Under the pieces are notes generated by a model that made no database searches, was not told the origin of the DNA, and was given only the letters and a program-made list of their open reading frames with translations. A program made the translations under genes and the position numbers. DNA of 64,000 bases from Methylovulum sp. (GTDB lineage Bacteria; Pseudomonadota; Gammaproteobacteria; Methylococcales; Methylomonadaceae), in NCBI GenBank assembly GCA_028712695.1, contig JAQTQZ010000004.1, forward strand, positions 1 to 64,000, given 5' to 3'. Positions 1 to 64,000 of the stretch are shown in pieces (position 1 is the first letter of the stretch; each line of letters begins with the position of its first letter).

Positions 1-59
1 CCCCGTGCCAAATCTTGGATCGCTGAAACTAAAACTGGGGCTTTGATGATGTCGCTCAT
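1..59 (-). CDS. N-terminus of an unidentified protein (cut by the window edge)
   Basis: A minus-strand ATG at 59 follows a perfect AGGAGG (complement of 67-72) with 7 nt spacing, and the frame stays open to the window edge. The visible residues read MSDIIKAPVLVSAIQDLAR. A second in-frame ATG at 65 lies only 1 nt from the ribosome-binding site and is the less likely start. Nineteen residues are too few to name a family. It lies on the far side of the integrase remnant from ssrA, so it may be island cargo or old chromosome. Confidence 0.5.
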   Translation of the reverse strand, partial: MSDIIKAPVLVSAIQDLAR

Positions 60-169
60 TTTCATTCCTCCTAAAGGAATTCTACTGCATTGAAAATAAG
101 CGGTTACACGAAATTATTTACACTCCCTAGCGAGGGCGGAGACAAAATGCAAGGCATCCCGACACGGCG

Positions 170-649
170 TCAAGTCATTTGGGGTAGCCAGTGGTGCGCA
201 GCGTACCGTAGGGGAGTTGCGCGCCGCGGCGGACACAGGACGAACGCGGGCAGCCGAAGGCAATAATCGCCAGCAAATTTTTCGCCGCTGAAATCGGACG
301 GATCCCATTTCAGCTTTCGCGAAAAATACTGGCGCGCTTGTTTTTCGGACAAATTCCACTCAGATTTAGCCATTACAGGCACTTTCTCCCCATCTGGCAG
401 GATTGCCAATGCTTTGCCCGTTATAACGGCCTGATAAACGGTAAACTTACCTTTTTCGAGCTTAGCCATTTCTTCATCCAGTTTGACACGATAGGCCCGC
501 TCCAAATTAACGGCAAGCCTGTAGCTGTCGGTTTTGAGTGATTTTTTTATTTCGCCACAAGTGAAGTGCCTTAAAAATTGCTTGGGGATTCTGGCACGAA
601 AATAGTAAACACCGTCGCTGTTTTTCCACAAGTAGGCGGGTTGGTTCAT
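170..649 (-). pseudogene. Truncated tyrosine-recombinase (phage/island integrase), N-terminal part only
   Basis: The first ~120 residues look like the N-terminal part of site-specific integrases (W-K-N-S-D-G-V-Y-Y-F-R-A-R-I-P, then a K-S-L-K-T-D motif). No catalytic domain with the R-H-R-Y residues follows. After about residue 125 the frame runs into an arginine/proline-rich tail unlike the family and stops at 170, so most of the ~400-residue gene is gone. It lies 122 bp downstream of the 3' end of ssrA in the same orientation, the usual place for an integrase of an island inserted at tmRNA. I read it as a scar of a lost or rearranged element. The alternative is a small standalone DNA-binding protein. 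Confidence 0.65.
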
Positions 650-735
650 GGTCGCTTGCCGAAAAATGTGGCCTGTTTTGTGGCCTCATTTGTGAATTAG
701 AAAAATTCAGCAAGGAAAATGTTGTTTAAAGCTAT

Positions 736-756
736 AAAAAACGGGGCGTTAGCCCC
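736..756 (-). terminator. Terminator of ssrA
   Basis: A GGGGC/GCCCC stem with a 4-nt loop is flanked by an A run on the left and a T run on the right (757-764), so it can act in both directions. It lies just past the 3' end of ssrA. Confidence 0.8.
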
Positions 757-770
757 ATTTTTTTAAGTGG

Positions 771-1148
771 TGGTGGAGGCGGCGGGGATTGAACCCGCGT
801 CCGCAAGTACTCCGCCCCAAGGTCTACATGCTTGTCCCGTTCTTTTGATTTAGCTGGTGGCTACCCGACGGGCCAAGAAAAACACCAGCGATTCCGTAAG
901 GTTTTAGCGCATCCACACCGGACAGGTTTCAGCGCGATCTTATGTAAATGACCTCTGAGCGTCCAGCGAACCGGACTCCACCCGCATAAGCACAGGTGGT
1001 CAAAGGAATGGTGCTGTGTTTAAGCAGCTAGAGCCATTGAGTAGTTTTCGTCGTTTGCGAATACTTTTTTTCTGTATGTTTTACGAGATGTACAGTCCTC
1101 GGCATGCACTTAAGGTTTTGCTACCCACGTCGAAGCCATGTCGCCCCC
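771..1148 (-). ncRNA. ssrA: Transfer-messenger RNA (tmRNA)
   Basis: tmRNA rescues ribosomes stalled on broken mRNAs and tags the unfinished peptide for proteolysis. The 5' end begins GGGGGCGA on the minus strand at 1148. The 3' end carries a T-loop (GGTTCAATCCC type) and an acceptor strand ending CCTCCACCA at 771, which pairs with the 5' end. The tag reading frame lies at 1058-1020: resume codon GCA, then ANDENYSMALAA and TAA. The ANDENY start and ALAA end are typical of gammaproteobacteria. The length, 378 nt, is normal. The 3' end is a classic island attachment site, and an integrase remnant sits directly beyond it. Confidence 0.97.
1020..1058 (-). other. tmRNA proteolysis tag reading frame
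   Basis: Codons GCA AAC GAC GAA AAC TAC TCA ATG GCT CTA GCT GCT TAA encode ANDENYSMALAA. The hydrophobic ALAA end is the ClpXP/ClpAP degron. Confidence 0.93.
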
Positions 1149-1297
1149 GTGTGATTCACAGATACTGTGATAGGATTTGTATTTAAATGTTCGGCAGCTA
1201 GCATAAAAAGTAAGCCGTCTATCTTTAAATAATGAATCTTTGTTACTTTTTAAAACAAGTGGCGGCTTTATTTTGTACCGCCAATTTTGGCGTCAGC

Positions 1298-1513
1298 TTA
1301 GTGGATGACGCTTACATTTTCAGCTTGCGGGCCTTTTGGGCCTTGCGTTACGCTGAACTGTACTTTTTGGCCTTCATCCAGTGTTTTGTAGCCACCCGCG
1401 TTATTGATTTGCGCAAAGTGTACGAAAACATCGGGGCCTGATTGTTGCTCGATAAAACCGAAACCTTTATCAGAATTAAACCATTTAACGGTGCCAGTGG
1501 TGATTGTAGACAT
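1298..1513 (-). CDS. Cold-shock domain protein, CspA family
   Basis: A 71-residue single cold-shock domain that binds single-stranded RNA or DNA and melts mRNA secondary structure. RNP1 (K-G-F-G-F-I-E) is at residues 16-22 and RNP2 (V-F-V-H-F) at 29-33. The length matches the CspA family. The start ATG at 1513 has an AGGAC ribosome-binding site. It is monocistronic, with a long A+T-rich upstream region (1514-1700) that could form the extended leader common to csp genes; I did not fold it. Which csp paralogue it is cannot be told from sequence alone. Confidence 0.95.
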
Positions 1514-1968
1514 AATGAGTCCTATAAAATATATTAAATAATGAAGCCTTTACGGCGGGTAAAGCAGAGAAATTTAGAAATTACTTAATGAAACAAGGAC
1601 GAGAGACTACAAGGAGAAACATCGAAAAGGTAAACAGAGGGTAAATCAGATTTTCAAGCTAGTATGTATTATAAGCGTTTACTTATAAAACTCAATATAT
1701 ATTTTATATTGAATTTGTTAAATTAATATTCCTTGTAGGGCGTTAATCAACAATTAACGCCCCGTATTGTCGACAAAAACGTGCATATCCCGCCTGATGA
1801 GTGGATTGGTTTTGACATAAGCGCTGGTGCAGCCTGCTTCACTATCTTAGAATCCTGTACCAACATTATTCTCAAAGAACACCACTTCGGCACTTAAAAG
1901 AAAGTTATCCATCTTTTAAGATAAGCCTGCCTTGTACCATAATATTATCAGCAACCAGCAAAACTGAT

Positions 1969-1984
1969 TGTTATAAAACCGACA
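1969..1984. promoter_or_regulatory. NifA upstream activator site (distal)
   Basis: TGTTATAAAACCGACA is a perfect TGT-N10-ACA match. It lies 214 bp upstream of the -24 GG at 2183 and on the first copy of the duplication. Confidence 0.7.
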
Positions 1985-2099
1985 AATCCACTACCTACTA
2001 GATAAAATAAAAGTTATAAGTATTAGATAGATAATAAATAACAAACTGTATCCCTGCCTACCCCTCACAACGGCATTATCAGCAAACAGCAAAAATCAT

Positions 2100-2115
2100 T
2101 GTTATAAAACCAACA
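2100..2115. promoter_or_regulatory. NifA upstream activator site (proximal)
   Basis: TGTTATAAAACCAACA is a perfect TGT-N10-ACA match 83 bp upstream of the -24 GG at 2183. It is the duplicate of the site at 1969 with one base changed. A near-match to an IHF site (TATCAA at ~2154) lies between it and the promoter. Confidence 0.75.
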
Positions 2116-2180
2116 AAACCATAGCTGCGGAAAACACCTAAAAAATTATAAATATCAAATAGATAACAAATAATAACAAC

Positions 2181-2198
2181 CTGGATCATTTCTTGCAT
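2181..2198 (+). promoter_or_regulatory. Sigma54 (-24/-12) promoter of the SIR2-GTPase-DUF364 operon
   Basis: CTGGATCATTTCTTGCAT has GG at 2183-2184 and GC at 2195-2196, exactly 10 nt apart. The -12 half (TTGCAT) is excellent; the -24 half (TGGAT) departs from TGGCAC. Transcription should begin near 2208, just ahead of the AAGGAG at ~2220. Confidence 0.72.
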
Positions 2199-2232
2199 AA
2201 GTATTAGGCATTTACACCTAAAGGAGTTTTCC

Positions 2233-3096
2233 ATGTCCACCACGGTATTTTCTGAAATATTAGATGGCCTTTACGACAACAAAATTGTCCCTTACCTAGG
2301 CTCTGGCGTATTGTTCGACGCCAAGAACAAACAGACCGGCCAAGCCATGCCCGCCGATAGCCATAGCCTGATTTTAGCGATGAACAACGGGCAACCGATG
2401 GCGCCTAAATTGATGTACGAATTCCCCCGTGCAGCGATGAACCAGGAACTGAAGCGGGGGCGTAATTTCCTCGGCCAATTCCTCAACAGAACCTACGGCG
2501 AAACAGAATGGACACGCGCTGCAATCCACAATTGGCTAGCGCACTGGAAACCTGCCTATGTGGTTGATGTCAACCGCGACACCCAACTGCAAGACAGTTA
2601 CGCCGATGAGGAACACACGTTGATTGTCGGCGTGGCACGGATTACCGCCAGTCAATTCCGCTTCCGTATCTACCATTTCGACGGCAGCAGTTATTTTGAA
2701 ATTCCTCAGGAGCAAGTGGACTCCCGCTTTCCTGTACTGTTCAAACCCATGGGCACACCCAAACCGGAAGCCAATTATGTCGCCTCTGATGCCGATTATG
2801 TCGATTACATCACCGAACTGATGGGCGGATTTGCTATTCCTGATTTCTTGAAAAGCTACCGTAAAGACAAACAATACTTGTTTTTAGGTTTGCGCCTGAA
2901 CCGCGATTCGGAACGCATGGTGATGAGTGACATCATCAGGGACGCGGCAGAACCTAAAGGTTGGGTGTTGAACAAAAACCCCACCGACAAAGAAATCCGC
3001 TATTGCAAAAAAATCGGTTTGGAAATTATTGATGCCGATGTTGAAGAATGGCTGGAAGTGGTCGGTTTTGCCTGTGAACAGAAAATGACGGCTTAA
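2233..3096 (+). CDS. SIR2-like domain protein in the nif accessory region
   Basis: A 287-residue protein resembling the SIR2-like fold of NAD-consuming enzymes. A glycine-rich motif I-V-P-Y-L-G-S-G-V is at 18-26, a Y-V-V-D-V-N-R-D segment (109-116) takes the place of the family's T-T-N-Y-D, and Y-L-F-L-G-L-R-L-N-R-D-S-E-R (214-227) matches the late G-x-S-x-x-D motif. It has no zinc-ribbon cysteines of classical deacetylases. The start has AAGGAG 7 nt upstream. It is the first gene of a five-gene run behind a sigma54 promoter with two NifA sites, which suggests use under diazotrophic conditions rather than in defence. The substrate is unknown; NADase or ADP-ribose chemistry is only an inference from the fold. 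Confidence 0.75.
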   Translation: MSTTVFSEILDGLYDNKIVPYLGSGVLFDAKNKQTGQAMPADSHSLILAMNNGQPMAPKLMYEFPRAAMNQELKRGRNFLGQFLNRTYGETEWTRAAIHNWLAHWKPAYVVDVNRDTQLQDSYADEEHTLIVGVARITASQFRFRIYHFDGSSYFEIPQEQVDSRFPVLFKPMGTPKPEANYVASDADYVDYITELMGGFAIPDFLKSYRKDKQYLFLGLRLNRDSERMVMSDIIRDAAEPKGWVLNKNPTDKEIRYCKKIGLEIIDADVEEWLEVVGFACEQKMTA

Positions 3097-3120
3097 ATAT
3101 CAATGAAATGTAGGTTGACG

Positions 3121-3136
3121 TGTGCCATAGGGCACA
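3121..3136. repeat. Small GTAGG-type hairpin
   Basis: TGTGCC-ATAG-GGCACA forms a 6-bp stem just after a TGTAGG start (3109), like the larger REP-like elements elsewhere in the window. It lies between the SIR2-like gene and the GTPase gene. Confidence 0.4.
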
Positions 3137-3187
3137 GAACAGTAGGAACCCCAAGCCAACAATGTTATTAAAGTTAGAGGTGGAATT

Positions 3188-3787
3188 ATGAGACCAGAAT
3201 ACTTAGCTACCCCACGCTTAGTCCCCATCCCGACACCCGCACCCGCACCGATGAAAATTGTTTTTGTCGGCAATGTCGGTTCGGGGAAAACAACGGCTAT
3301 CACGTCATTAAGCGAATCGGCCATGCTTGGCACAGAAGTCCGGGCGACCGAGCAAGATGCCCTACACCGGAAAGCCACGACAACCGTAGGCATTGAATAT
3401 GGCGTTATGCACATCCATGACACTAAGCTGCACCTTTATGGGACGCCTGGGCAGCGCCGTTTTGACTTTATGGCTTCAATTGCCTGCCAAGGCGCTGTCG
3501 GCATGGTTGTCATGATCGATAATGCCCATCCGCACCCCTTGGTAGAATTGGATTATTTTCTCCAAAGACATGGTGATTATTTAAAAACCCATCCCGCGAT
3601 TGTAGCCATCACCCATTATGATGACAACACCACCCAGACTTACCTGATCGAATACCATCGTTACCTCAGGGAACATGGTATTTCATGCCCCGTCATGCGG
3701 CTTGATGCACGGGAAAAAACACAAGTCACGCAAGTGGTTGAAAAATTGTATGCCAAAATTATCCGTAGCAGGCGGGAATACCCATAG
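3188..3787 (+). CDS. Small Ras/SRPRB-like GTPase
   Basis: A 199-residue P-loop GTPase of the type found in bacterial MglA/CvnD-like switches. The Walker A motif G-N-V-G-S-G-K-T is at 28-35 and the G3 motif Y-G-T-P-G-Q at 84-89. The G4 position near 141-145 reads T-H-Y-D instead of N-K-x-D, as in several COG2229-like GTPases. The first 21 residues are proline-rich; an internal Met22 (M-K-I-V-F) could be the start, but the ATG at 3188 has a better ribosome-binding site (AGAGGTGG). It follows the SIR2-like gene by 91 bp and is followed by the DUF364 gene, so probably cotranscribed. No GAP or exchange factor is obvious nearby. Confidence 0.85.
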   Translation: MRPEYLATPRLVPIPTPAPAPMKIVFVGNVGSGKTTAITSLSESAMLGTEVRATEQDALHRKATTTVGIEYGVMHIHDTKLHLYGTPGQRRFDFMASIACQGAVGMVVMIDNAHPHPLVELDYFLQRHGDYLKTHPAIVAITHYDDNTTQTYLIEYHRYLREHGISCPVMRLDAREKTQVTQVVEKLYAKIIRSRREYP

Positions 3788-3887
3788 GGCATAAATAAGC
3801 CGGTTGCAGCGTTAGCGGAAGCCGGCGTTTCTAGCACAATCGTTCACGAGATTGCCGGAAACATCTTTAAAATCTCAAAGGTCACAA

Positions 3888-4853
3888 ATGCCCAACCACC
3901 TCTACGAACTCCTGCTAGATTCCTGTAACAGCCGAACCAAAGCCGACAAGCTAATGATCGGCCTCGTTTGGACGCTCTGCCAAGACGACAGCCAAGGGCT
4001 GACTGGTTTGGCGATGAGCCCGAACATCGCCACCCGCACCTTACCTTGGTCAGGCACATTGACGGGCAAACCCGTCACCGATTTGGCAGCGTGGATACTG
4101 GACTGGGAACCGTATAAAGCCACGGTCGCAATGGCTGCAATCAACTGTTGCATAAACGCCAGGCCATTGCCTGAATCTGTCTTGCTGGAAGCCAATCCAG
4201 AACATGCCAACCTCGCCGTGTTCGACTATTTCTTGCCGCACACACAGGGCAAAAATGTCGTGGTCATTGGCCATTACCCCGGCATCGAACGCTACCAAAA
4301 CAAAATGCAACTCACCGTGCTGGAAAGGCAACCGCAACTAGGCGACCTGCCCGATGCCGCCGCCGAGTTCCTGCTACCAAAAGCCGATTGGGTGTTCCTG
4401 ACCGCCAGCACCATCCCGAACAAAACCTTCCCGCGTTTGGTGGAATTGTCCAGTAATGCTAAAACTGTACTCATGGGGCCAACCGTACCGTGGCTGCCGC
4501 AATTGCATGAATTTGGCATTGATTATCTGGCGGGTGTGGAAGTCACTGATGCAACCGCCTTGTACCACACCGCCGCGCAAGGTGGCGGCGTGCGGATTTT
4601 CCAGACCGGCGTCCATTACCGCATCGCCGAATTGGCTCCGGCAAACAGCATGGCGTGGCTGAAACAACAGATCGCCGATTGTGTCGCCGAAAAACACCGC
4701 CTGACGGCTGAGATGGAAAACTGGTATAGCGCGGGCAACCTAAGCCGCTATCCGGCTTATCGGCTGTTGGAAGAAACTAACGTCCGTTTATCGCGGCTGG
4801 ACAGCAGTTACAAGCCACTGTGGGACAGCATGCGCCATACCCCAAAAACATAA
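3888..4853 (+). CDS. DUF364-type protein (putative heavy-metal chelation domain)
   Basis: A 321-residue soluble protein with the DUF4213/DUF364 architecture: an N-terminal small domain, then a Rossmann-like half with V-V-V-I-G-H-Y-P-G and W-V-F-L-T-A-S-T-I-P-N-K-T followed by L-M-G-P-T-V-P. These are the conserved parts of the family, which is annotated as putative heavy-metal chelation from structural data. I use the ATG at 3888, preceded by AAAGGT; an in-frame TTG at 3852 would add 12 residues without a ribosome-binding site. The context behind a NifA-type promoter makes a role in metal handling for nitrogenase plausible but unproven. Confidence 0.8.
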   Translation: MPNHLYELLLDSCNSRTKADKLMIGLVWTLCQDDSQGLTGLAMSPNIATRTLPWSGTLTGKPVTDLAAWILDWEPYKATVAMAAINCCINARPLPESVLLEANPEHANLAVFDYFLPHTQGKNVVVIGHYPGIERYQNKMQLTVLERQPQLGDLPDAAAEFLLPKADWVFLTASTIPNKTFPRLVELSSNAKTVLMGPTVPWLPQLHEFGIDYLAGVEVTDATALYHTAAQGGGVRIFQTGVHYRIAELAPANSMAWLKQQIADCVAEKHRLTAEMENWYSAGNLSRYPAYRLLEETNVRLSRLDSSYKPLWDSMRHTPKT

Positions 4854-4870
4854 GAGGAAACACTGTAAAT

Positions 4871-5314
4871 ATGGGTGCCGATGCGCTTTTTAAAAACCAC
4901 CGCCTACTCCTTTATTACAAAGGTGACATCAGTGCCTTAACGCTGTTTGCCCAACACAGTAACGGCAGCATTTGCTTCCCAAGCCCGTTGCCACTGTTGT
5001 CCAGCGCATTGGAACCGGAAGAATGCACCGAAACAAAAGTCAATCTCCATCCGTCAGCCTTGGTCAATGCCATTAACACGCTATTCCAACTTGACAATGA
5101 CTTATTGCAAGCCGAACCCGGCTTTAGCGAGCAAATTGACACGCCCGCAGGCATTATCATTGTGCACATGGCCCGGTTTAAGTTGTTCGACCCACCCCAC
5201 AAACTGTTAGAAAGCCGCGCCTGCAAACTAAAAACCTTGCCTGAACTACGAGGCAGGCCACCGGCGGAAATGGAATTGCTACGCCGTGCCTATGTACAAG
5301 TGATGGAGTCTTAA
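4871..5314 (+). CDS. Conserved-looking protein of unknown function, 147 aa
   Basis: Translation from ATG 4871 (AGAGGAAA upstream) gives a 147-residue soluble protein with no signal peptide, membrane segment or cysteine cluster. A central hydrophobic strand (G-I-I-I-V-H-M-A-R-F) and a charged C-terminal helix are visible. An in-frame ATG at 4820 would overlap the DUF364 gene. It is tightly packed between the DUF364 gene and the GlcF-like gene (next start 1 nt after its stop), so it should be translated with them. I do not recognise the family. Confidence 0.8.
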   Translation: MGADALFKNHRLLLYYKGDISALTLFAQHSNGSICFPSPLPLLSSALEPEECTETKVNLHPSALVNAINTLFQLDNDLLQAEPGFSEQIDTPAGIIIVHMARFKLFDPPHKLLESRACKLKTLPELRGRPPAEMELLRRAYVQVMES

Positions 5315-5315
5315 A

Positions 5316-6548
5316 ATGTTCGACTTTATGGAGATGGATTTTAATGCTGCGGGCATAACACCGTCATCCGGCCCCTACATCCCCGATGCTGGCGAATGCC
5401 AGCGTTGTGGGCAATGCGTCAGCAGTTGCCCAACGTTCCGGCTGTTCCAAACCCATGAGGAAACCCCGCGTAGCCGTATCCGCACCCTCAGCAAAATCCT
5501 TGTGGAAAACCAAGCCATCAGCACCGAAGAACGCGAGCATCTGGACAACTGCCTGCAATGCCGTGCTTGCGAGACGGCCTGCCCTAGCCGCATGGCCTAC
5601 GGCGAACTATTTGACCAAGCGCAAGCCCAGTTAACGGCCTCCCCTAGCGGTTTGGCGAAACTGGCGTACAGCCTGATCGAAAACAAACGCTGGCGACGAA
5701 ATTTGCTGCCCTTGCTGGCGGTGTATTTAAAATCTGGCCTGCAAAACCCCTTGCGTGCCACGGGCTTGCTAAAAAAACTGCATCTGGCCGATGCTGAATC
5801 CCTACTGACCCTGCCCGCGCTAAAACCCTTAGCGACACAATACCCCGCCATCGGCACGACACGCGGGCAAGTCGCCCTGTTTACCGGCTGTATCGCCGAA
5901 CATTTTGACAACGCCACGTTGCAAGCCGCCATCACGCTATTGAACGCCATTGGCTATACGGTCATCGTACCGCCCGAACAAGGCTGTTGCGGTGCAGTGC
6001 ACCAACACAACGGCCAAACCGCCACCGCATTAATTGACCATAACATCAACGTGTTCAACGCCTTGGATGTGCAAGCCGTATTGCATACCGCAACCGGTTG
6101 CGGGGCAATGTTAAGCGACTATCGGCATGAAAATGAAGCGGCGGCACTATTTAGCCAACGTTTACAAGACATCAACGAATTTTTGCTGGCGCATTGGCCT
6201 GAGGATTTGCATTTGAACGCCTTACCGGAAAAAGTTGCGGTACACGAGCCTTGCAGCCAACGCAATGTCCTGAAAAATCAGCAAACCGTGTACGCCTTGC
6301 TGGCAAAAATCCCTGAATTGGAGGCCATCCCCTTACCCGACAACCACCTGTGTTGCGGCGCGGGCGGCAGCTACATGCTCAGCCATCCTGACAACGCCGG
6401 GCAATTACGCACTATGAAACAGCAAACAATTAACGGCGCACAGGTTGATCGGGTGGTCAGCAGTAATTTTGGCTGTGCGGTTTTTATGAATGCCGGTGGG
6501 GGGGATGTTGTGCATCCTTTGCGGTTGTTGGTGGGTCAATTATCCTAA
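5316..6548 (+). CDS. GlcF-like Fe-S oxidoreductase subunit
   Basis: A 410-residue protein with two [4Fe-4S] ferredoxin motifs (C28-x2-C31-x2-C34-x3-C38 and C79-x2-C82-x2-C85-x3-C89) followed by two CCG cysteine-rich domains (C-C-G-A at ~224 and ~346). This is the layout of the glycolate oxidase iron-sulfur subunit and of heterodisulfide-reductase-like subunits. In glycolate oxidase it passes electrons from the GlcDE flavoproteins to quinone. No glcD or glcE is in the window, and the protein ends a NifA-type operon, so here it may serve another flavoprotein or feed electrons toward nitrogen fixation. The gene name glcF is a homology label only. Confidence 0.85.
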   Translation: MFDFMEMDFNAAGITPSSGPYIPDAGECQRCGQCVSSCPTFRLFQTHEETPRSRIRTLSKILVENQAISTEEREHLDNCLQCRACETACPSRMAYGELFDQAQAQLTASPSGLAKLAYSLIENKRWRRNLLPLLAVYLKSGLQNPLRATGLLKKLHLADAESLLTLPALKPLATQYPAIGTTRGQVALFTGCIAEHFDNATLQAAITLLNAIGYTVIVPPEQGCCGAVHQHNGQTATALIDHNINVFNALDVQAVLHTATGCGAMLSDYRHENEAAALFSQRLQDINEFLLAHWPEDLHLNALPEKVAVHEPCSQRNVLKNQQTVYALLAKIPELEAIPLPDNHLCCGAGGSYMLSHPDNAGQLRTMKQQTINGAQVDRVVSSNFGCAVFMNAGGGDVVHPLRLLVGQLS

Positions 6549-6706
6549 TATACTGTAAACGCTAAAGTTTCTTTCTTTGTGGATAGGGTGCGCATTTATT
6601 CCCCAGAAGGTAGGATATCGCGTACCTTTGATAAAATCATAATGTTTACGCAGGCGCTAAGAAGAATCAATGGCTGTAGCGGAAGCGGGATAGCTTGAGT
6701 GTCTTG

Positions 6707-7012
6707 CTAAACGGCATAACTTTGCATAATTTCATTTTTGTCTTTCTCTGGTATGTCTTGCCATCTTGCTTTATCGCTTAGTTGCAAATCAATGCCTGCA
6801 GATTTGGCGACAGCGACGATATGGAAAAACCATTTTGAATATGACCACTCTTTTATCGGAGCTGACTTGAACCCATGTAAATCATTATCCCAGTAGATAC
6901 CAGCAGCCTCACGGTAAATATGTTGATACATAGGCTTTCCGTCACCAACTACGGCTAGCAACAACTCACCATTCTCAGTTATTTTAATTTGGCCGATTAT
7001 TTCTGTATCCAT
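6707..7012 (-). CDS. Uncharacterised 101-aa protein
   Basis: A small acidic soluble protein starting MDTEIIGQIKITENGELLL, rich in aromatic residues in the middle (Y-W-D-N-D-L-H-G-F-K-S, W-S-Y-S-K-W-F-F-H). It recalls proteins annotated as integron-cassette proteins, but I am not certain of that. It lies between glcF and nifA on the minus strand, 65 bp downstream of nifA's stop, so it might be read through from nifLA. The 6549-6706 gap on its downstream side shows a weak inverted GTAAACGC/GTTTACG pair and no gene. Confidence 0.6.
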   Translation of the reverse strand: MDTEIIGQIKITENGELLLAVVGDGKPMYQHIYREAAGIYWDNDLHGFKSAPIKEWSYSKWFFHIVAVAKSAGIDLQLSDKARWQDIPEKDKNEIMQSYAV

Positions 7013-7077
7013 TTCAACAATACCCTTATATCTCTAGGGTATAAATACGTACCCCACTGCTATTCGTAACCTCCCCC

Positions 7078-8622
7078 TTAAATCTGCTTCATCGTAATAT
7101 CCAACGTGGCAATACGGTAAGCAATCTGCCTAGGGGTCATGTTCAGCAAGCGGGCGGCTTTGGCTTGCACCCAGCCGCTTTGCTCAAGGGCGGCGATAAC
7201 GCGTTCGCGGTCATCCAAGTTTTCGTCATTGACATCCACTGAGGGCAATTTTTGCGGTTTGCTGGTGAGTCCGGCTTGCGCCACCACGCTTTCCAGACCG
7301 GTATTGACCATCACATCCCGGTCGATAATGCCATTTGCGCTCATAATCGCCGCCCGCTCCAAACAGTTGGCGAGTTCGCGGACGTTGCCGGGCCAGTCGT
7401 GTTTCATTAGGATGCGGATTGCGCTTTCTTTGATCTCCAAGGGCCGCCCGCCTTGTTGTTCGGAAATGCGCCCCAGCAAAAATTCCGACAATTCCGGGAT
7501 GTCTTCGCTACGCTCGCGCAGTGGTGGCATGTTGATGGGCATGACGTTGAGGCGGTAATACAAGTCTTCACGGAACTTGCCTTCGGTCACTTCTTCTTCC
7601 AAATTGCGGTTGGTGGCAGCGATGATGCGGACGTTGACCTTAATGGTTTGGGTGCCACCGACGCGCTCAAATTCACCTTCTTGCAGCACGCGCAATAGCT
7701 TGGCTTGGAATGACGCAGAGATTTCGCCGATTTCATCCAGAAACAACGTGCCGTTGTTGGCAAGCTCAAACCGCCCTTTGCGCTGGCTGACCGCACCGCT
7801 GAACGCACCTTTTTCATGACCGAACAATTCCGATTCTAATAAAGTGTCGGGTAATGCCGCACAATTAAGCTTTAAAAAGGGGCCATTCGCACAACCGGAA
7901 TTAAAGTGGATGGCATTGGCAACCACTTCCTTACCGGTACCAGATTCGCCACGTATCAGCACGGTGGTGTTCCATTTGGCGACTTGGCGGATGAGTTCGA
8001 ACACTTTAAGCATCGGCGACGAATGCCCGATAATGTTTTCAAAACGGTAGTTTTTGATTAACGCCTGCTTAAGTTGGTCGCGCTCACTTTGTAATGACCG
8101 TTGGTTACGTTCCATGACACGCAACATTTTCACGCTTTGCGCAATCAAATTGGCAATCATTTCCAGAAAACGGGCGCGTTCGCCTAAAAACAAGCGGTTA
8201 TCCGGTTGCGCCGCCAGCACGCCGATAGTATCGCCTTGCTCGATATAAATCGGCGAGCCGATAAACGGCAATTCAGGGTCATACAACCCCATACGACCTA
8301 AAAATCTAGGCTCTTCGGAGACTTTTTCGACGACAATGGTGTTGCCGGCATCCAGTATTGCGCCCATCACCCCTTCACCGGGATGATAACGGATCGGCTG
8401 TTTCAGTGGGTTATCAGAATTGGCATGCACCGCGCTGACAATCAAACTGTCGCTTTCTATTTCCTTGAGCGTGATCATGCCGGAACGCATCCCCGAACGT
8501 TTATGCAACACTTCCAGCACCGCCTGCAATTTAGTATGCAAATCATGGGTGCTGTTCAACACTTGGCTGATCAGATAAAGCGTGTCCAATTCCGCTTCGA
8601 TAAGTTCGGTACGCTCAAGCAT
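7078..8622 (-). CDS. nifA: NifA, sigma54-dependent activator of nitrogen-fixation genes
   Basis: A 514-residue bacterial enhancer-binding protein. An N-terminal GAF domain (about 20-165) is followed by a AAA+ domain with Walker A G-E-S-G-T-G-K-E (~224-231), the sigma54-contact loop G-A-F-S-G-A (~270), Walker B L-F-L-D-E, and a C-terminal Fis-type helix-turn-helix (A-K-A-A-R-L-L-N-M-T-P-R-Q). It binds TGT-N10-ACA sites and remodels sigma54-RNA polymerase. It lacks the interdomain cysteines of oxygen-sensing rhizobial NifA, which fits control by the NifL partner. The start ATG overlaps the nifL stop by one base (TAATG), implying translational coupling. Confidence 0.97.
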   Translation of the reverse strand: MLERTELIEAELDTLYLISQVLNSTHDLHTKLQAVLEVLHKRSGMRSGMITLKEIESDSLIVSAVHANSDNPLKQPIRYHPGEGVMGAILDAGNTIVVEKVSEEPRFLGRMGLYDPELPFIGSPIYIEQGDTIGVLAAQPDNRLFLGERARFLEMIANLIAQSVKMLRVMERNQRSLQSERDQLKQALIKNYRFENIIGHSSPMLKVFELIRQVAKWNTTVLIRGESGTGKEVVANAIHFNSGCANGPFLKLNCAALPDTLLESELFGHEKGAFSGAVSQRKGRFELANNGTLFLDEIGEISASFQAKLLRVLQEGEFERVGGTQTIKVNVRIIAATNRNLEEEVTEGKFREDLYYRLNVMPINMPPLRERSEDIPELSEFLLGRISEQQGGRPLEIKESAIRILMKHDWPGNVRELANCLERAAIMSANGIIDRDVMVNTGLESVVAQAGLTSKPQKLPSVDVNDENLDDRERVIAALEQSGWVQAKAARLLNMTPRQIAYRIATLDITMKQI

Positions 8623-10241
8623 TAGGCTAGCCTCCCTAGGGTCTGTCTGTGTAGCGGAAAACCGATTTTAAACCGGCAGCCTTGGTCATAATTAGGGTCA
8701 ATATCAATAAAACCTTGATGTTGGTTGACGATTTCCTTGGCAATCACTAAGCCCATGCCTGCTTTTTGCCCGCCCATCGGGCGTGTGGTGTAAAACGGCT
8801 CGAACACTTTACTGCGCTTTTCTTCGGGGATACCCGGCCCGCTGTCTTCTATATAAACATGCACCAAATCAGCATCGGCCGCCGTACCGATTTTAATGCG
8901 CCGCTCGACTGTATCAGGGGAGCTGACAGCATCAATGGCGTTTTCCAGCAATTGGCTGAACAACAAGCGCAGGCGGTTTTCAGAGCCTAGGATATTCGGC
9001 AAAGCCGCCAGCGGCTGCCAATGCACCTCAACGCCGTTGCTCCAGATACGCTGGTCGCTCAACAACAGCACGTCATGCAGGATTTGGTTAAGGTTGACCG
9101 GAATCTCGGCCGTTTGGAAAATTTCGGGAATGCAATTTTGCATGGTGGCAATCGCTTCTTCGCCCGATTGCTGGATTTGCTGCAAAATTTGCAACAAGCC
9201 CGCGTTTTGCTCATCGTTTTTATGCTTTAAAATCTGTTCCGCCGCCCTAATTTGGTTCATCGGCATGTGGATTTGATGGATTGCGCCCAACAAAGTTTCG
9301 CGGATACTGCGCACCCGTTCGTCTTCGGACATAATGGTCTTTAAGGTTTGGATATGTAGCTCTTCCAGTTGCCGCCGTTGCCGGGTGATATCGGTGATAG
9401 TCAGGATCAGATATTGTTTTTCAGCATTATCAAAAAACGCATCGGCGTGGACTTCATTTTCCTTAAACCAGTTGCCTGCGCAAGAAAACCATCGTGCCCT
9501 GCGCCCCGCCTTGCCTTCCACCTTGAACTCGCGGTTGTTGAAACCTTGCTCATTGTTTTGCAATTTAACCCATTCATCGCCCATTTCTTCATGCAGCAAA
9601 TTCAGAAAATATGCAGCGGGCTCACCCTTATCAAGATCGCTGACCAAGGCTTTATAGTTATGGTTGTCCAAGATGACCTTATTCTGGTCGTCAATCACCA
9701 CCATCGCAATCGGTGAGGAATTGATGACCGATTCAATCAGCAATTTTTGGTTAATGACCCGTTTGTCGGCCTCATTCACCAATGTAATGTCGCGGTGCAT
9801 ACCAATGTAATGGCTAATCTCGCCTTGCTCGTTCAGCATCGGTGCGATAGTCAAATCGGCAATATAGCGCTGGCCGGATTTATGGCGGTTACATAAGCTG
9901 CCATGCCAGACTTTTTTGCTGCGGATGGTGTGCCATAAATCGTAATACACCGATCTGGGCGTATGCTTATCGGAAAGCATGGATTCATTTTTACCCAAAA
10001 TATCTTCCGATTGGTAGCCGGTAATCTTAGAAAACTCTTCATTCACATAGAGTATTTTGGCTTTCTTGTCGGTAATGGATATAGCAATCGGCACTTGCTC
10101 CACGGTTTCCACAAACAACTGATAAGGCGTCGCCCCACTATTAACATTTGCTGTCCCACCAAATAAATCAGGGGCAAATTCGCCAAGGACGCTCGCCATC
10201 GCCGTGTGTTCTCGTAAAAATTGTAATGGGGATTTTTTCAT
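8622..10241 (-). CDS. nifL: NifL, redox- and nitrogen-sensing anti-activator of NifA
   Basis: A 539-residue protein. PAS1 (~46-150) has an N-E-E-F-S-K-I-T-G-Y core and in characterised homologues holds FAD as the redox sensor. PAS2 (~165-290) is followed by a histidine-containing H-region (A-I-H-Q-I-H-M-P-M-N, ~320) and a GHKL ATPase domain with N-box L-L-E-N-A-I-D-A and G1 box D-S-G-P-G-I. NifL inhibits NifA in the presence of oxygen or fixed nitrogen by direct contact, without phosphotransfer. It is upstream of and overlaps nifA. No convincing NifA site or sigma54 promoter precedes it, so nifLA is probably sigma70-driven. Confidence 0.96.
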   Translation of the reverse strand: MKKSPLQFLREHTAMASVLGEFAPDLFGGTANVNSGATPYQLFVETVEQVPIAISITDKKAKILYVNEEFSKITGYQSEDILGKNESMLSDKHTPRSVYYDLWHTIRSKKVWHGSLCNRHKSGQRYIADLTIAPMLNEQGEISHYIGMHRDITLVNEADKRVINQKLLIESVINSSPIAMVVIDDQNKVILDNHNYKALVSDLDKGEPAAYFLNLLHEEMGDEWVKLQNNEQGFNNREFKVEGKAGRRARWFSCAGNWFKENEVHADAFFDNAEKQYLILTITDITRQRRQLEELHIQTLKTIMSEDERVRSIRETLLGAIHQIHMPMNQIRAAEQILKHKNDEQNAGLLQILQQIQQSGEEAIATMQNCIPEIFQTAEIPVNLNQILHDVLLLSDQRIWSNGVEVHWQPLAALPNILGSENRLRLLFSQLLENAIDAVSSPDTVERRIKIGTAADADLVHVYIEDSGPGIPEEKRSKVFEPFYTTRPMGGQKAGMGLVIAKEIVNQHQGFIDIDPNYDQGCRFKIGFPLHRQTLGRLA

Positions 10242-10505
10242 ATCACAGCCTGATGTAAGAGCTTTATTTATACTTTATTCATAAACTATAAGCAATTTTA
10301 ACGCCAGAGATTTAACAGACTTATTAGGCATCCATTCCCAAACTTAGTTTCGTAGACGGCAACAAGGTTTTTCAAGCACCAATGGGAATAGGCGTTTCCG
10401 GCACAACCAGAGGTCAGATGCCACAACGCCACGCTACGCGGTCATATTTATGCCCTGCCGGTATTCCAGCCCACAACGACGAAATGCCCAACACAAAGGC
10501 TGTTT

Positions 10506-10521
10506 TGTCAGGTTTCCGACA
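10506..10521. promoter_or_regulatory. NifA upstream activator site for rnf
   Basis: TGTCAGGTTTCCGACA is a perfect TGT-N10-ACA inside a longer dyad (TTTTGTC ... GACAAAA). It lies 113 bp upstream of the -24 GG, the same distance as at iscA. Confidence 0.88.
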
Positions 10522-10616
10522 AAATATTTTCCAAGCTTACCCCCTCTGTCAGACTTGCCACAGCCCAAAACGCCTGTTTGCCGCGCCCTGCGCGGCTCTT
10601 TACGCCTGCACACAAA

Positions 10617-10634
10617 TTGGCATAATTACTGCTT
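10617..10634 (+). promoter_or_regulatory. Sigma54 promoter of the rnf operon
   Basis: TTGGCATAATTACTGCTT has GG at 10619-10620 and GC at 10631-10632 with exactly 10 nt between. The -24 part is TTGGCA and the -12 part CTGC. Transcription should start near 10644, 29 nt ahead of the rnfA GTG. Confidence 0.8.
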
Positions 10635-10672
10635 TTACCCTGAAAAGCCCTACCCATCGTCAGGAAACAACA

Positions 10673-11254
10673 GTGAGTGAATATCTACTACTTTTATTAG
10701 GCACGGCTTTAGTCAATAACGTGGTGCTGGTGAAATTCCTCGGCCTGTGTCCGTTTATGGGCGTGTCAAAAAAACTCGATTCAGCGCTCAGTATGGGTCT
10801 GGCAACCACATTTGTGCTGACTTTAGCAGCAATGACCAGTTGGTTATTGGAACATTTTATCCTTGCACCGTTGCATATTGAATTTTTACGCATCCTCGCT
10901 TTTATCTTGGTGATTGCCGCCGTAGTGCAGTTTACCGAGATGGTTGTGCATAAGACTTCGCCGGTGTTATATCAGATTTTAGGGATATTCCTGCCGCTCA
11001 TCACCACCAATTGCGCAGTGCTGGGCGTGGCCTTGCTGAATGTGCAAGAAAAATACGGCTTTATGCAAAGCCTGATGTTTGGCTTCGGTTCGGCAGTGGG
11101 TTTTACATTGGTGATGGTGCTATTTGCCGGTTTGCGTGAACGGCTGGCATTAATGGCTGTTCCAGTGCTGTTTGCCGGTACGCCAATTGCATTCATCACT
11201 GCAGGGATTTTATCGCTGGCGTTTATGGGCTTTGCCGGGCTTTACACCAAATAG
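10673..11254 (+). CDS. rnfA: RnfA, membrane subunit of the Rnf electron-transport complex
   Basis: A 193-residue protein with six predicted transmembrane segments, close to E. coli RsxA in length and in its [18 protein letters not shown] motif with the membrane cysteine. A second inverted copy [11 protein letters not shown] supplies the other cysteine of the symmetric intramembrane Fe-S site. I choose the GTG at 10673 because translation then starts [11 protein letters not shown] as in homologues and AGGAAAC precedes it. The complex uses the ion gradient to push electrons to low-potential ferredoxin, here for nitrogenase. Confidence 0.97.
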
Positions 11255-11270
11255 GCACAGGAAAAAAAAT

Positions 11271-11822
11271 ATGTACGTTTTCTACGCAATCATCAGTTTA
11301 ACCGGATTAGGCTTGTTGCTCGGCTTGTTGCTGGGCATTGCCGGCAAGTATTTAAAAGTTGAAAGCAGCCCGATTGTTGATGAATTGGAAGCGATGCTGC
11401 CCGGTTCGCAGTGCGGGCAATGTGGCTTTCCGGGTTGCCGTCCGGCCGCTGAGGCCTTGGCGGAAGGCAAAGCCCCCGCAACCATCTGTCCGCCTGGCGG
11501 CAGTACGTTGGCAGAACAAATTGCCGCGTTGCTAGGTTTGGATCTGGATTTGAAAGACGTGCAGGAACCGGAACTGTTGGTCGCCCGCGTCAGCGAAGCC
11601 ACCTGCACCGGTTGCACCCGCTGCTTTAAGGTCTGCCCTACCGACGCGATAGTCGGCGCCCCCAAGCAAATCCATGCAGTGGTCGCCGATGCTTGCATAG
11701 CCTGTAAAAAATGTGTCGAAGTATGCCCGACCGAATGCCTGCAAATGCACCCTATTGAAATCACCTTACGGAACTGGCGCTGGGCAAAACCCCGCGTGGC
11801 TGTGGCAGGTAATCCCCTATGA
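11271..11822 (+). CDS. rnfB: RnfB, Fe-S subunit of the Rnf complex
   Basis: A 183-residue protein with one N-terminal transmembrane helix, a four-cysteine cluster domain starting C48-G-Q-C51-G-F-P-G-C56, and two [4Fe-4S] ferredoxin motifs at C112-x2-C115-x2-C118-x3-C122 and C142-x2-C145-x2-C148-x3-C152. The start at ATG 11271 has CAGGAA upstream and gives the hydrophobic N-terminus expected of RnfB. The stop overlaps the rnfC start (ATGA). It is thought to pass electrons to the terminal ferredoxin. Confidence 0.97.
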   Translation: MYVFYAIISLTGLGLLLGLLLGIAGKYLKVESSPIVDELEAMLPGSQCGQCGFPGCRPAAEALAEGKAPATICPPGGSTLAEQIAALLGLDLDLKDVQEPELLVARVSEATCTGCTRCFKVCPTDAIVGAPKQIHAVVADACIACKKCVEVCPTECLQMHPIEITLRNWRWAKPRVAVAGNPL

Positions 11823-13306
11823 CCAGTCTGTTCAGCAAATGGCGCATCCGTGGCGGTGTCCACGCCGAAGAGCGTAAAACCAGCACGGCGACGCAAGCCA
11901 TCGTCACCGCTTTCCCGTTGCCGAAAAAACTCTACATCCCGTTGCAACAGCATGTCGGTAAGCCTGCCGAACCATTAATCAAAGTCGGTGAAGTTGTCTT
12001 AAAAGGCCAGTTGCTCGCCCACAGCCAAGGCATAATTTCTGCGCCTGTCCACGCACCCAGTTCCGGCACTATTTTGGACGTCAACGACTACCCTGCCCCG
12101 CATCCGTCCGCATTGCCCATCCGCATGATTGTCCTGGAGACGGATGGCAAAGACGAATGGTTGCAACCCCCGGACATTGGCGACCCGTTCCAATTACCCC
12201 CCGAAGACATCAGCTTGCGCGTGGGCGCGGCAGGCATCGTCGGCTTGGGTGGGGCGACGTTCCCGACCGCCGTCAAATTGAATATGGGCAGGGAAAACCA
12301 TATCGACACGCTCATTATCAACGGTGCGGAATGTGAGCCTTATCTCAGTTGTGACGACCGCCTGATGCAAGAACGCGCCGAATCTATCATCGACGGTGTG
12401 CGCTTGATGTTACACGGCATGGAAACCCATAATGCGGTAGTGGCCATTGAAGACAACAAGCCGCAAGCCTTTGCCGCCATGACGGCAGCGGCCATGCCTT
12501 ACCCATCAATTAAAGTCATGCAAATCCCCACCCGCTACCCGATGGGTTGGGACAGGCAATTGATCCGTTATGTCACGGGCAAAGAAGTCCCCGTCGGTTG
12601 CCGTTCCTCGGAAATTGGTGTGACCATCCATAACGTCGGCACCGCTTATGCCGTCCATAACGCCATCCGGCATGGGCGGCCGCTGGTCAGCCGTGTCGTC
12701 ACGGTTGCTGGCGGTGCGGTGCAACGCCCGATGAATGTGGAAGTCCCATTGGGCACGTTAATTGCCGATTTGTTTAACTTTTGCTATGTCAGTCCAGAAA
12801 AGACCGCCCGCATCATCATGGGCGGGCCGATGATGGGCGATTCCCTTCCGCACATCAGCTTGCCCACCGTTAAAGCCACCAGCGGCATTTTGGCATTGAC
12901 CCAAAGTGAACTGAAGGACACGGACGAACAACCTTGCATCCGTTGCGCCAGTTGCGTGACGGTTTGCCCCGCCGGACTGCGGCCTTTGGATATGGCGAAC
13001 AACATCCGCGCCAACCAATTGGATGCCGCCGTCGATATTGGCTTGAAAGACTGCATCAGTTGCGGCTGTTGTTCGTATATTTGCCCCTCGAATATCCCTC
13101 TGGTGCACTATTTTAAATATGCCTCCGGCGAAGTTGCCGCACGGCAACAAGCACAACATAAATCCGAACAGACCAAACGCCTGATGGAAGCGCGGCAAAC
13201 CCGCTTAGACCGTATCGCCCAGCAACAGCGCGAGGAAGAGGAGGCGCGTATCGCCGCCAAAAAGGAACGTGATCGCCTAAAAGCCGAACAGGAGGCCACC
13301 GTATGA
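11819..13306 (+). CDS. rnfC: RnfC, NADH-binding and Fe-S subunit of the Rnf complex
   Basis: A 495-residue peripheral subunit. The N-terminal barrel-sandwich part is followed by an NADH/FMN-binding Rossmann-like domain (G-A-A-G-I-V-G-L-G-G-A, then I-I-N-G-A-E-C-E-P-Y) related to complex I NuoF, and two [4Fe-4S] motifs begin at C373 and C412. The C-terminus is a short charged coiled coil (about 445-495) of Q/E/K/R repeats, much shorter than the long tails of some RsxC proteins. It overlaps rnfB and rnfD by 4 nt each. Confidence 0.97.
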   Translation: MTSLFSKWRIRGGVHAEERKTSTATQAIVTAFPLPKKLYIPLQQHVGKPAEPLIKVGEVVLKGQLLAHSQGIISAPVHAPSSGTILDVNDYPAPHPSALPIRMIVLETDGKDEWLQPPDIGDPFQLPPEDISLRVGAAGIVGLGGATFPTAVKLNMGRENHIDTLIINGAECEPYLSCDDRLMQERAESIIDGVRLMLHGMETHNAVVAIEDNKPQAFAAMTAAAMPYPSIKVMQIPTRYPMGWDRQLIRYVTGKEVPVGCRSSEIGVTIHNVGTAYAVHNAIRHGRPLVSRVVTVAGGAVQRPMNVEVPLGTLIADLFNFCYVSPEKTARIIMGGPMMGDSLPHISLPTVKATSGILALTQSELKDTDEQPCIRCASCVTVCPAGLRPLDMANNIRANQLDAAVDIGLKDCISCGCCSYICPSNIPLVHYFKYASGEVAARQQAQHKSEQTKRLMEARQTRLDRIAQQQREEEEARIAAKKERDRLKAEQEATV

Positions 13307-14376
13307 TGACCCATAGCAAACCCAGTAGCGGCGCCCATGTCGGCGCGAACAGAAGTGTCCGCCAGATTATGTGGCAAGTCATGCTGGCCTTGTTGCCCGC
13401 CACCGTCTTTGGGCTGTGGTGTTTCGGTTGGCCTGCGGTGTTCTTGTTTTTCATCACCGTCACGTCGGCTGTGCTGTTTGAAGCCTTCTGCATCCGCCTG
13501 AAAGGTAAGGCGGTAAAACCCGTTATTATGGATGGCTCGGCGTTATTGACTGGCTGGTTGTTGGCGATGACCTTGCCACCATGGGGACCTTGGTGGCTAG
13601 GCGTGGTCGGTGCGGGGCTGGCAATTGTGTTGGGCAAACAAGTCTATGGCGGCTTGGGGCAAAATTTATTTAACCCGGCCATGTTGGCGCGGGTGGCCTT
13701 GCTGATTTCCTTCCCTATCGAAATGACCACATGGGCGAATGTCTCGCCGCTGTTTTTTACCGATTCGCCAAACTTTGCCGACAGTTTGGGCATCACTTTT
13801 TCAGGCTTGCAAAATCTCGATGCGTACACGGGTGCGACAACCTTGGGTTATATCAAAACCGAGTTCTCCCAACACCGTTTATTGCCGGACATTTTGAAAG
13901 ATTATTCCGCCGTGCTTAATTTTATCGGCTGGACACGCGGCAGTTTAGGGGAAACATCGACGTTATTACTAGGTTTGGGTGGTTTCTGGCTAATCCGCCA
14001 AAACATCATCCAATGGCAGATTCCAGTATCGCTGCTGATGACTGTCGCGGTTTTGGCAAGTGTCTTCCACCTGCTTGACAGCGACCATTATGCCAGCCCG
14101 TTTTTGCATTTGAATTCCGGTGCAATGTTTTGCGTGGCTTTTTTTATCGCCACCGATTATGTCACGTCGCCAAACACTACGACCGGACAACTCGTGTTCG
14201 GAGCCGGTTGCGGCTTGCTGATCTTCGTCATCCGCACCTGGGGGTCTTATCCTGAAGGCGCGGGCTTCGCCATATTATTGATGAACTCGGCAACACCATT
14301 GATAGACCATTACATCCGGCCTAGGATTTATGGACGTGACCGTAAAGGCAAGCCGTTGGAAATACCAAAACCGTGA
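13303..14376 (+). CDS. rnfD: RnfD, flavin-linked membrane subunit of the Rnf complex
   Basis: A 357-residue polytopic membrane protein of the NqrB/RnfD family. The motif T-G-A-T-T-L, with its Thr179, is the site of covalent FMN attachment. The motif D-G-S-A-L-L-T-G-W-L-L-A-M-T-L-P-P and the late G-S-Y-P-E-G-A-G-F-A-I-L-L-M-N segment are family signatures. Start overlaps rnfC (ATGATG). A REP-like palindrome separates it from rnfG. Confidence 0.96.
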   Translation: MMTHSKPSSGAHVGANRSVRQIMWQVMLALLPATVFGLWCFGWPAVFLFFITVTSAVLFEAFCIRLKGKAVKPVIMDGSALLTGWLLAMTLPPWGPWWLGVVGAGLAIVLGKQVYGGLGQNLFNPAMLARVALLISFPIEMTTWANVSPLFFTDSPNFADSLGITFSGLQNLDAYTGATTLGYIKTEFSQHRLLPDILKDYSAVLNFIGWTRGSLGETSTLLLGLGGFWLIRQNIIQWQIPVSLLMTVAVLASVFHLLDSDHYASPFLHLNSGAMFCVAFFIATDYVTSPNTTTGQLVFGAGCGLLIFVIRTWGSYPEGAGFAILLMNSATPLIDHYIRPRIYGRDRKGKPLEIPKP

Positions 14377-14391
14377 GTCAATTGTAGCGGC

Positions 14392-14466
14392 GTAGGGTGG
14401 GCGACGCTTTTCCGCCCACCGATTGTTTAAGGATTACGGTGGGCAGAAAAGCATTGCCCACCTTAC
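14392..14466. repeat. REP-like palindrome between rnfD and rnfG
   Basis: Two 30-bp arms (14392-14421 and 14437-14466) are reverse complements with four mismatches around a 15-bp loop. Each arm also contains an internal GGTGGGC/GCCCACC dyad. It begins GTAGGG like the other palindromes in this window. Confidence 0.85.
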
Positions 14467-14487
14467 ATTATTAGGTTGGAACACCAC

Positions 14488-15183
14488 ATGAAACTCGACC
14501 CCTTAAAAGCGCAAACCCTGCGTTATCTGGATTGGCTACACCGTTGGCTAGCGCCTGACAATCTCGCACAACTGCGTTCAAGGCTGTCTTTCCAAACGGG
14601 CATTTTGGCAGGATTTGCGTTGCTCGCCAGCATCTTGCTAGGCATAACCAATTGCAGCACCGAAGGCACTATCCAACAACGCCTTGCCGAAGATTTGCAA
14701 AAATCGTTGGCGGAAGTCGTCCCGGCCGAGCTGCATGACAACGATATGTTACAGGACACCCGCACCATCCCGTCCACCGACTACAACATCGGCGCGGATG
14801 AAACCACCGTCTATATCGCCAAAAAAGCGGGGCAAGTCACCGCCGTCTGTTATAAATTCACGGCGCCTGATGGTTATTCGGGCGCAATCAATATGATTAT
14901 GGGCGTGGACCGCAATGGTAATCTCTTGGGCGTTCGGGTCTTGAGCCATAAGGAAACCCCTGGCTTGGGCGACAAGATCGAAACCGCCAAATCCAACTGG
15001 ATACTGAGTTTTGTCGGTCATTCGCTGGACAACCTGACCCCTGCACAATGGGCGGTGAAAAAGGACGGCGGCGAATTCGACCAGTTTGCCGGCGCCACCA
15101 TCACGCCGCGCAAATCCGTACAGGCAATTTATCGGGGGCTGCAATTGTTTAAGGCGCACCAAGCGGAATTGGTTAAGCCTTGA
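14488..15183 (+). CDS. rnfG: RnfG, covalently flavinylated subunit of the Rnf complex
   Basis: From ATG 14488 the protein has 231 residues with one N-terminal transmembrane helix (about 35-55) and an FMN-binding domain on the outer face. The motif F-A-G-A-T-I-T puts the flavin-linked threonine at 204; the more usual first residue S or T is an alanine here. An in-frame TTG at 14476 would add four residues. Separated from rnfD by a 111-bp gap with a palindrome, so an extra processing or attenuation point is possible. Confidence 0.95.
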   Translation: MKLDPLKAQTLRYLDWLHRWLAPDNLAQLRSRLSFQTGILAGFALLASILLGITNCSTEGTIQQRLAEDLQKSLAEVVPAELHDNDMLQDTRTIPSTDYNIGADETTVYIAKKAGQVTAVCYKFTAPDGYSGAINMIMGVDRNGNLLGVRVLSHKETPGLGDKIETAKSNWILSFVGHSLDNLTPAQWAVKKDGGEFDQFAGATITPRKSVQAIYRGLQLFKAHQAELVKP

Positions 15184-15193
15184 TTGTTTGTCA

Positions 15194-15253
15194 TGTAGGG
15201 TACGCATCGCGTACCTTTTAGATTTTATAAAGGTACGCGATGCGTACCCTACA
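15194..15253. repeat. Perfect REP-like palindrome between rnfG and rnfE
   Basis: The 25-bp arms at 15194-15218 and 15229-15253 are exact reverse complements separated by a 10-bp A+T loop. Each arm contains the dyad GGTACGC-ATC-GCGTACC. As RNA it would form a very stable hairpin inside the rnf transcript. Confidence 0.92.
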
Positions 15254-15269
15254 GTAGCAGGAGAATCTT

Positions 15270-15956
15270 ATGTTATCAGACACTTACCGCAAAATTGCCA
15301 CCGATGGCCTATGGAACAACAACATCGTGTTCGGGCAAAATTTGGCCTTATGCCCGTTGCTCGCCGTCACCGGCACCGCCACCAACGGTTTGGGCATGGG
15401 TTTGGCAACCTTGGTGGTCATCACGGCTTCCAATGGCCTTATTTCTTTTGCCCGGCACCTGATCCCCAGCGAAATCCGCATCCCTATTTTTGTGCTGCTC
15501 ATTGCCGCCCTGGTGACCTTGGTCGATATTTTGATGAACGCTTGGGCGCATGAGCTTTATAAGGTGTTAGGACTGTTCATCGCATTGATCGTCACCAACT
15601 GCGCCCTGCTGGGCCGCGCCGAAGCGTTTGCTTCCAAACAGCCTGTCAAGGAAGCCTTGTGGGACGGTTTGATGATGGGCTTAGGTTTCACGCTGGTCTT
15701 GGTTGTGTTAGGCGCAGCGCGGGAGATCAGTTCGGCAGGCACGCTGTTCGCCAACGCGTCGGTGTTGCTGGGCGAATCCTTTAAGTTTTTGGAAGTCACC
15801 ATCATCCCCAACTACAAAGGTTTTTTGCTGATGGCATTGCCGCCTGGCGGTTTCATCATGCTGGCGTTCTTGATTGTCGGCAAGCGCTTGCTTGACCAAA
15901 AATTGGCTGAAAGAAAGGCGACTACAGACGTATTGACGCCGATGCCTGTGGAGTAA
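15270..15956 (+). CDS. rnfE: RnfE, membrane subunit of the Rnf complex
   Basis: A 228-residue polytopic membrane protein paralogous to RnfA. The motif G-L-C/A-P-L-L-A-V-T near residue 27-35 and the second half I-V-T-N-C-A-L-L-G-R-A-E-A-F-A contain the paired cysteines of the RnfA-RnfE intramembrane Fe-S site. GCAGGAG precedes the ATG at 15270. It comes last among the core subunits, in the order ABCDGE. Confidence 0.96.
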   Translation: MLSDTYRKIATDGLWNNNIVFGQNLALCPLLAVTGTATNGLGMGLATLVVITASNGLISFARHLIPSEIRIPIFVLLIAALVTLVDILMNAWAHELYKVLGLFIALIVTNCALLGRAEAFASKQPVKEALWDGLMMGLGFTLVLVVLGAAREISSAGTLFANASVLLGESFKFLEVTIIPNYKGFLLMALPPGGFIMLAFLIVGKRLLDQKLAERKATTDVLTPMPVE

Positions 15957-15994
15957 GCCGTACCCTCTACAAACTACAAACAAAGGAGTCCCGT

Positions 15995-16255
15995 ATGAAC
16001 GTTGGAGTCTGTTACGCAGAAGTGGATAGGCAGCTATGGATGCGTCTGGAAGTGCCCGATAACAGCACCGTGGAAGAAGCCATTAATCTGTCAGGCGTGT
16101 TGGCGCTTTATCCAGAAATTAACCTCAGCACCCAAAAAGTCGGTATCTTCGGCAAAATAGCCACCCTCGACACGCCAGTAAAAGACGGTGACCGGGTGGA
16201 GATTTACCGCGCCATCACCGCCGACCCGCAGCAAGTGCAACGGCGCAGGCGTTAG
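15995..16255 (+). CDS. rnfH: RnfH, small ubiquitin-fold protein of the rnf operon
   Basis: An 86-residue protein of the RnfH/UPF0125 family with a beta-grasp fold: N-terminal V-C-Y-A-E and C-terminal V-K-D-G-D-R-V-E-I-Y-R motifs as in RnfH of diazotrophs. It is not part of the membrane complex; its role is unknown, and it usually ends nif-linked rnf operons as it does here. AAAGGAG precedes the ATG. The final 4 bp overlap the end of the convergent gene at 16252. Confidence 0.93.
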   Translation: MNVGVCYAEVDRQLWMRLEVPDNSTVEEAINLSGVLALYPEINLSTQKVGIFGKIATLDTPVKDGDRVEIYRAITADPQQVQRRRR

Positions 16256-16665
16256 GCCGGATTTTCGGCGCTGTCGAGTTCCGCTAAAAATTGGCAGACC
16301 CAACCCTCAACACGCGGCAAACAGCGGTTTAAAGCCGCGCGTTTTGATGGGATGGCAAAAAAATCCGGTTCGTGCAAATAAGGATTGCCCATTCTTCCCA
16401 CGTCCAGGGCATCGTGGCTCAAATCAACAATACGCCCGCCGATAAGGTTGTATTGGTGTTCATAATGACCACAGATTGAACCACCGAAAACCTGGTTCAT
16501 GAACAGGCTACCATACTTGCATGAGCCGGAAAGGTCGGCGGGCGGCGTAATATCCCGCTCAGCGGCCTGCTCGCACCATTTGCGGAACACAAACACCTTG
16601 GCCAGCGCAAAACTCTCGTAGGAATAAGCCCGTTGCGCCTTCCGCTCTACCGTCCAATCGTTCAT
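16252..16665 (-). CDS. Putative transglutaminase-like (Cys-His-Asp) protein, 137 aa
   Basis: A 137-residue soluble protein. A possible papain-fold triad is visible: Cys49 in G-S-C-K-Y-G-S-L-F, His67/His70 in G-H-Y-E-H-Q-Y-N, and Asp81 in I-V-D-L-S; the H-x-Y-N then D-L-S spacing is typical of small transglutaminase-like proteins. I do not recognise a named family. Its ATG overlaps the stop of the nitroreductase gene upstream (ATGA), so the two are translationally coupled. It converges on rnfH with a 4-bp overlap, leaving no room for a terminator. Confidence 0.7.
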   Translation of the reverse strand: MNDWTVERKAQRAYSYESFALAKVFVFRKWCEQAAERDITPPADLSGSCKYGSLFMNQVFGGSICGHYEHQYNLIGGRIVDLSHDALDVGRMGNPYLHEPDFFAIPSKRAALNRCLPRVEGWVCQFLAELDSAENPA

Positions 16666-18263
16666 TGCTGTTGTCCTTGCGCCTGCAAATGGCTGTATGC
16701 CGGAAACGTCTGCAAGCGGCTGTCTTCCAGCGGTTTGCCAACGGTGAAATGGTACAGGCTCTGGAATGTATCATCCTTGATGCCCAAAATCTCATGCACG
16801 CTGTCGTCAAAATAACAGCCGATGCCGGTACCGCGTACCCCTGCCGCTTCGGCTTCCAAGTACAGCACTTGCCCAATCAGGCCGCATTCCCAAAATAAGC
16901 GCCGATACCGCCACGGTTCGGCTTCGATAGTCGTCTGAAACTCGGCGACCATCGCCAGACTGAACGCGCTGTCACTGGCAATCGGCTGGTGGCACGACAG
17001 GGTTTTGGCAATCACTTTCAAATCACCGTCATACAAATGATAAAACGGCAATGACCCGTGGTGTTTTTGCCAGCCGAACAGCGCCGATGTCGCCGCTTGT
17101 AACGGTTTTAGAGCCGCCTCATCGCGCAGCAACGCATAAAGGCCGGGCGTCACCCCTTCGACACGATGCACAAAAATGAACAAATGCACCTTAGGCGCCG
17201 ACGGCCAGAATGCAAACGTGGCGGCGCTGGGCAATACGGCACTGAGCATCCGGTAAAAATCGGCGCTGGGCAAAGCGGGCATTTTACCGTCAAATTGCTG
17301 TGCGCTACGGCGCTGGCGGATGATTTGCGCCGCACTGCGTTGGCAAGCGGAAGGCAACGGCGGTTGCGCTGCGGTTTGCCACAGCACTTCGTGGGTGAGC
17401 GGTTTGTGGGCGGCCTCGGCAACCTCGTCTATCACGGGCCAATGGTACAAGTGATATGCCCGCAAACTATCCGCCTTGCCAGACCATGTCGCAGAAGGCA
17501 ACTGCTCCAATAGCGTTGGGTAAGGCACTGGTGCGAGGCTGGCTGTACGGATGCGGCACAACACATCAGGCGCTTCATCCTCGCGTTTTTTAAAATCGCC
17601 GGAGCGGTCTAAGCCCAGTAATTTGGCGATTTCTTCATCCCCCGCTTCAACTAAAATATCCACCGACCAGCCCAAGGTCGCCGCCGCATAACGCAACGCC
17701 CCCAGCGCGTGGCCTATATCATGCTGGCAGTAACGGAAGGCCCGCTCGCCATATTTCCACGCCTCCCGCCAATGCACGGACGACAAGGCAATGAACAGCC
17801 CCGCTTCAGAGGATGATCCGGCAAATTGGCAACGTTGTTCCAAGCGGTGGTCGTGGCTGACATAGTGGTGGACGCCGGACACCAGAAAATCTTGGCCAAT
17901 ACTGATCACATAAGCTTCAGTCGGATGCAAATTGCCGCTGGACGGGTTGCAGCGCAACGCCCAACGGCTAGGGCCGAATTGTTTCCATGCCGACAATCCG
18001 AACGCCAATTCCAACAACAAACCTACATTAGCATTGTCCAATGGCTGCGGCGCAATGCTTTCCGGCTGGTCAAGGTCGGTGAACAACACCGGCAAATCCC
18101 GGCCTGGCGCTGGCAACGGCGACACCGCACAACCGGAAAAGCGCCGGAACGGATCGGGCTGGTCTTCCCAGTCAAGGGTCTCCGGGCCTTTGGCGTAACG
18201 TTGTAGGGTGTGTTTGGTGCGTTGGTGGTAGCTTAGGATAGCTGGGGTCTTTGGGTTCATCAA
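16662..18263 (-). CDS. Tandem SagB/nitroreductase-fold protein
   Basis: A 533-residue protein with two nitroreductase-like halves. The first (about 85-260) has the SagB-type motif R-C-N-P-S-S-G-N-L-H-P-T-E-A-Y-V-I that binds FMN phosphate. The second (about 310-520) starts with I-I-R-Q-R-R-S-A-Q-Q-F-D and ends with a G-L-I-G-Q-V-L-Y-L-E-A-E-A-A-G-V-R-G-T-G-I-G motif. SagB enzymes oxidise azolines in peptide maturation, but no YcaO or precursor gene is here. It lies between a NifZ-like gene and the coupled transglutaminase-like gene, within the nif region, suggesting redox chemistry linked to nitrogen fixation. Substrate unknown. Confidence 0.85.
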   Translation of the reverse strand: MMNPKTPAILSYHQRTKHTLQRYAKGPETLDWEDQPDPFRRFSGCAVSPLPAPGRDLPVLFTDLDQPESIAPQPLDNANVGLLLELAFGLSAWKQFGPSRWALRCNPSSGNLHPTEAYVISIGQDFLVSGVHHYVSHDHRLEQRCQFAGSSSEAGLFIALSSVHWREAWKYGERAFRYCQHDIGHALGALRYAAATLGWSVDILVEAGDEEIAKLLGLDRSGDFKKREDEAPDVLCRIRTASLAPVPYPTLLEQLPSATWSGKADSLRAYHLYHWPVIDEVAEAAHKPLTHEVLWQTAAQPPLPSACQRSAAQIIRQRRSAQQFDGKMPALPSADFYRMLSAVLPSAATFAFWPSAPKVHLFIFVHRVEGVTPGLYALLRDEAALKPLQAATSALFGWQKHHGSLPFYHLYDGDLKVIAKTLSCHQPIASDSAFSLAMVAEFQTTIEAEPWRYRRLFWECGLIGQVLYLEAEAAGVRGTGIGCYFDDSVHEILGIKDDTFQSLYHFTVGKPLEDSRLQTFPAYSHLQAQGQQQ

Positions 18264-18321
18264 ATCACCATTTTGGTTAAGGGGCTTAACACATTAGATT
18301 GTAGGCCGAAACGCCTAACCG

Positions 18322-18585
18322 TCAATTCACCAACCTTGGCTCCACCATTAAATCCTCCACCCAACAACCAACCGGATTGCCTAGGTTCATCTCCTTATCT
18401 TCAAAACGTACTAAATAAACACTGCGCTCTGGTTGCTCTTCAATATGCCCTATTAACGTGATTACGCCGCGTGTGCCTAATTCCGCCAATATTTCACCCT
18501 CGCTTCCGCCAGGTATGGAGCCGTCATCGGTCAACGTGGTGGCAGCGTAAACTATATCGCCTATATCCAAATCTTCTACTCTCAT
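18322..18585 (-). CDS. nifZ: NifZ-like protein (short form)
   Basis: From the ATG at 18585 (AGGAGA upstream) the protein has 87 residues: G-D-I-V near 8-11, N/D-D-G-S-I-P-G around 20-25, G-T-R-G-V, V-Y-L-V-R-F-E and a V-G-C-W-V-E-D-L end. These follow the order of conserved blocks in NifZ (a P-cluster maturation factor of MoFe protein), but full-length NifZ of Azotobacter is longer, so this is a minimal form or a paralogue. An in-frame ATG at 18702 would add 39 non-homologous residues and overrun the NifA site. It is 58 bp upstream of the nitroreductase gene and probably cotranscribed with it. Confidence 0.72.
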   Translation of the reverse strand: MRVEDLDIGDIVYAATTLTDDGSIPGGSEGEILAELGTRGVITLIGHIEEQPERSVYLVRFEDKEMNLGNPVGCWVEDLMVEPRLVN

Positions 18586-18614
18586 TTTCTTCTCCTCATC
18601 AGGGCGGGTGATTT

Positions 18615-18630
18615 TGTAGGGTTTCCGACA
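18615..18630. promoter_or_regulatory. NifA upstream activator site for iscA-nifU-nifS
   Basis: TGTAGGGTTTCCGACA is a perfect TGT-N10-ACA, nearly identical to the rnf site and also 113 bp from its -24 GG. It lies 30 bp upstream of the divergent NifZ-like gene and could serve both sides, but I find no GG-N10-GC promoter facing nifZ. Confidence 0.88.
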
Positions 18631-18696
18631 AAACCAGGTTGTTTGTTTGTTTGTCAGTTTTGCAACACTGGGTAAAACAGATTGTTGTTTTTTATT

Positions 18697-18709
18697 AATC
18701 AATTACTTA
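18697..18709 (+). promoter_or_regulatory. IHF-type site between NifA site and sigma54 promoter
   Basis: AATCAATTACTTA fits WATCAA-N4-TTR exactly. It lies between the activator site and the promoter, where IHF bends DNA at nif promoters. Confidence 0.65.
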
Positions 18710-18725
18710 CAAAAATATCAACAGT

Positions 18726-18743
18726 CTGGCACACAGGTTGCTT
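18726..18743 (+). promoter_or_regulatory. Sigma54 promoter of iscA-nifU-nifS
   Basis: CTGGCACACAGGTTGCTT is an almost ideal -24/-12 promoter (TGGCAC ... TTGC) with GG at 18728-18729 and GC at 18740-18741. Transcription should start near 18753; CAGGAG precedes the GTG at 18787. Confidence 0.93.
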
Positions 18744-18786
18744 TATTTGATTACAAGAACGATGCCAAACTTTTCAGGAGACTCTT

Positions 18787-19143
18787 GTGATTACCTTAAC
18801 AGAAAAAGCTATTAACGCTGTCGGCCGCTTTATCGCCAGTTCGGAAACACCCTCGGCGGGTCTTCGTATTGAAGTCACGGATGGGGGCTGTTCGGGATAC
18901 CAATACGGATTGAAGCTAGAATCCGCCAACACCCCAGAAGATACAGTCATTGATTGCGGCACCGTAAAAGTGTTTGTCGATCCGGTCAGTATGCCAATGC
19001 TTGATGGCATGAATATCGACTTTCTCGATAGCATAGACGGTTCGGGATTTAAGTTCACTAACCCGAATGCGGCGAAAAGCTGCGCCTGTGGGTCATCCTT
19101 TAATCCTAACCCTAGCGGGACGGGAACCAAAACCTGTTCGTAA
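18787..19143 (+). CDS. iscA: nif-type IscA, A-type Fe-S carrier protein
   Basis: A 118-residue A-type carrier that takes Fe-S clusters from a scaffold to apo-proteins. The three conserved cysteines are present: C35 in D-G-G-C-S-G-Y, and C99 and C101 in S-C-A-C-G. It is slightly longer than housekeeping IscA, as for the IscA-nif of Azotobacter. It starts at GTG with CAGGAG upstream and directly follows the sigma54 promoter, in front of nifU. A REP-like palindrome lies after its stop. Confidence 0.95.
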
Positions 19144-19219
19144 TGTAGGTTGGGGTGAGAAACCCCAACGATACAGCATCATCGATTTTGTTGGGGTTCC
19201 TGTCGTCCCCCAACCTACC
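19144..19219. repeat. REP-like palindrome between iscA and nifU
   Basis: The outer parts GTAGGTTGGGG (19145) and CCCCAACCTAC (19208-19218) pair, as do inner AACCCCAAC (~19161) and GTTGGGGTT (~19190), giving a nested dyad. It is the same GTAGG-type design as the two in rnf. Confidence 0.8.
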
Positions 19220-19240
19220 AATCCATTCGAGGAACCAGCC

Positions 19241-20140
19241 ATGTGGGACTATTCAGACAAAGTAAAAGAACATTTTTTTAATCCGAAAAACGCCGGTGCA
19301 GTGGTCGATGCCAATGCCACAGGTGAAGTCGGTTCCATCAGCTGCGGCGATGCCTTGCGCTTGACCTTAAAAGTCGAAGAGACAACTGAAATTATTCTTG
19401 AAGCGGGCTTCCAAACCTTTGGTTGTGGTTCGGCGATTGCGTCCTCATCGGTACTGACCGAAATCATCAAAGGCATGACCATCGATGAAGCGTTAAAAGT
19501 GACCAATCAAGACATTGCCGACCATCTGGAAGGCTTGCCGCCAGAAAAAATGCACTGTTCCGTGATGGGACGTGAGGCACTGCAAGCGGCGATTGCCAAT
19601 TATCGCGGCGAAGAATGGGTGGACGATCATGAAGAAGGCGCGTTGATCTGCAAATGCTTTGCGATTGATGCCGTGATGATTGAAGAAATGGTTTGGGCCA
19701 ATAAATTGCGCACCGTTGAAGATGTGACCAACTTCACTAAAGCCGGTGGCGGTTGCGCGTCATGTCATGAAGATATCGAAGCCATTCTGGAAAAAGTGTT
19801 GGCGGAAAAGGGCGAGAAATTTGACCCTGAAGCAGCCCCTGCTGTTGCCAAACCTGCCGTTGCCGAAGTAAAAGCACCGATGACCAATTTGCAACGCATC
19901 AAAAAAATCGAGCAAGTGCTGGAATCGTTGCGGCCTGCGCTGATGGCGGACGGCGGCGATGTCGAATTGGTCGAAGTCATCGGTAACACCGCTTACGTCA
20001 ACATGACTGGCGCGTGCAACGGCTGCCAGATGGCGGCAATGACCGTCGCCGGTATCCAACAACGGCTGATGGAAGTGATGGGCGAATTTATTAAAGTCGT
20101 CCCCGCTTCGGAAATGTCCAAACTTGTGAACATTGCATAG
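19241..20140 (+). CDS. nifU: NifU, modular Fe-S cluster scaffold for nitrogenase
   Basis: A 299-residue three-domain scaffold. The N-terminal IscU-like domain has cysteines at 35, 62 and 106, exactly the positions of Azotobacter NifU. The central [2Fe-2S] domain has C-K-C followed by G-G-G-C-A-S-C, and the C-terminal Nfu domain has C-N-G-C. It receives sulfur from NifS and supplies [4Fe-4S] clusters to nitrogenase components. The ATG at 19241 (GAGGAA upstream) gives the standard M-W-D-Y-S start; an ORF extending upstream of this is only the read-through of the iscA-nifU gap. Confidence 0.98.
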
Positions 20141-20150
20141 GAATTCAGCC

Positions 20151-21359
20151 ATGACCGACATTTATCTGGACAACAATGCCACCACCAAGGTGGATCGGGC
20201 AGTGGTCGATATGATGATCCCGTACTTTCTTGAACAGTACGGCAACCCGTCGTCTATACACAAATTTGCCGACGGTGTCGCCAAAGGGATCAAGACTGCA
20301 CGCCAACAAGTGCAAAGCCTGATCGGCTGCGAGCATGATTCGGAAATCATTTTCACGTCCTGCGGCACCGAGTCCAATTCAACGGCGATCCTTTCCGCAG
20401 TCAAAGCCCAGCCGAACAAGAAAGAAATCATCACCACCACGGTCGAGCATCCGGCGATTTTAAGCCTGTGCGAAGCTTTGGAAAAAGACGGCTACACCAT
20501 CCACCGGATGCCAGTGGACAAAGTCGGTCGCTTAAATTTGGATGCTTACAAAAAATTGCTGTCCGACCAAGTCGCTATCGTCTCGGTCATGTGGGCAAAT
20601 AACGAAACCGGCACACTTTTCCCAGTCGTCGAAATGGCGGAAATGGCGAATGCAGCTGGCGTAATGTTCCACACCGATGCCGTGCAAGCGGTCGGCAAAA
20701 TCCCAATGATGTTGCAGGATACTAAAATCGATATGCTGTCATTGTCAGGCCATAAATTGCATGCGCCCAAAGGCATTGGTGTGCTGTATCTGCGCCGTGG
20801 CACCCGCTACCGTCCGTTATTGCGCGGTGGCCATCAAGAACGCGGACGCCGTGCCGGCACCGAAAACACCGCATCCATCGTCGGTTTGGGCAAGGCGTGC
20901 GAGTTGGCCTTGGAACATATCGAATACGAAAACACCCACGTCAAAGCCATGCGTGACCGTCTGGAACGCGGCATTACCGAACAGATCCCGCATTGTTTTG
21001 TCACCGGCGACATGTACAACCGCTTGCCGAACACCACGGACATTGCGTTTGAATATATTGAAGGCGAAGCCATTTTGATGTTGCTGAACAAAGCGGGGAT
21101 TGCCGCGTCCAGCGGTTCGGCGTGTACTTCCGGTTCGTTGGAGCCATCACACGTCATGCGGGCAATGGACATCCCCTACACCGCCGCGCACGGCACGATT
21201 AGGTTCTCGTTCTCACGTTATAACTCAATGCATGAAGTGGACGAAGTGCTGAAAGTGATGCCGGGGGTCGTGGCCACCTTACGCAAACTGTCGCCCTATT
21301 GGGACGGAAATGGGCCGGTGGCCAATCCTGAAGAGGCATTTAAACCCACCTATGCTTAA
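20151..21359 (+). CDS. nifS: NifS, cysteine desulfurase
   Basis: A 402-residue PLP enzyme that removes sulfur from cysteine for Fe-S assembly on NifU. Lys202 in S-G-H-K-L-H is the Schiff-base lysine and Cys325 in S-G-S-A-C-T-S-G carries the persulfide; both match the numbering of Azotobacter NifS. ATG 20151 follows nifU by 10 bp; an in-frame ATG 18 nt earlier overlaps nifU. A strong terminator follows at 21440, closing the operon. Confidence 0.98.
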   Translation: MTDIYLDNNATTKVDRAVVDMMIPYFLEQYGNPSSIHKFADGVAKGIKTARQQVQSLIGCEHDSEIIFTSCGTESNSTAILSAVKAQPNKKEIITTTVEHPAILSLCEALEKDGYTIHRMPVDKVGRLNLDAYKKLLSDQVAIVSVMWANNETGTLFPVVEMAEMANAAGVMFHTDAVQAVGKIPMMLQDTKIDMLSLSGHKLHAPKGIGVLYLRRGTRYRPLLRGGHQERGRRAGTENTASIVGLGKACELALEHIEYENTHVKAMRDRLERGITEQIPHCFVTGDMYNRLPNTTDIAFEYIEGEAILMLLNKAGIAASSGSACTSGSLEPSHVMRAMDIPYTAAHGTIRFSFSRYNSMHEVDEVLKVMPGVVATLRKLSPYWDGNGPVANPEEAFKPTYA

Positions 21360-21439
21360 TTATAGGTTTCGGCTGTAGCCAGCGGCATAAAAGGCTTTCC
21401 GGCATTTCACCGAGATTCCGGAAATACCAATGTCCTTAA

Positions 21440-21478
21440 GCCCTTGCAGATTTTAAAAATCTGCAAGGGCTTTTTATT
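21440..21478 (+). terminator. Rho-independent terminator after nifS
   Basis: A GCCCTTGCAGATTT stem pairs with its complement, ending at 21470, followed by TTTTTATT. The rest of 21360-21697 shows no gene; A+T-rich sequence at 21590-21650 could hold a promoter for the next gene. Confidence 0.92.
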
Positions 21479-21697
21479 GTTACCAGAGATACTAGCGCGC
21501 ATTCGTAGCGTTCCCATTGCACCCTATAACGGGTGATTTCCCTTATCATAAGCTGGTCGGCGTCGCGTTAAACTTCATAGTGCAATTTAGCTGCCAATAC
21601 CTAATTTCTAGGAATGTGGATTAGGCGCAATCTTTTTTTTGTTTTAATATTCCAATGTGCAAGCGCTGTTTTTATCACTGCTCATCAAGGTGTAATA

Positions 21698-22294
21698 ATG
21701 ACTAAATTTTGGTTGGCAATATTTTTCTCGGTACTGATATGGTCAGCGGTTAATCCAAAAGATCAGCTGACTTGGTTGCTGGAAGTCGCACCTGCGCTCA
21801 TCGGTTTTGCTGTGATGGTGATCACTCGCCCACACTTTCAATTGACGCGTCTGACTTATGGGCTGATCCTGATCCTTAGCATTATCCTAATGATAGGTGG
21901 ACATTACACGTATGCCGAAGAACCGCTATTCAACTGGATAAAGGAAGCATTTGCTCTGGAACGTAATAATTACGACAAACTGGGGCATTTTTTCCAAGGT
22001 TTTGTGCCAGCTATAATTACCAGGGAAATCATTATTAGAAATAAGGTTGTGAATGGCCGTGCGTGGCTTAATTTTTTAGTTGTTTGTGTTTGCTTGGCAA
22101 TTAGTGCCTTATACGAGCTGATTGAATGGTGTGCTGCATTGGTCAGTAAACAAGCCACCGAGGCTTTTTTAGGCACCCAGGGCTATGTGTGGGATACCCA
22201 GTCAGATATGGCTTACGCGCTATTGGGCGCAATAGTGGCGCTGCTTACTTTAAGCCGATTCCATGACAAACAAATTGGCGAGTTAGCAACGTAG
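21698..22294 (+). CDS. DUF2238 (YjdF-like) membrane protein
   Basis: A 198-residue integral membrane protein with about six hydrophobic segments. The motif Y-D-K-L-G-H-F-F-Q-G-F near residue 93 and the later Y-E-L-I-E-W, then G-T-Q-G-Y-V-W-D-T-Q-S-D-M, are DUF2238/YjdF signatures. The function is unknown. I start at ATG 21698, preceded by AAGGTG, because this gives the family's usual ~200 residues; an upstream ATG at 21614 would add 28 hydrophobic residues. It seems to be transcribed alone, between the nifS terminator and the glycan cluster. Confidence 0.85.
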   Translation: MTKFWLAIFFSVLIWSAVNPKDQLTWLLEVAPALIGFAVMVITRPHFQLTRLTYGLILILSIILMIGGHYTYAEEPLFNWIKEAFALERNNYDKLGHFFQGFVPAIITREIIIRNKVVNGRAWLNFLVVCVCLAISALYELIEWCAALVSKQATEAFLGTQGYVWDTQSDMAYALLGAIVALLTLSRFHDKQIGELAT

Positions 22295-22386
22295 CTATAA
22301 ACCCTCTTTGGATATTAACCTACCTATCCGTCGGCAACTGACTCTACAGCTTAACTCGATTTTGAGCCATCTTATTCCTAGGTGGC

Positions 22387-22413
22387 ACGGCTCATTATGC
22401 AATGATGAGCCGT
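22387..22413. repeat. Short inverted repeat upstream of the glycan cluster
   Basis: ACGGCTCAT and ATGAGCCGT form 9-bp arms around a 9-bp loop in the 280-bp gap before the glycosyltransferase. About 60 bp further on, TGGTATGAT (22466-22474) looks like an extended -10 element that could start the cluster transcript, without a clear -35. Confidence 0.45.
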
Positions 22414-22574
22414 ATCAAAGCCCTCCGGTGAATCCTTACCTGCCACTGCATAAGCCTATGGGTTGTGGTATGATGCCCCGTGCTCTATGCAAATTGGTGT
22501 TGCCACCGTTTGCCTAAATTGATTGGCTTTAAGCCTTATTTGACCAAAAAAATCAAACAGTTGGCGGTTTTGAA

Positions 22575-25500
22575 ATGAGAAGCTTGTTTTTATCATGTAA
22601 TGGATTCTTCAATACAGCAGTTGTACAAAAAAAATGGCTTAGCGAAGGCAATGGACTCGATCTATTAATTGACGGCGATTTTTTACGCACACTTGACACA
22701 TCAGCTGTTAGCCAGCAGCCTCTGCTGACCAACATCAATCAAATTTGCGATGCAGGTTTTGAATTGGCAACCCCTTATTGGTTATACAATAAAAGCCCAG
22801 AAAACGGGGCCAGTTCTGGCATAGATTTAAATGAAAAATGGTCTTTGTATAATGGGCATACCTTCTACCTGCATCAAAGTGCAGGTTTCAATATCCCTGT
22901 TGAATTAGTCTACCAAGATCCTGTAGTTGGTGAATTCCTTCCTGTAAAAGGCAAAGAATGCTACCAAATCACGGGCAGTTTTGGCCTCCATCGGTGCCAA
23001 GGTGCTTTTGTCGTTGAATTTTATGATAAACAACGAAAACTAGTGCAACGCTACGAAAAAAACCTATTTGAAGGCAAATTAGGCGGTCAAGTACTCGAAG
23101 ACTACTTGACTATTTCGGACATTATTGAAACCCCCGGCAATGCGGTTTTTACCCGCTTGGTAATAAAGAAGTTTCCAGCGAAAGCCGGTGAGGCCGACAG
23201 TTTTTTATTTTTCACCTGCCCGCTTTTCGCCCAAGTGCCAGCAGCTACTGCAAGCTTATTAAAATGGGCAAAATCACCGGTTGGCACTGAAGAATGGAAA
23301 TTGTTGCGCGGACTCGATTTAAGCCAGTTTACCCGTATCGAGTTTGATTTACCTGAACAGGCATACAATGGGCAACCCCATACAATCGGGGTGATTGAAC
23401 GTGACAGCGGCTTGGTTGCTCAAGGTTCACCAAAAACATTTTCCTATGGGCTTAATATTGACGGGCAATTGGAATGTCTAAAAGATTCACGCGCTATTGG
23501 TTGGGTTTCGGAGCCCAATCTACAGGTCAATTTATATGTAGAAGGGCAATCCGTTGCAAATACAATCTCGGCCACAGCCAATAGCAAGGCTGACGGGCAA
23601 TTTCGATTTTCCATAGCATTACCTAATCAATTTCTTGATGGCCGCCCGCATCGTATTGAAGCAAAAGTCCATCCATCCGGAAAGAGCATAGGCCAACTCG
23701 CAGAAATTACGCCTTATCAGGTGGTCGCTTGGGATACGCTGCAAAAATATGCAGGCAAACCGTTGCCGGCAAAGCTCTCACCCGCCGCCGCTTACCGTTA
23801 CGATTCGATGCGTGCTTCATTAGTGGCCTTATCAGAAGCAACCAAACATAAAACAGGGAAAGACCTTGCAGACATTGTCAAGCGGACTGCCCGGTTGGGC
23901 GCACTACATGAACAATTAGTCGCCGGTTTTGAAAAAATCCGTATCTATGAGCCGTTAACCTTCCCTTTTGTAGAAGCACCAGATGTCAGTATTGTCGTTC
24001 CTGTACATAATAAGTTTTCGGTCACCTATTACTGTCTGACTGCCTTATTATTCGCTTATAACCATGCAAATTTTGAGGTAATTTTGGTTGATGATGGTTC
24101 TAGTGATGAGACCACGACCATTCCAGAGCGGATTGACGGTATTGTTTATCTACGCAATGAAACTTCGCAAGGCTTTATCCGTAGCTGTAATCGTGGTGCT
24201 AGCGTTGCCCGGGGACAATATGTCGTCATGCTTAATAATGACACTGAGCCAACCACCCGCTGGTTGGATGAGCTGATCTTTACTTTTGGGCAATATGCCA
24301 ATGTAGGCTTGGCGGGCTCCAAGCTATTGTATCCGGATGGTAAGTTACAAGAAGCCGGCGGTATCGTCTGGAACAATGGCAATCCTTGGAACTATGGGCG
24401 TGGCGGCAATCCACACGAACCACGATTCAATTATACCCGGCAAGCCGATTACCTATCCGGTGCGGCTATCATGCTCCCTAAACACCTGTGGGATGAAGTC
24501 GGCGGTTTTAGTGAAACATATTGCCCTGCGTATTTTGAAGACACCGACTTGGCATTTAAAGTACGCGCCGCAGGCTATAAAACCGTTTACGTCCCGCTTT
24601 CTGTTGTTTACCACTTTGAAGGGATCAGCAGTGGCACCAACGTGGCCTCCGGCACAAAACGCTATCAGGAAATCAACCGCCCAAAATTCAAACAGAAATG
24701 GATACATGACTGCCAATTTAATGGTGAAGAAGGCAAAGATGTTGATCTTAATAAAGATCGCGGCATTACCCGCCGCGCCCTTGTCATTGATTATCAGACA
24801 CCGCGGCCCGATATAGATGCGGGCAGTTATGCCGCTATCCAGGAAATGCGCCTGTTGCAATCGCTAGGTTTTAAAGTGACTTTTGTGCCAGAAAATTTGG
24901 CCTATCTTGGCCAATATACGGAATTCTTGCAACGGCTTGGCATTGAAACCATCTGCGCGCCCTTCGCTTCCACAATGCAGGAATTCTTGGAAAAACGCGG
25001 TAATGAATTCGATGTGGTGTATATCACCCGTTATTATGTCGCCAAAAACAACTTGAATTTAGTGCGCCAGTACGCACCTCAGGCAAAAGTATTATTCTGC
25101 AATGCGGACTTGCACTTTTTGAGGGAATTGCGGGATGGTATCGAGCAAAATAATCAGGCTATGATTGACCGCGCCTGCGCCATCCGTGATGAAGAATTGG
25201 CTATCATGCGCCGTGTGGACGTAACGCTGTCGTATAACACGATTGAGCATGCCGTCATTCTTTCGCACAATTCAAATGACACAAAGGTTGTCACCTGCCC
25301 TTGGGTCGTTGATATTACCGCTAACCCGCCTAAATTTTCCGACCGCTCAGATATTGCCTTCCTTGGTGGTTTCGGCCATCCACCCAACAAAGCGGCCGTG
25401 CTGTTTTTCGTCAATCACGTCATGCCGATTTTGCATCACCAATTGCCTGAAGCAAAATTTCGTATTTATGGCAGTAACGTGCCGGAAGACATTGAAAAAC

Positions 25501-25928
25501 TGCAATCTGACAATGTCATTATCGAAGGTTATATCGAAGACGTCGCTGACGTTTACGACAGCTGCCGTGTCTTTGTCGCACCACTATTGGCAGGGGCGGG
25601 TATTAAAGGCAAAGTGATTGATGCGCTGGCACACGGGACGCCATCAGTATTGACGCCAATCGCGGCAGAAGGCACGCCGCTCCGGCATGGCCTGGAAGTG
25701 ATGATTGCCGAAACCGCACAAGAATGGGCCGATGCAGTAACCCGCTTATACACAGAACAAACATTATGGGAAAAAACGTCGGCCGCCGCACGTGAATTTG
25801 CCCGCCAACATTATTCTTTTGAAAATGGCCGGAAATTAATGTTGAAAGCACTGGAAGCCGCCGATGTGTTTACCCCGATGGATAATCAGGCCTTAGTAGT
25901 CAAACAAACCCGCCCACCCCTCTATTGA
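22575..25928 (+). CDS. Multidomain glycosyltransferase (GT2 plus GT4-like)
   Basis: An 1117-residue protein. Residues ~1-420 hold beta-rich regions of unknown function. A GT2 domain starts at ~470 with V-S-I-V-V-P-V-H-N-K, then V-D-D-G-S-S-D and the metal motif M-L-N-N-D-T-E; F-E-D-T-D-L-A-F lies later. The C-terminal part (~760-1100) resembles GT4 enzymes, with F-L-G-G-F-G-H-P-P-N and a donor-binding V-F-V-A-P-L-L-A-G-A-G-I-K-G-K motif. Such dual enzymes build surface glycans with alternating linkages. It heads a plus-strand group with sulfotransferases and a WcbI-like protein. Confidence 0.9.
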   Translation: MRSLFLSCNGFFNTAVVQKKWLSEGNGLDLLIDGDFLRTLDTSAVSQQPLLTNINQICDAGFELATPYWLYNKSPENGASSGIDLNEKWSLYNGHTFYLHQSAGFNIPVELVYQDPVVGEFLPVKGKECYQITGSFGLHRCQGAFVVEFYDKQRKLVQRYEKNLFEGKLGGQVLEDYLTISDIIETPGNAVFTRLVIKKFPAKAGEADSFLFFTCPLFAQVPAATASLLKWAKSPVGTEEWKLLRGLDLSQFTRIEFDLPEQAYNGQPHTIGVIERDSGLVAQGSPKTFSYGLNIDGQLECLKDSRAIGWVSEPNLQVNLYVEGQSVANTISATANSKADGQFRFSIALPNQFLDGRPHRIEAKVHPSGKSIGQLAEITPYQVVAWDTLQKYAGKPLPAKLSPAAAYRYDSMRASLVALSEATKHKTGKDLADIVKRTARLGALHEQLVAGFEKIRIYEPLTFPFVEAPDVSIVVPVHNKFSVTYYCLTALLFAYNHANFEVILVDDGSSDETTTIPERIDGIVYLRNETSQGFIRSCNRGASVARGQYVVMLNNDTEPTTRWLDELIFTFGQYANVGLAGSKLLYPDGKLQEAGGIVWNNGNPWNYGRGGNPHEPRFNYTRQADYLSGAAIMLPKHLWDEVGGFSETYCPAYFEDTDLAFKVRAAGYKTVYVPLSVVYHFEGISSGTNVASGTKRYQEINRPKFKQKWIHDCQFNGEEGKDVDLNKDRGITRRALVIDYQTPRPDIDAGSYAAIQEMRLLQSLGFKVTFVPENLAYLGQYTEFLQRLGIETICAPFASTMQEFLEKRGNEFDVVYITRYYVAKNNLNLVRQYAPQAKVLFCNADLHFLRELRDGIEQNNQAMIDRACAIRDEELAIMRRVDVTLSYNTIEHAVILSHNSNDTKVVTCPWVVDITANPPKFSDRSDIAFLGGFGHPPNKAAVLFFVNHVMPILHHQLPEAKFRIYGSNVPEDIEKLQSDNVIIEGYIEDVADVYDSCRVFVAPLLAGAGIKGKVIDALAHGTPSVLTPIAAEGTPLRHGLEVMIAETAQEWADAVTRLYTEQTLWEKTSAAAREFARQHYSFENGRKLMLKALEAADVFTPMDNQALVVKQTRPPLY

Positions 25929-25988
25929 TAAATTACCCGTTGTTTTTAATCACTACCTCCGCTAAGTAAATTTTAATAAGGTTATATT

Positions 25989-26717
25989 TTGAGAAAAGTT
26001 GTTTTTCATTATCATTTCTTTAAAAATGCAGGAACTTCAGTAGATGCGTTACTAAAAGCCAACTTTCCGAAGCAATGGGTGACCAAAGAATTTAACGGGC
26101 ACTATCCCGTTAATGTCACCCAAGTGACGCAATGGATACAACAGGAAAAAGATGCCATGGCATTTTCTTCGCACACGGCTTTATTACCCCCACCTAGCCT
26201 ACCGGACATCCAGCTATTCCCCATTATTTTTATTCGGCACCCGATCGACCGTATCGCTTCGGCATACGCTTTCGAGCGCACCCAAGGGAGTCCCACCTTC
26301 GGCTCGGTACTTGCCAGACACACCACCCTAGCAGGTTACATTGAAGTGAACCTTACACTTGGCCAACACAGCCAATGCCACAACTTCCATATTTCCAAGC
26401 TGATACACATGACTAAAGGCGAATCTGGCGACCCCGCCACACTGGCAATTAAGGCCTTGGATAGCTTGCCGTTTGTGGGATTGGTGGATGAGTATGACAA
26501 CTCAATCAAACGTCTTACCGAATGGCTATCACCCCATTTCCCAGAATTTAAGCCAGTTATCGTGACCAGAAATGTCACCCGTGGCAACACAATCCCACTT
26601 GAGCAAAAACTTGAACAGATTCGTGCTGAAATAGGGGCCGACTGTTATATGAAGCTGCTCAAAGCGAACGCGGCAGATATGGCCGTGTTTCACGCAATAC
26701 AAGCAAGATACGCTTAG
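25989..26717 (+). CDS. Sulfotransferase-family protein (type 1 of 3)
   Basis: A 242-residue protein with the PAPS-binding 5'-phosphosulfate loop H-F-F-K-N-A-G-T-S at 9-17 and the 3'-phosphate motif F-I-R-H-P-I-D-R-I-A-S-A-Y near 81-93. This resembles Sulfotransfer_2-type carbohydrate sulfotransferases. The start is a TTG at 25989 with AATAAGG upstream, because no ATG precedes the loop. It should transfer sulfate from PAPS to a sugar made by this cluster; the acceptor is unknown. No PAPS synthesis gene is in the window. Confidence 0.85.
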   Translation: MRKVVFHYHFFKNAGTSVDALLKANFPKQWVTKEFNGHYPVNVTQVTQWIQQEKDAMAFSSHTALLPPPSLPDIQLFPIIFIRHPIDRIASAYAFERTQGSPTFGSVLARHTTLAGYIEVNLTLGQHSQCHNFHISKLIHMTKGESGDPATLAIKALDSLPFVGLVDEYDNSIKRLTEWLSPHFPEFKPVIVTRNVTRGNTIPLEQKLEQIRAEIGADCYMKLLKANAADMAVFHAIQARYA

Positions 26718-26790
26718 CCTTCAAGATGATGAATCCGGAAGCGTTGCCAAGCAGCATGCCCTAATCTTTTTTTTACCAAATTAAAAAAAC

Positions 26791-27669
26791 ATGAAAATTG
26801 GAATTGTCGCCAACTGTCAGGTGCAACCGTTAGCAAAACTTTTGTCAGCGCTTTACGATGTGCAAATGGTCGTGCCCGTGCCTACCCACCAATTTGGCAC
26901 AAAACATTTTGAAAAACCCGACGAAGCATTTAAACGCCTTGTTCAAGAACCCGATGCCATCGTTTTAAGCTATAACCATGAATCCAGATTTAACGAGTAT
27001 TCAACATTGCTCTTAAAACACCAGGTTCCACGGTTTTATTCATTGACCAATATTCACTTTGCAGGGCTACATCCCGACATTATTTATGTAGGTGACCAAG
27101 GCGGGAGAATACAATCTCCGTTAGGGGATTATCATAGTAAAATAATACTGCACAGTTTTTTGACTGGCCGCTCACAAACCGATTGCCTACAACGTTTTTC
27201 TGGGAATGAATACGAAAGGCTAGGCTATTATCATGAATTTGAAAAAGCGGCGACAGAACTCCGTAGCCGGGATAGCCATTTGGATATTCCATTTGCTGAA
27301 AACTTTATTGCCTTGCTAATAAAAACCCCTTGTCTCTATACGCTAAACCACCCTACCCCCGCTGTTTTTCAGGAGTACATCCTATTTATAGCAACGCATT
27401 TAGGGCTAAAAGCGCAGCGGCAACCCATAGCGTTGCTCCCTAATTATTTGGCCCACTCAACATGGTGGCCTATCTATGATGAAATCGCAGAAACGCATAA
27501 CTTAAGCTATCGGATGCCTATGCTTTTTAAGCAGCCTGATGCTATTGGGGGGAAACTCATGGAACTTGAGCAGTTAATTTGTGCGTCTTATCAAATTTAC
27601 GAAAAAATCCGCAACCGGCTTAGCAATAGCCGCCAAGCATCGGCATTGCTTGCCGGATTTCCCGAATAA
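26791..27669 (+). CDS. WcbI-like polysaccharide biosynthesis protein
   Basis: A 292-residue protein with the N-terminal motif A-N-C-Q-V-Q-P-L-A-K-L-L (7-18) that marks the WcbI family of putative acetyltransferases first described in a capsule locus, plus a mid-region I-P-F-A-E-N-F and C-terminal H-P-T-P-A-V-F block. WcbI binds CoA and is suggested to acetylate capsule sugars. It lies between a sulfotransferase gene and a GT-D-like gene, consistent with glycan decoration. Its weak upstream A-rich region has no clear ribosome-binding site. Confidence 0.82.
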   Translation: MKIGIVANCQVQPLAKLLSALYDVQMVVPVPTHQFGTKHFEKPDEAFKRLVQEPDAIVLSYNHESRFNEYSTLLLKHQVPRFYSLTNIHFAGLHPDIIYVGDQGGRIQSPLGDYHSKIILHSFLTGRSQTDCLQRFSGNEYERLGYYHEFEKAATELRSRDSHLDIPFAENFIALLIKTPCLYTLNHPTPAVFQEYILFIATHLGLKAQRQPIALLPNYLAHSTWWPIYDEIAETHNLSYRMPMLFKQPDAIGGKLMELEQLICASYQIYEKIRNRLSNSRQASALLAGFPE

Positions 27670-27701
27670 TCTGCGAATCACAAAAGTTAGGATGTCGTCT
27701 G

Positions 27702-28955
27702 ATGACTTTATATGCACTTGGTTATAACGAGCTGGAACCCGAACTGATCATTGATGAAAACCCTGTCATTCGGATTAATCTAGCCCCGTTCCTGCCATTT
27801 GACAATGAACGCGAAAGTGTCAGGCGTTTGCGTTTGGCCTTGGCTGCACTGGAACAAAATAACCTGAATGAAGAGGACATTATCGTCACTTCATTTGAAC
27901 CACTCAATGCTGACCTTCGCGCCGCATTAATCCGCAAAAAAAACTTTTCTTATGAAAATTATGACCGTATCAGTAAATTAATCACGGTATTCGGTCATTA
28001 TTTTCGCCAAAAACCCTTTCGGAAACGGGCGTGGATCGCTTGCCAAGCCCAACAAATCACGCAATGGGAAGCAAAGTTTTATGGGCGCTACGGTAACGTT
28101 GAGCTACGCGCCATTGACAGTTATTTGCGTAACCAACCCAAGATTGGGGTGGAATTAGCTAAGATAGTGGATCATCTGGCGGATGAAAACTATATGTATC
28201 AAGGGAGTGACGGCGTGCACTGGCTTAGCGCGGCGGATGTCAATTTTAACTTGCGCAGACTGATGACCAATGCCGGTTTTTACCTGCCCGACAGTCCGGC
28301 AAAACTTGGCAGTGAAGCGCTTTGTTTTTGGGCTAGGGAATACTTGGATGCCCTAGCTGATACGCATTTTTTATTCCCTTATCCGAGTTGTTATCCAAAC
28401 TTTTTCGTGCCACAAGACCATCTTTTCAAGCAACAAGGTGTTATTAAAGACTATGTTGCTTTCCCTGAGCCGGAAAAGTTCTATGCCCTGCTGGAAAACC
28501 AAAACATCTTGCTCATGACACCTTTCCATCAAGAAATTAACGGCCTTTATACCAGCAAACGCCTGTTCAACCTGTATGCCGACATAGCAATCCCGGACTT
28601 TACACTCACGACCGTGCCTGCTTATATTTCCACCTACCCCAATCGGCCTCATGCCTCTTGGAATGACACATTCCAGCAATTGATAACTGAAGTTGACCGC
28701 GCATTTGCCAACAACTCCTTTTCCATTTTCTTCGCTTCCTGCGGTTGCTATGGGATGCCAATTTGCCGTTATGTATTTAATCGTTATGGCTGCACCTCTG
28801 TTTATATAGGCAACCAAGTCAATAAATTATTTGGCATTTTGCAACAGTGCAGCGAAACTTTCATGCACGGGCGGCGTATCAATGAAAACTGGAGCACTGG
28901 CAATTTAACGCAGTTCAAAAACATCGGAAAAATTGATGGTGGGCGCTACATATAA
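27702..28955 (+). CDS. GT-D-like protein of the glycan cluster, 417 aa
   Basis: The C-terminal third (about 265-400) has an I-L-L-M-T-P-F segment, then a W-x-x-x-F-x-x-L-I-x-E-V block, F-F-A-S-C-G-C-Y-G-M-P-I, and V-Y-I-G-N-Q-V-N-K-L-F-G-I-L. This order matches the glycosyltransferase GT-D fold (DUF1792-like), where a G-A-Y-G and an H-L-G-G-x-x-Q-x-L-F-G motif are conserved. Residues 1-250 are not recognised. It probably transfers a sugar in the neighbouring pathway. ATG 27702 is preceded by GTTAGGATG. Confidence 0.6.
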   Translation: MTLYALGYNELEPELIIDENPVIRINLAPFLPFDNERESVRRLRLALAALEQNNLNEEDIIVTSFEPLNADLRAALIRKKNFSYENYDRISKLITVFGHYFRQKPFRKRAWIACQAQQITQWEAKFYGRYGNVELRAIDSYLRNQPKIGVELAKIVDHLADENYMYQGSDGVHWLSAADVNFNLRRLMTNAGFYLPDSPAKLGSEALCFWAREYLDALADTHFLFPYPSCYPNFFVPQDHLFKQQGVIKDYVAFPEPEKFYALLENQNILLMTPFHQEINGLYTSKRLFNLYADIAIPDFTLTTVPAYISTYPNRPHASWNDTFQQLITEVDRAFANNSFSIFFASCGCYGMPICRYVFNRYGCTSVYIGNQVNKLFGILQQCSETFMHGRRINENWSTGNLTQFKNIGKIDGGRYI

Positions 28956-29100
28956 ACCACCAGGAACCAAGCGCACAAACAAAAAACAGTGCCGTTTAGG
29001 CTGAGAGCATAATTTAAATCAAAAAAAATGGCACCGTTAAACGTAATCTTGAACGATTTGTCACTTCAATTTATCGGTGTAAAAAAGCAAGGTATCCTGC

Positions 29101-30027
29101 ATGTTTGACAGCACCCTAGTAAAAAGAGCGCTTCGTGAGAAAATCCTTACCTCCGCACCCGGATATATACAACTTGCCAATAAAGCCATGATTGAGGGCC
29201 AGCAGCTGCTGGCCTTACAGGTTTTACGTGCTGGCTGCACTGTTTTCCCAAACAATCCCGGATTAAAAAAACGCTTGGATACCGTATGCAATTTAAATAT
29301 TGCCCTCTTTAATCAATTGGATCCACCGCCTATCAGAAAAATATTTGGCATCGGGTTATCCAGAACAGCCACGTCATCGCTTAACCAAAGCCTTGCGATG
29401 ATGGGTTATAACACCGTCCACTGGATGAACCCGATTGCAGAGAATAAAATTATCGACTGGACAGAGTTCTTTTCCCACGATGCCTTATCTGACACCCCCG
29501 TCTCCTTTATGTTTGAATTGCTTTATTATGCGTTTCCAGACAGCCACTTTATTTATACTTATAGGGATATTGAAAAATGGAACCATTCCATTGCCACCCA
29601 TTTTCATTGGATCAAAGACTTTGACGCGTTCAAACGATTATGTCTTAACGGTAATGGCAACGGTGGCGTAGTGGATTCGCCGCTGTGGCGCATCATCCAT
29701 CTTGCTTTATATGCAAACTGTTCTTCATGGTCTGAAGCGTATAAACAACATGAAACCCGCGTGGATTGTTTTTTTACCGCACATCCTAATGCGCGGTTAC
29801 TTAAAATTGATATTACCAACCCCGCGCTAAGCAGCAATGATAAGTGGCATATCCTCGCCGACTACCTTGCCTTGCCTGATGACTACATTCCACTGCTGCC
29901 TTTCCCTAAAAAAAATAACAAAGCAGGGCTCAATCAAAAGCAAGACCCCAATTTTAGAATGGAATTACCTGAATCTTGGCAAGCTGAAATCAAACTTGGT
30001 CAATTTGGCAAATTAATTTCAGTATAA
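29101..30027 (+). CDS. Sulfotransferase-family protein (type 2 of 3)
   Basis: A 308-residue protein with a short TPR-like N-terminus (I-E-G-Q-Q-L-L-A-L-Q-V-L-R-A-G) and then K-I-F-G-I-G-L-S-R-T-A-T-S-S-L at ~82-95. This is the form of the phosphate loop in Sulfotransfer_4-like proteins, followed by Y-T-Y-R-D-I-E-K-W near 153. The family differs from the 25989 enzyme, so it may act on a different position or acceptor. Start at ATG 29101; the ribosome-binding site is AAGG. A 145-bp non-coding gap separates it from the GT-D-like gene. Confidence 0.82.
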   Translation: MFDSTLVKRALREKILTSAPGYIQLANKAMIEGQQLLALQVLRAGCTVFPNNPGLKKRLDTVCNLNIALFNQLDPPPIRKIFGIGLSRTATSSLNQSLAMMGYNTVHWMNPIAENKIIDWTEFFSHDALSDTPVSFMFELLYYAFPDSHFIYTYRDIEKWNHSIATHFHWIKDFDAFKRLCLNGNGNGGVVDSPLWRIIHLALYANCSSWSEAYKQHETRVDCFFTAHPNARLLKIDITNPALSSNDKWHILADYLALPDDYIPLLPFPKKNNKAGLNQKQDPNFRMELPESWQAEIKLGQFGKLISV

Positions 30028-30063
30028 TTCCCAATAAGCCCGCAGGGTCATCTGAAGTATAAA

Positions 30064-31107
30064 ATGAAAAAAAATACGTTAGTGTTGCATATTGGCACTG
30101 AAAAGACCGGAACCACATCAATACAAGAATTCCTGGCGTTAAACCGGACGCAATTAAACGCTTCAGGCATACTTTATCCCACCTCTTTGGGTGCCAAAAA
30201 CCATACTAAAATAGCGGCTTATGCGGACACTCATCCGTGGCGCCTTACCCGCAACCCCTTCGGTGTTGACTCCGATGAAAAACACCGCTTATTCCGTAAA
30301 GACTTAGAACAGCAATTCCAAAACGAATTGGAAAGCAACACTTGCCCACAGGCCATCATCTCCAATGAGCACCTGCATTCCCACATATCAAAGCCGGAGC
30401 AAATCCAGTTTCTAAAAAACCAGCTGGAAAAACACTTCTCATCCATCACTGTGCTGATTTATTTTAGAAGACAAGATTTAATGGCTGTATCACGTTATTC
30501 CACTGCACTGATAGCTGGGTTTGTCCCGGATAGTTATTTTAATTTTGACTCAAATAGCTATTATTTTAATTTTTTTGCCATCTACCAAAATTGGCTTAAT
30601 TGTTTTGGTAAGGACGCTATTAAAGTCCGTATTTTTGCTAAAGAACATTTTATAAATGGCAACTTGCTCAGCGATTTTTGTGCCGCTGCGGGTATTCCTG
30701 AAAATACAGGCCTATTAATGCCCGAACGAAAAAATGAAGCGTTTTCGTTAGCCGCTGAATGTCTGGTTATTGCGCTAAACCAGCAAATTAAAAATGGCCT
30801 GCTCGTTATGACAAACCCTGAAAGAAGGCATCTAATCGCCCAATTTAGAAAAAACTTTGCCGGTGAGATGGGCTATCCTGATAGACAAGCCGCCATGCGT
30901 TTTTACCAAAGCTTTGCAATCTCCAACAAAGCCCTGCAAGCGCAATTGCCTGATGCTGTATCGCCACTTTTTAATGACGACTTTTCCATGTATCCAGAAC
31001 AAAGTGACACCGCGCTGTTTACAGAAAAGTGTTTATGGGCGCAACAAGAATTGGCCAATTTGGTTCGCCAGTACGCTAAGCCTCAACCCGCCGCACAGAG
31101 ATCCTAA
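30064..31107 (+). CDS. Sulfotransferase-family protein (type 3 of 3)
   Basis: A 347-residue protein that begins with a clear PAPS loop H-I-G-T-E-K-T-G-T-T-S-I-Q (9-21), followed by Y-F-R-R-Q-D-L-M-A-V-S-R-Y (about 136-148), the 3'-phosphate motif. The rest is helical. It is the third distinct sulfotransferase fold in 5 kb and is 2 nt away from the GSCFA gene. The acceptor is unknown; some members of this family act on glycan or lipid substrates. Confidence 0.83.
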   Translation: MKKNTLVLHIGTEKTGTTSIQEFLALNRTQLNASGILYPTSLGAKNHTKIAAYADTHPWRLTRNPFGVDSDEKHRLFRKDLEQQFQNELESNTCPQAIISNEHLHSHISKPEQIQFLKNQLEKHFSSITVLIYFRRQDLMAVSRYSTALIAGFVPDSYFNFDSNSYYFNFFAIYQNWLNCFGKDAIKVRIFAKEHFINGNLLSDFCAAAGIPENTGLLMPERKNEAFSLAAECLVIALNQQIKNGLLVMTNPERRHLIAQFRKNFAGEMGYPDRQAAMRFYQSFAISNKALQAQLPDAVSPLFNDDFSMYPEQSDTALFTEKCLWAQQELANLVRQYAKPQPAAQRS

Positions 31108-31109
31108 TA

Positions 31110-32900
31110 ATGATAAATAATGCCCTAGTCATTGGCCATAGCCATATCCTTTGTTTACGTACCGCTTATAAACGACGTAACAAAAAAAATCCAACATCAG
31201 TCGATTTTGATTTTCTGCTGTTGCGGGACAAAAAATTCCATTCCCAATCAACCCTAGGACTCTCTGACGAAGAGCGGAGAACACAAACATCATCACTGGC
31301 AGGGGTAGATAGAAGCCTAATCAAAAACCATATCGAACAAACTAAACCTGACACTGCCATATTATGCATCAATGGCAATGAACACTCAGGTATTGGCATG
31401 ATCCATTCGCCATCCCTCACCCAGGCCGCAAAACTGGACAGAATGTCGCGGATTATCAACAAGAAACTGACAGAATGGCTAAATTTTTTACACCCTTTAT
31501 TGCCTGGCCGGGTTATTTTTTATCCTTCCCCACCACCCGTAGATGCCCACCATCTGTCCGGCCTATTTTCCGAAGAACGTGTCGCCTGTTATGCCGGACG
31601 TGATATTGAACCAATCGGATTTAGGCTGTCAGCCTGGCTTAAATACTGTGAAATTGTCAAAAACCTATGCGCCCAATACAACATCGAATTTATCGATTTA
31701 CCCGCATCGATATTCAAAAACAACGGCTTCCGCGCTGAAGACTGTTATAGTAAAGACCTGCTTCACGGTAATACGGAATATGGCTTAAGAGTGCTCACCC
31801 AACTCTCTGAAGTGATTATAAAAAATAGCAACAAACCAACACCTGTACATCCCTACCAACAACTGCCTGATTACGCGTTCTGGAAACAAGCGATCACTGA
31901 CCAACCTTGTGCAAATGTAGATCCAGTCACTAACCCGCCTTTCACTATCCGCAATAGCGACAACATCGCCACGGCAGGCAGTTGTTTTGCCCAACACATT
32001 TCCAAACATTTGCGGGCGCAGGGCTTTCAGTTTTTAGTCACCGAACAACCTAACAATAACGAACCAGAGGCCGAAGCACGCGGTTTTTATGATTTTAGCG
32101 CCCGTTACGGCAACATTTACACCGCCCGACAATTGTTACAACTTTTCGACCGCGCCTTCGGCTACTTTCAGCCTCTGGATAAGGTCTGGGAACGCCATGA
32201 TGGGGGGTTCTGCGATCCATTTCGGCCACGTATCGAACCTCAAGGTTTCCTTACTGAAGCCCATGTGCGCCAAGACGTCCGGCAGCATTTAAAGGCCGTA
32301 AAAAAATTGTTTCTCGAACTGGATGTTTTGGTCTTCACCCTCGGGCTGACCGAATGCTACCTATCGCGTCTGGATGGGGCTGTTTATCCATTGGCACCTG
32401 GCGTAACCGGTGGGAAATTTGATCCGGCGCAACATGTTTTCACGAACTTTACCGTGAGTGATGTGTCTGCTGATTTGCGTATTTTTTTGCAAAAGCTACA
32501 CTTAGTGAACCCTAACGCCAAAGTCATCCTTACCGTATCGCCAGTGCCACTGGTTGCCACTGCAGCTCAGCGCCATGTGCTGGTTTCGACCACCTATTCG
32601 AAAGCCGTGCTACGTGTTGCCGCAGAAGAAATTGCCGCAAGCCACCCACAAGTGTGTTACTTCCCTGCCTATGAAATTATTACCGGAAACCATGCTGGCC
32701 ATAATTACTTCAACGAAGACCGCCGCTCAGTGACAGCACAAGGTGTCGAGCACGTCATGCGCTTATTCATGGCACACATGACCGAACAAGCCGGGCCAAA
32801 TTCAGCAACCGAAAATTACACGCCCGAAGAACTGGCGGCCCTAACTGAAATGGACGAACTCGTAGAAACTATATGTGATGAAGAATTGCTAGCACGTTAA
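31110..32900 (+). CDS. GSCFA-domain protein with an extra N-terminal SGNH-like domain
   Basis: A 596-residue protein. The C-terminal part has the naming motif A-G-S-C-F-A-Q-H-I (about 289-297), then V-F-T-L-G-L-T-E-C and D-x-R-x-V-T-A-Q-G near the end, as in GSCFA proteins (an SGNH-hydrolase relative of unknown substrate). The N-terminal ~235 residues look like a second SGNH-type domain with I-G-H-S-H, I-N-G-N-E-H and D-L-L-H-G-N as degenerate blocks I, III and V. It may esterify or de-esterify the glycan made by this cluster. Confidence 0.75.
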   Translation: MINNALVIGHSHILCLRTAYKRRNKKNPTSVDFDFLLLRDKKFHSQSTLGLSDEERRTQTSSLAGVDRSLIKNHIEQTKPDTAILCINGNEHSGIGMIHSPSLTQAAKLDRMSRIINKKLTEWLNFLHPLLPGRVIFYPSPPPVDAHHLSGLFSEERVACYAGRDIEPIGFRLSAWLKYCEIVKNLCAQYNIEFIDLPASIFKNNGFRAEDCYSKDLLHGNTEYGLRVLTQLSEVIIKNSNKPTPVHPYQQLPDYAFWKQAITDQPCANVDPVTNPPFTIRNSDNIATAGSCFAQHISKHLRAQGFQFLVTEQPNNNEPEAEARGFYDFSARYGNIYTARQLLQLFDRAFGYFQPLDKVWERHDGGFCDPFRPRIEPQGFLTEAHVRQDVRQHLKAVKKLFLELDVLVFTLGLTECYLSRLDGAVYPLAPGVTGGKFDPAQHVFTNFTVSDVSADLRIFLQKLHLVNPNAKVILTVSPVPLVATAAQRHVLVSTTYSKAVLRVAAEEIAASHPQVCYFPAYEIITGNHAGHNYFNEDRRSVTAQGVEHVMRLFMAHMTEQAGPNSATENYTPEELAALTEMDELVETICDEELLAR

Positions 32901-32949
32901 TTCTGTCCTTTTAACCCAATAAAAATAATACAACCAACCCCATAAAAAT

Positions 32950-33990
32950 ATGTCAATTACCCTAACAGAACTTGCCAATTTATGTGCTGCCCAAATTAAA
33001 GGCGGGGATGCTTCCCTTCTTATCGATTCTGCTGCTGACATTGTCTCGGCACAACCCGGTCAAGTCACGCAACTAACAAATAGCCGCTATAACAAATACC
33101 TTCAAAATTCAACTGCGTCCGCGTGTTTTGTTGCGGAAGGATTGACCGTTGAAAACATACCGGAAAATGTGGCCTTGCTGGTTTGCGCCGATCCTGAGAT
33201 GAGCTTTATAAAAGCCGTCGAACTACTGCATCCACAACATATCTATCGTCCCCAAATCGCACCGCAAGCCGTGCTTTCGGATACTGCAGCGCTTGCTGAG
33301 ACTGTTTATGTCGGGTCTTATGCGATAATCGGCGACAACGCCCGCATAGGCGACAACAGTGAAATATTGGCCGGCGCTTATATTGGCAAAAATGTCAAAA
33401 TTGGCAAAAACTGCCGGATTTATCCTTATGCTGTCATTTATGATGACGCTGTCATTGGCGATAACGTCATCATTCACTCAGGCGCCATTATCGGTGCAGA
33501 TGGTTTTGGCTATAAATTCCGTAACCACCAGCATGTTAAAGTCCCGCAAGTGGGCAATGTGATTATTGAGGATAACGTCGAAATTGGCGCAAATGCCTGT
33601 GTAGACCGTGGAGCGTTAGGCAGCACTTTTATAGGCACAGGCAGTAAAATAGACAACTTGGTGCAAATTGGCCACAATAATAAAATCGGCAACCATGTCA
33701 TTATGTGCGGACAAGTCGGGGTGTCCGGTTCCTGTGATATCCAAGACTATGCCATTCTCGCCGGCAGTGCGGGTATCGCCGATCATGTGACCATAGGGCA
33801 AGGCGCTGTGGTAATGGCACGTGCAGGGGTGGCGGGCGATATAAAAGCGGGTACCCAAGTTTTTGGTAGCCCCGCCAAAGACAAGCGCACCGCTTACAAG
33901 GAGCAAGTGGCAATCAGCAAATTGCCCGAATTATTAAAAACAGTAAAATTATTGGAAGAGAAAATAAAATTACTTGAAGAAAAACAATAA
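32950..33990 (+). CDS. lpxD: LpxD, UDP-3-O-acylglucosamine N-acyltransferase
   Basis: A 346-residue enzyme of lipid A synthesis that adds the second hydroxyacyl chain. An N-terminal uridine-binding domain is followed by a left-handed beta-helix of hexapeptide repeats (about 100-310), with the catalytic histidine in I-G-H-N-N-K-I-G. The length fits E. coli LpxD. It is not next to bamA-skp-fabZ-lpxA as usual, but at the end of the sulfotransferase cluster, so it may be a second copy or may acylate a different UDP-sugar. Confidence 0.92.
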
Positions 33991-34048
33991 GTTATGAGCA
34001 ACATTATCAAAACTCATACACCACGCAATTCAAAACCTACCTCAACAA

Positions 34049-34068
34049 CCACCAGTTAAAGCTGGTGG
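34049..34068. repeat. Hairpin in the lpxD-lpd convergent gap
   Basis: CCACCAG-TTAAAG-CTGGTGG is a perfect stem-loop without a T tract. Further dyads follow at about 34129-34141 (TAGCCTCAGGCTA) and at 34151-34159. The 197-bp gap carries no gene; it could hold a bidirectional terminator or a relic of an insertion element. Confidence 0.5.
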
Positions 34069-34187
34069 ATTAAAAGTTGGCGGACTAAACTGTTGACTGA
34101 AGATAATACATCTCAAGTCGGTGGTATTAGCCTCAGGCTACCTTACATGGCAGCCTGATGGAAAACAAATCCGCACTTAAAACACCA

Positions 34188-35603
34188 CTATTTTTTAATA
34201 TATAGATCGGTAATTGTGCCGGTGATCATCTCGGCAGCAAAACCGAATGTTTCGGATAGCGTCGGATGTGGATGGATAGTTAAACTGATGTCTTCGGCAT
34301 CGGCACCCATTTCCAAAGCCAACACTGCTTCGGCGATCAATTCCCCTGCATTCGGGCCGACCATTCCTGCGCCTAAAATTCTACCGGTTGCTTTATCACA
34401 CAGGATTTTAGTGATGCCTTCTTTGCGCCCCATGCTTAAAGAACGGCCACTCGCCGCCCAAGGGAACGCCGCTTTGTCGTATTCTAACCCTTGCTGTTTC
34501 GCTTGGTTTTCAGTCAGTCCCATCCAAGCTATTTCAGGGTCTGTATAGGCAACCGATGGGATAGTCAATGCATCAAACCCAGCTTTGTGGCCTGCGATCA
34601 CTTCAGCGGCCACTTTGCCTTCATGAACGGCTTTGTGGGCAAGCATCGGATTACCGACAATATCGCCTATCGCAAAAATATGGCCGACATTAGTACGTTG
34701 TTGTTTATCAACCGTGATAAAACCTTGGTCATCAACATTGACACCGGCTTTTTCAGCATCAATTAGCTTGCCATTAGGTCTGCGGCCTACGGCCACCAAT
34801 ACCGCATCAAAGAGTTCAAATTCTGGCGCACCTTTGCCCTCAAAAAACACTTTCAAACCTTCTTCATGCGATTCAATCGAGGTGACACGGGTTTCCAGCC
34901 AAATGTTCCGATATTGCTTTTTAATGCGTCTAAAGAGCGGCGTGACCAAATCTTTATCGCAGCCAGGGATAATTTGATCCATCAATTCAACTACGCTGAT
35001 TTCTGAACCAAACGCATGGTAAACAGTTGCCATTTCCAAGCCAATAATCCCACCCCCGACAACCAGCAATTTTTTAGGGATTTCTTTTAATGCCAAGGCA
35101 TCAGTTGAATCCCATAAACGCGGATCATCATGCGGAAAAATGGGGATTCGAGTCGGGTGTGAACCCGCAGCAATAATAGCATGATCAAAACGAAGGGTAG
35201 TCGCCCCGTTTTCGAATTGCACAACCAATGTTTCGGATGAGGTAAACTGGCCAGTGCCCTGTATGACCTGAACTTTACGCTGCTTGGCAAGCCCGGCCAA
35301 ACCATCGTTCAGGGTTTTAGTCACGCTTTGTTTCCAAGCCCTGATTTTATCCAAATCCAACGTAGGCTTATTAAAACTAATGCCATGTTCAGCGATTTCA
35401 TCGGCTTCATGAATAATATGTGCAGTATGCAATAGGGCTTTGGAAGGAATACAGCCAACATTCAAACAAACACCACCCAACACAGGCTCGCGTTCGACTA
35501 AAACCACTTGCTTTCCTAAGTCAGCTGCACGAAACGCCGCACTATAACCGCCGGGACCGCCGCCCAATACCAAGACTTCTGCATGTAACACTATTTCATT
35601 CAT
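34188..35603 (-). CDS. lpd: Dihydrolipoamide dehydrogenase (E3) of pyruvate dehydrogenase
   Basis: A 471-residue FAD-disulfide oxidoreductase that reoxidises dihydrolipoyl groups with NAD. The FAD motif V-L-G-G-G-P-G-G-Y is at the N-terminus, the redox disulfide is in G-G-V-C-L-N-V-G-C-I-P-S-K, the NAD motif is V-G-G-G-I-I-G-L-E, and the C-terminal active-site pair is T-I-H-P-H-P-T-L-S-E. It lies 14 bp downstream of aceF in an aceE-aceF-lpd operon on the minus strand. Confidence 0.97.
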   Translation of the reverse strand: MNEIVLHAEVLVLGGGPGGYSAAFRAADLGKQVVLVEREPVLGGVCLNVGCIPSKALLHTAHIIHEADEIAEHGISFNKPTLDLDKIRAWKQSVTKTLNDGLAGLAKQRKVQVIQGTGQFTSSETLVVQFENGATTLRFDHAIIAAGSHPTRIPIFPHDDPRLWDSTDALALKEIPKKLLVVGGGIIGLEMATVYHAFGSEISVVELMDQIIPGCDKDLVTPLFRRIKKQYRNIWLETRVTSIESHEEGLKVFFEGKGAPEFELFDAVLVAVGRRPNGKLIDAEKAGVNVDDQGFITVDKQQRTNVGHIFAIGDIVGNPMLAHKAVHEGKVAAEVIAGHKAGFDALTIPSVAYTDPEIAWMGLTENQAKQQGLEYDKAAFPWAASGRSLSMGRKEGITKILCDKATGRILGAGMVGPNAGELIAEAVLALEMGADAEDISLTIHPHPTLSETFGFAAEMITGTITDLYIKK

Positions 35604-35617
35604 TGCACACTTCCTTT

Positions 35618-36907
35618 TTAAAGTAACAAACGGCGAATATCGCTTAAATTTTGCTTAACAACGGCCATAAAACGCGCACCTTCCGCACCGTCTATTACGC
35701 GATGGTCATAGGTCAAATCCAAAGGCAACATCAATCGGGGGACAAATTCCTGGCCATTCCAAACCGGCTGCATCTTGGCGCGAGTAATACCTAAAATGGC
35801 CACTTCAGGCGCGTTAACTATCGGAGTAAAAGCAGTGCCGCCAATACCGCCGAGGCTTGATATGGTAATGCAGCCACCCTGCATATCAGCAGGCAATAAT
35901 TTCCCTTGTCTGGCCTTAGCACTTTTTTCTGCTAATTCGACCGCTAACTGATTAATGCTCTTGGCATTGACATCACGCAATACTGGCACAACCAAACCAT
36001 TAGGCGTATCGACCGCAATACCAATATTAAAATATTTTTTTAAGATCAAACTTTCGCCATCACTCGACAACGAGGCGTTAAAGCTAGGAAATTGCTGCAT
36101 TGCGGCAACTAACGCCTTGACGATAAACATCAAACCAGTAATTTTAACTTCATCCTTACTTTTTTCTGCGTTAAGCTCAAGACGGAATGCTTCCATATCG
36201 GTAATGTCGGCTTCCTCATGGTACGTCACCATTGGCAGGTTAAGCCAGACTCGGGTCAGGTTTTGTCCTGTGAGCCGTTTGATCTTGCTGAGCTTCAAAG
36301 TTTCGGTATCACCAAACTGTGTAAAATCAACGGCAGGTATCCTAGGAATACCACCACCGACCACACCTTCAACCATCACTTTTTTGACAAAGTTTTTGAT
36401 GTCTTCTTTTAAGATACGGCCTTTGCGGCCACTGCCGGCCATGACTTTGCCGATATCAACACCGAGTTCTCTGGCAAACAACCTGACTGAAGGCGAGGCA
36501 TGAGGGGTTTTGCCCGCATCGGTCGCTTGATCTGGTTCAGGCATCACTGTAACAGGCGGTACTTGAACAACAGCCCGCCCCTCTTTTTGTTCAACGACCG
36601 GACTCGCCTCAGGCAATGACTGCATTGGCTCTTCAGGCTTTGCTTCGCTAGCTTGCTCTGCATTTGCCAATACCGTTGCTATCAGAGAACCTTCGGAGAC
36701 CTTATCGCCAGGTTTGATATACACCTGTTGCACAGTGCCTGTGGCGCTGGATGGCAGTTCCATACTGGCCTTATCGGTTTCCAGTGTTGCCACCGTCTGT
36801 TCCAACACGACAACATCACCGGGTTTAATCAATACCTCAACAACATCAATTTCAGCGACATTACCCACATCAGGGACTTTAATTTCACACAAACTAGTCA
36901 TATTCAT
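35618..36907 (-). CDS. aceF: Dihydrolipoamide acetyltransferase (E2) of pyruvate dehydrogenase
   Basis: A 429-residue E2 subunit. There is a single lipoyl domain with the modified lysine in E-T-D-K-A-S-M-E, then a proline-rich linker, a peripheral subunit-binding domain (S-V-R-L-F-A-R-E-L-G-V-D), and the catalytic acyltransferase domain with Y-D-H-R-V-I-D-G-A near the end. E. coli E2 has three lipoyl domains, so this is a compact form. It follows aceE by 7 bp. Confidence 0.96.
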   Translation of the reverse strand: MNMTSLCEIKVPDVGNVAEIDVVEVLIKPGDVVVLEQTVATLETDKASMELPSSATGTVQQVYIKPGDKVSEGSLIATVLANAEQASEAKPEEPMQSLPEASPVVEQKEGRAVVQVPPVTVMPEPDQATDAGKTPHASPSVRLFARELGVDIGKVMAGSGRKGRILKEDIKNFVKKVMVEGVVGGGIPRIPAVDFTQFGDTETLKLSKIKRLTGQNLTRVWLNLPMVTYHEEADITDMEAFRLELNAEKSKDEVKITGLMFIVKALVAAMQQFPSFNASLSSDGESLILKKYFNIGIAVDTPNGLVVPVLRDVNAKSINQLAVELAEKSAKARQGKLLPADMQGGCITISSLGGIGGTAFTPIVNAPEVAILGITRAKMQPVWNGQEFVPRLMLPLDLTYDHRVIDGAEGARFMAVVKQNLSDIRRLLL

Positions 36908-36914
36908 CTTTCCG

Positions 36915-39593
36915 TTAGATTAGCCAGGGCGCTTTTGCATCAGCCGCTATATCGTATTTAGCGATGGCAACATCGACTTTGGACGGGTCAAATTGCCCCA
37001 TATCAGCCAAACTTTTTAAGGCGGCAACGGTTACATGGTAACGATCCACTTCAAAAAACCGGCGCAGATTTTCACGGGTATCTGAACGGCCAAAGCCATC
37101 TGTGCCCAATACCGTATAAGGCGCTGAAATGTTGGCGCGGATTTGCTCGGCAAAAGCGCGGGTATAGTCGGTCGCGGCAATAACTGGCCCTACGGCATTA
37201 GCCAAACAGCTAGTGACATGCGGTTGTTTAGGGGGTTCAGTAGGATGTAGGCGGTTCCAACGTTCACAACTCTGACCGTCCCTAGCCAATTCGGTAAAGC
37301 TCGGACAGCTCCATAAATCGGCCTCAACACCCCAATCATTACGGAGCAATTCGGCAGCCGCCTCAACTTCGCGGAAAATCGTTCCTGATCCTAATAATTG
37401 CACTCTAGGGGCTTTACTAACTGCGCCCTGACGGAAGCAATACATACCCTTAAGTATATCCAGCTCAATGCCTTTAGGCATCGCGGGATGGGCGTAATTT
37501 TCATTCATCACGGTGATGTAATAAAAAATATCTTCCTGCTCGACGTACATGCGCCGCAAACCATCTTGGATGATCACGGCAAGCTCATAGGAATAGGTAG
37601 GGTCGTAGGACACACAGTTAGGCACTGTTGCGGCCATTAAATGGCTATGGCCATCTTCATGTTGCAAACCTTCACCGTTAAGCGTCGTCCGTCCTGCCGT
37701 TCCGCCCATTAAAAATCCGCGTGTACGTTGATCGGCGGCGGCCCAAATCAAATCGCCGACGCGTTGGAAACCGAACATTGAATAATAAATAAAGAACGGG
37801 ATCATCGGCACGTTATGGGTGGAATAGGATGTGCCCGCAGCTATCCAATCGCACAAACCACCTGCTTCGTTGATGCCTTCCTGCAACACCTGACCATGCT
37901 TGTCTTCCTTGTAAAACATCAGCTGATCGGCATCTTGCGGCGTATATAACTGGCCTACTTGTGACCAGATACCCAGCTGCCGGAACATACCTTCCATACC
38001 GAAAGTCCGCGATTCGTCAGGCACTATCGGTACGATGCGTTTGCCGATATTTTTGTCTTTAGCCAAAATATTGAGCAACCGCACAAAAGCCATCGTCGTG
38101 GAAATTTCCCGGCCTTCGCCGCTAGCTTCCAACAAGGCTTTAAAATCACTTAAAACGGGGACATCCAGTGCGTATGATTTTGCGCGTCTGGCAGGTAAAT
38201 GCCCACCAAGCTCAGCGCGACGTTTACGCATGTAATCAAGCTCTTTGGAACCTTCAGGAAAGGTCAGATAAGGCAGTTCGTGCAATTGATCATCCGTGAC
38301 TGGCAACTCATAGCGGTCACGGAAATGGCTTAGTGAGCTCGGGCTCATTTTTTTCTGTTGATGGGTGATATTCTGGGCTTGCCCCGAAGTCCCCATCCCA
38401 TAGCCCTTAATGGTTTTAGCCAGAATAACGGTAGGCTGGCCCTGATGGTTGATAGCAGCATGGAATGCGGCAAACACTTTGGCGGGATCATGGCCGCCAC
38501 GGTTCAATTCCCAAATATCGCGGTCAGACCAGTCGGCAACCATCGCTTTCAATTCAGGGGTGTTAAAAAAATATTCGCGGACATAGCCGCCATCTTTAGC
38601 TTTGAAGGTCTGATAATCGCCATCGACACATTCCATCATACGTGCTGCCAGCAACCCTTTTTTATCACGCGCCAACAGGGCATCCCAGCGTTGTCCCCAA
38701 ACCAGCTTAATGACATTCCAGCCCGCACCGCGAAATTCACTTTCCAGCTCTTGGATAATCTTACCATTTCCGCGCACCGGGCCATCGAGACGTTGCAAAT
38801 TGCAGTTAACAACAAAGATAAGGTTGTCCAATTTCTCCCTTCCCGCCATCCCAATAGCGCCCAATGATTCCGGCTCATCGGTCTCGCCATCCCCTAAGAA
38901 GCTCCATACCTTACGGCCTGAGGTTTGTGCCAAGCCACGGTCTTGCAGATAATGCATAAACCGCGCCTGATAAATCGCCATGATGGGTCCAAGCCCCATA
39001 GAAACGGTAGGAAATTGCCAAAAATCTTGCATCAACCAAGGGTGAGGATAAGATGACAAGCCGTTACCATGAACTTCTTGGCGGAAATTATCCATTTGCT
39101 CCAAAGTAAACCGACCCAACAAAAATGCCCGTGCATAATCACCCGGTGTCAAATGTCCCTGCGTAAAAACCAAATCGCCTTCATGGTGTTCTGAAGGTGC
39201 ATGCCAAAAATGGTTATAACCCACATCATATAAAGTTGCAGCGGAAGCAAAACTGGCTATATGCCCACCAACATTCGTGTGCTTATTCGCCCTTAACACC
39301 ATCATCATGGCATTCCAACGCACATACGAACGGATGCGTTGCTCTATCGTAGCATCACCTGAAAATTGGGCTTGTCTGGCAACAGGAATAGTATTGAGGT
39401 AGGCTGTGTTGGCACTAAAAGGTATGTCAAATCCTGCGTGCCTTGTTTCAGCAACTAATTGCTCAATCAGAAAATGTGCCCGCTCACTGCCGTCTTGCTC
39501 CAATACGGCTTTCAGCGCCTCAATCCACTCCTTGGTTTCGGCAGGGTCAACATCTTGCTGACCATTAATTTCAGAAATTAAACTATTTTTCAT
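36915..39593 (-). CDS. aceE: Pyruvate dehydrogenase E1, homodimeric type
   Basis: An 892-residue thiamine-diphosphate enzyme that decarboxylates pyruvate. The ThDP motif lies in F-L-G-D-G-E-T-D-E-P-E-S; H-F-W-H-A and the late G-T-D-G-F-G-R-S-D motif are typical of AceE. The ATG at 39593 with AGGATC upstream gives the standard start; an in-frame ATG at 39638 would add 15 unlikely residues. First gene of the PDH operon; no PdhR regulator gene is adjacent. The 39594-39804 gap upstream has no clear -10/-35. Confidence 0.96.
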   Translation of the reverse strand: MKNSLISEINGQQDVDPAETKEWIEALKAVLEQDGSERAHFLIEQLVAETRHAGFDIPFSANTAYLNTIPVARQAQFSGDATIEQRIRSYVRWNAMMMVLRANKHTNVGGHIASFASAATLYDVGYNHFWHAPSEHHEGDLVFTQGHLTPGDYARAFLLGRFTLEQMDNFRQEVHGNGLSSYPHPWLMQDFWQFPTVSMGLGPIMAIYQARFMHYLQDRGLAQTSGRKVWSFLGDGETDEPESLGAIGMAGREKLDNLIFVVNCNLQRLDGPVRGNGKIIQELESEFRGAGWNVIKLVWGQRWDALLARDKKGLLAARMMECVDGDYQTFKAKDGGYVREYFFNTPELKAMVADWSDRDIWELNRGGHDPAKVFAAFHAAINHQGQPTVILAKTIKGYGMGTSGQAQNITHQQKKMSPSSLSHFRDRYELPVTDDQLHELPYLTFPEGSKELDYMRKRRAELGGHLPARRAKSYALDVPVLSDFKALLEASGEGREISTTMAFVRLLNILAKDKNIGKRIVPIVPDESRTFGMEGMFRQLGIWSQVGQLYTPQDADQLMFYKEDKHGQVLQEGINEAGGLCDWIAAGTSYSTHNVPMIPFFIYYSMFGFQRVGDLIWAAADQRTRGFLMGGTAGRTTLNGEGLQHEDGHSHLMAATVPNCVSYDPTYSYELAVIIQDGLRRMYVEQEDIFYYITVMNENYAHPAMPKGIELDILKGMYCFRQGAVSKAPRVQLLGSGTIFREVEAAAELLRNDWGVEADLWSCPSFTELARDGQSCERWNRLHPTEPPKQPHVTSCLANAVGPVIAATDYTRAFAEQIRANISAPYTVLGTDGFGRSDTRENLRRFFEVDRYHVTVAALKSLADMGQFDPSKVDVAIAKYDIAADAKAPWLI

Positions 39594-39804
39594 TGATTGA
39601 TCCTGTTGGAACGTTGTGCATGGCTTAAAATTTAGCATGTAGAATGATTCAGATATTGGCTAAAAGCCTACAATCCTCATCCGTAACCCAGCCATATGCT
39701 GGCAATGCGACATAGTATATACAAATGAAGGGAGGCAATGCACTCGTTTTAACGACCCGCCTAAACAAGCTTACTAATGGCCTGTGCGGCTGTGGGTGGC
39801 ATTG

Positions 39805-42189
39805 TTAGTCTGCAAACAATGCGTTGGATTTTTTACTGGATGGGCCTTTTCCTTCACCTTCAATACTTAGCAGCGCAGTCATCTCACTGACGGGTAACGG
39901 TTTGCTGAAAAAATAGCCTTGGATGATGTCGCAGCCACGGTGCGTCAAAAACATCAATTGATGTTCAGTTTCCACGCCTTCGGCAACAATTTTCTGACCT
40001 AAAGAATGCCCCATATTAATAATGGCACAGGCAATCCGGGCATTTTTTGAATATAATGCCGTCCCTTTTATAAAAGATTGGTCAATTTTTAAAACATCTA
40101 TAGGAAAATTTTTCAAGTAGGATAAAGACGAATAACCCGTACCAAAATCATCAAGCACAATGGTGAGGCCCATTTTTTTTAACCGGTGCAATTGCAGCTC
40201 AATTTTCTTAATATCCCCAATCAACATGGATTCTGTGATTTCCAGCTCCAGATGCTTGGCATCAAGCCCCGTTGTGACAAGCGCATCTTCTACGATTTTT
40301 AGGAAATTGTTATCAGAAAATTGCCGTGCCGAAACATTGACGGAAATCTGTTGCAGCGGATACCCTTCCTGCAGCCAGCGGGTCATTTGCACACAAGCAG
40401 TCTTCAAAATCCATGCGCCAATTTCAACAATTAACCCCGTATCTTCAGCGATAGGGATAAATTGATCGGGCGAAATCATCTTGGATTCGCCTATTGGCCC
40501 ATTACGCCAGCGAATCAACACCTCCGCCCCCGACAGTTTCCTATCGCTCGCATAATATTGCGGCTGGTAATAAAGCTGCAATTCATCCCTTTCCAGCGCT
40601 TTACGTAACTTCACTTCGAGCTCAAGCCGGTCTTGTGATGCGGACTTATAGTCTTGTTTATAAAACTGGTAACTATTACGCCCCTGCCTTTTAGCCTCAT
40701 ACATTGATATATCGGCATGCTTCAGCAACTCTTCAGCTGCCAGACCATCGTCAGGGTATACTGCAATACCTATGCTGGCACCAATAAAAACCTCACTACG
40801 CTGGATATAAAAAGGCTCCGCTATTTTCTGGATGATTTTTTCAGCAATCATTGAGGCCGTATAAACAGCCTCTTCATGAGACTGTTCATTTAACAGCAGC
40901 AAGGCAAACTCATCCCCGCCCAAACGGGAAACGACATCTTGTTTTCTAACCGCTGAAAGCAGCCTGCCAGCCACCTCTTTTAACAGTTCGTCGCCTGCAT
41001 CGTGACCTAACGAATCATTGACCGCCTTAAACCGGTCAAGATCCACAAGAAAAACGACGCCATTTTTTTGCAGCTTGGCCCCTGCTAAAAACCGGTTCAG
41101 CCGACCAAAAAACATCACGCGGTTAACCAATCCGGTCAAATCATCATAATGGGCAATCTTCAAGATACGATTTTCCGTTTGCTTCTGGCGGGTAATATCA
41201 ACCAAGCTGGCAAAGTATTTTGCCTGCTGATCTTTTTTTAACACGGTAATATCCAACCGGATTGGAAAAAAATAACCTTCTTTATGACGGCATATCAGTT
41301 CGCCAGACCAGAAAGAGTCATCTTCAGTTTTGAACAGCTTATTATGTACGGGATTAAACTCGTCTTCGATAAGGAAAGTTAATGGCTTGTTTTCTATGTC
41401 ATCGAAAACGTAGCCAGTCATCTTAGAAAAGGCATTGTTAATATTAACAATCTTAAAATCAGCATCTAAAAATAGCAGGCTAAAATGGCAGATATCACTC
41501 ACATCCATCATCCCCAAACCTCTTTCCTGCAAGGCCGTTTGATCCTCGCCCACGCCGATAAAATGTCCGGTAATAATGAGTTCTATGGGTTTTTTTTGGG
41601 CATCAAAAACGGGGGTTCTGGTTATTTCCAAAACTTTATCTTCTTTACCGACCTGGCCAACCTTTCTTGTTTCTTTATCCTGCTTTTTTAAATGCCAAAC
41701 AGTCTTATCGTTAATAGCACTTAACATCAGTGCCTCCCTATCGCTTTGCGGATATGAGGCCAATTCGACATCTGTTTTCCCTTGATAATCGATGCCTTGC
41801 AAATTAAATATTTCCAAGTAAGTAGGGCTGGCCCGTAACCAACGGCCTTGCGCATCTTTTAAACATAAAAAATTGAGCATATGTTCAAGCAAAGACTCAT
41901 CATCTTTACCGGTTAAATTAACGGGTGCTTCAACCACTGAAGCTTGGGCTAAAAGGCTCATGGCCTCCCGATACTTATTATTTTTTTGCTGCAGATAAAA
42001 AACAAATCCAAAAATAATTGCGGACACGCCATTAAGTACCAACAAAACATCAACATGCAGGTGTAAATCTGGCATAAACCTGCCAGCGGCCACATAAAAA
42101 AAGTTGATAATTGCCAGAAAAGATATAAAAATTAATAAGATATATTTCATAAAAGTAGCCCATGCCAACCAAAAAATGAATGCACTCAC
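39805..42189 (-). CDS. Membrane-anchored PAS-GGDEF-EAL cyclic-di-GMP protein
   Basis: A 794-residue protein with two N-terminal transmembrane helices (about 10-35 and 45-70), two PAS-like regions (about 100-230 and 245-370), a GGDEF domain with intact R-L-G-G-D-E-F, and an EAL domain whose motif reads E-V-L with later D-D-F-G-T-G-Y-S-S and E-G-V-E-T-E. Both catalytic motifs look intact, so it could make or degrade c-di-GMP. The start is uncertain: ATG 42189 or ATG 42150. It is monocistronic and faces uvrA's 3' side. Confidence 0.92.
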   Translation of the reverse strand: MSAFIFWLAWATFMKYILLIFISFLAIINFFYVAAGRFMPDLHLHVDVLLVLNGVSAIIFGFVFYLQQKNNKYREAMSLLAQASVVEAPVNLTGKDDESLLEHMLNFLCLKDAQGRWLRASPTYLEIFNLQGIDYQGKTDVELASYPQSDREALMLSAINDKTVWHLKKQDKETRKVGQVGKEDKVLEITRTPVFDAQKKPIELIITGHFIGVGEDQTALQERGLGMMDVSDICHFSLLFLDADFKIVNINNAFSKMTGYVFDDIENKPLTFLIEDEFNPVHNKLFKTEDDSFWSGELICRHKEGYFFPIRLDITVLKKDQQAKYFASLVDITRQKQTENRILKIAHYDDLTGLVNRVMFFGRLNRFLAGAKLQKNGVVFLVDLDRFKAVNDSLGHDAGDELLKEVAGRLLSAVRKQDVVSRLGGDEFALLLLNEQSHEEAVYTASMIAEKIIQKIAEPFYIQRSEVFIGASIGIAVYPDDGLAAEELLKHADISMYEAKRQGRNSYQFYKQDYKSASQDRLELEVKLRKALERDELQLYYQPQYYASDRKLSGAEVLIRWRNGPIGESKMISPDQFIPIAEDTGLIVEIGAWILKTACVQMTRWLQEGYPLQQISVNVSARQFSDNNFLKIVEDALVTTGLDAKHLELEITESMLIGDIKKIELQLHRLKKMGLTIVLDDFGTGYSSLSYLKNFPIDVLKIDQSFIKGTALYSKNARIACAIINMGHSLGQKIVAEGVETEHQLMFLTHRGCDIIQGYFFSKPLPVSEMTALLSIEGEGKGPSSKKSNALFAD

Positions 42190-42296
42190 GTCAGTGCGCC
42201 AGACTTAGCCGCATTTTCAATCCAACTGCCATCAAATCGAATTATAAAACCTAAAAGTCTAGCCAGGTATGATTAAACTCATTGATTTCAAACCCC

Positions 42297-45116
42297 TCAG
42301 GCAAAAAATCGTTTTAGGTATAACCCGGTATGTGATGTGCTGGACTCGGAAACCTGCTTAGGCGTCCCTTCAACAACCAATCTGCCACCGCCATCCCCAC
42401 CTTCAGGCCCCATATCAATAACCCAATCGGCTGTTTTAATCACATCCAGATTGTGTTCTATGACGATTACCGTATTACCGTGGTCACGCAACATGTGCAA
42501 TACCGTCAGTAATTGTTTGATGTCATGAAAATGCAGGCCGGTAGTTGGTTCGTCAAGGATGTACAGCGTCTTGCCGGTATCACGCTTGGAAAGCTCCTTA
42601 GCAAGCTTTACCCGTTGCGCTTCGCCGCCTGATAAAGTCGTGGCATTCTGGCCTAAGGTGATGTAACTTAAGCCGACATCAATCAGCGTATGTAATTTTT
42701 TTGCCAAACTGGGCACCGCACTGAAAAACGCTGCCGCATCTTCAACAGTCATCGCCAATATCTCGTCAATAGTCTTGCCTTTGTAGCGGATTTCCAAGGT
42801 CTCACGGTTATAACGCTTGCCGTTGCACTGTTCGCAATGCACAAAAATATCGGGCAAAAAGTGCATCTCCACTTTAATCACCCCATCACCCGCACAGGCT
42901 TCGCAGCGACCGCCTTTGACATTAAAGCTGAAACGGCCCGGCGTATAACCGCGTGACCGCGCTTCGGGGGTTGCGGCAAAGAGTTCGCGGATCGGCGTAA
43001 ACAAACCGGTATATGTCGCAGGATTAGAACGCGGGGTGCGGCCTATCGGGCTTTGGTCTATGTCGACCACCTTATCAAAATTAGCTAATCCCTCGATACT
43101 GTCACAAGGCGCCGGAATCAATGAGGCACGATTGATTAACCGTGCCGCATGGCAATATAAGGTATCGTTGACTAGCGTCGATTTGCCAGAACCGGACACA
43201 CCGGTGACACAAGTGAACAACCCCACGGGAAAAGCAACATCGACATTTTTTAGATTATTGCCATGCGCATTGCGGACGATAACTTGCTTATCCTTATTAA
43301 CCGGCATCACCGTTTCCGGCACCGCTATGCCCATTTTTCCCGATAAATACTGCCCGGTCAGCGAGTCTTGATTGGCGATAATGTCCACCAATGTGCCTTG
43401 TGCGATGACTTGTCCGCCGTGTACCCCGGCGCCAGGGCCTATATCGACAATGTGGTCGGCGGCACGTATCGCATCTTCATCATGCTCGACAACAATCACC
43501 GTGTTACCCAAATCACGCAACCTGAAAAGTGTGCCCAGTAAGCGTTGGTTGTCGCGTTGGTGCAGCCCTATCGACGGCTCGTCCAACACATACATGACCC
43601 CCACCAAACCAGCGCCGATTTGGCTGGCGAGACGGATGCGCTGGGCTTCGCCCCCAGACAAAGTATCGGCACTGCGGTCTAGCGTCAAATAATCCAAGCC
43701 GACATTGACTAAAAACTCCAGCCGCGCTTGAATCTCCTTAACTATTTTCACCGCGATTTCGCCGCGTTTGCCGGTTAAACTCAACGCTGAAAAAAATGCC
43801 AAGGTTTTGCGGATAGGTAAACGGGTAAGCTGATGGATCGGCACATCATCAATGAAGACATTTCTGGCCGCCTTATTCAACCGTGCCCCCCCACACACTG
43901 TGCAGACTTTCTGGGTCAGGTATCTCGACAGCTCGTCACGCACCAACGCGGAATCCGTCTCATGATAACGCCTTTCCATATTGGCAATAATCCCTTCAAA
44001 TGAATGCCGCTGGCTTTTAGCCGCTCCTGCACCACTTGAGTATTTAAAGGTGATGATTTCCTCACCACTGCCATACAAAACCATCTGCTGGATCGCTTTG
44101 GGCAATCCTGAAAATGGCGCTTCCGGATCAAAACCATAATGCGCGGCTAAGGAACAAATAATTTGATAATAATAGCCATTACGCCGATCCCAGCCACGCA
44201 CAGCACCACCTGCAAGACTGATGTCAGGGTTGTGGATAATCAGTGCCGGATCAAAATGCTGGCGCACACCCAAACCATCACAACTGCTGCACGCGCCTTT
44301 AGGATTATTGAATGAAAAAATACGCGGTTCCAACTCAGTCAAACTATACCCGCAATGGGGACAGGCATAACGTTCGGAAAACAACAGCTGAGCGCCCTCT
44401 TCTTCAAGACTGGCGGCAATAGCGATACCATCAGCAATGCGTAGCGCCGTTTCAAACGATTCCGCCAAACGCAAGGCGATATCATCACGGATTTTAAACC
44501 GGTCGACTATCACTTCAATCGTGTGTTTCCTTTTTAAATCCAACGTGGGAGGCTCGTCCAGGTCATAGATAACCCCGTCTATACGCGCCCGGATAAAACC
44601 TTGTGCCCGTAAATCATCAAGCAATTGCAAATATTCGCCCTTACGCTGGCTAACAACCGGAGCCAGCAGCATCCAACGTTGATCTTGCGGCTGTGCGAGC
44701 ACCTGATCAACCATTTGGCTGACCGTTTGCGCTTCTAAAGAGACCTGGTGCTCAGGACAACGCGGCGACCCTGCACGGGCATACAGCAAGCGTAAATAGT
44801 CATAGATTTCTGTTATCGTGCCGACTGTCGAGCGGGGATTGTGTGAAGTTGATTTTTGCTCAATGGAAATGGCAGGCGACAAGCCTTCGATATGGTCGAC
44901 ATCCGGCTTTTCCATCATCGATAAAAACTGCCGCGCGTAGGCTGAGAGGGATTCGACATAACGCCGTTGGCCTTCGGCATAAATAGTGTCGAAAGCCAAT
45001 GACGATTTACCGGAACCGGAAAGCCCGGTGATAATAATCAGCTTATCCCTGGGCAAATCAAGATCAATATTTTTCAGATTATGTGTTCTGGCACCACGTA
45101 GGCTAATCGTATCCAT
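42297..45116 (-). CDS. uvrA: UvrA, excinuclease ABC damage-recognition subunit
   Basis: A 939-residue ATPase of nucleotide-excision repair. Two ABC ATPase modules are seen, with Walker [10 protein letters not shown] and G-V-S-G-S-G-K-S-T and two L-S-G-G-E-A-Q-R signatures, plus zinc-finger cysteines (C-P-H-C-G-Y, C-x-x-C and C-E-A-C). The ATG at 45116 is used; a TTG directly before it is less likely. uvrB is 1 kb away on the same strand, with a DedA gene on the opposite strand between. Confidence 0.98.
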
Positions 45117-45348
45117 CAAAAAATCCGGTTAATAAAACAATCCGCATGATACGTTTAAAAAGGGGTGCTGCGCAAATGCGCGAATGCAGCAAGCAAAGAT
45201 TGTTATAATGCGCATTCTTAACGCACCAAAACGACATTAAACATACCAAATTCTTTATATGAATTAAAACCTTGAGATAAAGCGACTAACCGCCGAACCG
45301 ATAAGTCATGTCGGCATACTATAATAAATAAAATAAAGGGTCCAGACG

Positions 45349-45957
45349 ATGGAGGAGTTATTAAGTTTTGCACTTAATTTTGATGGCTTTACCGCCTATT
45401 TTTTAATATTTTCAATTTTGTTGGCTTGCGGACTGGGCTTGCCTATTCCTGAAGACATCACTTTATTTGTCGCTGGCATGCTTGCCTATTACGGGATTGT
45501 TAATGTGTGGCTAGTCATGTTTCTCTGTTTGGCCGGCGTATTGATTGGCGACAGCACCATTTTTTTCTTGGGGAGGAAATATGGTGGGGAACTTGCCAAA
45601 CATCCCTATTTAAGCCGGTTTTTACCGCCGGAACGGATTGAGGCCGTTAAGGTAAAGCTGCATAAAAACGGCGATAAACTCATCTTTACGGCGCGTTTTA
45701 TGCCGTTGCTACGTGCCCCCACTTATTTTGCCGCCGGCACTTTGCACTTGCCTTTCCAGGAATTTTTATATTACGATGGTTTGGCGGCTTTAATCAGTGT
45801 GCCGACAATAGTCGGGGTCGTCTATTATTTTGGCGATTTAGCAGACCAAGTTTTTCAAACCATTAAAAATGTCGAGCATGGCGTGGTCTTTATAGTGCTC
45901 ACCGTCATAGCCATTATGTTGGCGGAATGGTATCTGACGCACCGTAAGCAACGTTAA
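45349..45957 (+). CDS. DedA-family membrane protein
   Basis: A 202-residue protein with about five hydrophobic segments and the DedA/SNARE-associated signatures: L-G-L-P-I-P-E-D near residue 28, G-D-S-T-I-F-F-L-G-R-K-Y-G-G, and R-F-M-P-L-L-R-A-P-T-Y-F-A-A-G. DedA proteins are flippases for undecaprenyl phosphate or phospholipids. The 45120-45348 gap upstream carries TTGTTATAATG (around 45199-45209), an extended -10 that could serve it. Confidence 0.92.
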   Translation: MEELLSFALNFDGFTAYFLIFSILLACGLGLPIPEDITLFVAGMLAYYGIVNVWLVMFLCLAGVLIGDSTIFFLGRKYGGELAKHPYLSRFLPPERIEAVKVKLHKNGDKLIFTARFMPLLRAPTYFAAGTLHLPFQEFLYYDGLAALISVPTIVGVVYYFGDLADQVFQTIKNVEHGVVFIVLTVIAIMLAEWYLTHRKQR

Positions 45958-46033
45958 GCTAAAAAATAAATTCATCAAAACCAGCCTGCCAGTCTTTAAA
46001 TAACTGGCAGCCGTGGCCTCACTAACTCGACTC

Positions 46034-48043
46034 TTAAACCAACATAAACTCCTGCAGCACCTTAATCTCATCCCTAAGTTTTGCCGCCTGCTCAAACTCC
46101 AGATTTTTGGCGTGTTGATACATCGTTTCTTCCAATTGTTTCAAGGTCTTGCTCAGTTGCTTGGGTGTCATGGCTTTGTAATCGGCAGCGGCCTCCGCCA
46201 CTTTTGCCAAGGTTTTGCCGGACACACCAGAACCTGGCACCGCAAGTTGCAAAATATCCGTCACTGATTTGTAAATGGTGGTCGGTTGGATATGATGTTC
46301 ACAATTGAAAAGGTGTTGCTTTTCACGGCGGCGCTCGGTTTCTTCTATCGCCTGTTGCATAGACCGGGTGATGCGGTCACCATACAAAATTGCCTTGCCG
46401 TGGACATTCCGCGCGGCACGGCCTATGGTCTGCACCAGCGACACCACCGAACGTAAAAAACCTTCCTTATCGGCATCCAAAATTGCCACCAACGACACTT
46501 CCGGAATGTCCAGCCCCTCACGCAACAAGTTAATGCCCACCAGCACGTCAAATTGCCCCAACCGTAAATCGCGGATGATTTCCACCCGTTCCACCGTATC
46601 AATATCCGAATGCAGGTAACGTACCTTAACCCCATGCTCCGACAGATATTCCGTCAAATCTTCGGACATGCGCTTGGTCAGCGTGGTCACCAGCACCCGT
46701 TCTTTAACACCTACCCGCAAATTGATTTCTGACAGCAAATCATCCACTTGAGTGCTGGCGGGGCGCACTTCCACAATCGGGTCAAGTAAGCCGGTCGGCC
46801 GAACCACCTGCTCGACAAACACGCCGGAATGTTCTTTTTCGTAAGTTCCGGGTGTTGCCGAGACATAAATGCGTTGCGGGGCTTTTAACTCAAACTCTGC
46901 AAAAGTCAGCGGACGGTTGTCCAGCGCAGACGGCAAACGGAAACCGTATTCCACCAAGGTTTCTTTACGCGAGCGGTCACCCTTGTACATCGCACCGATT
47001 TGCGGCACTGTCACATGGCTTTCATCAATAATCACTAGCGCGTTATCGGGCAAATAATCAAACATTGTCGGTGGCGGCTCCCCTGCGACACTACCCGACA
47101 AATAGCGCGAGTAATTTTCTATCCCTGAGCAATAACCGATTTCCAAAATCATCTCAATGTCAAATAGCGTCCGCTGTTCCAGCCGCTGTGCTTCCACCAG
47201 CTTATTCAACGCGTAAAACTGTTCCAGCCGCTCCTTCAGCTCAATTTTGATAGCTTCGACTGCGGACAATAGCTGCTCGCGCGGTGTGACATAATGGTTT
47301 TTCGGATACACGGTATAACGGACAATGCGCTGTAAGATTTCACCGGTTAAAGGATCAAACAACGACAAGCGTTCCACTTCATTATCGAAGAGCTCAACCC
47401 GCAACGCCTCGCTGTCCGATTCCGCCGGAAAAATGTCAATCACCTCACCGCGCACCCGGTAAGTCGCACGTCGCAACTCCACATCGTTGCGGGTATATTG
47501 CATTTCCGCCAAACGGCGCAGAATCGCCCGCTGTCCGATCAAATCCCCCTTGACCAAATGCAACACCATTTCAAAGTACGATTCCGGCTCGCCCAAGCCG
47601 TAAATTGCCGAAACTGTCGCGACAACAATCGTGTCAGGCCGCTCAATTAGCGCCTTGGTTGCCGACAAACGCATTTGCTCGATATGCTCATTCAGCGACG
47701 CATCCTTGTCGATGAACGTGTCGGATGCAGGCACATAGGCCTCTGGTTGGTAATAGTCGTAGTAAGAGACAAAATACTCGACGCTGTTTTCTGGGAAAAA
47801 CTCCTTCATTTCGCCATACAACTGTGCCGCCAACGTCTTGTTGGGCGCCATGATCATGGCCGGACGTTGTACCTGTTCAATCACATTGGCAATAGTGAAC
47901 GTTTTTCCAGAGCCGGTCACACCCAACAGAGTCTGATGCGCCTCGCCATCGCCCAAACCGTCCACCAATTGTTTGATCGCGGTCGGTTGGTCACCTGCGG
48001 GGTGATATTTGCTATGAATTTTGAACGGTTTTTGCTGTGTCAT
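46034..48043 (-). CDS. uvrB: UvrB, excinuclease ABC helicase subunit
   Basis: A 669-residue protein with Walker [11 protein letters not shown] (about 41-50), the beta-hairpin [12 protein letters not shown] that clamps DNA, Walker B I-I-D-E-S-H, helicase motif Q-T-I-G-R-A-A-R-N and a C-terminal UVR domain ([17 protein letters not shown]) for UvrC binding. The length is normal. Confidence 0.98.
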
Positions 48044-48111
48044 TTTGTAAAATCCAATGGACGGGCCACGCCTTTAACGTCTTTATTTAACACAGGGATA
48101 TTGAACCAGCC

Positions 48112-48510
48112 CTAAGACTCTTGCTTAAAACGGTGTATCAAGCGCCGGTCTTTTTTATTGGGTTTATGGTCTTGACCGCTAAAGACAAACAATTCCTTTT
48201 GTTCACGTTGCTGCGCCATTAGCTGTTGACGTTTTGCCAAGCTCTCTGCGGATTCTTCATAAAGCAAAACGGCTTCTTTCGCTGACCGACGCTGGCCACT
48301 CAGCGCAACAACCGTTATTTCCCAACGGTAATGGTCTTTGCTGATGGCCAGCACCGCCCCTACCCTAACTTCCTTAGCGGGTTTGGTGCGTTGGTTATTC
48401 ACATGGACTTTGCCACCGGAGACGGCATCGGCGGCGAGCTTGCGCGTCTTAAAAAAACGCGCGGCCCAGAGCCATTTATCAAGACGGATACTTTCTTGTT
48501 CGGACGGCAC
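48112..48510 (-). CDS. hslR: HslR-like heat-shock protein 15 (S4 domain)
   Basis: A 132-residue basic protein with an S4 RNA-binding domain at 8-65 (R-L-D-K-W-L-W-A-A-R-F-F-K-T-R-K, then G-G-K-V-H-V-N) and a lysine-rich C-terminal tail. E. coli Hsp15 binds stalled 50S subunits with nascent chain and helps recycle them. It is 7 bp downstream of ispH and probably cotranscribed with it. Confidence 0.93.
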   Translation of the reverse strand: MPSEQESIRLDKWLWAARFFKTRKLAADAVSGGKVHVNNQRTKPAKEVRVGAVLAISKDHYRWEITVVALSGQRRSAKEAVLLYEESAESLAKRQQLMAQQREQKELFVFSGQDHKPNKKDRRLIHRFKQES

Positions 48511-48516
48511 AACAAT

Positions 48517-49455
48517 TTATTTTTTCAGGCCCTTTGGCAAAGAAAACACCACTTTTTCTTCTATGCCTTGGATTTCCACGGTAGATTGGCCGCCCCACAC
48601 TTTCAATTGATTGATGACTTCTTGCACCAAAACTTCCGGAGCCGACGCGCCAGCAGTCACGCCAACCACACTGATGTTTTCAAACCAATGTTGCTGCATA
48701 TCTTTTGCGGTATCAATCAAATACGCAGGTTTGCCCAATTGCTCGGCAATTTCCCGTAAGCGATTGGAGTTGGAGCTGTTGGGGGAGCCGACGACCAGAA
48801 TAAGGTCGGATTTTTTTGCCAGTTCATTGACAGCGTCTTGACGGTTTTGCGTGGCATAACAAATATCGTCCTTTTTCTGTTCCTGAATGGCGGTGAAGCG
48901 TTCCTTCAGCGCGTCAACCATGATTTTAGTGTCGGTCATGGATAACGTGGTTTGGGTCACGTAAGCCAGATTTTCAGGGTTGTTGACTTTAAGTTTTTTC
49001 ACATCGTCTGGCGTTTCGACCAGATAAATGCCGCCATTTTCAGTGCATTTTTCATATTGTCCCATCGTGCCTTCCACTTCTGGATGCCCGGCGTGCCCGA
49101 TCAGGATAACCTCACGATCCAGTTTGGCATGTTTGGCAACTTGTAAATGCACTTTTGTAACAAGCGGGCAAGTCGCATCAAAAACCGTCAAATCACGTTC
49201 CTTAGCTTCTTTTTGCACTTGTTTGGACACGCCATGGGCACTAAAGATAAGGTATGAGCCAACCGGCACATCGTTTAAATCTTCAATAAAAACAGCACCT
49301 TTTGCTTTAAGGCCGTCAACCACCGTGCGGTTATGGACGACTTCATGACGGACATAAATTGGCGCACCGAATGTTTCTATGGCCTGGTCGACGATTTCAA
49401 TGGCGCGGTCTACGCCAGCACAGAATCCACGGGGATTAGCGAGTACAATTTGCAT
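48517..49455 (-). CDS. ispH: IspH, 4-hydroxy-3-methylbut-2-enyl diphosphate reductase
   Basis: A 312-residue [4Fe-4S] enzyme, last step of the MEP isoprenoid pathway. The three cluster cysteines are in P-R-G-F-C-A-G-V (C12), D-A-T-C-P-L-V-T (~C96) and I-C-Y-A-T-Q-N-R (~C197), with the S-P-N-S-S-N-S motif after. The length and motifs fit the family fully. Confidence 0.98.
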
Positions 49456-49491
49456 ATCTTGACTTCTTTACTAGGTTAATGTGAATTTATT

Positions 49492-49980
49492 TTAACTTAA
49501 TCGTGTGTCCGATACGATAATTCCATCCGCATCGGCATATAAAAAATAATCTTTTTTAAAATTGATGCCAGCAAAGGTGATTAATTGATCGCGGTCACCA
49601 AGACCTTTCTCATGGCTCTTTAACGGTTGCGTGTGCAATGCCCTAATACCTAAAGGCAGTTGGCCAATTAGCTCGGAATCACGGATGCAACCATAAATGA
49701 CCAGTCCTTGCCAACCATTATCAAGTGCCAGAACCGCCAGTTCATGATCCAGTAGCGCGCAACGGTGCGAGCCACCACCATCGATGACCAAAACCCGATT
49801 ATCGACTTTTTCTGCCAGCGTATTGCGGATCAACACGTTGTCTTCAAAGACTTTTATGGTTGTTATCTGCCCTGAAAATGAGGCTTTAGCACCATAGGAT
49901 TTAAGCAGCGGCTCGGCAATCTGGAAATGATTTTCACTGGAATGCGCGTCACAAAGACGGGCAGTGGTAAAGATTGTCAT
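49492..49980 (-). CDS. rraA: RraA-family protein (RNase E activity regulator)
   Basis: A 162-residue trimeric protein of the RraA fold, with the G-x-x-R-D-x-x nucleotide-binding-like motif seen here as Y-G-C-I-R-D and D-G-G-G-S-H-R in the centre. E. coli RraA binds RNase E and inhibits it. Some homologues are instead 4-hydroxy-4-methyl-2-oxoglutarate aldolases; the length and lack of aldolase neighbours favour RraA. It lies in a minus-strand run between a PHP gene and ispH. Confidence 0.9.
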   Translation of the reverse strand: MTIFTTARLCDAHSSENHFQIAEPLLKSYGAKASFSGQITTIKVFEDNVLIRNTLAEKVDNRVLVIDGGGSHRCALLDHELAVLALDNGWQGLVIYGCIRDSELIGQLPLGIRALHTQPLKSHEKGLGDRDQLITFAGINFKKDYFLYADADGIIVSDTRLS

Positions 49981-50013
49981 GCAAAATCTCCAAGATTGTC
50001 GGTTAATTGGTGC

Positions 50014-50847
50014 CTAATGGAACAACTCCCATACCGGGGTAACCGTACTGGGCAAAGGTGCCAACCGGCCTAACTCGACCCATTGGTTAGCGGGACTATG
50101 GAAATCTGAACCTGTGGAACCTGCCAGCTGGAAACGAGCCGCATAATTTGCCGCCACTCTTATTTCATCGGGGTTAGTCCGTCCAGTGATGACTTCCAGG
50201 CCTTGGCCGCCAGCCTCTTTAAATGCAGCTAGTAAACGTTTCATCCAGCTGGCGGTCAGTTGGTAACGCAACGGGTGCGCCAATACCGCAACACCGCCTG
50301 AGCCGGTAATCCAGCTTACCGCTAAGGCCAGATCAGCCCAAGCAGTCGCAACATAAGCCGGTTTACCTTTAGCCAGATAACGGTCAAACGCTTCCTGTTG
50401 GCTGTCAACATGATGTTGTGAAACTAAAAAATCAGCGAAATGGGTGCGTGTGATCATGCCGCTTCCCGCTGCTTTTTTGACCGCATCAAAGGCACCGGTG
50501 ATATGTTTTTTTGCTAATTTATCGGCAATTTTTTCGGCCCGTTCAAGACGTACGTTTTGCAGATTACGCGTTGCCTCCTGCAAAGACGGGTAAGCCGGAT
50601 TGATTCCCAAACCGACAATATGGAAACATTTGTTTTGCCAATTGGTCGACAGTTCAATGCCTGTTATTAATTTAATGCCGGTTGTTGCCGCACAACACTG
50701 GGCTTCAGCGAGACCATCCGTGGTGTCATGGTCTGTTAAAGCCAATGCGGTGACGCCTTGTTGGTGCGCACGCTGCACGACAGCAGTCGGCGATAAGGCA
50801 CCGTCAGAAGCGGTGGAGTGACAGTGTAAGTCGTATACTTCAGCCAT
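50014..50847 (-). CDS. PHP-domain phosphoesterase (RNase AM/YciV-like)
   Basis: A 277-residue metal-dependent phosphoesterase. The metal ligands are in Y-D-L-H-C-H-S-T-A-S-D-G at the N-terminus, A-L-T-D-H-D-T-T-D-G, and the later A-H-P and S-D-F-H motifs. The YciV subgroup hydrolyses 3',5'-nucleoside bisphosphates and trims rRNA 5' ends. It starts 2 nt downstream of the ABC transporter stop, so they are probably cotranscribed. Confidence 0.92.
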   Translation of the reverse strand: MAEVYDLHCHSTASDGALSPTAVVQRAHQQGVTALALTDHDTTDGLAEAQCCAATTGIKLITGIELSTNWQNKCFHIVGLGINPAYPSLQEATRNLQNVRLERAEKIADKLAKKHITGAFDAVKKAAGSGMITRTHFADFLVSQHHVDSQQEAFDRYLAKGKPAYVATAWADLALAVSWITGSGGVAVLAHPLRYQLTASWMKRLLAAFKEAGGQGLEVITGRTNPDEIRVAANYAARFQLAGSTGSDFHSPANQWVELGRLAPLPSTVTPVWELFH

Positions 50848-50849
50848 GA

Positions 50850-52694
50850 TTATTGGTATTCGCCATACAGTTTTGCATAAAGTCCATGCTGATTGATTAA
50901 GGTTTCATGCCGCCCTTGTTCACAGATTTTACCTTGTTCAAAAACATAAACATGGTCTGCTTGTTTAACGGCACTTAAGCGGTGGGCGATAATGAGCGTT
51001 GTCCTATCTTTTAAAAATACGCTAAGCGCCTGATGCAGCTTATGTTCGGTTTCGCTATCGAGGGCGGAGGTTGCTTCATCCAAGATCACCACTTTAGGAT
51101 CAGCGACCACCATCCGCGCAATCGCCATGCGTTGCCGCTGTCCGCCGGACAAACGCATCCCTTGTCTGCCAACGACTGTATCAAGTCCATTTGCCAAATC
51201 CTGCACGGCCTCTGTCAATTGGGCTATTGCCAGCGCATTCCACAAGACTTCGTCGGTCGCTGGCTTGCCCAAAGTCAGGTTGGCGCGGATCGTGTCATTA
51301 AACAGCACGGGATGTTGCAGCACTGTCACCACATTTTCCCTGACCACATCCAGCCCGATCTGCTCAATCGCCACGCCATCAAAATAAATATGCCCTGCGG
51401 CGGTCGGATACAGCCCAATCAGCGTTTGTATCAACGTTGACTTGCCGCCACCGCTTGCCCCCACCAGCGCCACTTTGTCGCCAGCCTTGATCTGCAAATT
51501 GATGCCATCGAGGATTTGTTCCTCGCCATAGCTAAAATGCAAATCATCGACGTGTACCCCAACTGTCTTTTTATTGGCAAAAGGATTTTGCAGATGCGGA
51601 TACTGCGGTTCCTGTTGCAAAGCGTTCAACCGGTTAATGCGCGCCAACGCCGCTTTAGCCGCATAAAACGCATATTGGATATTAAGGATTTCCTGTACCG
51701 GTGCCATCATAAACCAGAGATAGCCAAATACCGCCAACATTTGCCCGATGCTTAAATTAGAATAAAACACCATCAACATTGCACAGGCACGAAATATATC
51801 AAACCCAAACAAGAATATCAGAAAGCTTAAGCGCCCTGCCGCATCACTTTTCCAAGCAAATGCGATAGAATGGTTTTTAACCGTGTTGGCGGAATCTATC
51901 AGTAATCCACAATAATGCCGTTCGCGGTTGCTGGCCCGGATTTGATGTATTGCTTCAAGCGTTTCGGTCAAAGCCTGCTGGAACACTTCGTAAGCCGAAT
52001 TTTCTTTCGCTTTTAAATCCTTAACCCGTGAACCCACCACGCGGGTAAAATAAATGACGACAGGATTTAACAATAAAATAAACAAGCCCAGTTGCCAGTG
52101 CATCCATAACAAAATCACCGCCGTACCAATAACGGTCAATCCCGCCACGAGCAATTTGCTGACGGTGTTGCCAATAAAATTGTCAATCGTGTCAAGATCG
52201 GTGACTAGATGCGTCACCACTGTTCCTGTGCCTAGGCTCTCATATTCAGACATGGAAATATTTTGTAAATGTCCAATCAGATTTTTGCGGAGCCGAAAAA
52301 CAATATCTTTGGCAATACAGGAAAACTGCCGTGATTGGATAATATTAAAAACAATGGCGATAAGCCTGAGCAATAAACTGGCAAACAATACAACTGAGAT
52401 ATAAAGTGCAGGATGCCGCCATTCAACAGGCGCCACCACATTGATCGCAGCGGTAACGGTGCCGGGATTGTTAAGCAGCACTTCATCAACCAGCAACGGC
52501 ATTAACAAAGGCACCGGCACGCTGGCTACAGTTGCTAAAATGGCCAGCAAATGTGAATAAACCAGCTGTTTTTTATGTTCCAGGGCTATTTTGTAAAGGC
52601 TGTTCCAGCTGTAAATAGAAGTGGCTTGTTTTGCTTGCACGGGAATAGATGGGTATGGGAGGTCTCTCAAGCTATTTATTGTAGCACCTTGCAC
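50850..52694 (-). CDS. ABC exporter (fused membrane and ATPase domains)
   Basis: A 614-residue half-transporter. Residues ~40-340 hold six transmembrane segments, and ~370-610 hold an ATPase with Walker A V-G-A-S-G-G-G-K-S-T, signature L-S-G-G-Q-R-Q-R-M-A-I-A-R, Walker B V-V-I-L-D-E-A-T-S-A-L-D and switch H-R. It resembles lipid- and peptide-exporting members such as MsbA or the bacteriocin type without a C39 peptidase. Substrate is unknown. Confidence 0.93.
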   Translation of the reverse strand: MQGATINSLRDLPYPSIPVQAKQATSIYSWNSLYKIALEHKKQLVYSHLLAILATVASVPVPLLMPLLVDEVLLNNPGTVTAAINVVAPVEWRHPALYISVVLFASLLLRLIAIVFNIIQSRQFSCIAKDIVFRLRKNLIGHLQNISMSEYESLGTGTVVTHLVTDLDTIDNFIGNTVSKLLVAGLTVIGTAVILLWMHWQLGLFILLLNPVVIYFTRVVGSRVKDLKAKENSAYEVFQQALTETLEAIHQIRASNRERHYCGLLIDSANTVKNHSIAFAWKSDAAGRLSFLIFLFGFDIFRACAMLMVFYSNLSIGQMLAVFGYLWFMMAPVQEILNIQYAFYAAKAALARINRLNALQQEPQYPHLQNPFANKKTVGVHVDDLHFSYGEEQILDGINLQIKAGDKVALVGASGGGKSTLIQTLIGLYPTAAGHIYFDGVAIEQIGLDVVRENVVTVLQHPVLFNDTIRANLTLGKPATDEVLWNALAIAQLTEAVQDLANGLDTVVGRQGMRLSGGQRQRMAIARMVVADPKVVILDEATSALDSETEHKLHQALSVFLKDRTTLIIAHRLSAVKQADHVYVFEQGKICEQGRHETLINQHGLYAKLYGEYQ

Positions 52695-52817
52695 TGATAT
52701 AGTTGCCTAGAAAAGTTTTATCTTTGTAGGGAGAATTGCTGATACCAACGCTATAACGTCCATGAAAAATAAAAATTATCATCCTCTTATAAATTAGCCT
52801 AGATTTTAATTATCCCA

Positions 52818-54773
52818 ATGTATTTTGCCCCTAATAAACCAATACTTATCTTATTATTATCCGCTATTGGGCTGATTGTTTTGCCGCATATTTATAACAT
52901 CCCAGTAAGTATTTTTTCGTTCTTTTACCTATTATTAGGTTGGCGTTTTATTGGCGTGTGGAAGCCCGGTTGGCTACCTAACAAAGGGGTGGTGTTCCTG
53001 CTGATGCTATTGGGAATTGGCTTACTCTATAGCCAGCATCAAGGCCTGTTTGGACGGGATGCCGGAACCCGTTTATTTTTGATTGCGTTGGCACTTAAGT
53101 TAATGGAGATCAAAGGTGAACGGGATTTATATTTAATCACTTATCTGGCATTTATTGTTGCCGCTTCGCAGTTTTTATACGAACAAAGCCTGCTGATGGG
53201 GGCTTATACCTTAGTGGTTTGTTGCCTACTATTAGCGACACTGGTTGGTATTAACAGCCGTAAACCCGTCGTTTTAGTAGCGCTAAAAACAGCAGGGGCG
53301 TTAGTTCTACAAGCACTGCCAATAGCCATTGCCTTATTTATTTTATTTCCCCGTGTTGAAGCGCCACGGTGGATGCTATTCGAGGATAAAACTCAGACCC
53401 GGTCAGGTTTAAGTGATAGCATGGAACCGGGTTCTATCAGTGAACTAAGCTTATCTGACGAACTGGTTTTCCGTGTGCAGTTTGTGGGCAAACTGCCGCC
53501 CCCCGTACAACGTTACTGGCGTGGGCCGGTGTTGACCCATACTGACGGGAAGCTTTGGACGCAAACCGAAAACAGGGCATTCCAGGCATTTATGGACAAA
53601 CCAAAGTTTAATGGGGAGCCTTATCAATACACCTTATTGATGGAACCACACAATAAAAACTGGGTGTTTGCGTTAGATATGCCAGCCGTTTTTTCTGCAC
53701 CGTTAAGCCAAAATGCCAATTACCAGCTCATTTCTTCAAGCAATCCAACTAACCGTGCAGAATATAAAATAACCTCTTATCCTAGCTATAACACCGGATT
53801 TATTACCCGTACCGAATATAACGAGGCCACCCAGTTACCCGCCCCGGCATCCACAAAAATTAAGCAATTAGTCACGAAGTTACACGGTTTCGACAGTGCT
53901 CCAGAACAATTTATTAACCAGCTGCTAAATCATTTTCGGCAAGAAGATTTTCATTATACCCTGACTCCACCGCAGATGGAGGACAACCCGATTGAGACTT
54001 TTTTATTTGAAACACGCTATGGCTTTTGTAGCCATTACGCCTCGGCCTTTGTGTATTTAATGCGTGTTGCCCATATTCCGGCACGGATAGTGACAGGGTA
54101 TCAAGGTGGCGATTACAACAAAATAGGCAATTTCCTAGAAATACGGCAATACACCGCCCATGCGTGGGCAGAAGTGTGGCTGGAAAATAAAGGGTGGGTA
54201 CGGGTCGACCCAACGGCGGCAATTGCAGCGGATAGGATTGAGCGGGGAGTCAATATTGACGCATTGGTGCCAGGTGGCCTGATAAGTTTCGCGCCAACCG
54301 GCGAAAACGCCCAAGCCGCTTTCAATTGGCTGAAACAGGCACGCCAGCTCTGGCATAATGCCGATTATAACTGGCAGCGCTGGGTTATTAATTACGATAA
54401 TAAAAACCAGGCAAATTTTTTATCATCGTTAGGCATCGCTGATATTAAAACAATGGTTTATTGGATGGTTGCGGTTATCGCGTTACTAACCGCTGTACTT
54501 AGTGCGTTTTTATTACATAAAAAAATAAAAACCAATGACCAAGTTATGCGGATTTACCAACAATTTTGTAAAAAATTGGCGAAACGAGGGATATTCAAGG
54601 GGCTTTCAGAAGGGGCGAATGATTTTGCAAAAAGGGCGCAAATACAATTGCCTGAACGAGCTGGCGCTATCACTGAAATTACCGACTCATTCATAAAACT
54701 CCGTTATAGCAGATTACCCACTGAGCAAGACCTAAAACAATTCAGCAAACAGGTTAAATCATTTAAGGTCTGA
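52818..54773 (+). CDS. TgpA-like membrane transglutaminase
   Basis: A 651-residue protein. The N-terminal DUF3488 region has five or six transmembrane helices (to about residue 190), the periplasmic transglutaminase core has its Cys in Y-G-F-C-S-H-Y-A, His in Y-T-A-H-A-W-A-E and Asp in W-V-R-V-D-P-T-A-A, a further helix lies near residue 550, and a DUF4129-like tail is cytoplasmic. This matches Pseudomonas TgpA. No MoxR ATPase or DUF58 gene, its usual partners, is adjacent. Confidence 0.93.
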   Translation: MYFAPNKPILILLLSAIGLIVLPHIYNIPVSIFSFFYLLLGWRFIGVWKPGWLPNKGVVFLLMLLGIGLLYSQHQGLFGRDAGTRLFLIALALKLMEIKGERDLYLITYLAFIVAASQFLYEQSLLMGAYTLVVCCLLLATLVGINSRKPVVLVALKTAGALVLQALPIAIALFILFPRVEAPRWMLFEDKTQTRSGLSDSMEPGSISELSLSDELVFRVQFVGKLPPPVQRYWRGPVLTHTDGKLWTQTENRAFQAFMDKPKFNGEPYQYTLLMEPHNKNWVFALDMPAVFSAPLSQNANYQLISSSNPTNRAEYKITSYPSYNTGFITRTEYNEATQLPAPASTKIKQLVTKLHGFDSAPEQFINQLLNHFRQEDFHYTLTPPQMEDNPIETFLFETRYGFCSHYASAFVYLMRVAHIPARIVTGYQGGDYNKIGNFLEIRQYTAHAWAEVWLENKGWVRVDPTAAIAADRIERGVNIDALVPGGLISFAPTGENAQAAFNWLKQARQLWHNADYNWQRWVINYDNKNQANFLSSLGIADIKTMVYWMVAVIALLTAVLSAFLLHKKIKTNDQVMRIYQQFCKKLAKRGIFKGLSEGANDFAKRAQIQLPERAGAITEITDSFIKLRYSRLPTEQDLKQFSKQVKSFKV

Positions 54774-55111
54774 GACAACAATAACGGGCTTGTTCAAAAC
54801 CTCTGCAAACTCAGTGAAAATTGATAGTTTGGTAGTGGCAAAGCGACACTCATCGCCACCCTGAAAACGGAAGGGTAAGCTATGACGTTGGCATAAAAAA
54901 GCATATCGTCCCGACCACGGGGCAAAGGCTTTTGGGCTAGTTTGGTCAAAAATGGTGACTTTGTAAGGCAAATATCAACAAACTCAGTTTCAACATTAAT
55001 TTGGATAATCTCTAATCTATAACAAACGTAAAAATACCTAAACCAAAACCTTGGTTAAACGCGCATCATCCCTAGTCGGACGCCTTAATCCCATCCACTC
55101 CATCACACTTA
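54774..55111. other. Gene-poor gap between the transglutaminase and arfB
   Basis: No supported gene. A 70-codon minus-strand frame (54759-54971) overlaps the end of the transglutaminase gene and resembles no family I know. A+T-rich sequence near 54965-55040 could include promoter elements, but I cannot assign any. Confidence 0.5.
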
Positions 55112-55525
55112 TTAAGAATCAACTTTCCCCCTCAACGCCTTGAGCTGGCCTTGCTTGGTTTTGCTGTCCAAACGCTTTAACTTTGAGCCTTTAGTCGGCT
55201 TGGTCACTTTGCGCTTTTTGTGCACCACAGCAACGCTTTGTATTAAATCCCGGAGGCGGTTGTAGGCATCGGATTTGTTCTTTTCTTGGGTGCGGTGCTG
55301 CTGCGCCTTGATGACAATCACCCCGTCTTTTGAAATCCGCTGGTCATGTAAGGCCAATAGCTTTTCTTTATAAAATCCGGGTAAGGATGAGGCGTTAATA
55401 TCAAAACGTAAATGCACGGCGCTTGATACTTTATTGACATTCTGGCCACCCGCGCCTTGGGCGCGAATGGCAGAAATTTCGATTTCATGGTCAGGGATGC
55501 TGACTTGTCCAGATAGTTGCAACAT
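55112..55525 (-). CDS. arfB: ArfB/YaeJ, stalled-ribosome peptidyl-tRNA hydrolase
   Basis: A 137-residue release-factor-like protein with the catalytic G-G-Q in Q-G-A-G-G-Q-N-V-N-K (about 26-35) and a basic C-terminal tail (K-K-R-K-V-T-K-P-T-K-G-S-K-L-K-R) that enters the empty mRNA channel. It rescues ribosomes without mRNA in the A site, a back-up to the tmRNA at the other end of this window. Confidence 0.96.
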   Translation of the reverse strand: MLQLSGQVSIPDHEIEISAIRAQGAGGQNVNKVSSAVHLRFDINASSLPGFYKEKLLALHDQRISKDGVIVIKAQQHRTQEKNKSDAYNRLRDLIQSVAVVHKKRKVTKPTKGSKLKRLDSKTKQGQLKALRGKVDS

Positions 55526-55652
55526 ACGTTCTAAAACCTTGTCTGATTGCTATTTTCCCCACAGAAAACGGCTTATTCCATGGCGTACAACACGATGTTT
55601 TTGTAGGGGTTTTTCCAAGCGGACAAGCTATTTATGCGGATGATTGTCTTCT

Positions 55653-56222
55653 TTACTCGTCATCAGCCGGCACATGCTCGCGGCAGATTTTTTTCGCATC
55701 GAAGCGGCTTAACGGTAGTTGGGTCAAATTACAGTGATAGTGGTTGTCTATTTGGATGAAATTGACACAGGAATGGCATACCCCAAAACTTTTGGCGTTA
55801 TTGGCTTTTTGCAATTCCGATAGCATGGCATTTAACGCCTCGTCTACCGTGGTGAAGGCTTTAGTCGACATTGCCAACTGAGCTTGGGCAAAAACGTCCA
55901 TCGGTTTAAGCTCATCCAACAAGGCCTCACCGGCAGGCGATAATGCCAAATGCACAACCCGCCCATCATCGCTATCTTGCGTTTTTTCAACAAAACCTTT
56001 GCGCTCAAGCACTTGGATGGATTGGGAAATAGTGCCTTTGGTCATGCCCAAGTATTCGGCAACGGCGGCTGGGGTATCGCTAAAGCGGTTGCAAGTTGAT
56101 AAATATTCCAATACTTGGATATGGACTGGTTGCAGGCCGATAGTCACGTATTTTTTGCGTTCTTCAGAGCGCAACAAGTTGCCGATGCGCTCAATAAGTT
56201 TAAATATATTGGTTTCTTGCAT
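55653..56222 (-). CDS. MarR-family regulator with a C-terminal cysteine cluster
   Basis: A 189-residue protein. The winged helix spans about 30-110 with A-E-Y-L-G-M-T-K-G-T-I-S-Q-S as recognition helix and D-S-D-D-G-R as the wing. Beyond residue 145 it has an added segment G-V-C-H-S-C, then H-C-N-L and I-C-R-E-H, four cysteines spaced as a possible metal or Fe-S site. Its ATG directly abuts the speE stop, so it may report polyamine, metal or redox state. The targets are unknown. Confidence 0.88.
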   Translation of the reverse strand: MQETNIFKLIERIGNLLRSEERKKYVTIGLQPVHIQVLEYLSTCNRFSDTPAAVAEYLGMTKGTISQSIQVLERKGFVEKTQDSDDGRVVHLALSPAGEALLDELKPMDVFAQAQLAMSTKAFTTVDEALNAMLSELQKANNAKSFGVCHSCVNFIQIDNHYHCNLTQLPLSRFDAKKICREHVPADDE

Positions 56223-57074
56223 TTAGCTTAACGAAAAGGCTTTCTTAAAAAACTCAGGCTGGGCCAACGCGGCCCTATGGATGTCGATATTATAATAAGT
56301 GGTGTCAAACGGCTTGTTGGCGGAATCCAGTTCCCTAAATTTTGCCAGGCTCGCTTTGCTGGCAATCGTTGCGCTCCACCAGCCGGAAGGATACAGACAT
56401 TGCGGGAAAAATAGCGTCTGCAAATGGTCGAAGCCTGCCGACCCCATTGCATCACGCATTTCACCCAGTAATTTCAGGTGGAACAGCGCCGATTCGCTTT
56501 GTTGGACAACCATGCCATGTTCTGACAAACAATTAAAGCAATCACGGTAAAAGGCCTTGCTGAACAAGCCTTCAGCCGGGCCGACCGGATCGGTGCTATC
56601 GACAATGATAATATCGACTGAATTTGGTTCGGCATCTTTAACCCATTTGATGCCATCGATAAATTTCAGTTCGGCACGCGGATCGTTGTTGGACTCGCAC
56701 AGTTCAGGAAAATAAATCTCGGCAAGACGGGTGACGCGCTCATCTATATCAATCTGGATGGCTTGCTCGACCGAATCGTGCTTTAACACTTCTTTTAATG
56801 TGCCGCAATCGCCACCACCAATAATCCATACCCGTTTTGGGGCGGGATGGGTAAACAGCGCGGGGTGGCTCATCATTTCGTGGTAAAAAAAATTGTCACG
56901 GGTAGAAACCATCGTGCAGCCGTCGATGACCATCAAATTGCCGAAGGTTTCGGTTTCGTAGATTTCCAAAAACTGGAAGTCGGATTGTTCTTCGTGCAGT
57001 TTTTGCTTGATTTTTAACGAAAAGGCTGAGCCAGCGCCAGCGGCTTGTTCGGTAAACCACTCTGAAGGATTCAT
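56223..57074 (-). CDS. speE: SpeE, spermidine synthase
   Basis: A 283-residue aminopropyltransferase that joins the propylamine group of decarboxylated S-adenosylmethionine to putrescine. The nucleotide motif I-I-G-G-G-D-C-G-T-L-K-E appears near residue 85, the aspartate loop I-I-V-D-S-T-D-P-V-G-P-A near 150, and the Y-D-S-like entry residues lie further on. It is followed by the MarR gene and is divergent from speA across 81 bp. Confidence 0.95.
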   Translation of the reverse strand: MNPSEWFTEQAAGAGSAFSLKIKQKLHEEQSDFQFLEIYETETFGNLMVIDGCTMVSTRDNFFYHEMMSHPALFTHPAPKRVWIIGGGDCGTLKEVLKHDSVEQAIQIDIDERVTRLAEIYFPELCESNNDPRAELKFIDGIKWVKDAEPNSVDIIIVDSTDPVGPAEGLFSKAFYRDCFNCLSEHGMVVQQSESALFHLKLLGEMRDAMGSAGFDHLQTLFFPQCLYPSGWWSATIASKASLAKFRELDSANKPFDTTYYNIDIHRAALAQPEFFKKAFSLS

Positions 57075-57155
57075 TTGTTGTTCCTGATAAATAAACGGCT
57101 AAAATAAGTCCACATTATATTAGAAATCGGCAATAGTGACATAACGGAGTTTTGT

Positions 57156-58994
57156 GTGAGTTTAAACCCTTCAAAAAGCTGGACCATCCAGCAAACAGCG
57201 CAACTGTATGCCATCGATTTATGGGGGGATGGTTACTTTTCCATCAATTCAGAAGGGCATGTCTGCGTAAAACCCAGCTCAGATAAAACCGAAACCTTGG
57301 ATTTATATGAGATTGCCTGCTCGCTGGGCGACAAACAGCTGTCGTTACCGGTATTGGTACGCTTTACCGACATCTTAAAAGACCGCGTGACGCGCCTTGA
57401 TAACGCCTTTAAAAAAGCCTGCCTCAACAATGAATATCAAGGGCGCTACACACCCGTTTATCCCATTAAGGTCAACCAGCAACGCCAAGTGGTTGAAGGC
57501 ATTCTGGAGGCGGACAATATTGGTTTGGAAGCGGGCAGCAAGCCAGAATTGCTGGCGATTATGGCGTTATCCAACCAAGGCGTGGTGGTGTGCAACGGTT
57601 ATAAAGACCGCGCCTATATCCGCCTCGCCTTAATCGGCCTGCAAATGGGTTTGGAGCTTTATCTGGTGATTGAAAAACCGCTGGAGCTGGAGCTGATTAT
57701 CGAAGAAGCGGCCCGCCTCAATATCAAACCGTCGTTGGGCCTGCGGGTCAGGTTATCGAGCATCAGCGCCGGTAAATGGCAAAACAGCGGCGGCGAAAAA
57801 TCCAAGTTTGGCCTACATGCTTACGAGGTGCTGCAACTCATAGAGCGCCTGAAACAAGCCGGTATGCTGGATACCTTAAAACTCATGCACTTCCACATGG
57901 GCTCGCAAATCGCCAATATCCACGACATTAAAATCGCGCTGAAAGAAGCCGGACAATTTTATGTGGAACTGCACCGGTTGGGCGCAAAAATCCAAGTGGT
58001 CGATGCTGGCGGCGGGCTGGGTGTGGATTATGACGGCAGCCGCTCGCGCCGCGAATCGTCCATCAACTATAGCTTGGACGAATACGCGCAAAACATTGTC
58101 CGCAGCTTTGCCGACATCTGCGCCGAAAAACAAGTGCCGCAACCCGACATCATCACCGAATCAGGCCGCGCATTAACAGCCCATCACGCCGTGTTAATCA
58201 CCAATGTCACTGACATTGAATCTGTTTACACCAATGAAAATGCGCTGCTAAATTTACCCTCCAGCCAAAATCTGGTCGAAGCCTATCATGACGCGCATTT
58301 CCAGCTTACCGAAGCCCGCGCTAAATTTGCCCGCGACAAACTCAGCATCAACGGCTTGGCGCAGGCGGAAAATGACTACGCGGTTTTGTGCCAACAGATC
58401 AAACGCCAACTTAACCCCAACAACCAAAGCGAAGCCACCATTTTACAAGAGCTGAACGAGAAGCTCGCCGACAAGGTGTTTTGCAACTTCTCGCTGTTCC
58501 AATCGCTGCCGGACATCTGGGGCATCGACCAGATTTTCCCGATCATGCCCATCCACCGTTTAGATGAGCAACCGACCCGCCGCGCTGTGATCCAAGATTT
58601 AACCTGTGATTCGGATGGCCGCATCGACCAATACATAGACGGGCAAAATCTTGAAAACACCCTGCCCGTCCATCTGATTGACACCAAGCAACCTTATCTT
58701 ATCGGCTTTTTTATGGTCGGCGCGTACCAAGAAATTCTTGGCGATATGCATAATTTATTCGGCGACACCCATTCCATCAACATCAAGCTAGACGACAACG
58801 GCTACCACTTTTACGACCTGCAAGAAGGCGAAGACGTGTCTGAATTGCTGGACTATGTGCATATCAGCAGTGAGGAACTTAAAACTGCGTTTAGGAAAAA
58901 GTTGGCAAAAAGTGACTTGAGTGACGAGCAACGTCAGGAATATGAACAGGAGTTGGTGGCAGGGTTGAATGCTTATACTTATTTGGAGAAATAG
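57156..58994 (+). CDS. speA: SpeA, biosynthetic arginine decarboxylase
   Basis: A 612-residue PLP enzyme that makes agmatine from arginine. The PLP lysine is in Y-P-I-K-V-N-Q, followed by G-L-E-A-G-S-K-P-E-L, the phosphate motif D-A-G-G-G-L-G-V-D-Y-D-G, and the active-site cysteine motif Q-D-L-T-C-D-S-D-G. It starts at a GTG with ACGGAG upstream. It lies divergent from speE, together making a polyamine locus. Confidence 0.96.
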   Translation: MSLNPSKSWTIQQTAQLYAIDLWGDGYFSINSEGHVCVKPSSDKTETLDLYEIACSLGDKQLSLPVLVRFTDILKDRVTRLDNAFKKACLNNEYQGRYTPVYPIKVNQQRQVVEGILEADNIGLEAGSKPELLAIMALSNQGVVVCNGYKDRAYIRLALIGLQMGLELYLVIEKPLELELIIEEAARLNIKPSLGLRVRLSSISAGKWQNSGGEKSKFGLHAYEVLQLIERLKQAGMLDTLKLMHFHMGSQIANIHDIKIALKEAGQFYVELHRLGAKIQVVDAGGGLGVDYDGSRSRRESSINYSLDEYAQNIVRSFADICAEKQVPQPDIITESGRALTAHHAVLITNVTDIESVYTNENALLNLPSSQNLVEAYHDAHFQLTEARAKFARDKLSINGLAQAENDYAVLCQQIKRQLNPNNQSEATILQELNEKLADKVFCNFSLFQSLPDIWGIDQIFPIMPIHRLDEQPTRRAVIQDLTCDSDGRIDQYIDGQNLENTLPVHLIDTKQPYLIGFFMVGAYQEILGDMHNLFGDTHSINIKLDDNGYHFYDLQEGEDVSELLDYVHISSEELKTAFRKKLAKSDLSDEQRQEYEQELVAGLNAYTYLEK

Positions 58995-59016
58995 TTTTTA
59001 AAGTTTGGGTAGAAAT

Positions 59017-59046
59017 GTAGGATGGGCTGATGTAAGGAAGCCCATC
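59017..59046. repeat. Half-size GTAGG-type palindrome after speA
   Basis: GTAGGATGGGCT at 59017 pairs through AGCCCATC ending at 59046, a single-arm version of the palindromes at 14392 and 19144. It marks the left edge of the A+T-rich HD-Hsp90 gene. Confidence 0.55.
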
Positions 59047-59075
59047 AAAACGACAAGCCTAGAAATTTAAACAGG

Positions 59076-61895
59076 ATGCAATTCAACACCGCGTTCAATA
59101 TGAAAATACCCGAAAAATTCAAGCGCATTTTAGATACTAACCAAGCATTGAATGCTGTCATCTTAGACATAGTCACGTCTTTCCAACCTGTGTTTGAAGA
59201 CAACAAACTCTTCTTTTTTGAAGAATATACCGATCATGGTATCAAGCACATCCAAAGTGTCTTAGCCTCGGCAGAATTCATCATTGCAGATGATGCTTTT
59301 GAAAACATGAACGCCAAAGATGTCGCCATCTTGATTTTGTCAGTCATTTTGCATGACATCGGGATGCACACTGAATATGCGACTTTTGTAGCCTTGCTTG
59401 ATGGTCATTATGACCATTGCAAAACGTGTCTCGATACCAAAACTTGGCGCGAGTTATGGGTGGATTATCTCTCCGAAGCCAAGCGTTTTAGCTCTCAGCA
59501 AAAACGCAATATTTTTGGTAATGAATTCCAAGCCTACAACGAACCGGACATGACCAATAAAGACAAACTTACGGGTTACGATAAAAAATTAATCGGTGAA
59601 TTTATCAGACGGTATCACGCCCGTTTAGCGCATGAAATAGCCTTCAATGGCTTAATTGGGAAAAATCAAGAAACCATCAAATTTGGCAATGAAAAATTAA
59701 CATCATTGTATCGGGGTATGGCGGGTATCGTGGCGAGAAGTCATGGCATGAATCTTCGTGACACTTTCCTCTATCTGGAAAGTATAGGAGGTCAACAAGG
59801 TTGGCGTTATCCAGATGATGTCAATATTGTGTTTTTGATGGTCGTTTTGCGGATTGCCGATTATATTCAAATCGACGCATCAAGAGTTAATCCCTTTCTT
59901 TTGAAATTAAAAACCTTCAATAGCCCCATTTCCTTGAATGAACACAAGGCGCATCTAGCGATAGAATTCATTAGCTTTAAACACGATGACCCAGAGCGGT
60001 TTTATGTTAAGTGCGATCCTGATAACAGCGGCATGTTGGTAAAGTTACAAAATCTCTTTACTGATATACAAAAAGAACTGGATGTTTCATGGGCGGTATT
60101 GGGAGAAGTTTATGGTTTTCGGGATTTTCCTAAAATAAAATTCCGACGAATTACTTCGAATTTTGAGGAAGCAAATTACTTAACGCAATTGCCGTTTGTC
60201 CCGCAAAAAATCAGTTTTCAGGTTAACAATGAACTATCTAAACTATTGGTTGCACCGCTTTATGGCAATCGGGCGACTTACGGTGTCCGTGAGTTAGTGC
60301 AAAATGCCGTGGATGCCTGTCGGGAACGGCAACATTTAGAAACCAGAGCGAAAAATGCAGCTTACGAACTGAAAGTTACGGTTTCCATTGAGCAAATAAA
60401 CGAACAGGAAAGCATATTCAAGATTGCCGATAATGGCAAAGGCATGGATATTGATGAAATCGTCCATTATTTTCTAAATATCGGCGTGTCATTCAGAAAA
60501 AGTTTGGCGTGGCGCAAGCAGTTTGTTGATGACCAAGGGCATTCACAAGTCAATAGAAATGGACGTTTTGGCATTGGTGTATTAGCGGCGTTTTTGATTG
60601 GCGAAGAAATTACGGTTAAAACCAGAAAATACAATGACCAAACGGCTTATTCTTTTGCAACGACAATAGATAGTGGCTTTATCGAAATTCAGCGAGAACA
60701 GAATAGTGTTTTTGCAATTGGTACAGCTATTTGTCTGAATCTTTCAAATGAGAAAAGAGAAGAATTATTGAAAGATGGAAAAAGGTGGACTGATTGGTAT
60801 ATTGGGAATTCACCAAAAGTAGAGTATTTTTTAGATAAGAAAAACATTGAACCGTCATTTAAAGTTGATAGAAATAAATTGAATATTTTTGAAACAGAAA
60901 ATTTTAAAAATATCCATTGGTCTTTCAATTTGAATAATCCAAAAAATGGCAGATTTAGTTCAGCAATTGTTGTTAACGATATTGTTATTTCTAAATCTAG
61001 TGAATACCGAGACAAAATACATGAATTCAATTTTTTTATGAAAAAAGGCCGTGTTATAAACGCAAGACCCAGTAGTTTTTTATTTGAAGATCCCGAAGGT
61101 TTGTTTCCTTTAAAATTGGATAGAAATGAAATTGATTGTGACAAACTTCCATTTGAAGAAGGGCTTTATTTAGAGGTGGCAAAAAGTTTTATTGCCTATA
61201 TTTTGAATTTAGAAGTTTCTATAAAGGAATATATTCCTATCATAAAACTTGATAACTTCAGCAATAGTGTGAATATGCTTTTTTCAAAAAACGGATTTAC
61301 CTTCAATATTGATTTCTTTTGTAAAAAACTCGAAAGCTCCAGTTTTTCATTGATTAGGTTACTAACTGAGCGTCAAGTAATAACAAGCGAGTTTTTAAAC
61401 TACGAAGATTGCTTATTTTACTTAGGTTTTTCAACAAGTATTAATTATGTGAGCAACATGGAGCATTTAGTTGCTCCTAGAGGACAAGCTTTAATTCTTT
61501 TGCGGTCTGATAGTTATCAGAATCTTTTTAATATTGATATGAAGCGAATAACAAAACGGGCAATAAGAGAGCATCATGTTCTCTTTAAAAATGATGATTT
61601 TGTCCTTTATTCAATTTATAGCTTCAATAAAAATGCTGCATTTCTTATCGAAGAAAATATGAATTTTATCAATTCATTAGATAAAGATATTGGCTCAATT
61701 CAAGAAGTGCCCTACAGTATTTTAAAACCAAACGGGAAATATTTAGAATCAGGCGAAATACTCCATGATTTATTAACAAAATACATAGGCGACGAAGTAA
61801 TCATCCCCTACGACATGGAAGAAAGAAAACGGAAATATCCAAAGGCATTTGCAGAATTAGCCATTTATATGGACAAACTGCAATACGATCAATAA
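59076..61895 (+). CDS. HD-domain protein fused to a Hsp90-like (GHKL) ATPase
   Basis: A 939-residue protein. Residues ~45-350 form an HD phosphohydrolase domain (T-D-H-G-I-K-H near 53-59, H-D-I-G-M-H near 92-97). Then comes a GHKL ATPase domain with N-box Y-G-V-R-E-L-V-Q-N-A-V-D-A (about 402-414), G1 box D-N-G-K-G-M-D (about 450) and G2 box G-R-F-G-I-G-V-L-A-A-F (about 495). The remaining ~400 residues are not recognised. The HD-Hsp90 fusion is seen in bacterial conflict and stress systems, an inference here. The gene is visibly richer in A+T than its neighbours, especially after 60.7 kb, and is followed by a toxin-antitoxin pair. The start is ATG 59076 or internal ATG 59100. Confidence 0.82.
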   Translation: MQFNTAFNMKIPEKFKRILDTNQALNAVILDIVTSFQPVFEDNKLFFFEEYTDHGIKHIQSVLASAEFIIADDAFENMNAKDVAILILSVILHDIGMHTEYATFVALLDGHYDHCKTCLDTKTWRELWVDYLSEAKRFSSQQKRNIFGNEFQAYNEPDMTNKDKLTGYDKKLIGEFIRRYHARLAHEIAFNGLIGKNQETIKFGNEKLTSLYRGMAGIVARSHGMNLRDTFLYLESIGGQQGWRYPDDVNIVFLMVVLRIADYIQIDASRVNPFLLKLKTFNSPISLNEHKAHLAIEFISFKHDDPERFYVKCDPDNSGMLVKLQNLFTDIQKELDVSWAVLGEVYGFRDFPKIKFRRITSNFEEANYLTQLPFVPQKISFQVNNELSKLLVAPLYGNRATYGVRELVQNAVDACRERQHLETRAKNAAYELKVTVSIEQINEQESIFKIADNGKGMDIDEIVHYFLNIGVSFRKSLAWRKQFVDDQGHSQVNRNGRFGIGVLAAFLIGEEITVKTRKYNDQTAYSFATTIDSGFIEIQREQNSVFAIGTAICLNLSNEKREELLKDGKRWTDWYIGNSPKVEYFLDKKNIEPSFKVDRNKLNIFETENFKNIHWSFNLNNPKNGRFSSAIVVNDIVISKSSEYRDKIHEFNFFMKKGRVINARPSSFLFEDPEGLFPLKLDRNEIDCDKLPFEEGLYLEVAKSFIAYILNLEVSIKEYIPIIKLDNFSNSVNMLFSKNGFTFNIDFFCKKLESSSFSLIRLLTERQVITSEFLNYEDCLFYLGFSTSINYVSNMEHLVAPRGQALILLRSDSYQNLFNIDMKRITKRAIREHHVLFKNDDFVLYSIYSFNKNAAFLIEENMNFINSLDKDIGSIQEVPYSILKPNGKYLESGEILHDLLTKYIGDEVIIPYDMEERKRKYPKAFAELAIYMDKLQYDQ

Positions 61896-61904
61896 GCTGT
61901 AAAC

Positions 61905-62267
61905 ATGAACATTACCATTGAAATCCCCGATGAAATGAACGCCGGATTGGCGGGAATCAAAAACATCAATGCGTTTGTGCTAAACACTTTAAAAACGGCT
62001 TTGGCGGCACAGACGCGTCAGCCTGTTGATTTATTTAAGCCGACCGATAGCGCTTTTGTGGTTGAGGTTTCTGTGCTGGATGGCATTTGGACGGCTGAAT
62101 GTGGCCCGTTGGGTTTGGTCACGGAGGCAGAAAGTTATGATGATTTGCTGGAACGGGTTTGGCTGATTGCGCCTGAATTGGCGGAATTAAACAACGTGGG
62201 GGTCGATGCTGAGCATCTTCGGCTGCGCTTTTCCCATGAACAATCCACGTATCCGGTGAAGGTTTGA
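61905..62267 (+). CDS. DUF1902-type antitoxin-like protein
   Basis: A 120-residue protein. Residues ~45-110 fit the DUF1902 (HicB-related) fold: F-V-V-E-V-S-V-L-D-G-I-W-T-A-E-C-G-P-L-G-L-V-T-E-A in sequence, followed by a helical E-R-V-W-L-I-A-P-E-L. The N-terminus looks like a short ribbon/helix of an antitoxin. Its stop overlaps the start of the HicA-like gene (TGATG), the usual arrangement of toxin-antitoxin pairs but with antitoxin first. It follows the HD-Hsp90 gene by 9 bp, so all three may be cotranscribed. Confidence 0.8.
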   Translation: MNITIEIPDEMNAGLAGIKNINAFVLNTLKTALAAQTRQPVDLFKPTDSAFVVEVSVLDGIWTAECGPLGLVTEAESYDDLLERVWLIAPELAELNNVGVDAEHLRLRFSHEQSTYPVKV

Positions 62268-62464
62268 TGGTTTCAACGCGCTATCCGCAATGGGTTGAGC
62301 TGTTACGTTCTTCTGGTTGTGTTTTTGTCCGTCAAGGTAAGGGTGGCCATGAAATCTGGCGCAGCCCAATTAACGGAAAAATTTTTTGCGTACCTTTTAC
62401 CATCAAGTCCAAACCCACCGCCAATGCCATACTCAAACAAGCTGGCTTAACGTCAAAAATTTGA
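62267..62464 (+). CDS. HicA-like mRNA-interferase toxin
   Basis: A 65-residue double-stranded-RNA-binding-fold protein with the HicA motif R-Q-G-K-G-G-H-E-I-W around residues 22-31, which includes the catalytic histidine, and a K-x-x-A-x-x-I-L-K-Q-A-G-L end. HicA cleaves mRNA and is neutralised by HicB-type partners such as the preceding DUF1902 protein. I start at ATG 62267 rather than the TTG at 62264. Confidence 0.85.
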   Translation: MVSTRYPQWVELLRSSGCVFVRQGKGGHEIWRSPINGKIFCVPFTIKSKPTANAILKQAGLTSKI

Positions 62465-62497
62465 GTTATCCATAATCAAAAATACAGGGGACATAGC

Positions 62498-63352
62498 ATG
62501 AAAGTTGGTTTTATAGGCTTAGGCGCAATGGGTGCGGGCATGGCGCGGAATGTCGCCAAAGCGGGCTATTTGGCTGCGGTTTACAACCGCACAACGGCTA
62601 TTGCCCAAACGCTGGCCGCAGAACTAGGGGTTGCCGTCTATGACCAGCCCGAAGCGCTCGCCGCAACTGTTGATGTGGTGTTGCTGTGCGTGTCTGCCGA
62701 TGCGGATGTGCTGGCGGTCGTCAAGGCCATCGCAACAACCATCAAGCCTGGTGCGGTTGTTGTCGATATGTCTACGGTAAGCAGTGCGACCGCCAAACAA
62801 GCGGCGGCGATACTGGCGGAAAAACAAGCCGCCTTTCTGGATGCGCCCGTGTCCGGTGGCGTGGAAGGCGCCAAAAACGGCACGTTGGCGATGATGGTAG
62901 GCGGTGACAGCAACGTGCTGGAACGTGTCCGTCCGGTGTTGGCCACCATGGCAACGCGCATTGTCCATATCGGCGCAACCGGCTCTGGACAAGCCACCAA
63001 AGCGGTCAACCAAATCATGTGTGCAGGCATCAACCAGGCCGTGACTGAAGCGCTGGCTTTTGCCCAAGCGCAAGGCCTGCCGATGGGCAAAGTCATCGAT
63101 GTGATTTCCGGCGGCGCGGCAGGCAACTGGTTTCTTGACCATCGTGGCAAAACCATGACAAACGGCAGCTTTGCACCCGGTTTTAAGCTGGCATTGCATC
63201 ACAAGGATTTAAGGATTTGCCAATCCATGGCGGCACAAACCGCTACGTCCATGCCATTAACCGATATGACGGTTACCGCTTATGAACAACTCATGGCAGA
63301 CGGGTTTGGTGATGAGGATATATCGGCATTGTATCGGCTAAAAAAACCTTAA
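62498..63352 (+). CDS. 3-Hydroxyisobutyrate-dehydrogenase-family reductase (GarR/GlxR-like)
   Basis: A 284-residue NAD(P)-dependent beta-hydroxyacid dehydrogenase. The nucleotide motif G-F-I-G-L-G-A-M-G is at 4-12, the substrate motif D-A-P-V-S-G-G-V-E-G-A at ~120, and the catalytic lysine is in G-S-G-Q-A-T-K-A-V-N-Q. The family includes tartronate semialdehyde reductase, hydroxyisobutyrate dehydrogenase and succinic-semialdehyde (glyoxylate) reductases. The exact substrate cannot be set without neighbours of the pathway. Confidence 0.92.
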   Translation: MKVGFIGLGAMGAGMARNVAKAGYLAAVYNRTTAIAQTLAAELGVAVYDQPEALAATVDVVLLCVSADADVLAVVKAIATTIKPGAVVVDMSTVSSATAKQAAAILAEKQAAFLDAPVSGGVEGAKNGTLAMMVGGDSNVLERVRPVLATMATRIVHIGATGSGQATKAVNQIMCAGINQAVTEALAFAQAQGLPMGKVIDVISGGAAGNWFLDHRGKTMTNGSFAPGFKLALHHKDLRICQSMAAQTATSMPLTDMTVTAYEQLMADGFGDEDISALYRLKKP

Positions 63353-63424
63353 CGTTTTGTCGTATCACTGCGCTTTTTGATTGGAAGTTTTGTGTGTATA
63401 TCGGCAAAGGGTACGGTCAGTTCA

Positions 63425-64000
63425 TTATGAAAAGTCATTGGATATTGAATCTAACGCCATTTTTATGTCTATAGGCTGTATCGCCTGCGTACAAGGACAC
63501 GTTGTTTTATCATTCCTGCAATCATTGCATTCTTTATCTAACACAAAAACCTGCGTTTTTTTACCGATGGGTTGCCAGCGTGCTGGATGAATAGGACGCA
63601 TGGGTGGATATATACCGAGCGCGTGCTTGTTCAAAGCCGCAGCAATATGCAATGGCCCTGTACTACAGGCAACCACGCCATCACAAGCGGCAATAAAGGC
63701 AATAAATTCAGATAAGTCCATCAAGCCGCTTATATCGGTGACACGCTTGCCGACAGCGTTTAATAAAGGCTGCAAGGCCGGTTTTTCATTCTCCGTACCC
63801 GAAATAAAAATCTGAAACTTATCGCTATCTAATGCGTTAATCAATTCGGCATAATGGGGCAATGCCCATTCCCTTGCACTGCCCCGAGATTTAGGATGCA
63901 AAATGACTTTGAATTTGTCAGGGTGCAATAAAGCGGCAAATTGCGGTGGTAATGTAGGCAAGAGGCTCATATCGGTTAACTCGACAAGCTCTTGTAATGA
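63425..64000 (-). CDS. Glycosyltransferase family 9 (heptosyltransferase-like), C-terminal part
   Basis: The frame is open to the right edge and continues outside; an internal ATG lies at 63970. The visible ~190 residues have V-I-L-H-P-K-S-R-G-S-A-R-E-W, then the donor-binding A-C-S-T-G-P-L-H-I-A-A-A-L-N and G-I-Y-P-P-M-R-P-I-H-P-A-R-W near the end, typical of the second half of GT9 enzymes that add heptose or related sugars to the lipopolysaccharide core. The 5' half is missing from the window. Confidence 0.88.
   Translation of the reverse strand, partial: SLQELVELTDMSLLPTLPPQFAALLHPDKFKVILHPKSRGSAREWALPHYAELINALDSDKFQIFISGTENEKPALQPLLNAVGKRVTDISGLMDLSEFIAFIAACDGVVACSTGPLHIAAALNKHALGIYPPMRPIHPARWQPIGKKTQVFVLDKECNDCRNDKTTCPCTQAIQPIDIKMALDSISNDFS

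Follow-up and report, generated by a model that had tools for sequence, protein, structure and literature searches.

A predicted NifA-sigma54 operon joining a PnfA-family gene to DUF364, nafT and GlcF-like genes, with a possible role in nitrogenase maintenance, from a Methylovulum-like methanotroph

In the 64,000-nucleotide stretch of Methylovulum sp. DNA analysed here (the window), five plus-strand genes at 2233-6548 follow a -24/-12 element that is itself preceded by a TGT-N10-ACA site, and they are adjoined by rnf and nifLA, while nifD of the same genome is on another contig. The locus raises the question of whether these genes are expressed with nitrogen fixation and what they might then contribute to nitrogenase. 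No paper joining pnfA, DUF364, nafT and GlcF-like genes was found in the open-access literature. A sequence-only reading had gone further and held that no function was described for such a combination, which was too strong a statement, as a PnfA-family mutant has been published, a NafT homologue is present and a DUF364 member has been solved.

Promoter and layout of the operon

Two TGT-N10-ACA sites precede the first gene on the plus strand, one at 1969..1984 (264 nt upstream of the ATG, farther out than the position that is conserved) and the other, the putative conserved NifA-type activator site, at 2100..2115 (133 nt before the ATG). Both sit in copies of a 47-nt block duplicated at 89% identity, the copies being 131 nt apart and each holding one site, and the two sites are therefore not independent. 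A predicted sigma54 -24/-12 promoter, CTGGATCATTTCTTGCA (2181..2197, plus strand), has the form GG-N10-GC with TTGC and carries two mismatches to the consensus. Single matches of either kind are near chance, with 15 TGT-N10-ACA sites in the window against 16.1 expected and, when three mismatches were allowed, 223 matches in a -24/-12 scan of the window against 212 expected, and their significance comes from conservation across related upstream regions.

This conservation was assessed by footprinting, with TGG-N8-TTGC placed 30-70 nt and TGT-N10-ACA 100-180 nt before the ATG, and the two 60-130 nt apart. Of the 38 related SIR2 upstreams, 31 had both elements at this spacing, against 0 of 479 controls (ORFs without a label, 120 aa or longer, for which 300 nt of upstream sequence was available), the related set leaving out SIR2 loci of 60% identity or less to the window, namely the far type, two at 58-59% and one further 32% match in L121. 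TGG-N8-TTGC by itself was present in 32/38 related upstreams and 3/479 controls, and the conserved activator site corresponds to the copy at 2100. Both elements are also kept by 15 of the 20 SIR2 loci that have no divergent nifH neighbour. In the A. vinelandii family, the promoter check covered eight of nine SIR2 loci, with GTG starts assumed. All eight carry GG-N10-GC, at a distance of 57-61 nt, as well as TGT-N10-ACA, at 169-182 nt, and five of them have the strict TGG-N8-TTGC. The footprint strongly supports the NifA-sigma54 regulation predicted for the operon at 2233-6548, a control that the earlier reading had taken from the motifs themselves.

A re-scan also confirmed what that reading had described of the locus, that is the TGT-N10-ACA sites, the GG-N10-GC element and five close genes without internal terminators. 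The intergenic gaps are, in order, 91, 100, 17 and 1 nt. In a terminator scan none of the four gaps contained a match, and both plus-strand matches fell within genes. As two of the gaps reach 91 and 100 nt, co-transcription of the five genes is an assumption. The gene identities given below are well supported.

The genes and their linkage to nitrogen fixation

The first gene (2233..3096, plus strand; PF13289, 2e-9) encodes a SIR2-fold protein which, from its nif position, its size and an A. vinelandii orthologue 56% identical to it, we infer to belong to the PnfA family. In Pseudomonas stutzeri A1501, pnfA (PST1325) is a NifA-sigma54 gene beside nifHDK, and its expression is lost in nifA or rpoN mutants (PMC2820453). 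The pnfA mutant was reported to have 23% nitrogenase activity and to be complemented (complementation data not shown in that paper), with unchanged nifH transcription; it was still able to grow on semisolid medium free of nitrogen, it equalled the wild type without oxygen, and the effect on activity depended on oxygen and electron acceptor (PMC2820453). The main text of the paper makes no mention of SIR2. A SIR2 family protein encoded beside NifT in R. capsulatus was likewise reported as not found in a nifA mutant (PMC6925177).

The association of this gene with nitrogen fixation extends well beyond the window. Among 101 relatives, 49 genomes bear SIR2 and 51 bear nifD (cut-off E 1e-50), with 48 bearing both; in 398 Pseudomonadota, nifD (cut-off E 1e-100) was present in 15 of 17 SIR2-bearing genomes; and in 188 genomes of A. 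vinelandii's family, at the same cut-off of E 1e-100, the SIR2 and nifD sets were the same 20 genomes. Thus the nif link proposed from the sequence is supported (48/49, 15/17 and 20/20 SIR2-bearing genomes), and the gene order is not found mostly in genomes without nif. As 26 of the 41 nifD-bearing genomes in the Pseudomonadota sample gave no SIR2 match, PnfA is not general. In the taxonomic order of the window, 18 of 35 loci have the gene divergent to nifH within two genes, as do all nine loci retrieved from A. vinelandii's family, two of these nine with one ORF called between.

By profile, the SIR2 protein is kin to KomC (E 1e-6), ThsA and DSR2. PDB titles place the catalytic His at KomC H146 and DSR2 H171, and on alignment alone this position held His in none of 30 nif-type sequences, which leaves the "NAD-linked" activity earlier attributed to the protein unproven. 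The His position is occupied by Asn in 15 of the 30 and by Trp in 15. The catalytic residues of SIR2 NADases and deacylases also include an Asn. A defence role, as might be suggested by the profile kinship, was rejected in view of the nif linkage and the absence of the catalytic His.

The third gene (3888..4853, plus strand) encodes a DUF4213-DUF364 protein (PF04016, 2e-40, 138 bits against a cut-off of 23; PF13938, 7e-17) of the 3L5O family (phmmer E 1e-28). A metal or pterin proposal accompanies the solved member, and gene contexts of the family include molybdate, tungstate and vanadium transport (PMC2954201).

On Pfam, the fourth protein (4871..5314, plus strand), searched alone and with 31 family members, gave weak unrelated matches only, and it was a PDB profile search that named it a homologue of NafT (nitrogenase-associated factor T family), its family profile matching 8eno_E and 9cjf_E (E 5e-15), with positions 5-139 of the 141 in the profile aligned. 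S14 of the NafT interface corresponds to S21 of the window protein, invariant in 31 sequences, and the C-terminal helix pattern is kept, the ELLRRAY helix being aligned. H9, H11, H95 and R16 of the interface are not kept, the window protein having Y16, G18, F and L23 in the alignment, with R at the R16 position in some relatives only. NafT was matched in 42 of the 51 nifD-bearing relatives and had no match in nine. In genome G544, whose NafT is identical to 9cjf_E from the second residue on (135 residues), DUF364 lies just upstream of NafT and SIR2 beside nifH; in Azotobacter vinelandii DUF364 directly precedes nafT.

The last gene (5316..6548, plus strand; PF02754, 5e-24; PF13183, 9e-11) encodes a GlcF-like iron-sulfur protein with two 4Fe-4S motifs and two CCG stretches, in which 14 of the 16 cysteines are invariant in 68 sequences and the other two are present in 67 of them. 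GlcF is a loose label for this predicted product, as it scored 200.5 bits with NF008434 (GlcF) against the NCBI cut-off of 333. A canonical glycolate oxidase subunit was rejected on this score and on a search of eight genomes, in which NF008434 exceeded its cut-off in G029 only, elsewhere in the genome.

The surroundings of nafT were surveyed in 80 of 115 loci, of which 78 were counted, L137 and L167 having no called NafT ORF. A separate search detected the nafT gene in G007 and G020, the genomes with contigs of the same lengths as these two loci. GlcF follows NafT in 68 of the 78 loci and DUF364 precedes it in 50. By setting, 38 loci are nifENX/ferredoxin operons, 27 lie behind SIR2, four are nifHDK tails and nine are elsewhere, the commonest setting of DUF364-nafT-GlcF being nifENX-DUF269-Rop-fdxB-2Fe2S operons. 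The arrangement needs four changes on the tree against a shuffled mean of 19. The nifENX/ferredoxin operon is the usual site of the set, and its place behind pnfA looks derived. Of the 27 SIR2 operons, 16 have no DUF364 between SIR2 and NafT, and no GlcF match was seen beside NafT in the two Azotobacter-type loci; the set is therefore not obligatory. In P. stutzeri, PST1340-1343, which follow the 2Fe-2S ferredoxin gene and may include DUF364-nafT, showed an induction of only 1.3-3.7-fold (PMC2820453).

Possible functions of the operon

The explanation that we favour, with moderate confidence, is that a Methylovulum-like methanotroph maintains its nitrogenase with the help of a NifA-sigma54-controlled operon, in which two older nif units, pnfA and DUF364-nafT-(GlcF-like), would have been joined. 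The repair mechanism that we infer would begin when nitrogen fixation is switched on and NifA at 2100 drives sigma54 RNA polymerase at 2181-2197, so that the gene products appear at the same time. MoFe protein without homocitrate or cofactor order would be recognised by the NafT homologue, which may keep it from taking part in catalysis; A. vinelandii NafT is known to bind homocitrate-deficient and turnover-inactivated MoFe protein (PMC9968304, PMC11612016), and repair is one of several roles suggested by its authors (PMC9968304). From family and linkage, DUF364 may be a producer or a binder of some small chelator or ligand of the cofactor metal, and the GlcF-like protein may supply or take electrons. 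PnfA, as a nucleotide-binding and probably non-catalytic protein, would keep nitrogenase active as respiration and oxygen vary, the GTPase being a lineage-specific addition. A more specific proposal, which we consider doubtful, is that PnfA, DUF364, NafT and the GlcF-like protein form one repair machine. In it NafT would dock on MoFe protein deficient in homocitrate, the GlcF-like protein and DUF364 would re-reduce and re-ligate the cofactor, and PnfA, having lost the catalytic His, would sense NAD or redox state.

Possible, and less probable than maintenance, is that DUF364-NafT-GlcF belong to the NifENX pathway and help to supply FeMo-cofactor to newly made MoFe protein or to complete it there. 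The set is most often found in nifENX operons (the 38 of 78 loci above, and likewise in A. vinelandii), the metal-transport contexts of DUF364 would fit (PMC2954201), and the NafT authors allow biogenesis or insertion as a role (PMC9968304). However, the MoFe protein to which NafT was found bound was homocitrate-deficient or inactivated by turnover (PMC9968304, PMC11612016), and the operon partner pnfA affects activity by oxygen and electron acceptor and not nifH transcription (PMC2820453).

It is rather unlikely that the GlcF-like protein and PnfA instead work with Rnf to provide nitrogenase with low-potential electrons. The adjoining rnf and nifLA, the rnf neighbours of DUF364-NafT in several genomes (L070, L071, L087, L088), the conserved cluster cysteines and the proposal of electron transfer or oxygen protection by the PnfA authors (PMC2820453) are in keeping with such a role, whereas the operon holds no flavin dehydrogenase partner, GlcF adjoins NafT, a relative of a protein that binds MoFe protein, in 68 of 78 loci, and pnfA has no nearby GlcF match in nine A. 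vinelandii-family loci.

The small Ras/Roc-like GTPase of the second gene (3188..3787, plus strand; PF03029, 9e-11; PF08477, 5e-9) had led the sequence-only reading to a five-gene module with a GTPase switch, and such signalling is very improbable, as a P-loop GTPase is in the operon of the window, G016, G019 and G006 but 31 of 35 SIR2 loci lack it, as do 14 of the 18 in which DUF364 or NafT follow SIR2, and its homologues occur in 27 of 50 nifD-negative relatives against 30 of 51 nifD-positive ones. Rejected as a core member on these four occurrences and on its equal frequency in nifD-negative relatives, the GTPase is probably a lineage-specific insertion outside the core operon. A 10-nt repeat flanking it was dropped, not being present in the G016 gaps examined.

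Under the maintenance reading, the operon and its conserved linkage propose partners for NafT, namely DUF364, linked to it in A. vinelandii itself, and the GlcF-like Fe-S protein. The operon also suggests that PnfA shares the process of NafT, both bearing on how diazotrophs keep nitrogenase working.

Comparison with known systems

The SIR2 NADases KomC, ThsA and DSR2 share a SIR2-like fold with the first protein by profile, but the nif-type proteins carry no His at the catalytic position. Glycolate oxidase GlcF has the same Fer4 pair and two CCG stretches as the window protein, but here the operon has no GlcD/GlcE and the usual neighbour of the GlcF-like gene is NafT. The window DUF364 protein has the two domains, DUF4213 and DUF364, of the PDB 3L5O family (PMC2954201); unlike that family it is nif-linked, and it has a C-terminal extension that the A. 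vinelandii copy does not. With PnfA of P. stutzeri A1501 the first gene shares a predicted NifA-sigma54 promoter with TGT-N10-ACA. Many relatives have the gene divergent to nifHDK; in the window it lies away from nifHDK, is not divergent to it, and heads an operon with DUF364-nafT-GlcF. NafT (Avin_01560) of A. vinelandii (PDB 8ENO/9CJF) resembles the window homologue in its nif operon setting and in having DUF364 directly upstream, whereas in the window the gene is followed by a GlcF-like gene and sits behind pnfA.

Promoter of the operon and its surroundings

ORF calling bore out the five same-strand genes of the sequence-only reading as five ORFs running in one direction, with Pfam matches to SIR2_2 (gene 1, 2233-3096), a Ras/Roc-like GTPase (gene 2, 3188-3787), DUF4213-DUF364 (gene 3, 3888-4853) and Fer4 with two CCG stretches (gene 5, GlcF-like, 5316-6548). 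The genome amounts to 3.8 Mb, with the window as its contig 44 and nifD on a separate contig; nifA and nifL follow the operon on the opposite strand, then rnf. A tmRNA gene (771-1148, minus strand) lies upstream of the operon, a palindrome (3121-3136) lies between the SIR2 and GTPase genes, and the GTPase gene is flanked on both sides by the 10-nt repeat CCATAGGGCA (3125-3134 and 3782-3791).

The same reading had proposed a NifA/sigma54 promoter from the raw motifs, and this evidence was weak, since TGT-N10-ACA occurs in the window at chance frequency (15 observed against 16.1 expected) and the two sites (1969-1984 and 2100-2115) arose from one direct duplication of about 131 nt (1944-2187). 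The promoter was instead upheld by a footprint comparison in which 38 related SIR2 upstreams, the window's own among them, were set against 479 other ORFs of the same loci. TGG-N8-TTGC 30-70 nt before the ATG (2181-2197 in the window) was found in 32/38 against 3/479 controls, TGT-N10-ACA at 100-180 nt in 31/38 against 11/479, and both at these distances in 31/38 against 0/479, the 38 being not independent as the genomes are related. In six of the seven misses both elements were absent from the set distances, and the seventh (locus L065) had the -24/-12 element and no activator site at its distance; the L048 upstream carries similar sites about 115 nt farther upstream. As nifH is the divergent neighbour in 18/38 upstreams, the activator site may in these be shared with it; of the 20 others, 15, including the window, have both elements. 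We regard the footprint as decisive for a predicted NifA-sigma54 promoter.

Two further TGT-N10-ACA pairs with -24/-12 elements precede rnfA (10506-10633) and nifU-nifS (18615-18742), the element at 18726 matching the consensus perfectly. A 533-aa ORF (16662-18263, minus strand), presumably a nitroreductase or SagB-like protein, has homologues directly after GlcF in loci L031, L032 and L061, and is possibly another nif-regulated gene.

The SIR2 protein and diazotrophy

Among 101 relatives, SIR2 was found in 49, nifD in 51 and both in 48; the single SIR2 without nifD (G043) is a fragment with stops, and G011, G015 and G054 have nifD without SIR2. Among 398 Pseudomonadota, SIR2 occurred in 17 and nifD in 41, with 15 in common (Fisher p 1e-14), while 26 of the 41 nifD genomes gave no SIR2 match. 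The two SIR2 genomes without a nifD match are G353 and G168, which has nifE, nifN and nifX (L124). In 188 genomes of G158's family, which we take to be Pseudomonadaceae because the A. vinelandii genome is among its members, SIR2 and nifD occupy the same 20. In Rhizobium etli and Methylococcus sp. EFPC2, a farther SIR2 subfamily lies within nif clusters. Diazotroph restriction and nif control are well supported.

Position and family suggest that the window protein belongs to the PnfA family. According to PMC2820453, P. stutzeri PST1325 (pnfA) faces nifHDK, is under NifA-sigma54 control and has close relatives in diazotrophs only. In that paper a non-polar mutant had 23% nitrogenase activity and unaltered nifH transcription, and complementation brought the activity back (data not shown there). 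Without oxygen the mutant was on a par with the wild type; when nitrate was the acceptor it failed, and growth in nitrogen-free semisolid medium was retained. This mutant effect is well supported in P. stutzeri. In excerpts of other papers, PST_1325 is annotated as a SIR2 family protein (PMC11332353), R. capsulatus Rcc03262 is absent from detections in a nifA mutant (PMC6925177), Zymomonas ZMO1821, guessed a deacetylase, is up under N2 fixation (PMC8600466; likewise mentioned in PMC8594446), and a SIR2 family protein is mentioned in Rhodovulum (PMC9412634).

In an alignment of 30 nif-type sequences, the catalytic His column of the SIR2 NADase KomC held D, A, T, S, K or E and His in 0/30, and its Asn column N in 15 and W in 15, while an NAD-site-like PYLG motif and several acidic residues were invariant or nearly so. 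The missing His and the kept residues together suggest a nucleotide-binding, probably non-catalytic protein.

The fourth protein and gene arrangement

The fourth protein (4871-5314) gave no Pfam or NCBIfam match over cut-off. Its family profile (31 sequences) matched A. vinelandii NafT in PDB at positions 5-139 (E 5e-15). The window protein retains S14 and the C-terminal helix, which packs on MoFe protein (excerpt of PMC9968304), but has lost the match to NafT at the His cluster and at R16. The NafT of G544 matches 9cjf_E over 135 residues, with full identity past the start residue, and this genome, with three nifD-like genes, is on this evidence A. vinelandii or very near kin. NafT occurred in 43/101 relatives, 42 with nifD (the other being G084, locus L085, G084:C1:3702001-3721000), and in 4/398 Pseudomonadota, all with SIR2 and three with nifD. 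Records from Methylococcaceae bacterium UBA6146 and from Methylovulum species come closest to the window's NafT-GlcF pair, which suggests that the DNA comes from a Methylovulum-like methanotroph. All 68 sequences of the GlcF-like protein share 14 of the 16 cysteines; the remaining two occur in 67/68.

DUF364 and/or NafT follow SIR2 in 18/35 SIR2 loci, four of these 18 with the GTPase within the operon. Among the best 80 of 115 NafT loci (titled records), a NafT ORF was obtained in 78, with GlcF after it in 68, DUF364 before it in 50 and SIR2 directly before it in 16. Within this best-80 set, NafT lies in nifENX/ferredoxin operons (38), behind SIR2 (27: 16 SIR2-NafT, 8 SIR2-DUF364-NafT, 3 also with the GTPase), at nifHDK tails (4) or elsewhere (9, for the most part on short contigs or at contig ends). 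In a quick tree built from NafT+GlcF (67 rows), midpoint-rooted for drawing only and so unable to date the change, arrangement required 4 changes against a shuffled mean of 19, with 0/500 as low; three-state coding gave the same outcome. The nifENX position is taken as older from the A. vinelandii arrangement and L083, L121 and L124 of other families.

DUF364 directly precedes nafT downstream of nifENX in G544 and G533, both with SIR2 divergent to nifH. DUF364-NafT follows rnf and a bacterioferritin gene, not nifENX, in L108 (Methylococcus sp. EFPC2) and L087 (G096). Only one of 17 nifD-negative relatives tested has DUF364 (G025, with a stop inside). In many genomes, two more small nif-operon families with no Pfam match (L071 7295-7675; L077 11118-11618, minus strand) separate the 2Fe-2S ferredoxin gene from DUF364.

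A proposed role

Binding of NafT to homocitrate-deficient MoFe protein is well supported in A. vinelandii. We propose that the operon proteins would cooperate in keeping damaged MoFe protein safe or returning it to service; the main rival to such upkeep is a role in cofactor biosynthesis or insertion. The gene families themselves are already known; what is new is the naming of the fourth gene, the pnfA-nafT operon, and the DUF364-NafT(-GlcF) linkage that extends from Azotobacter to methanotrophs.
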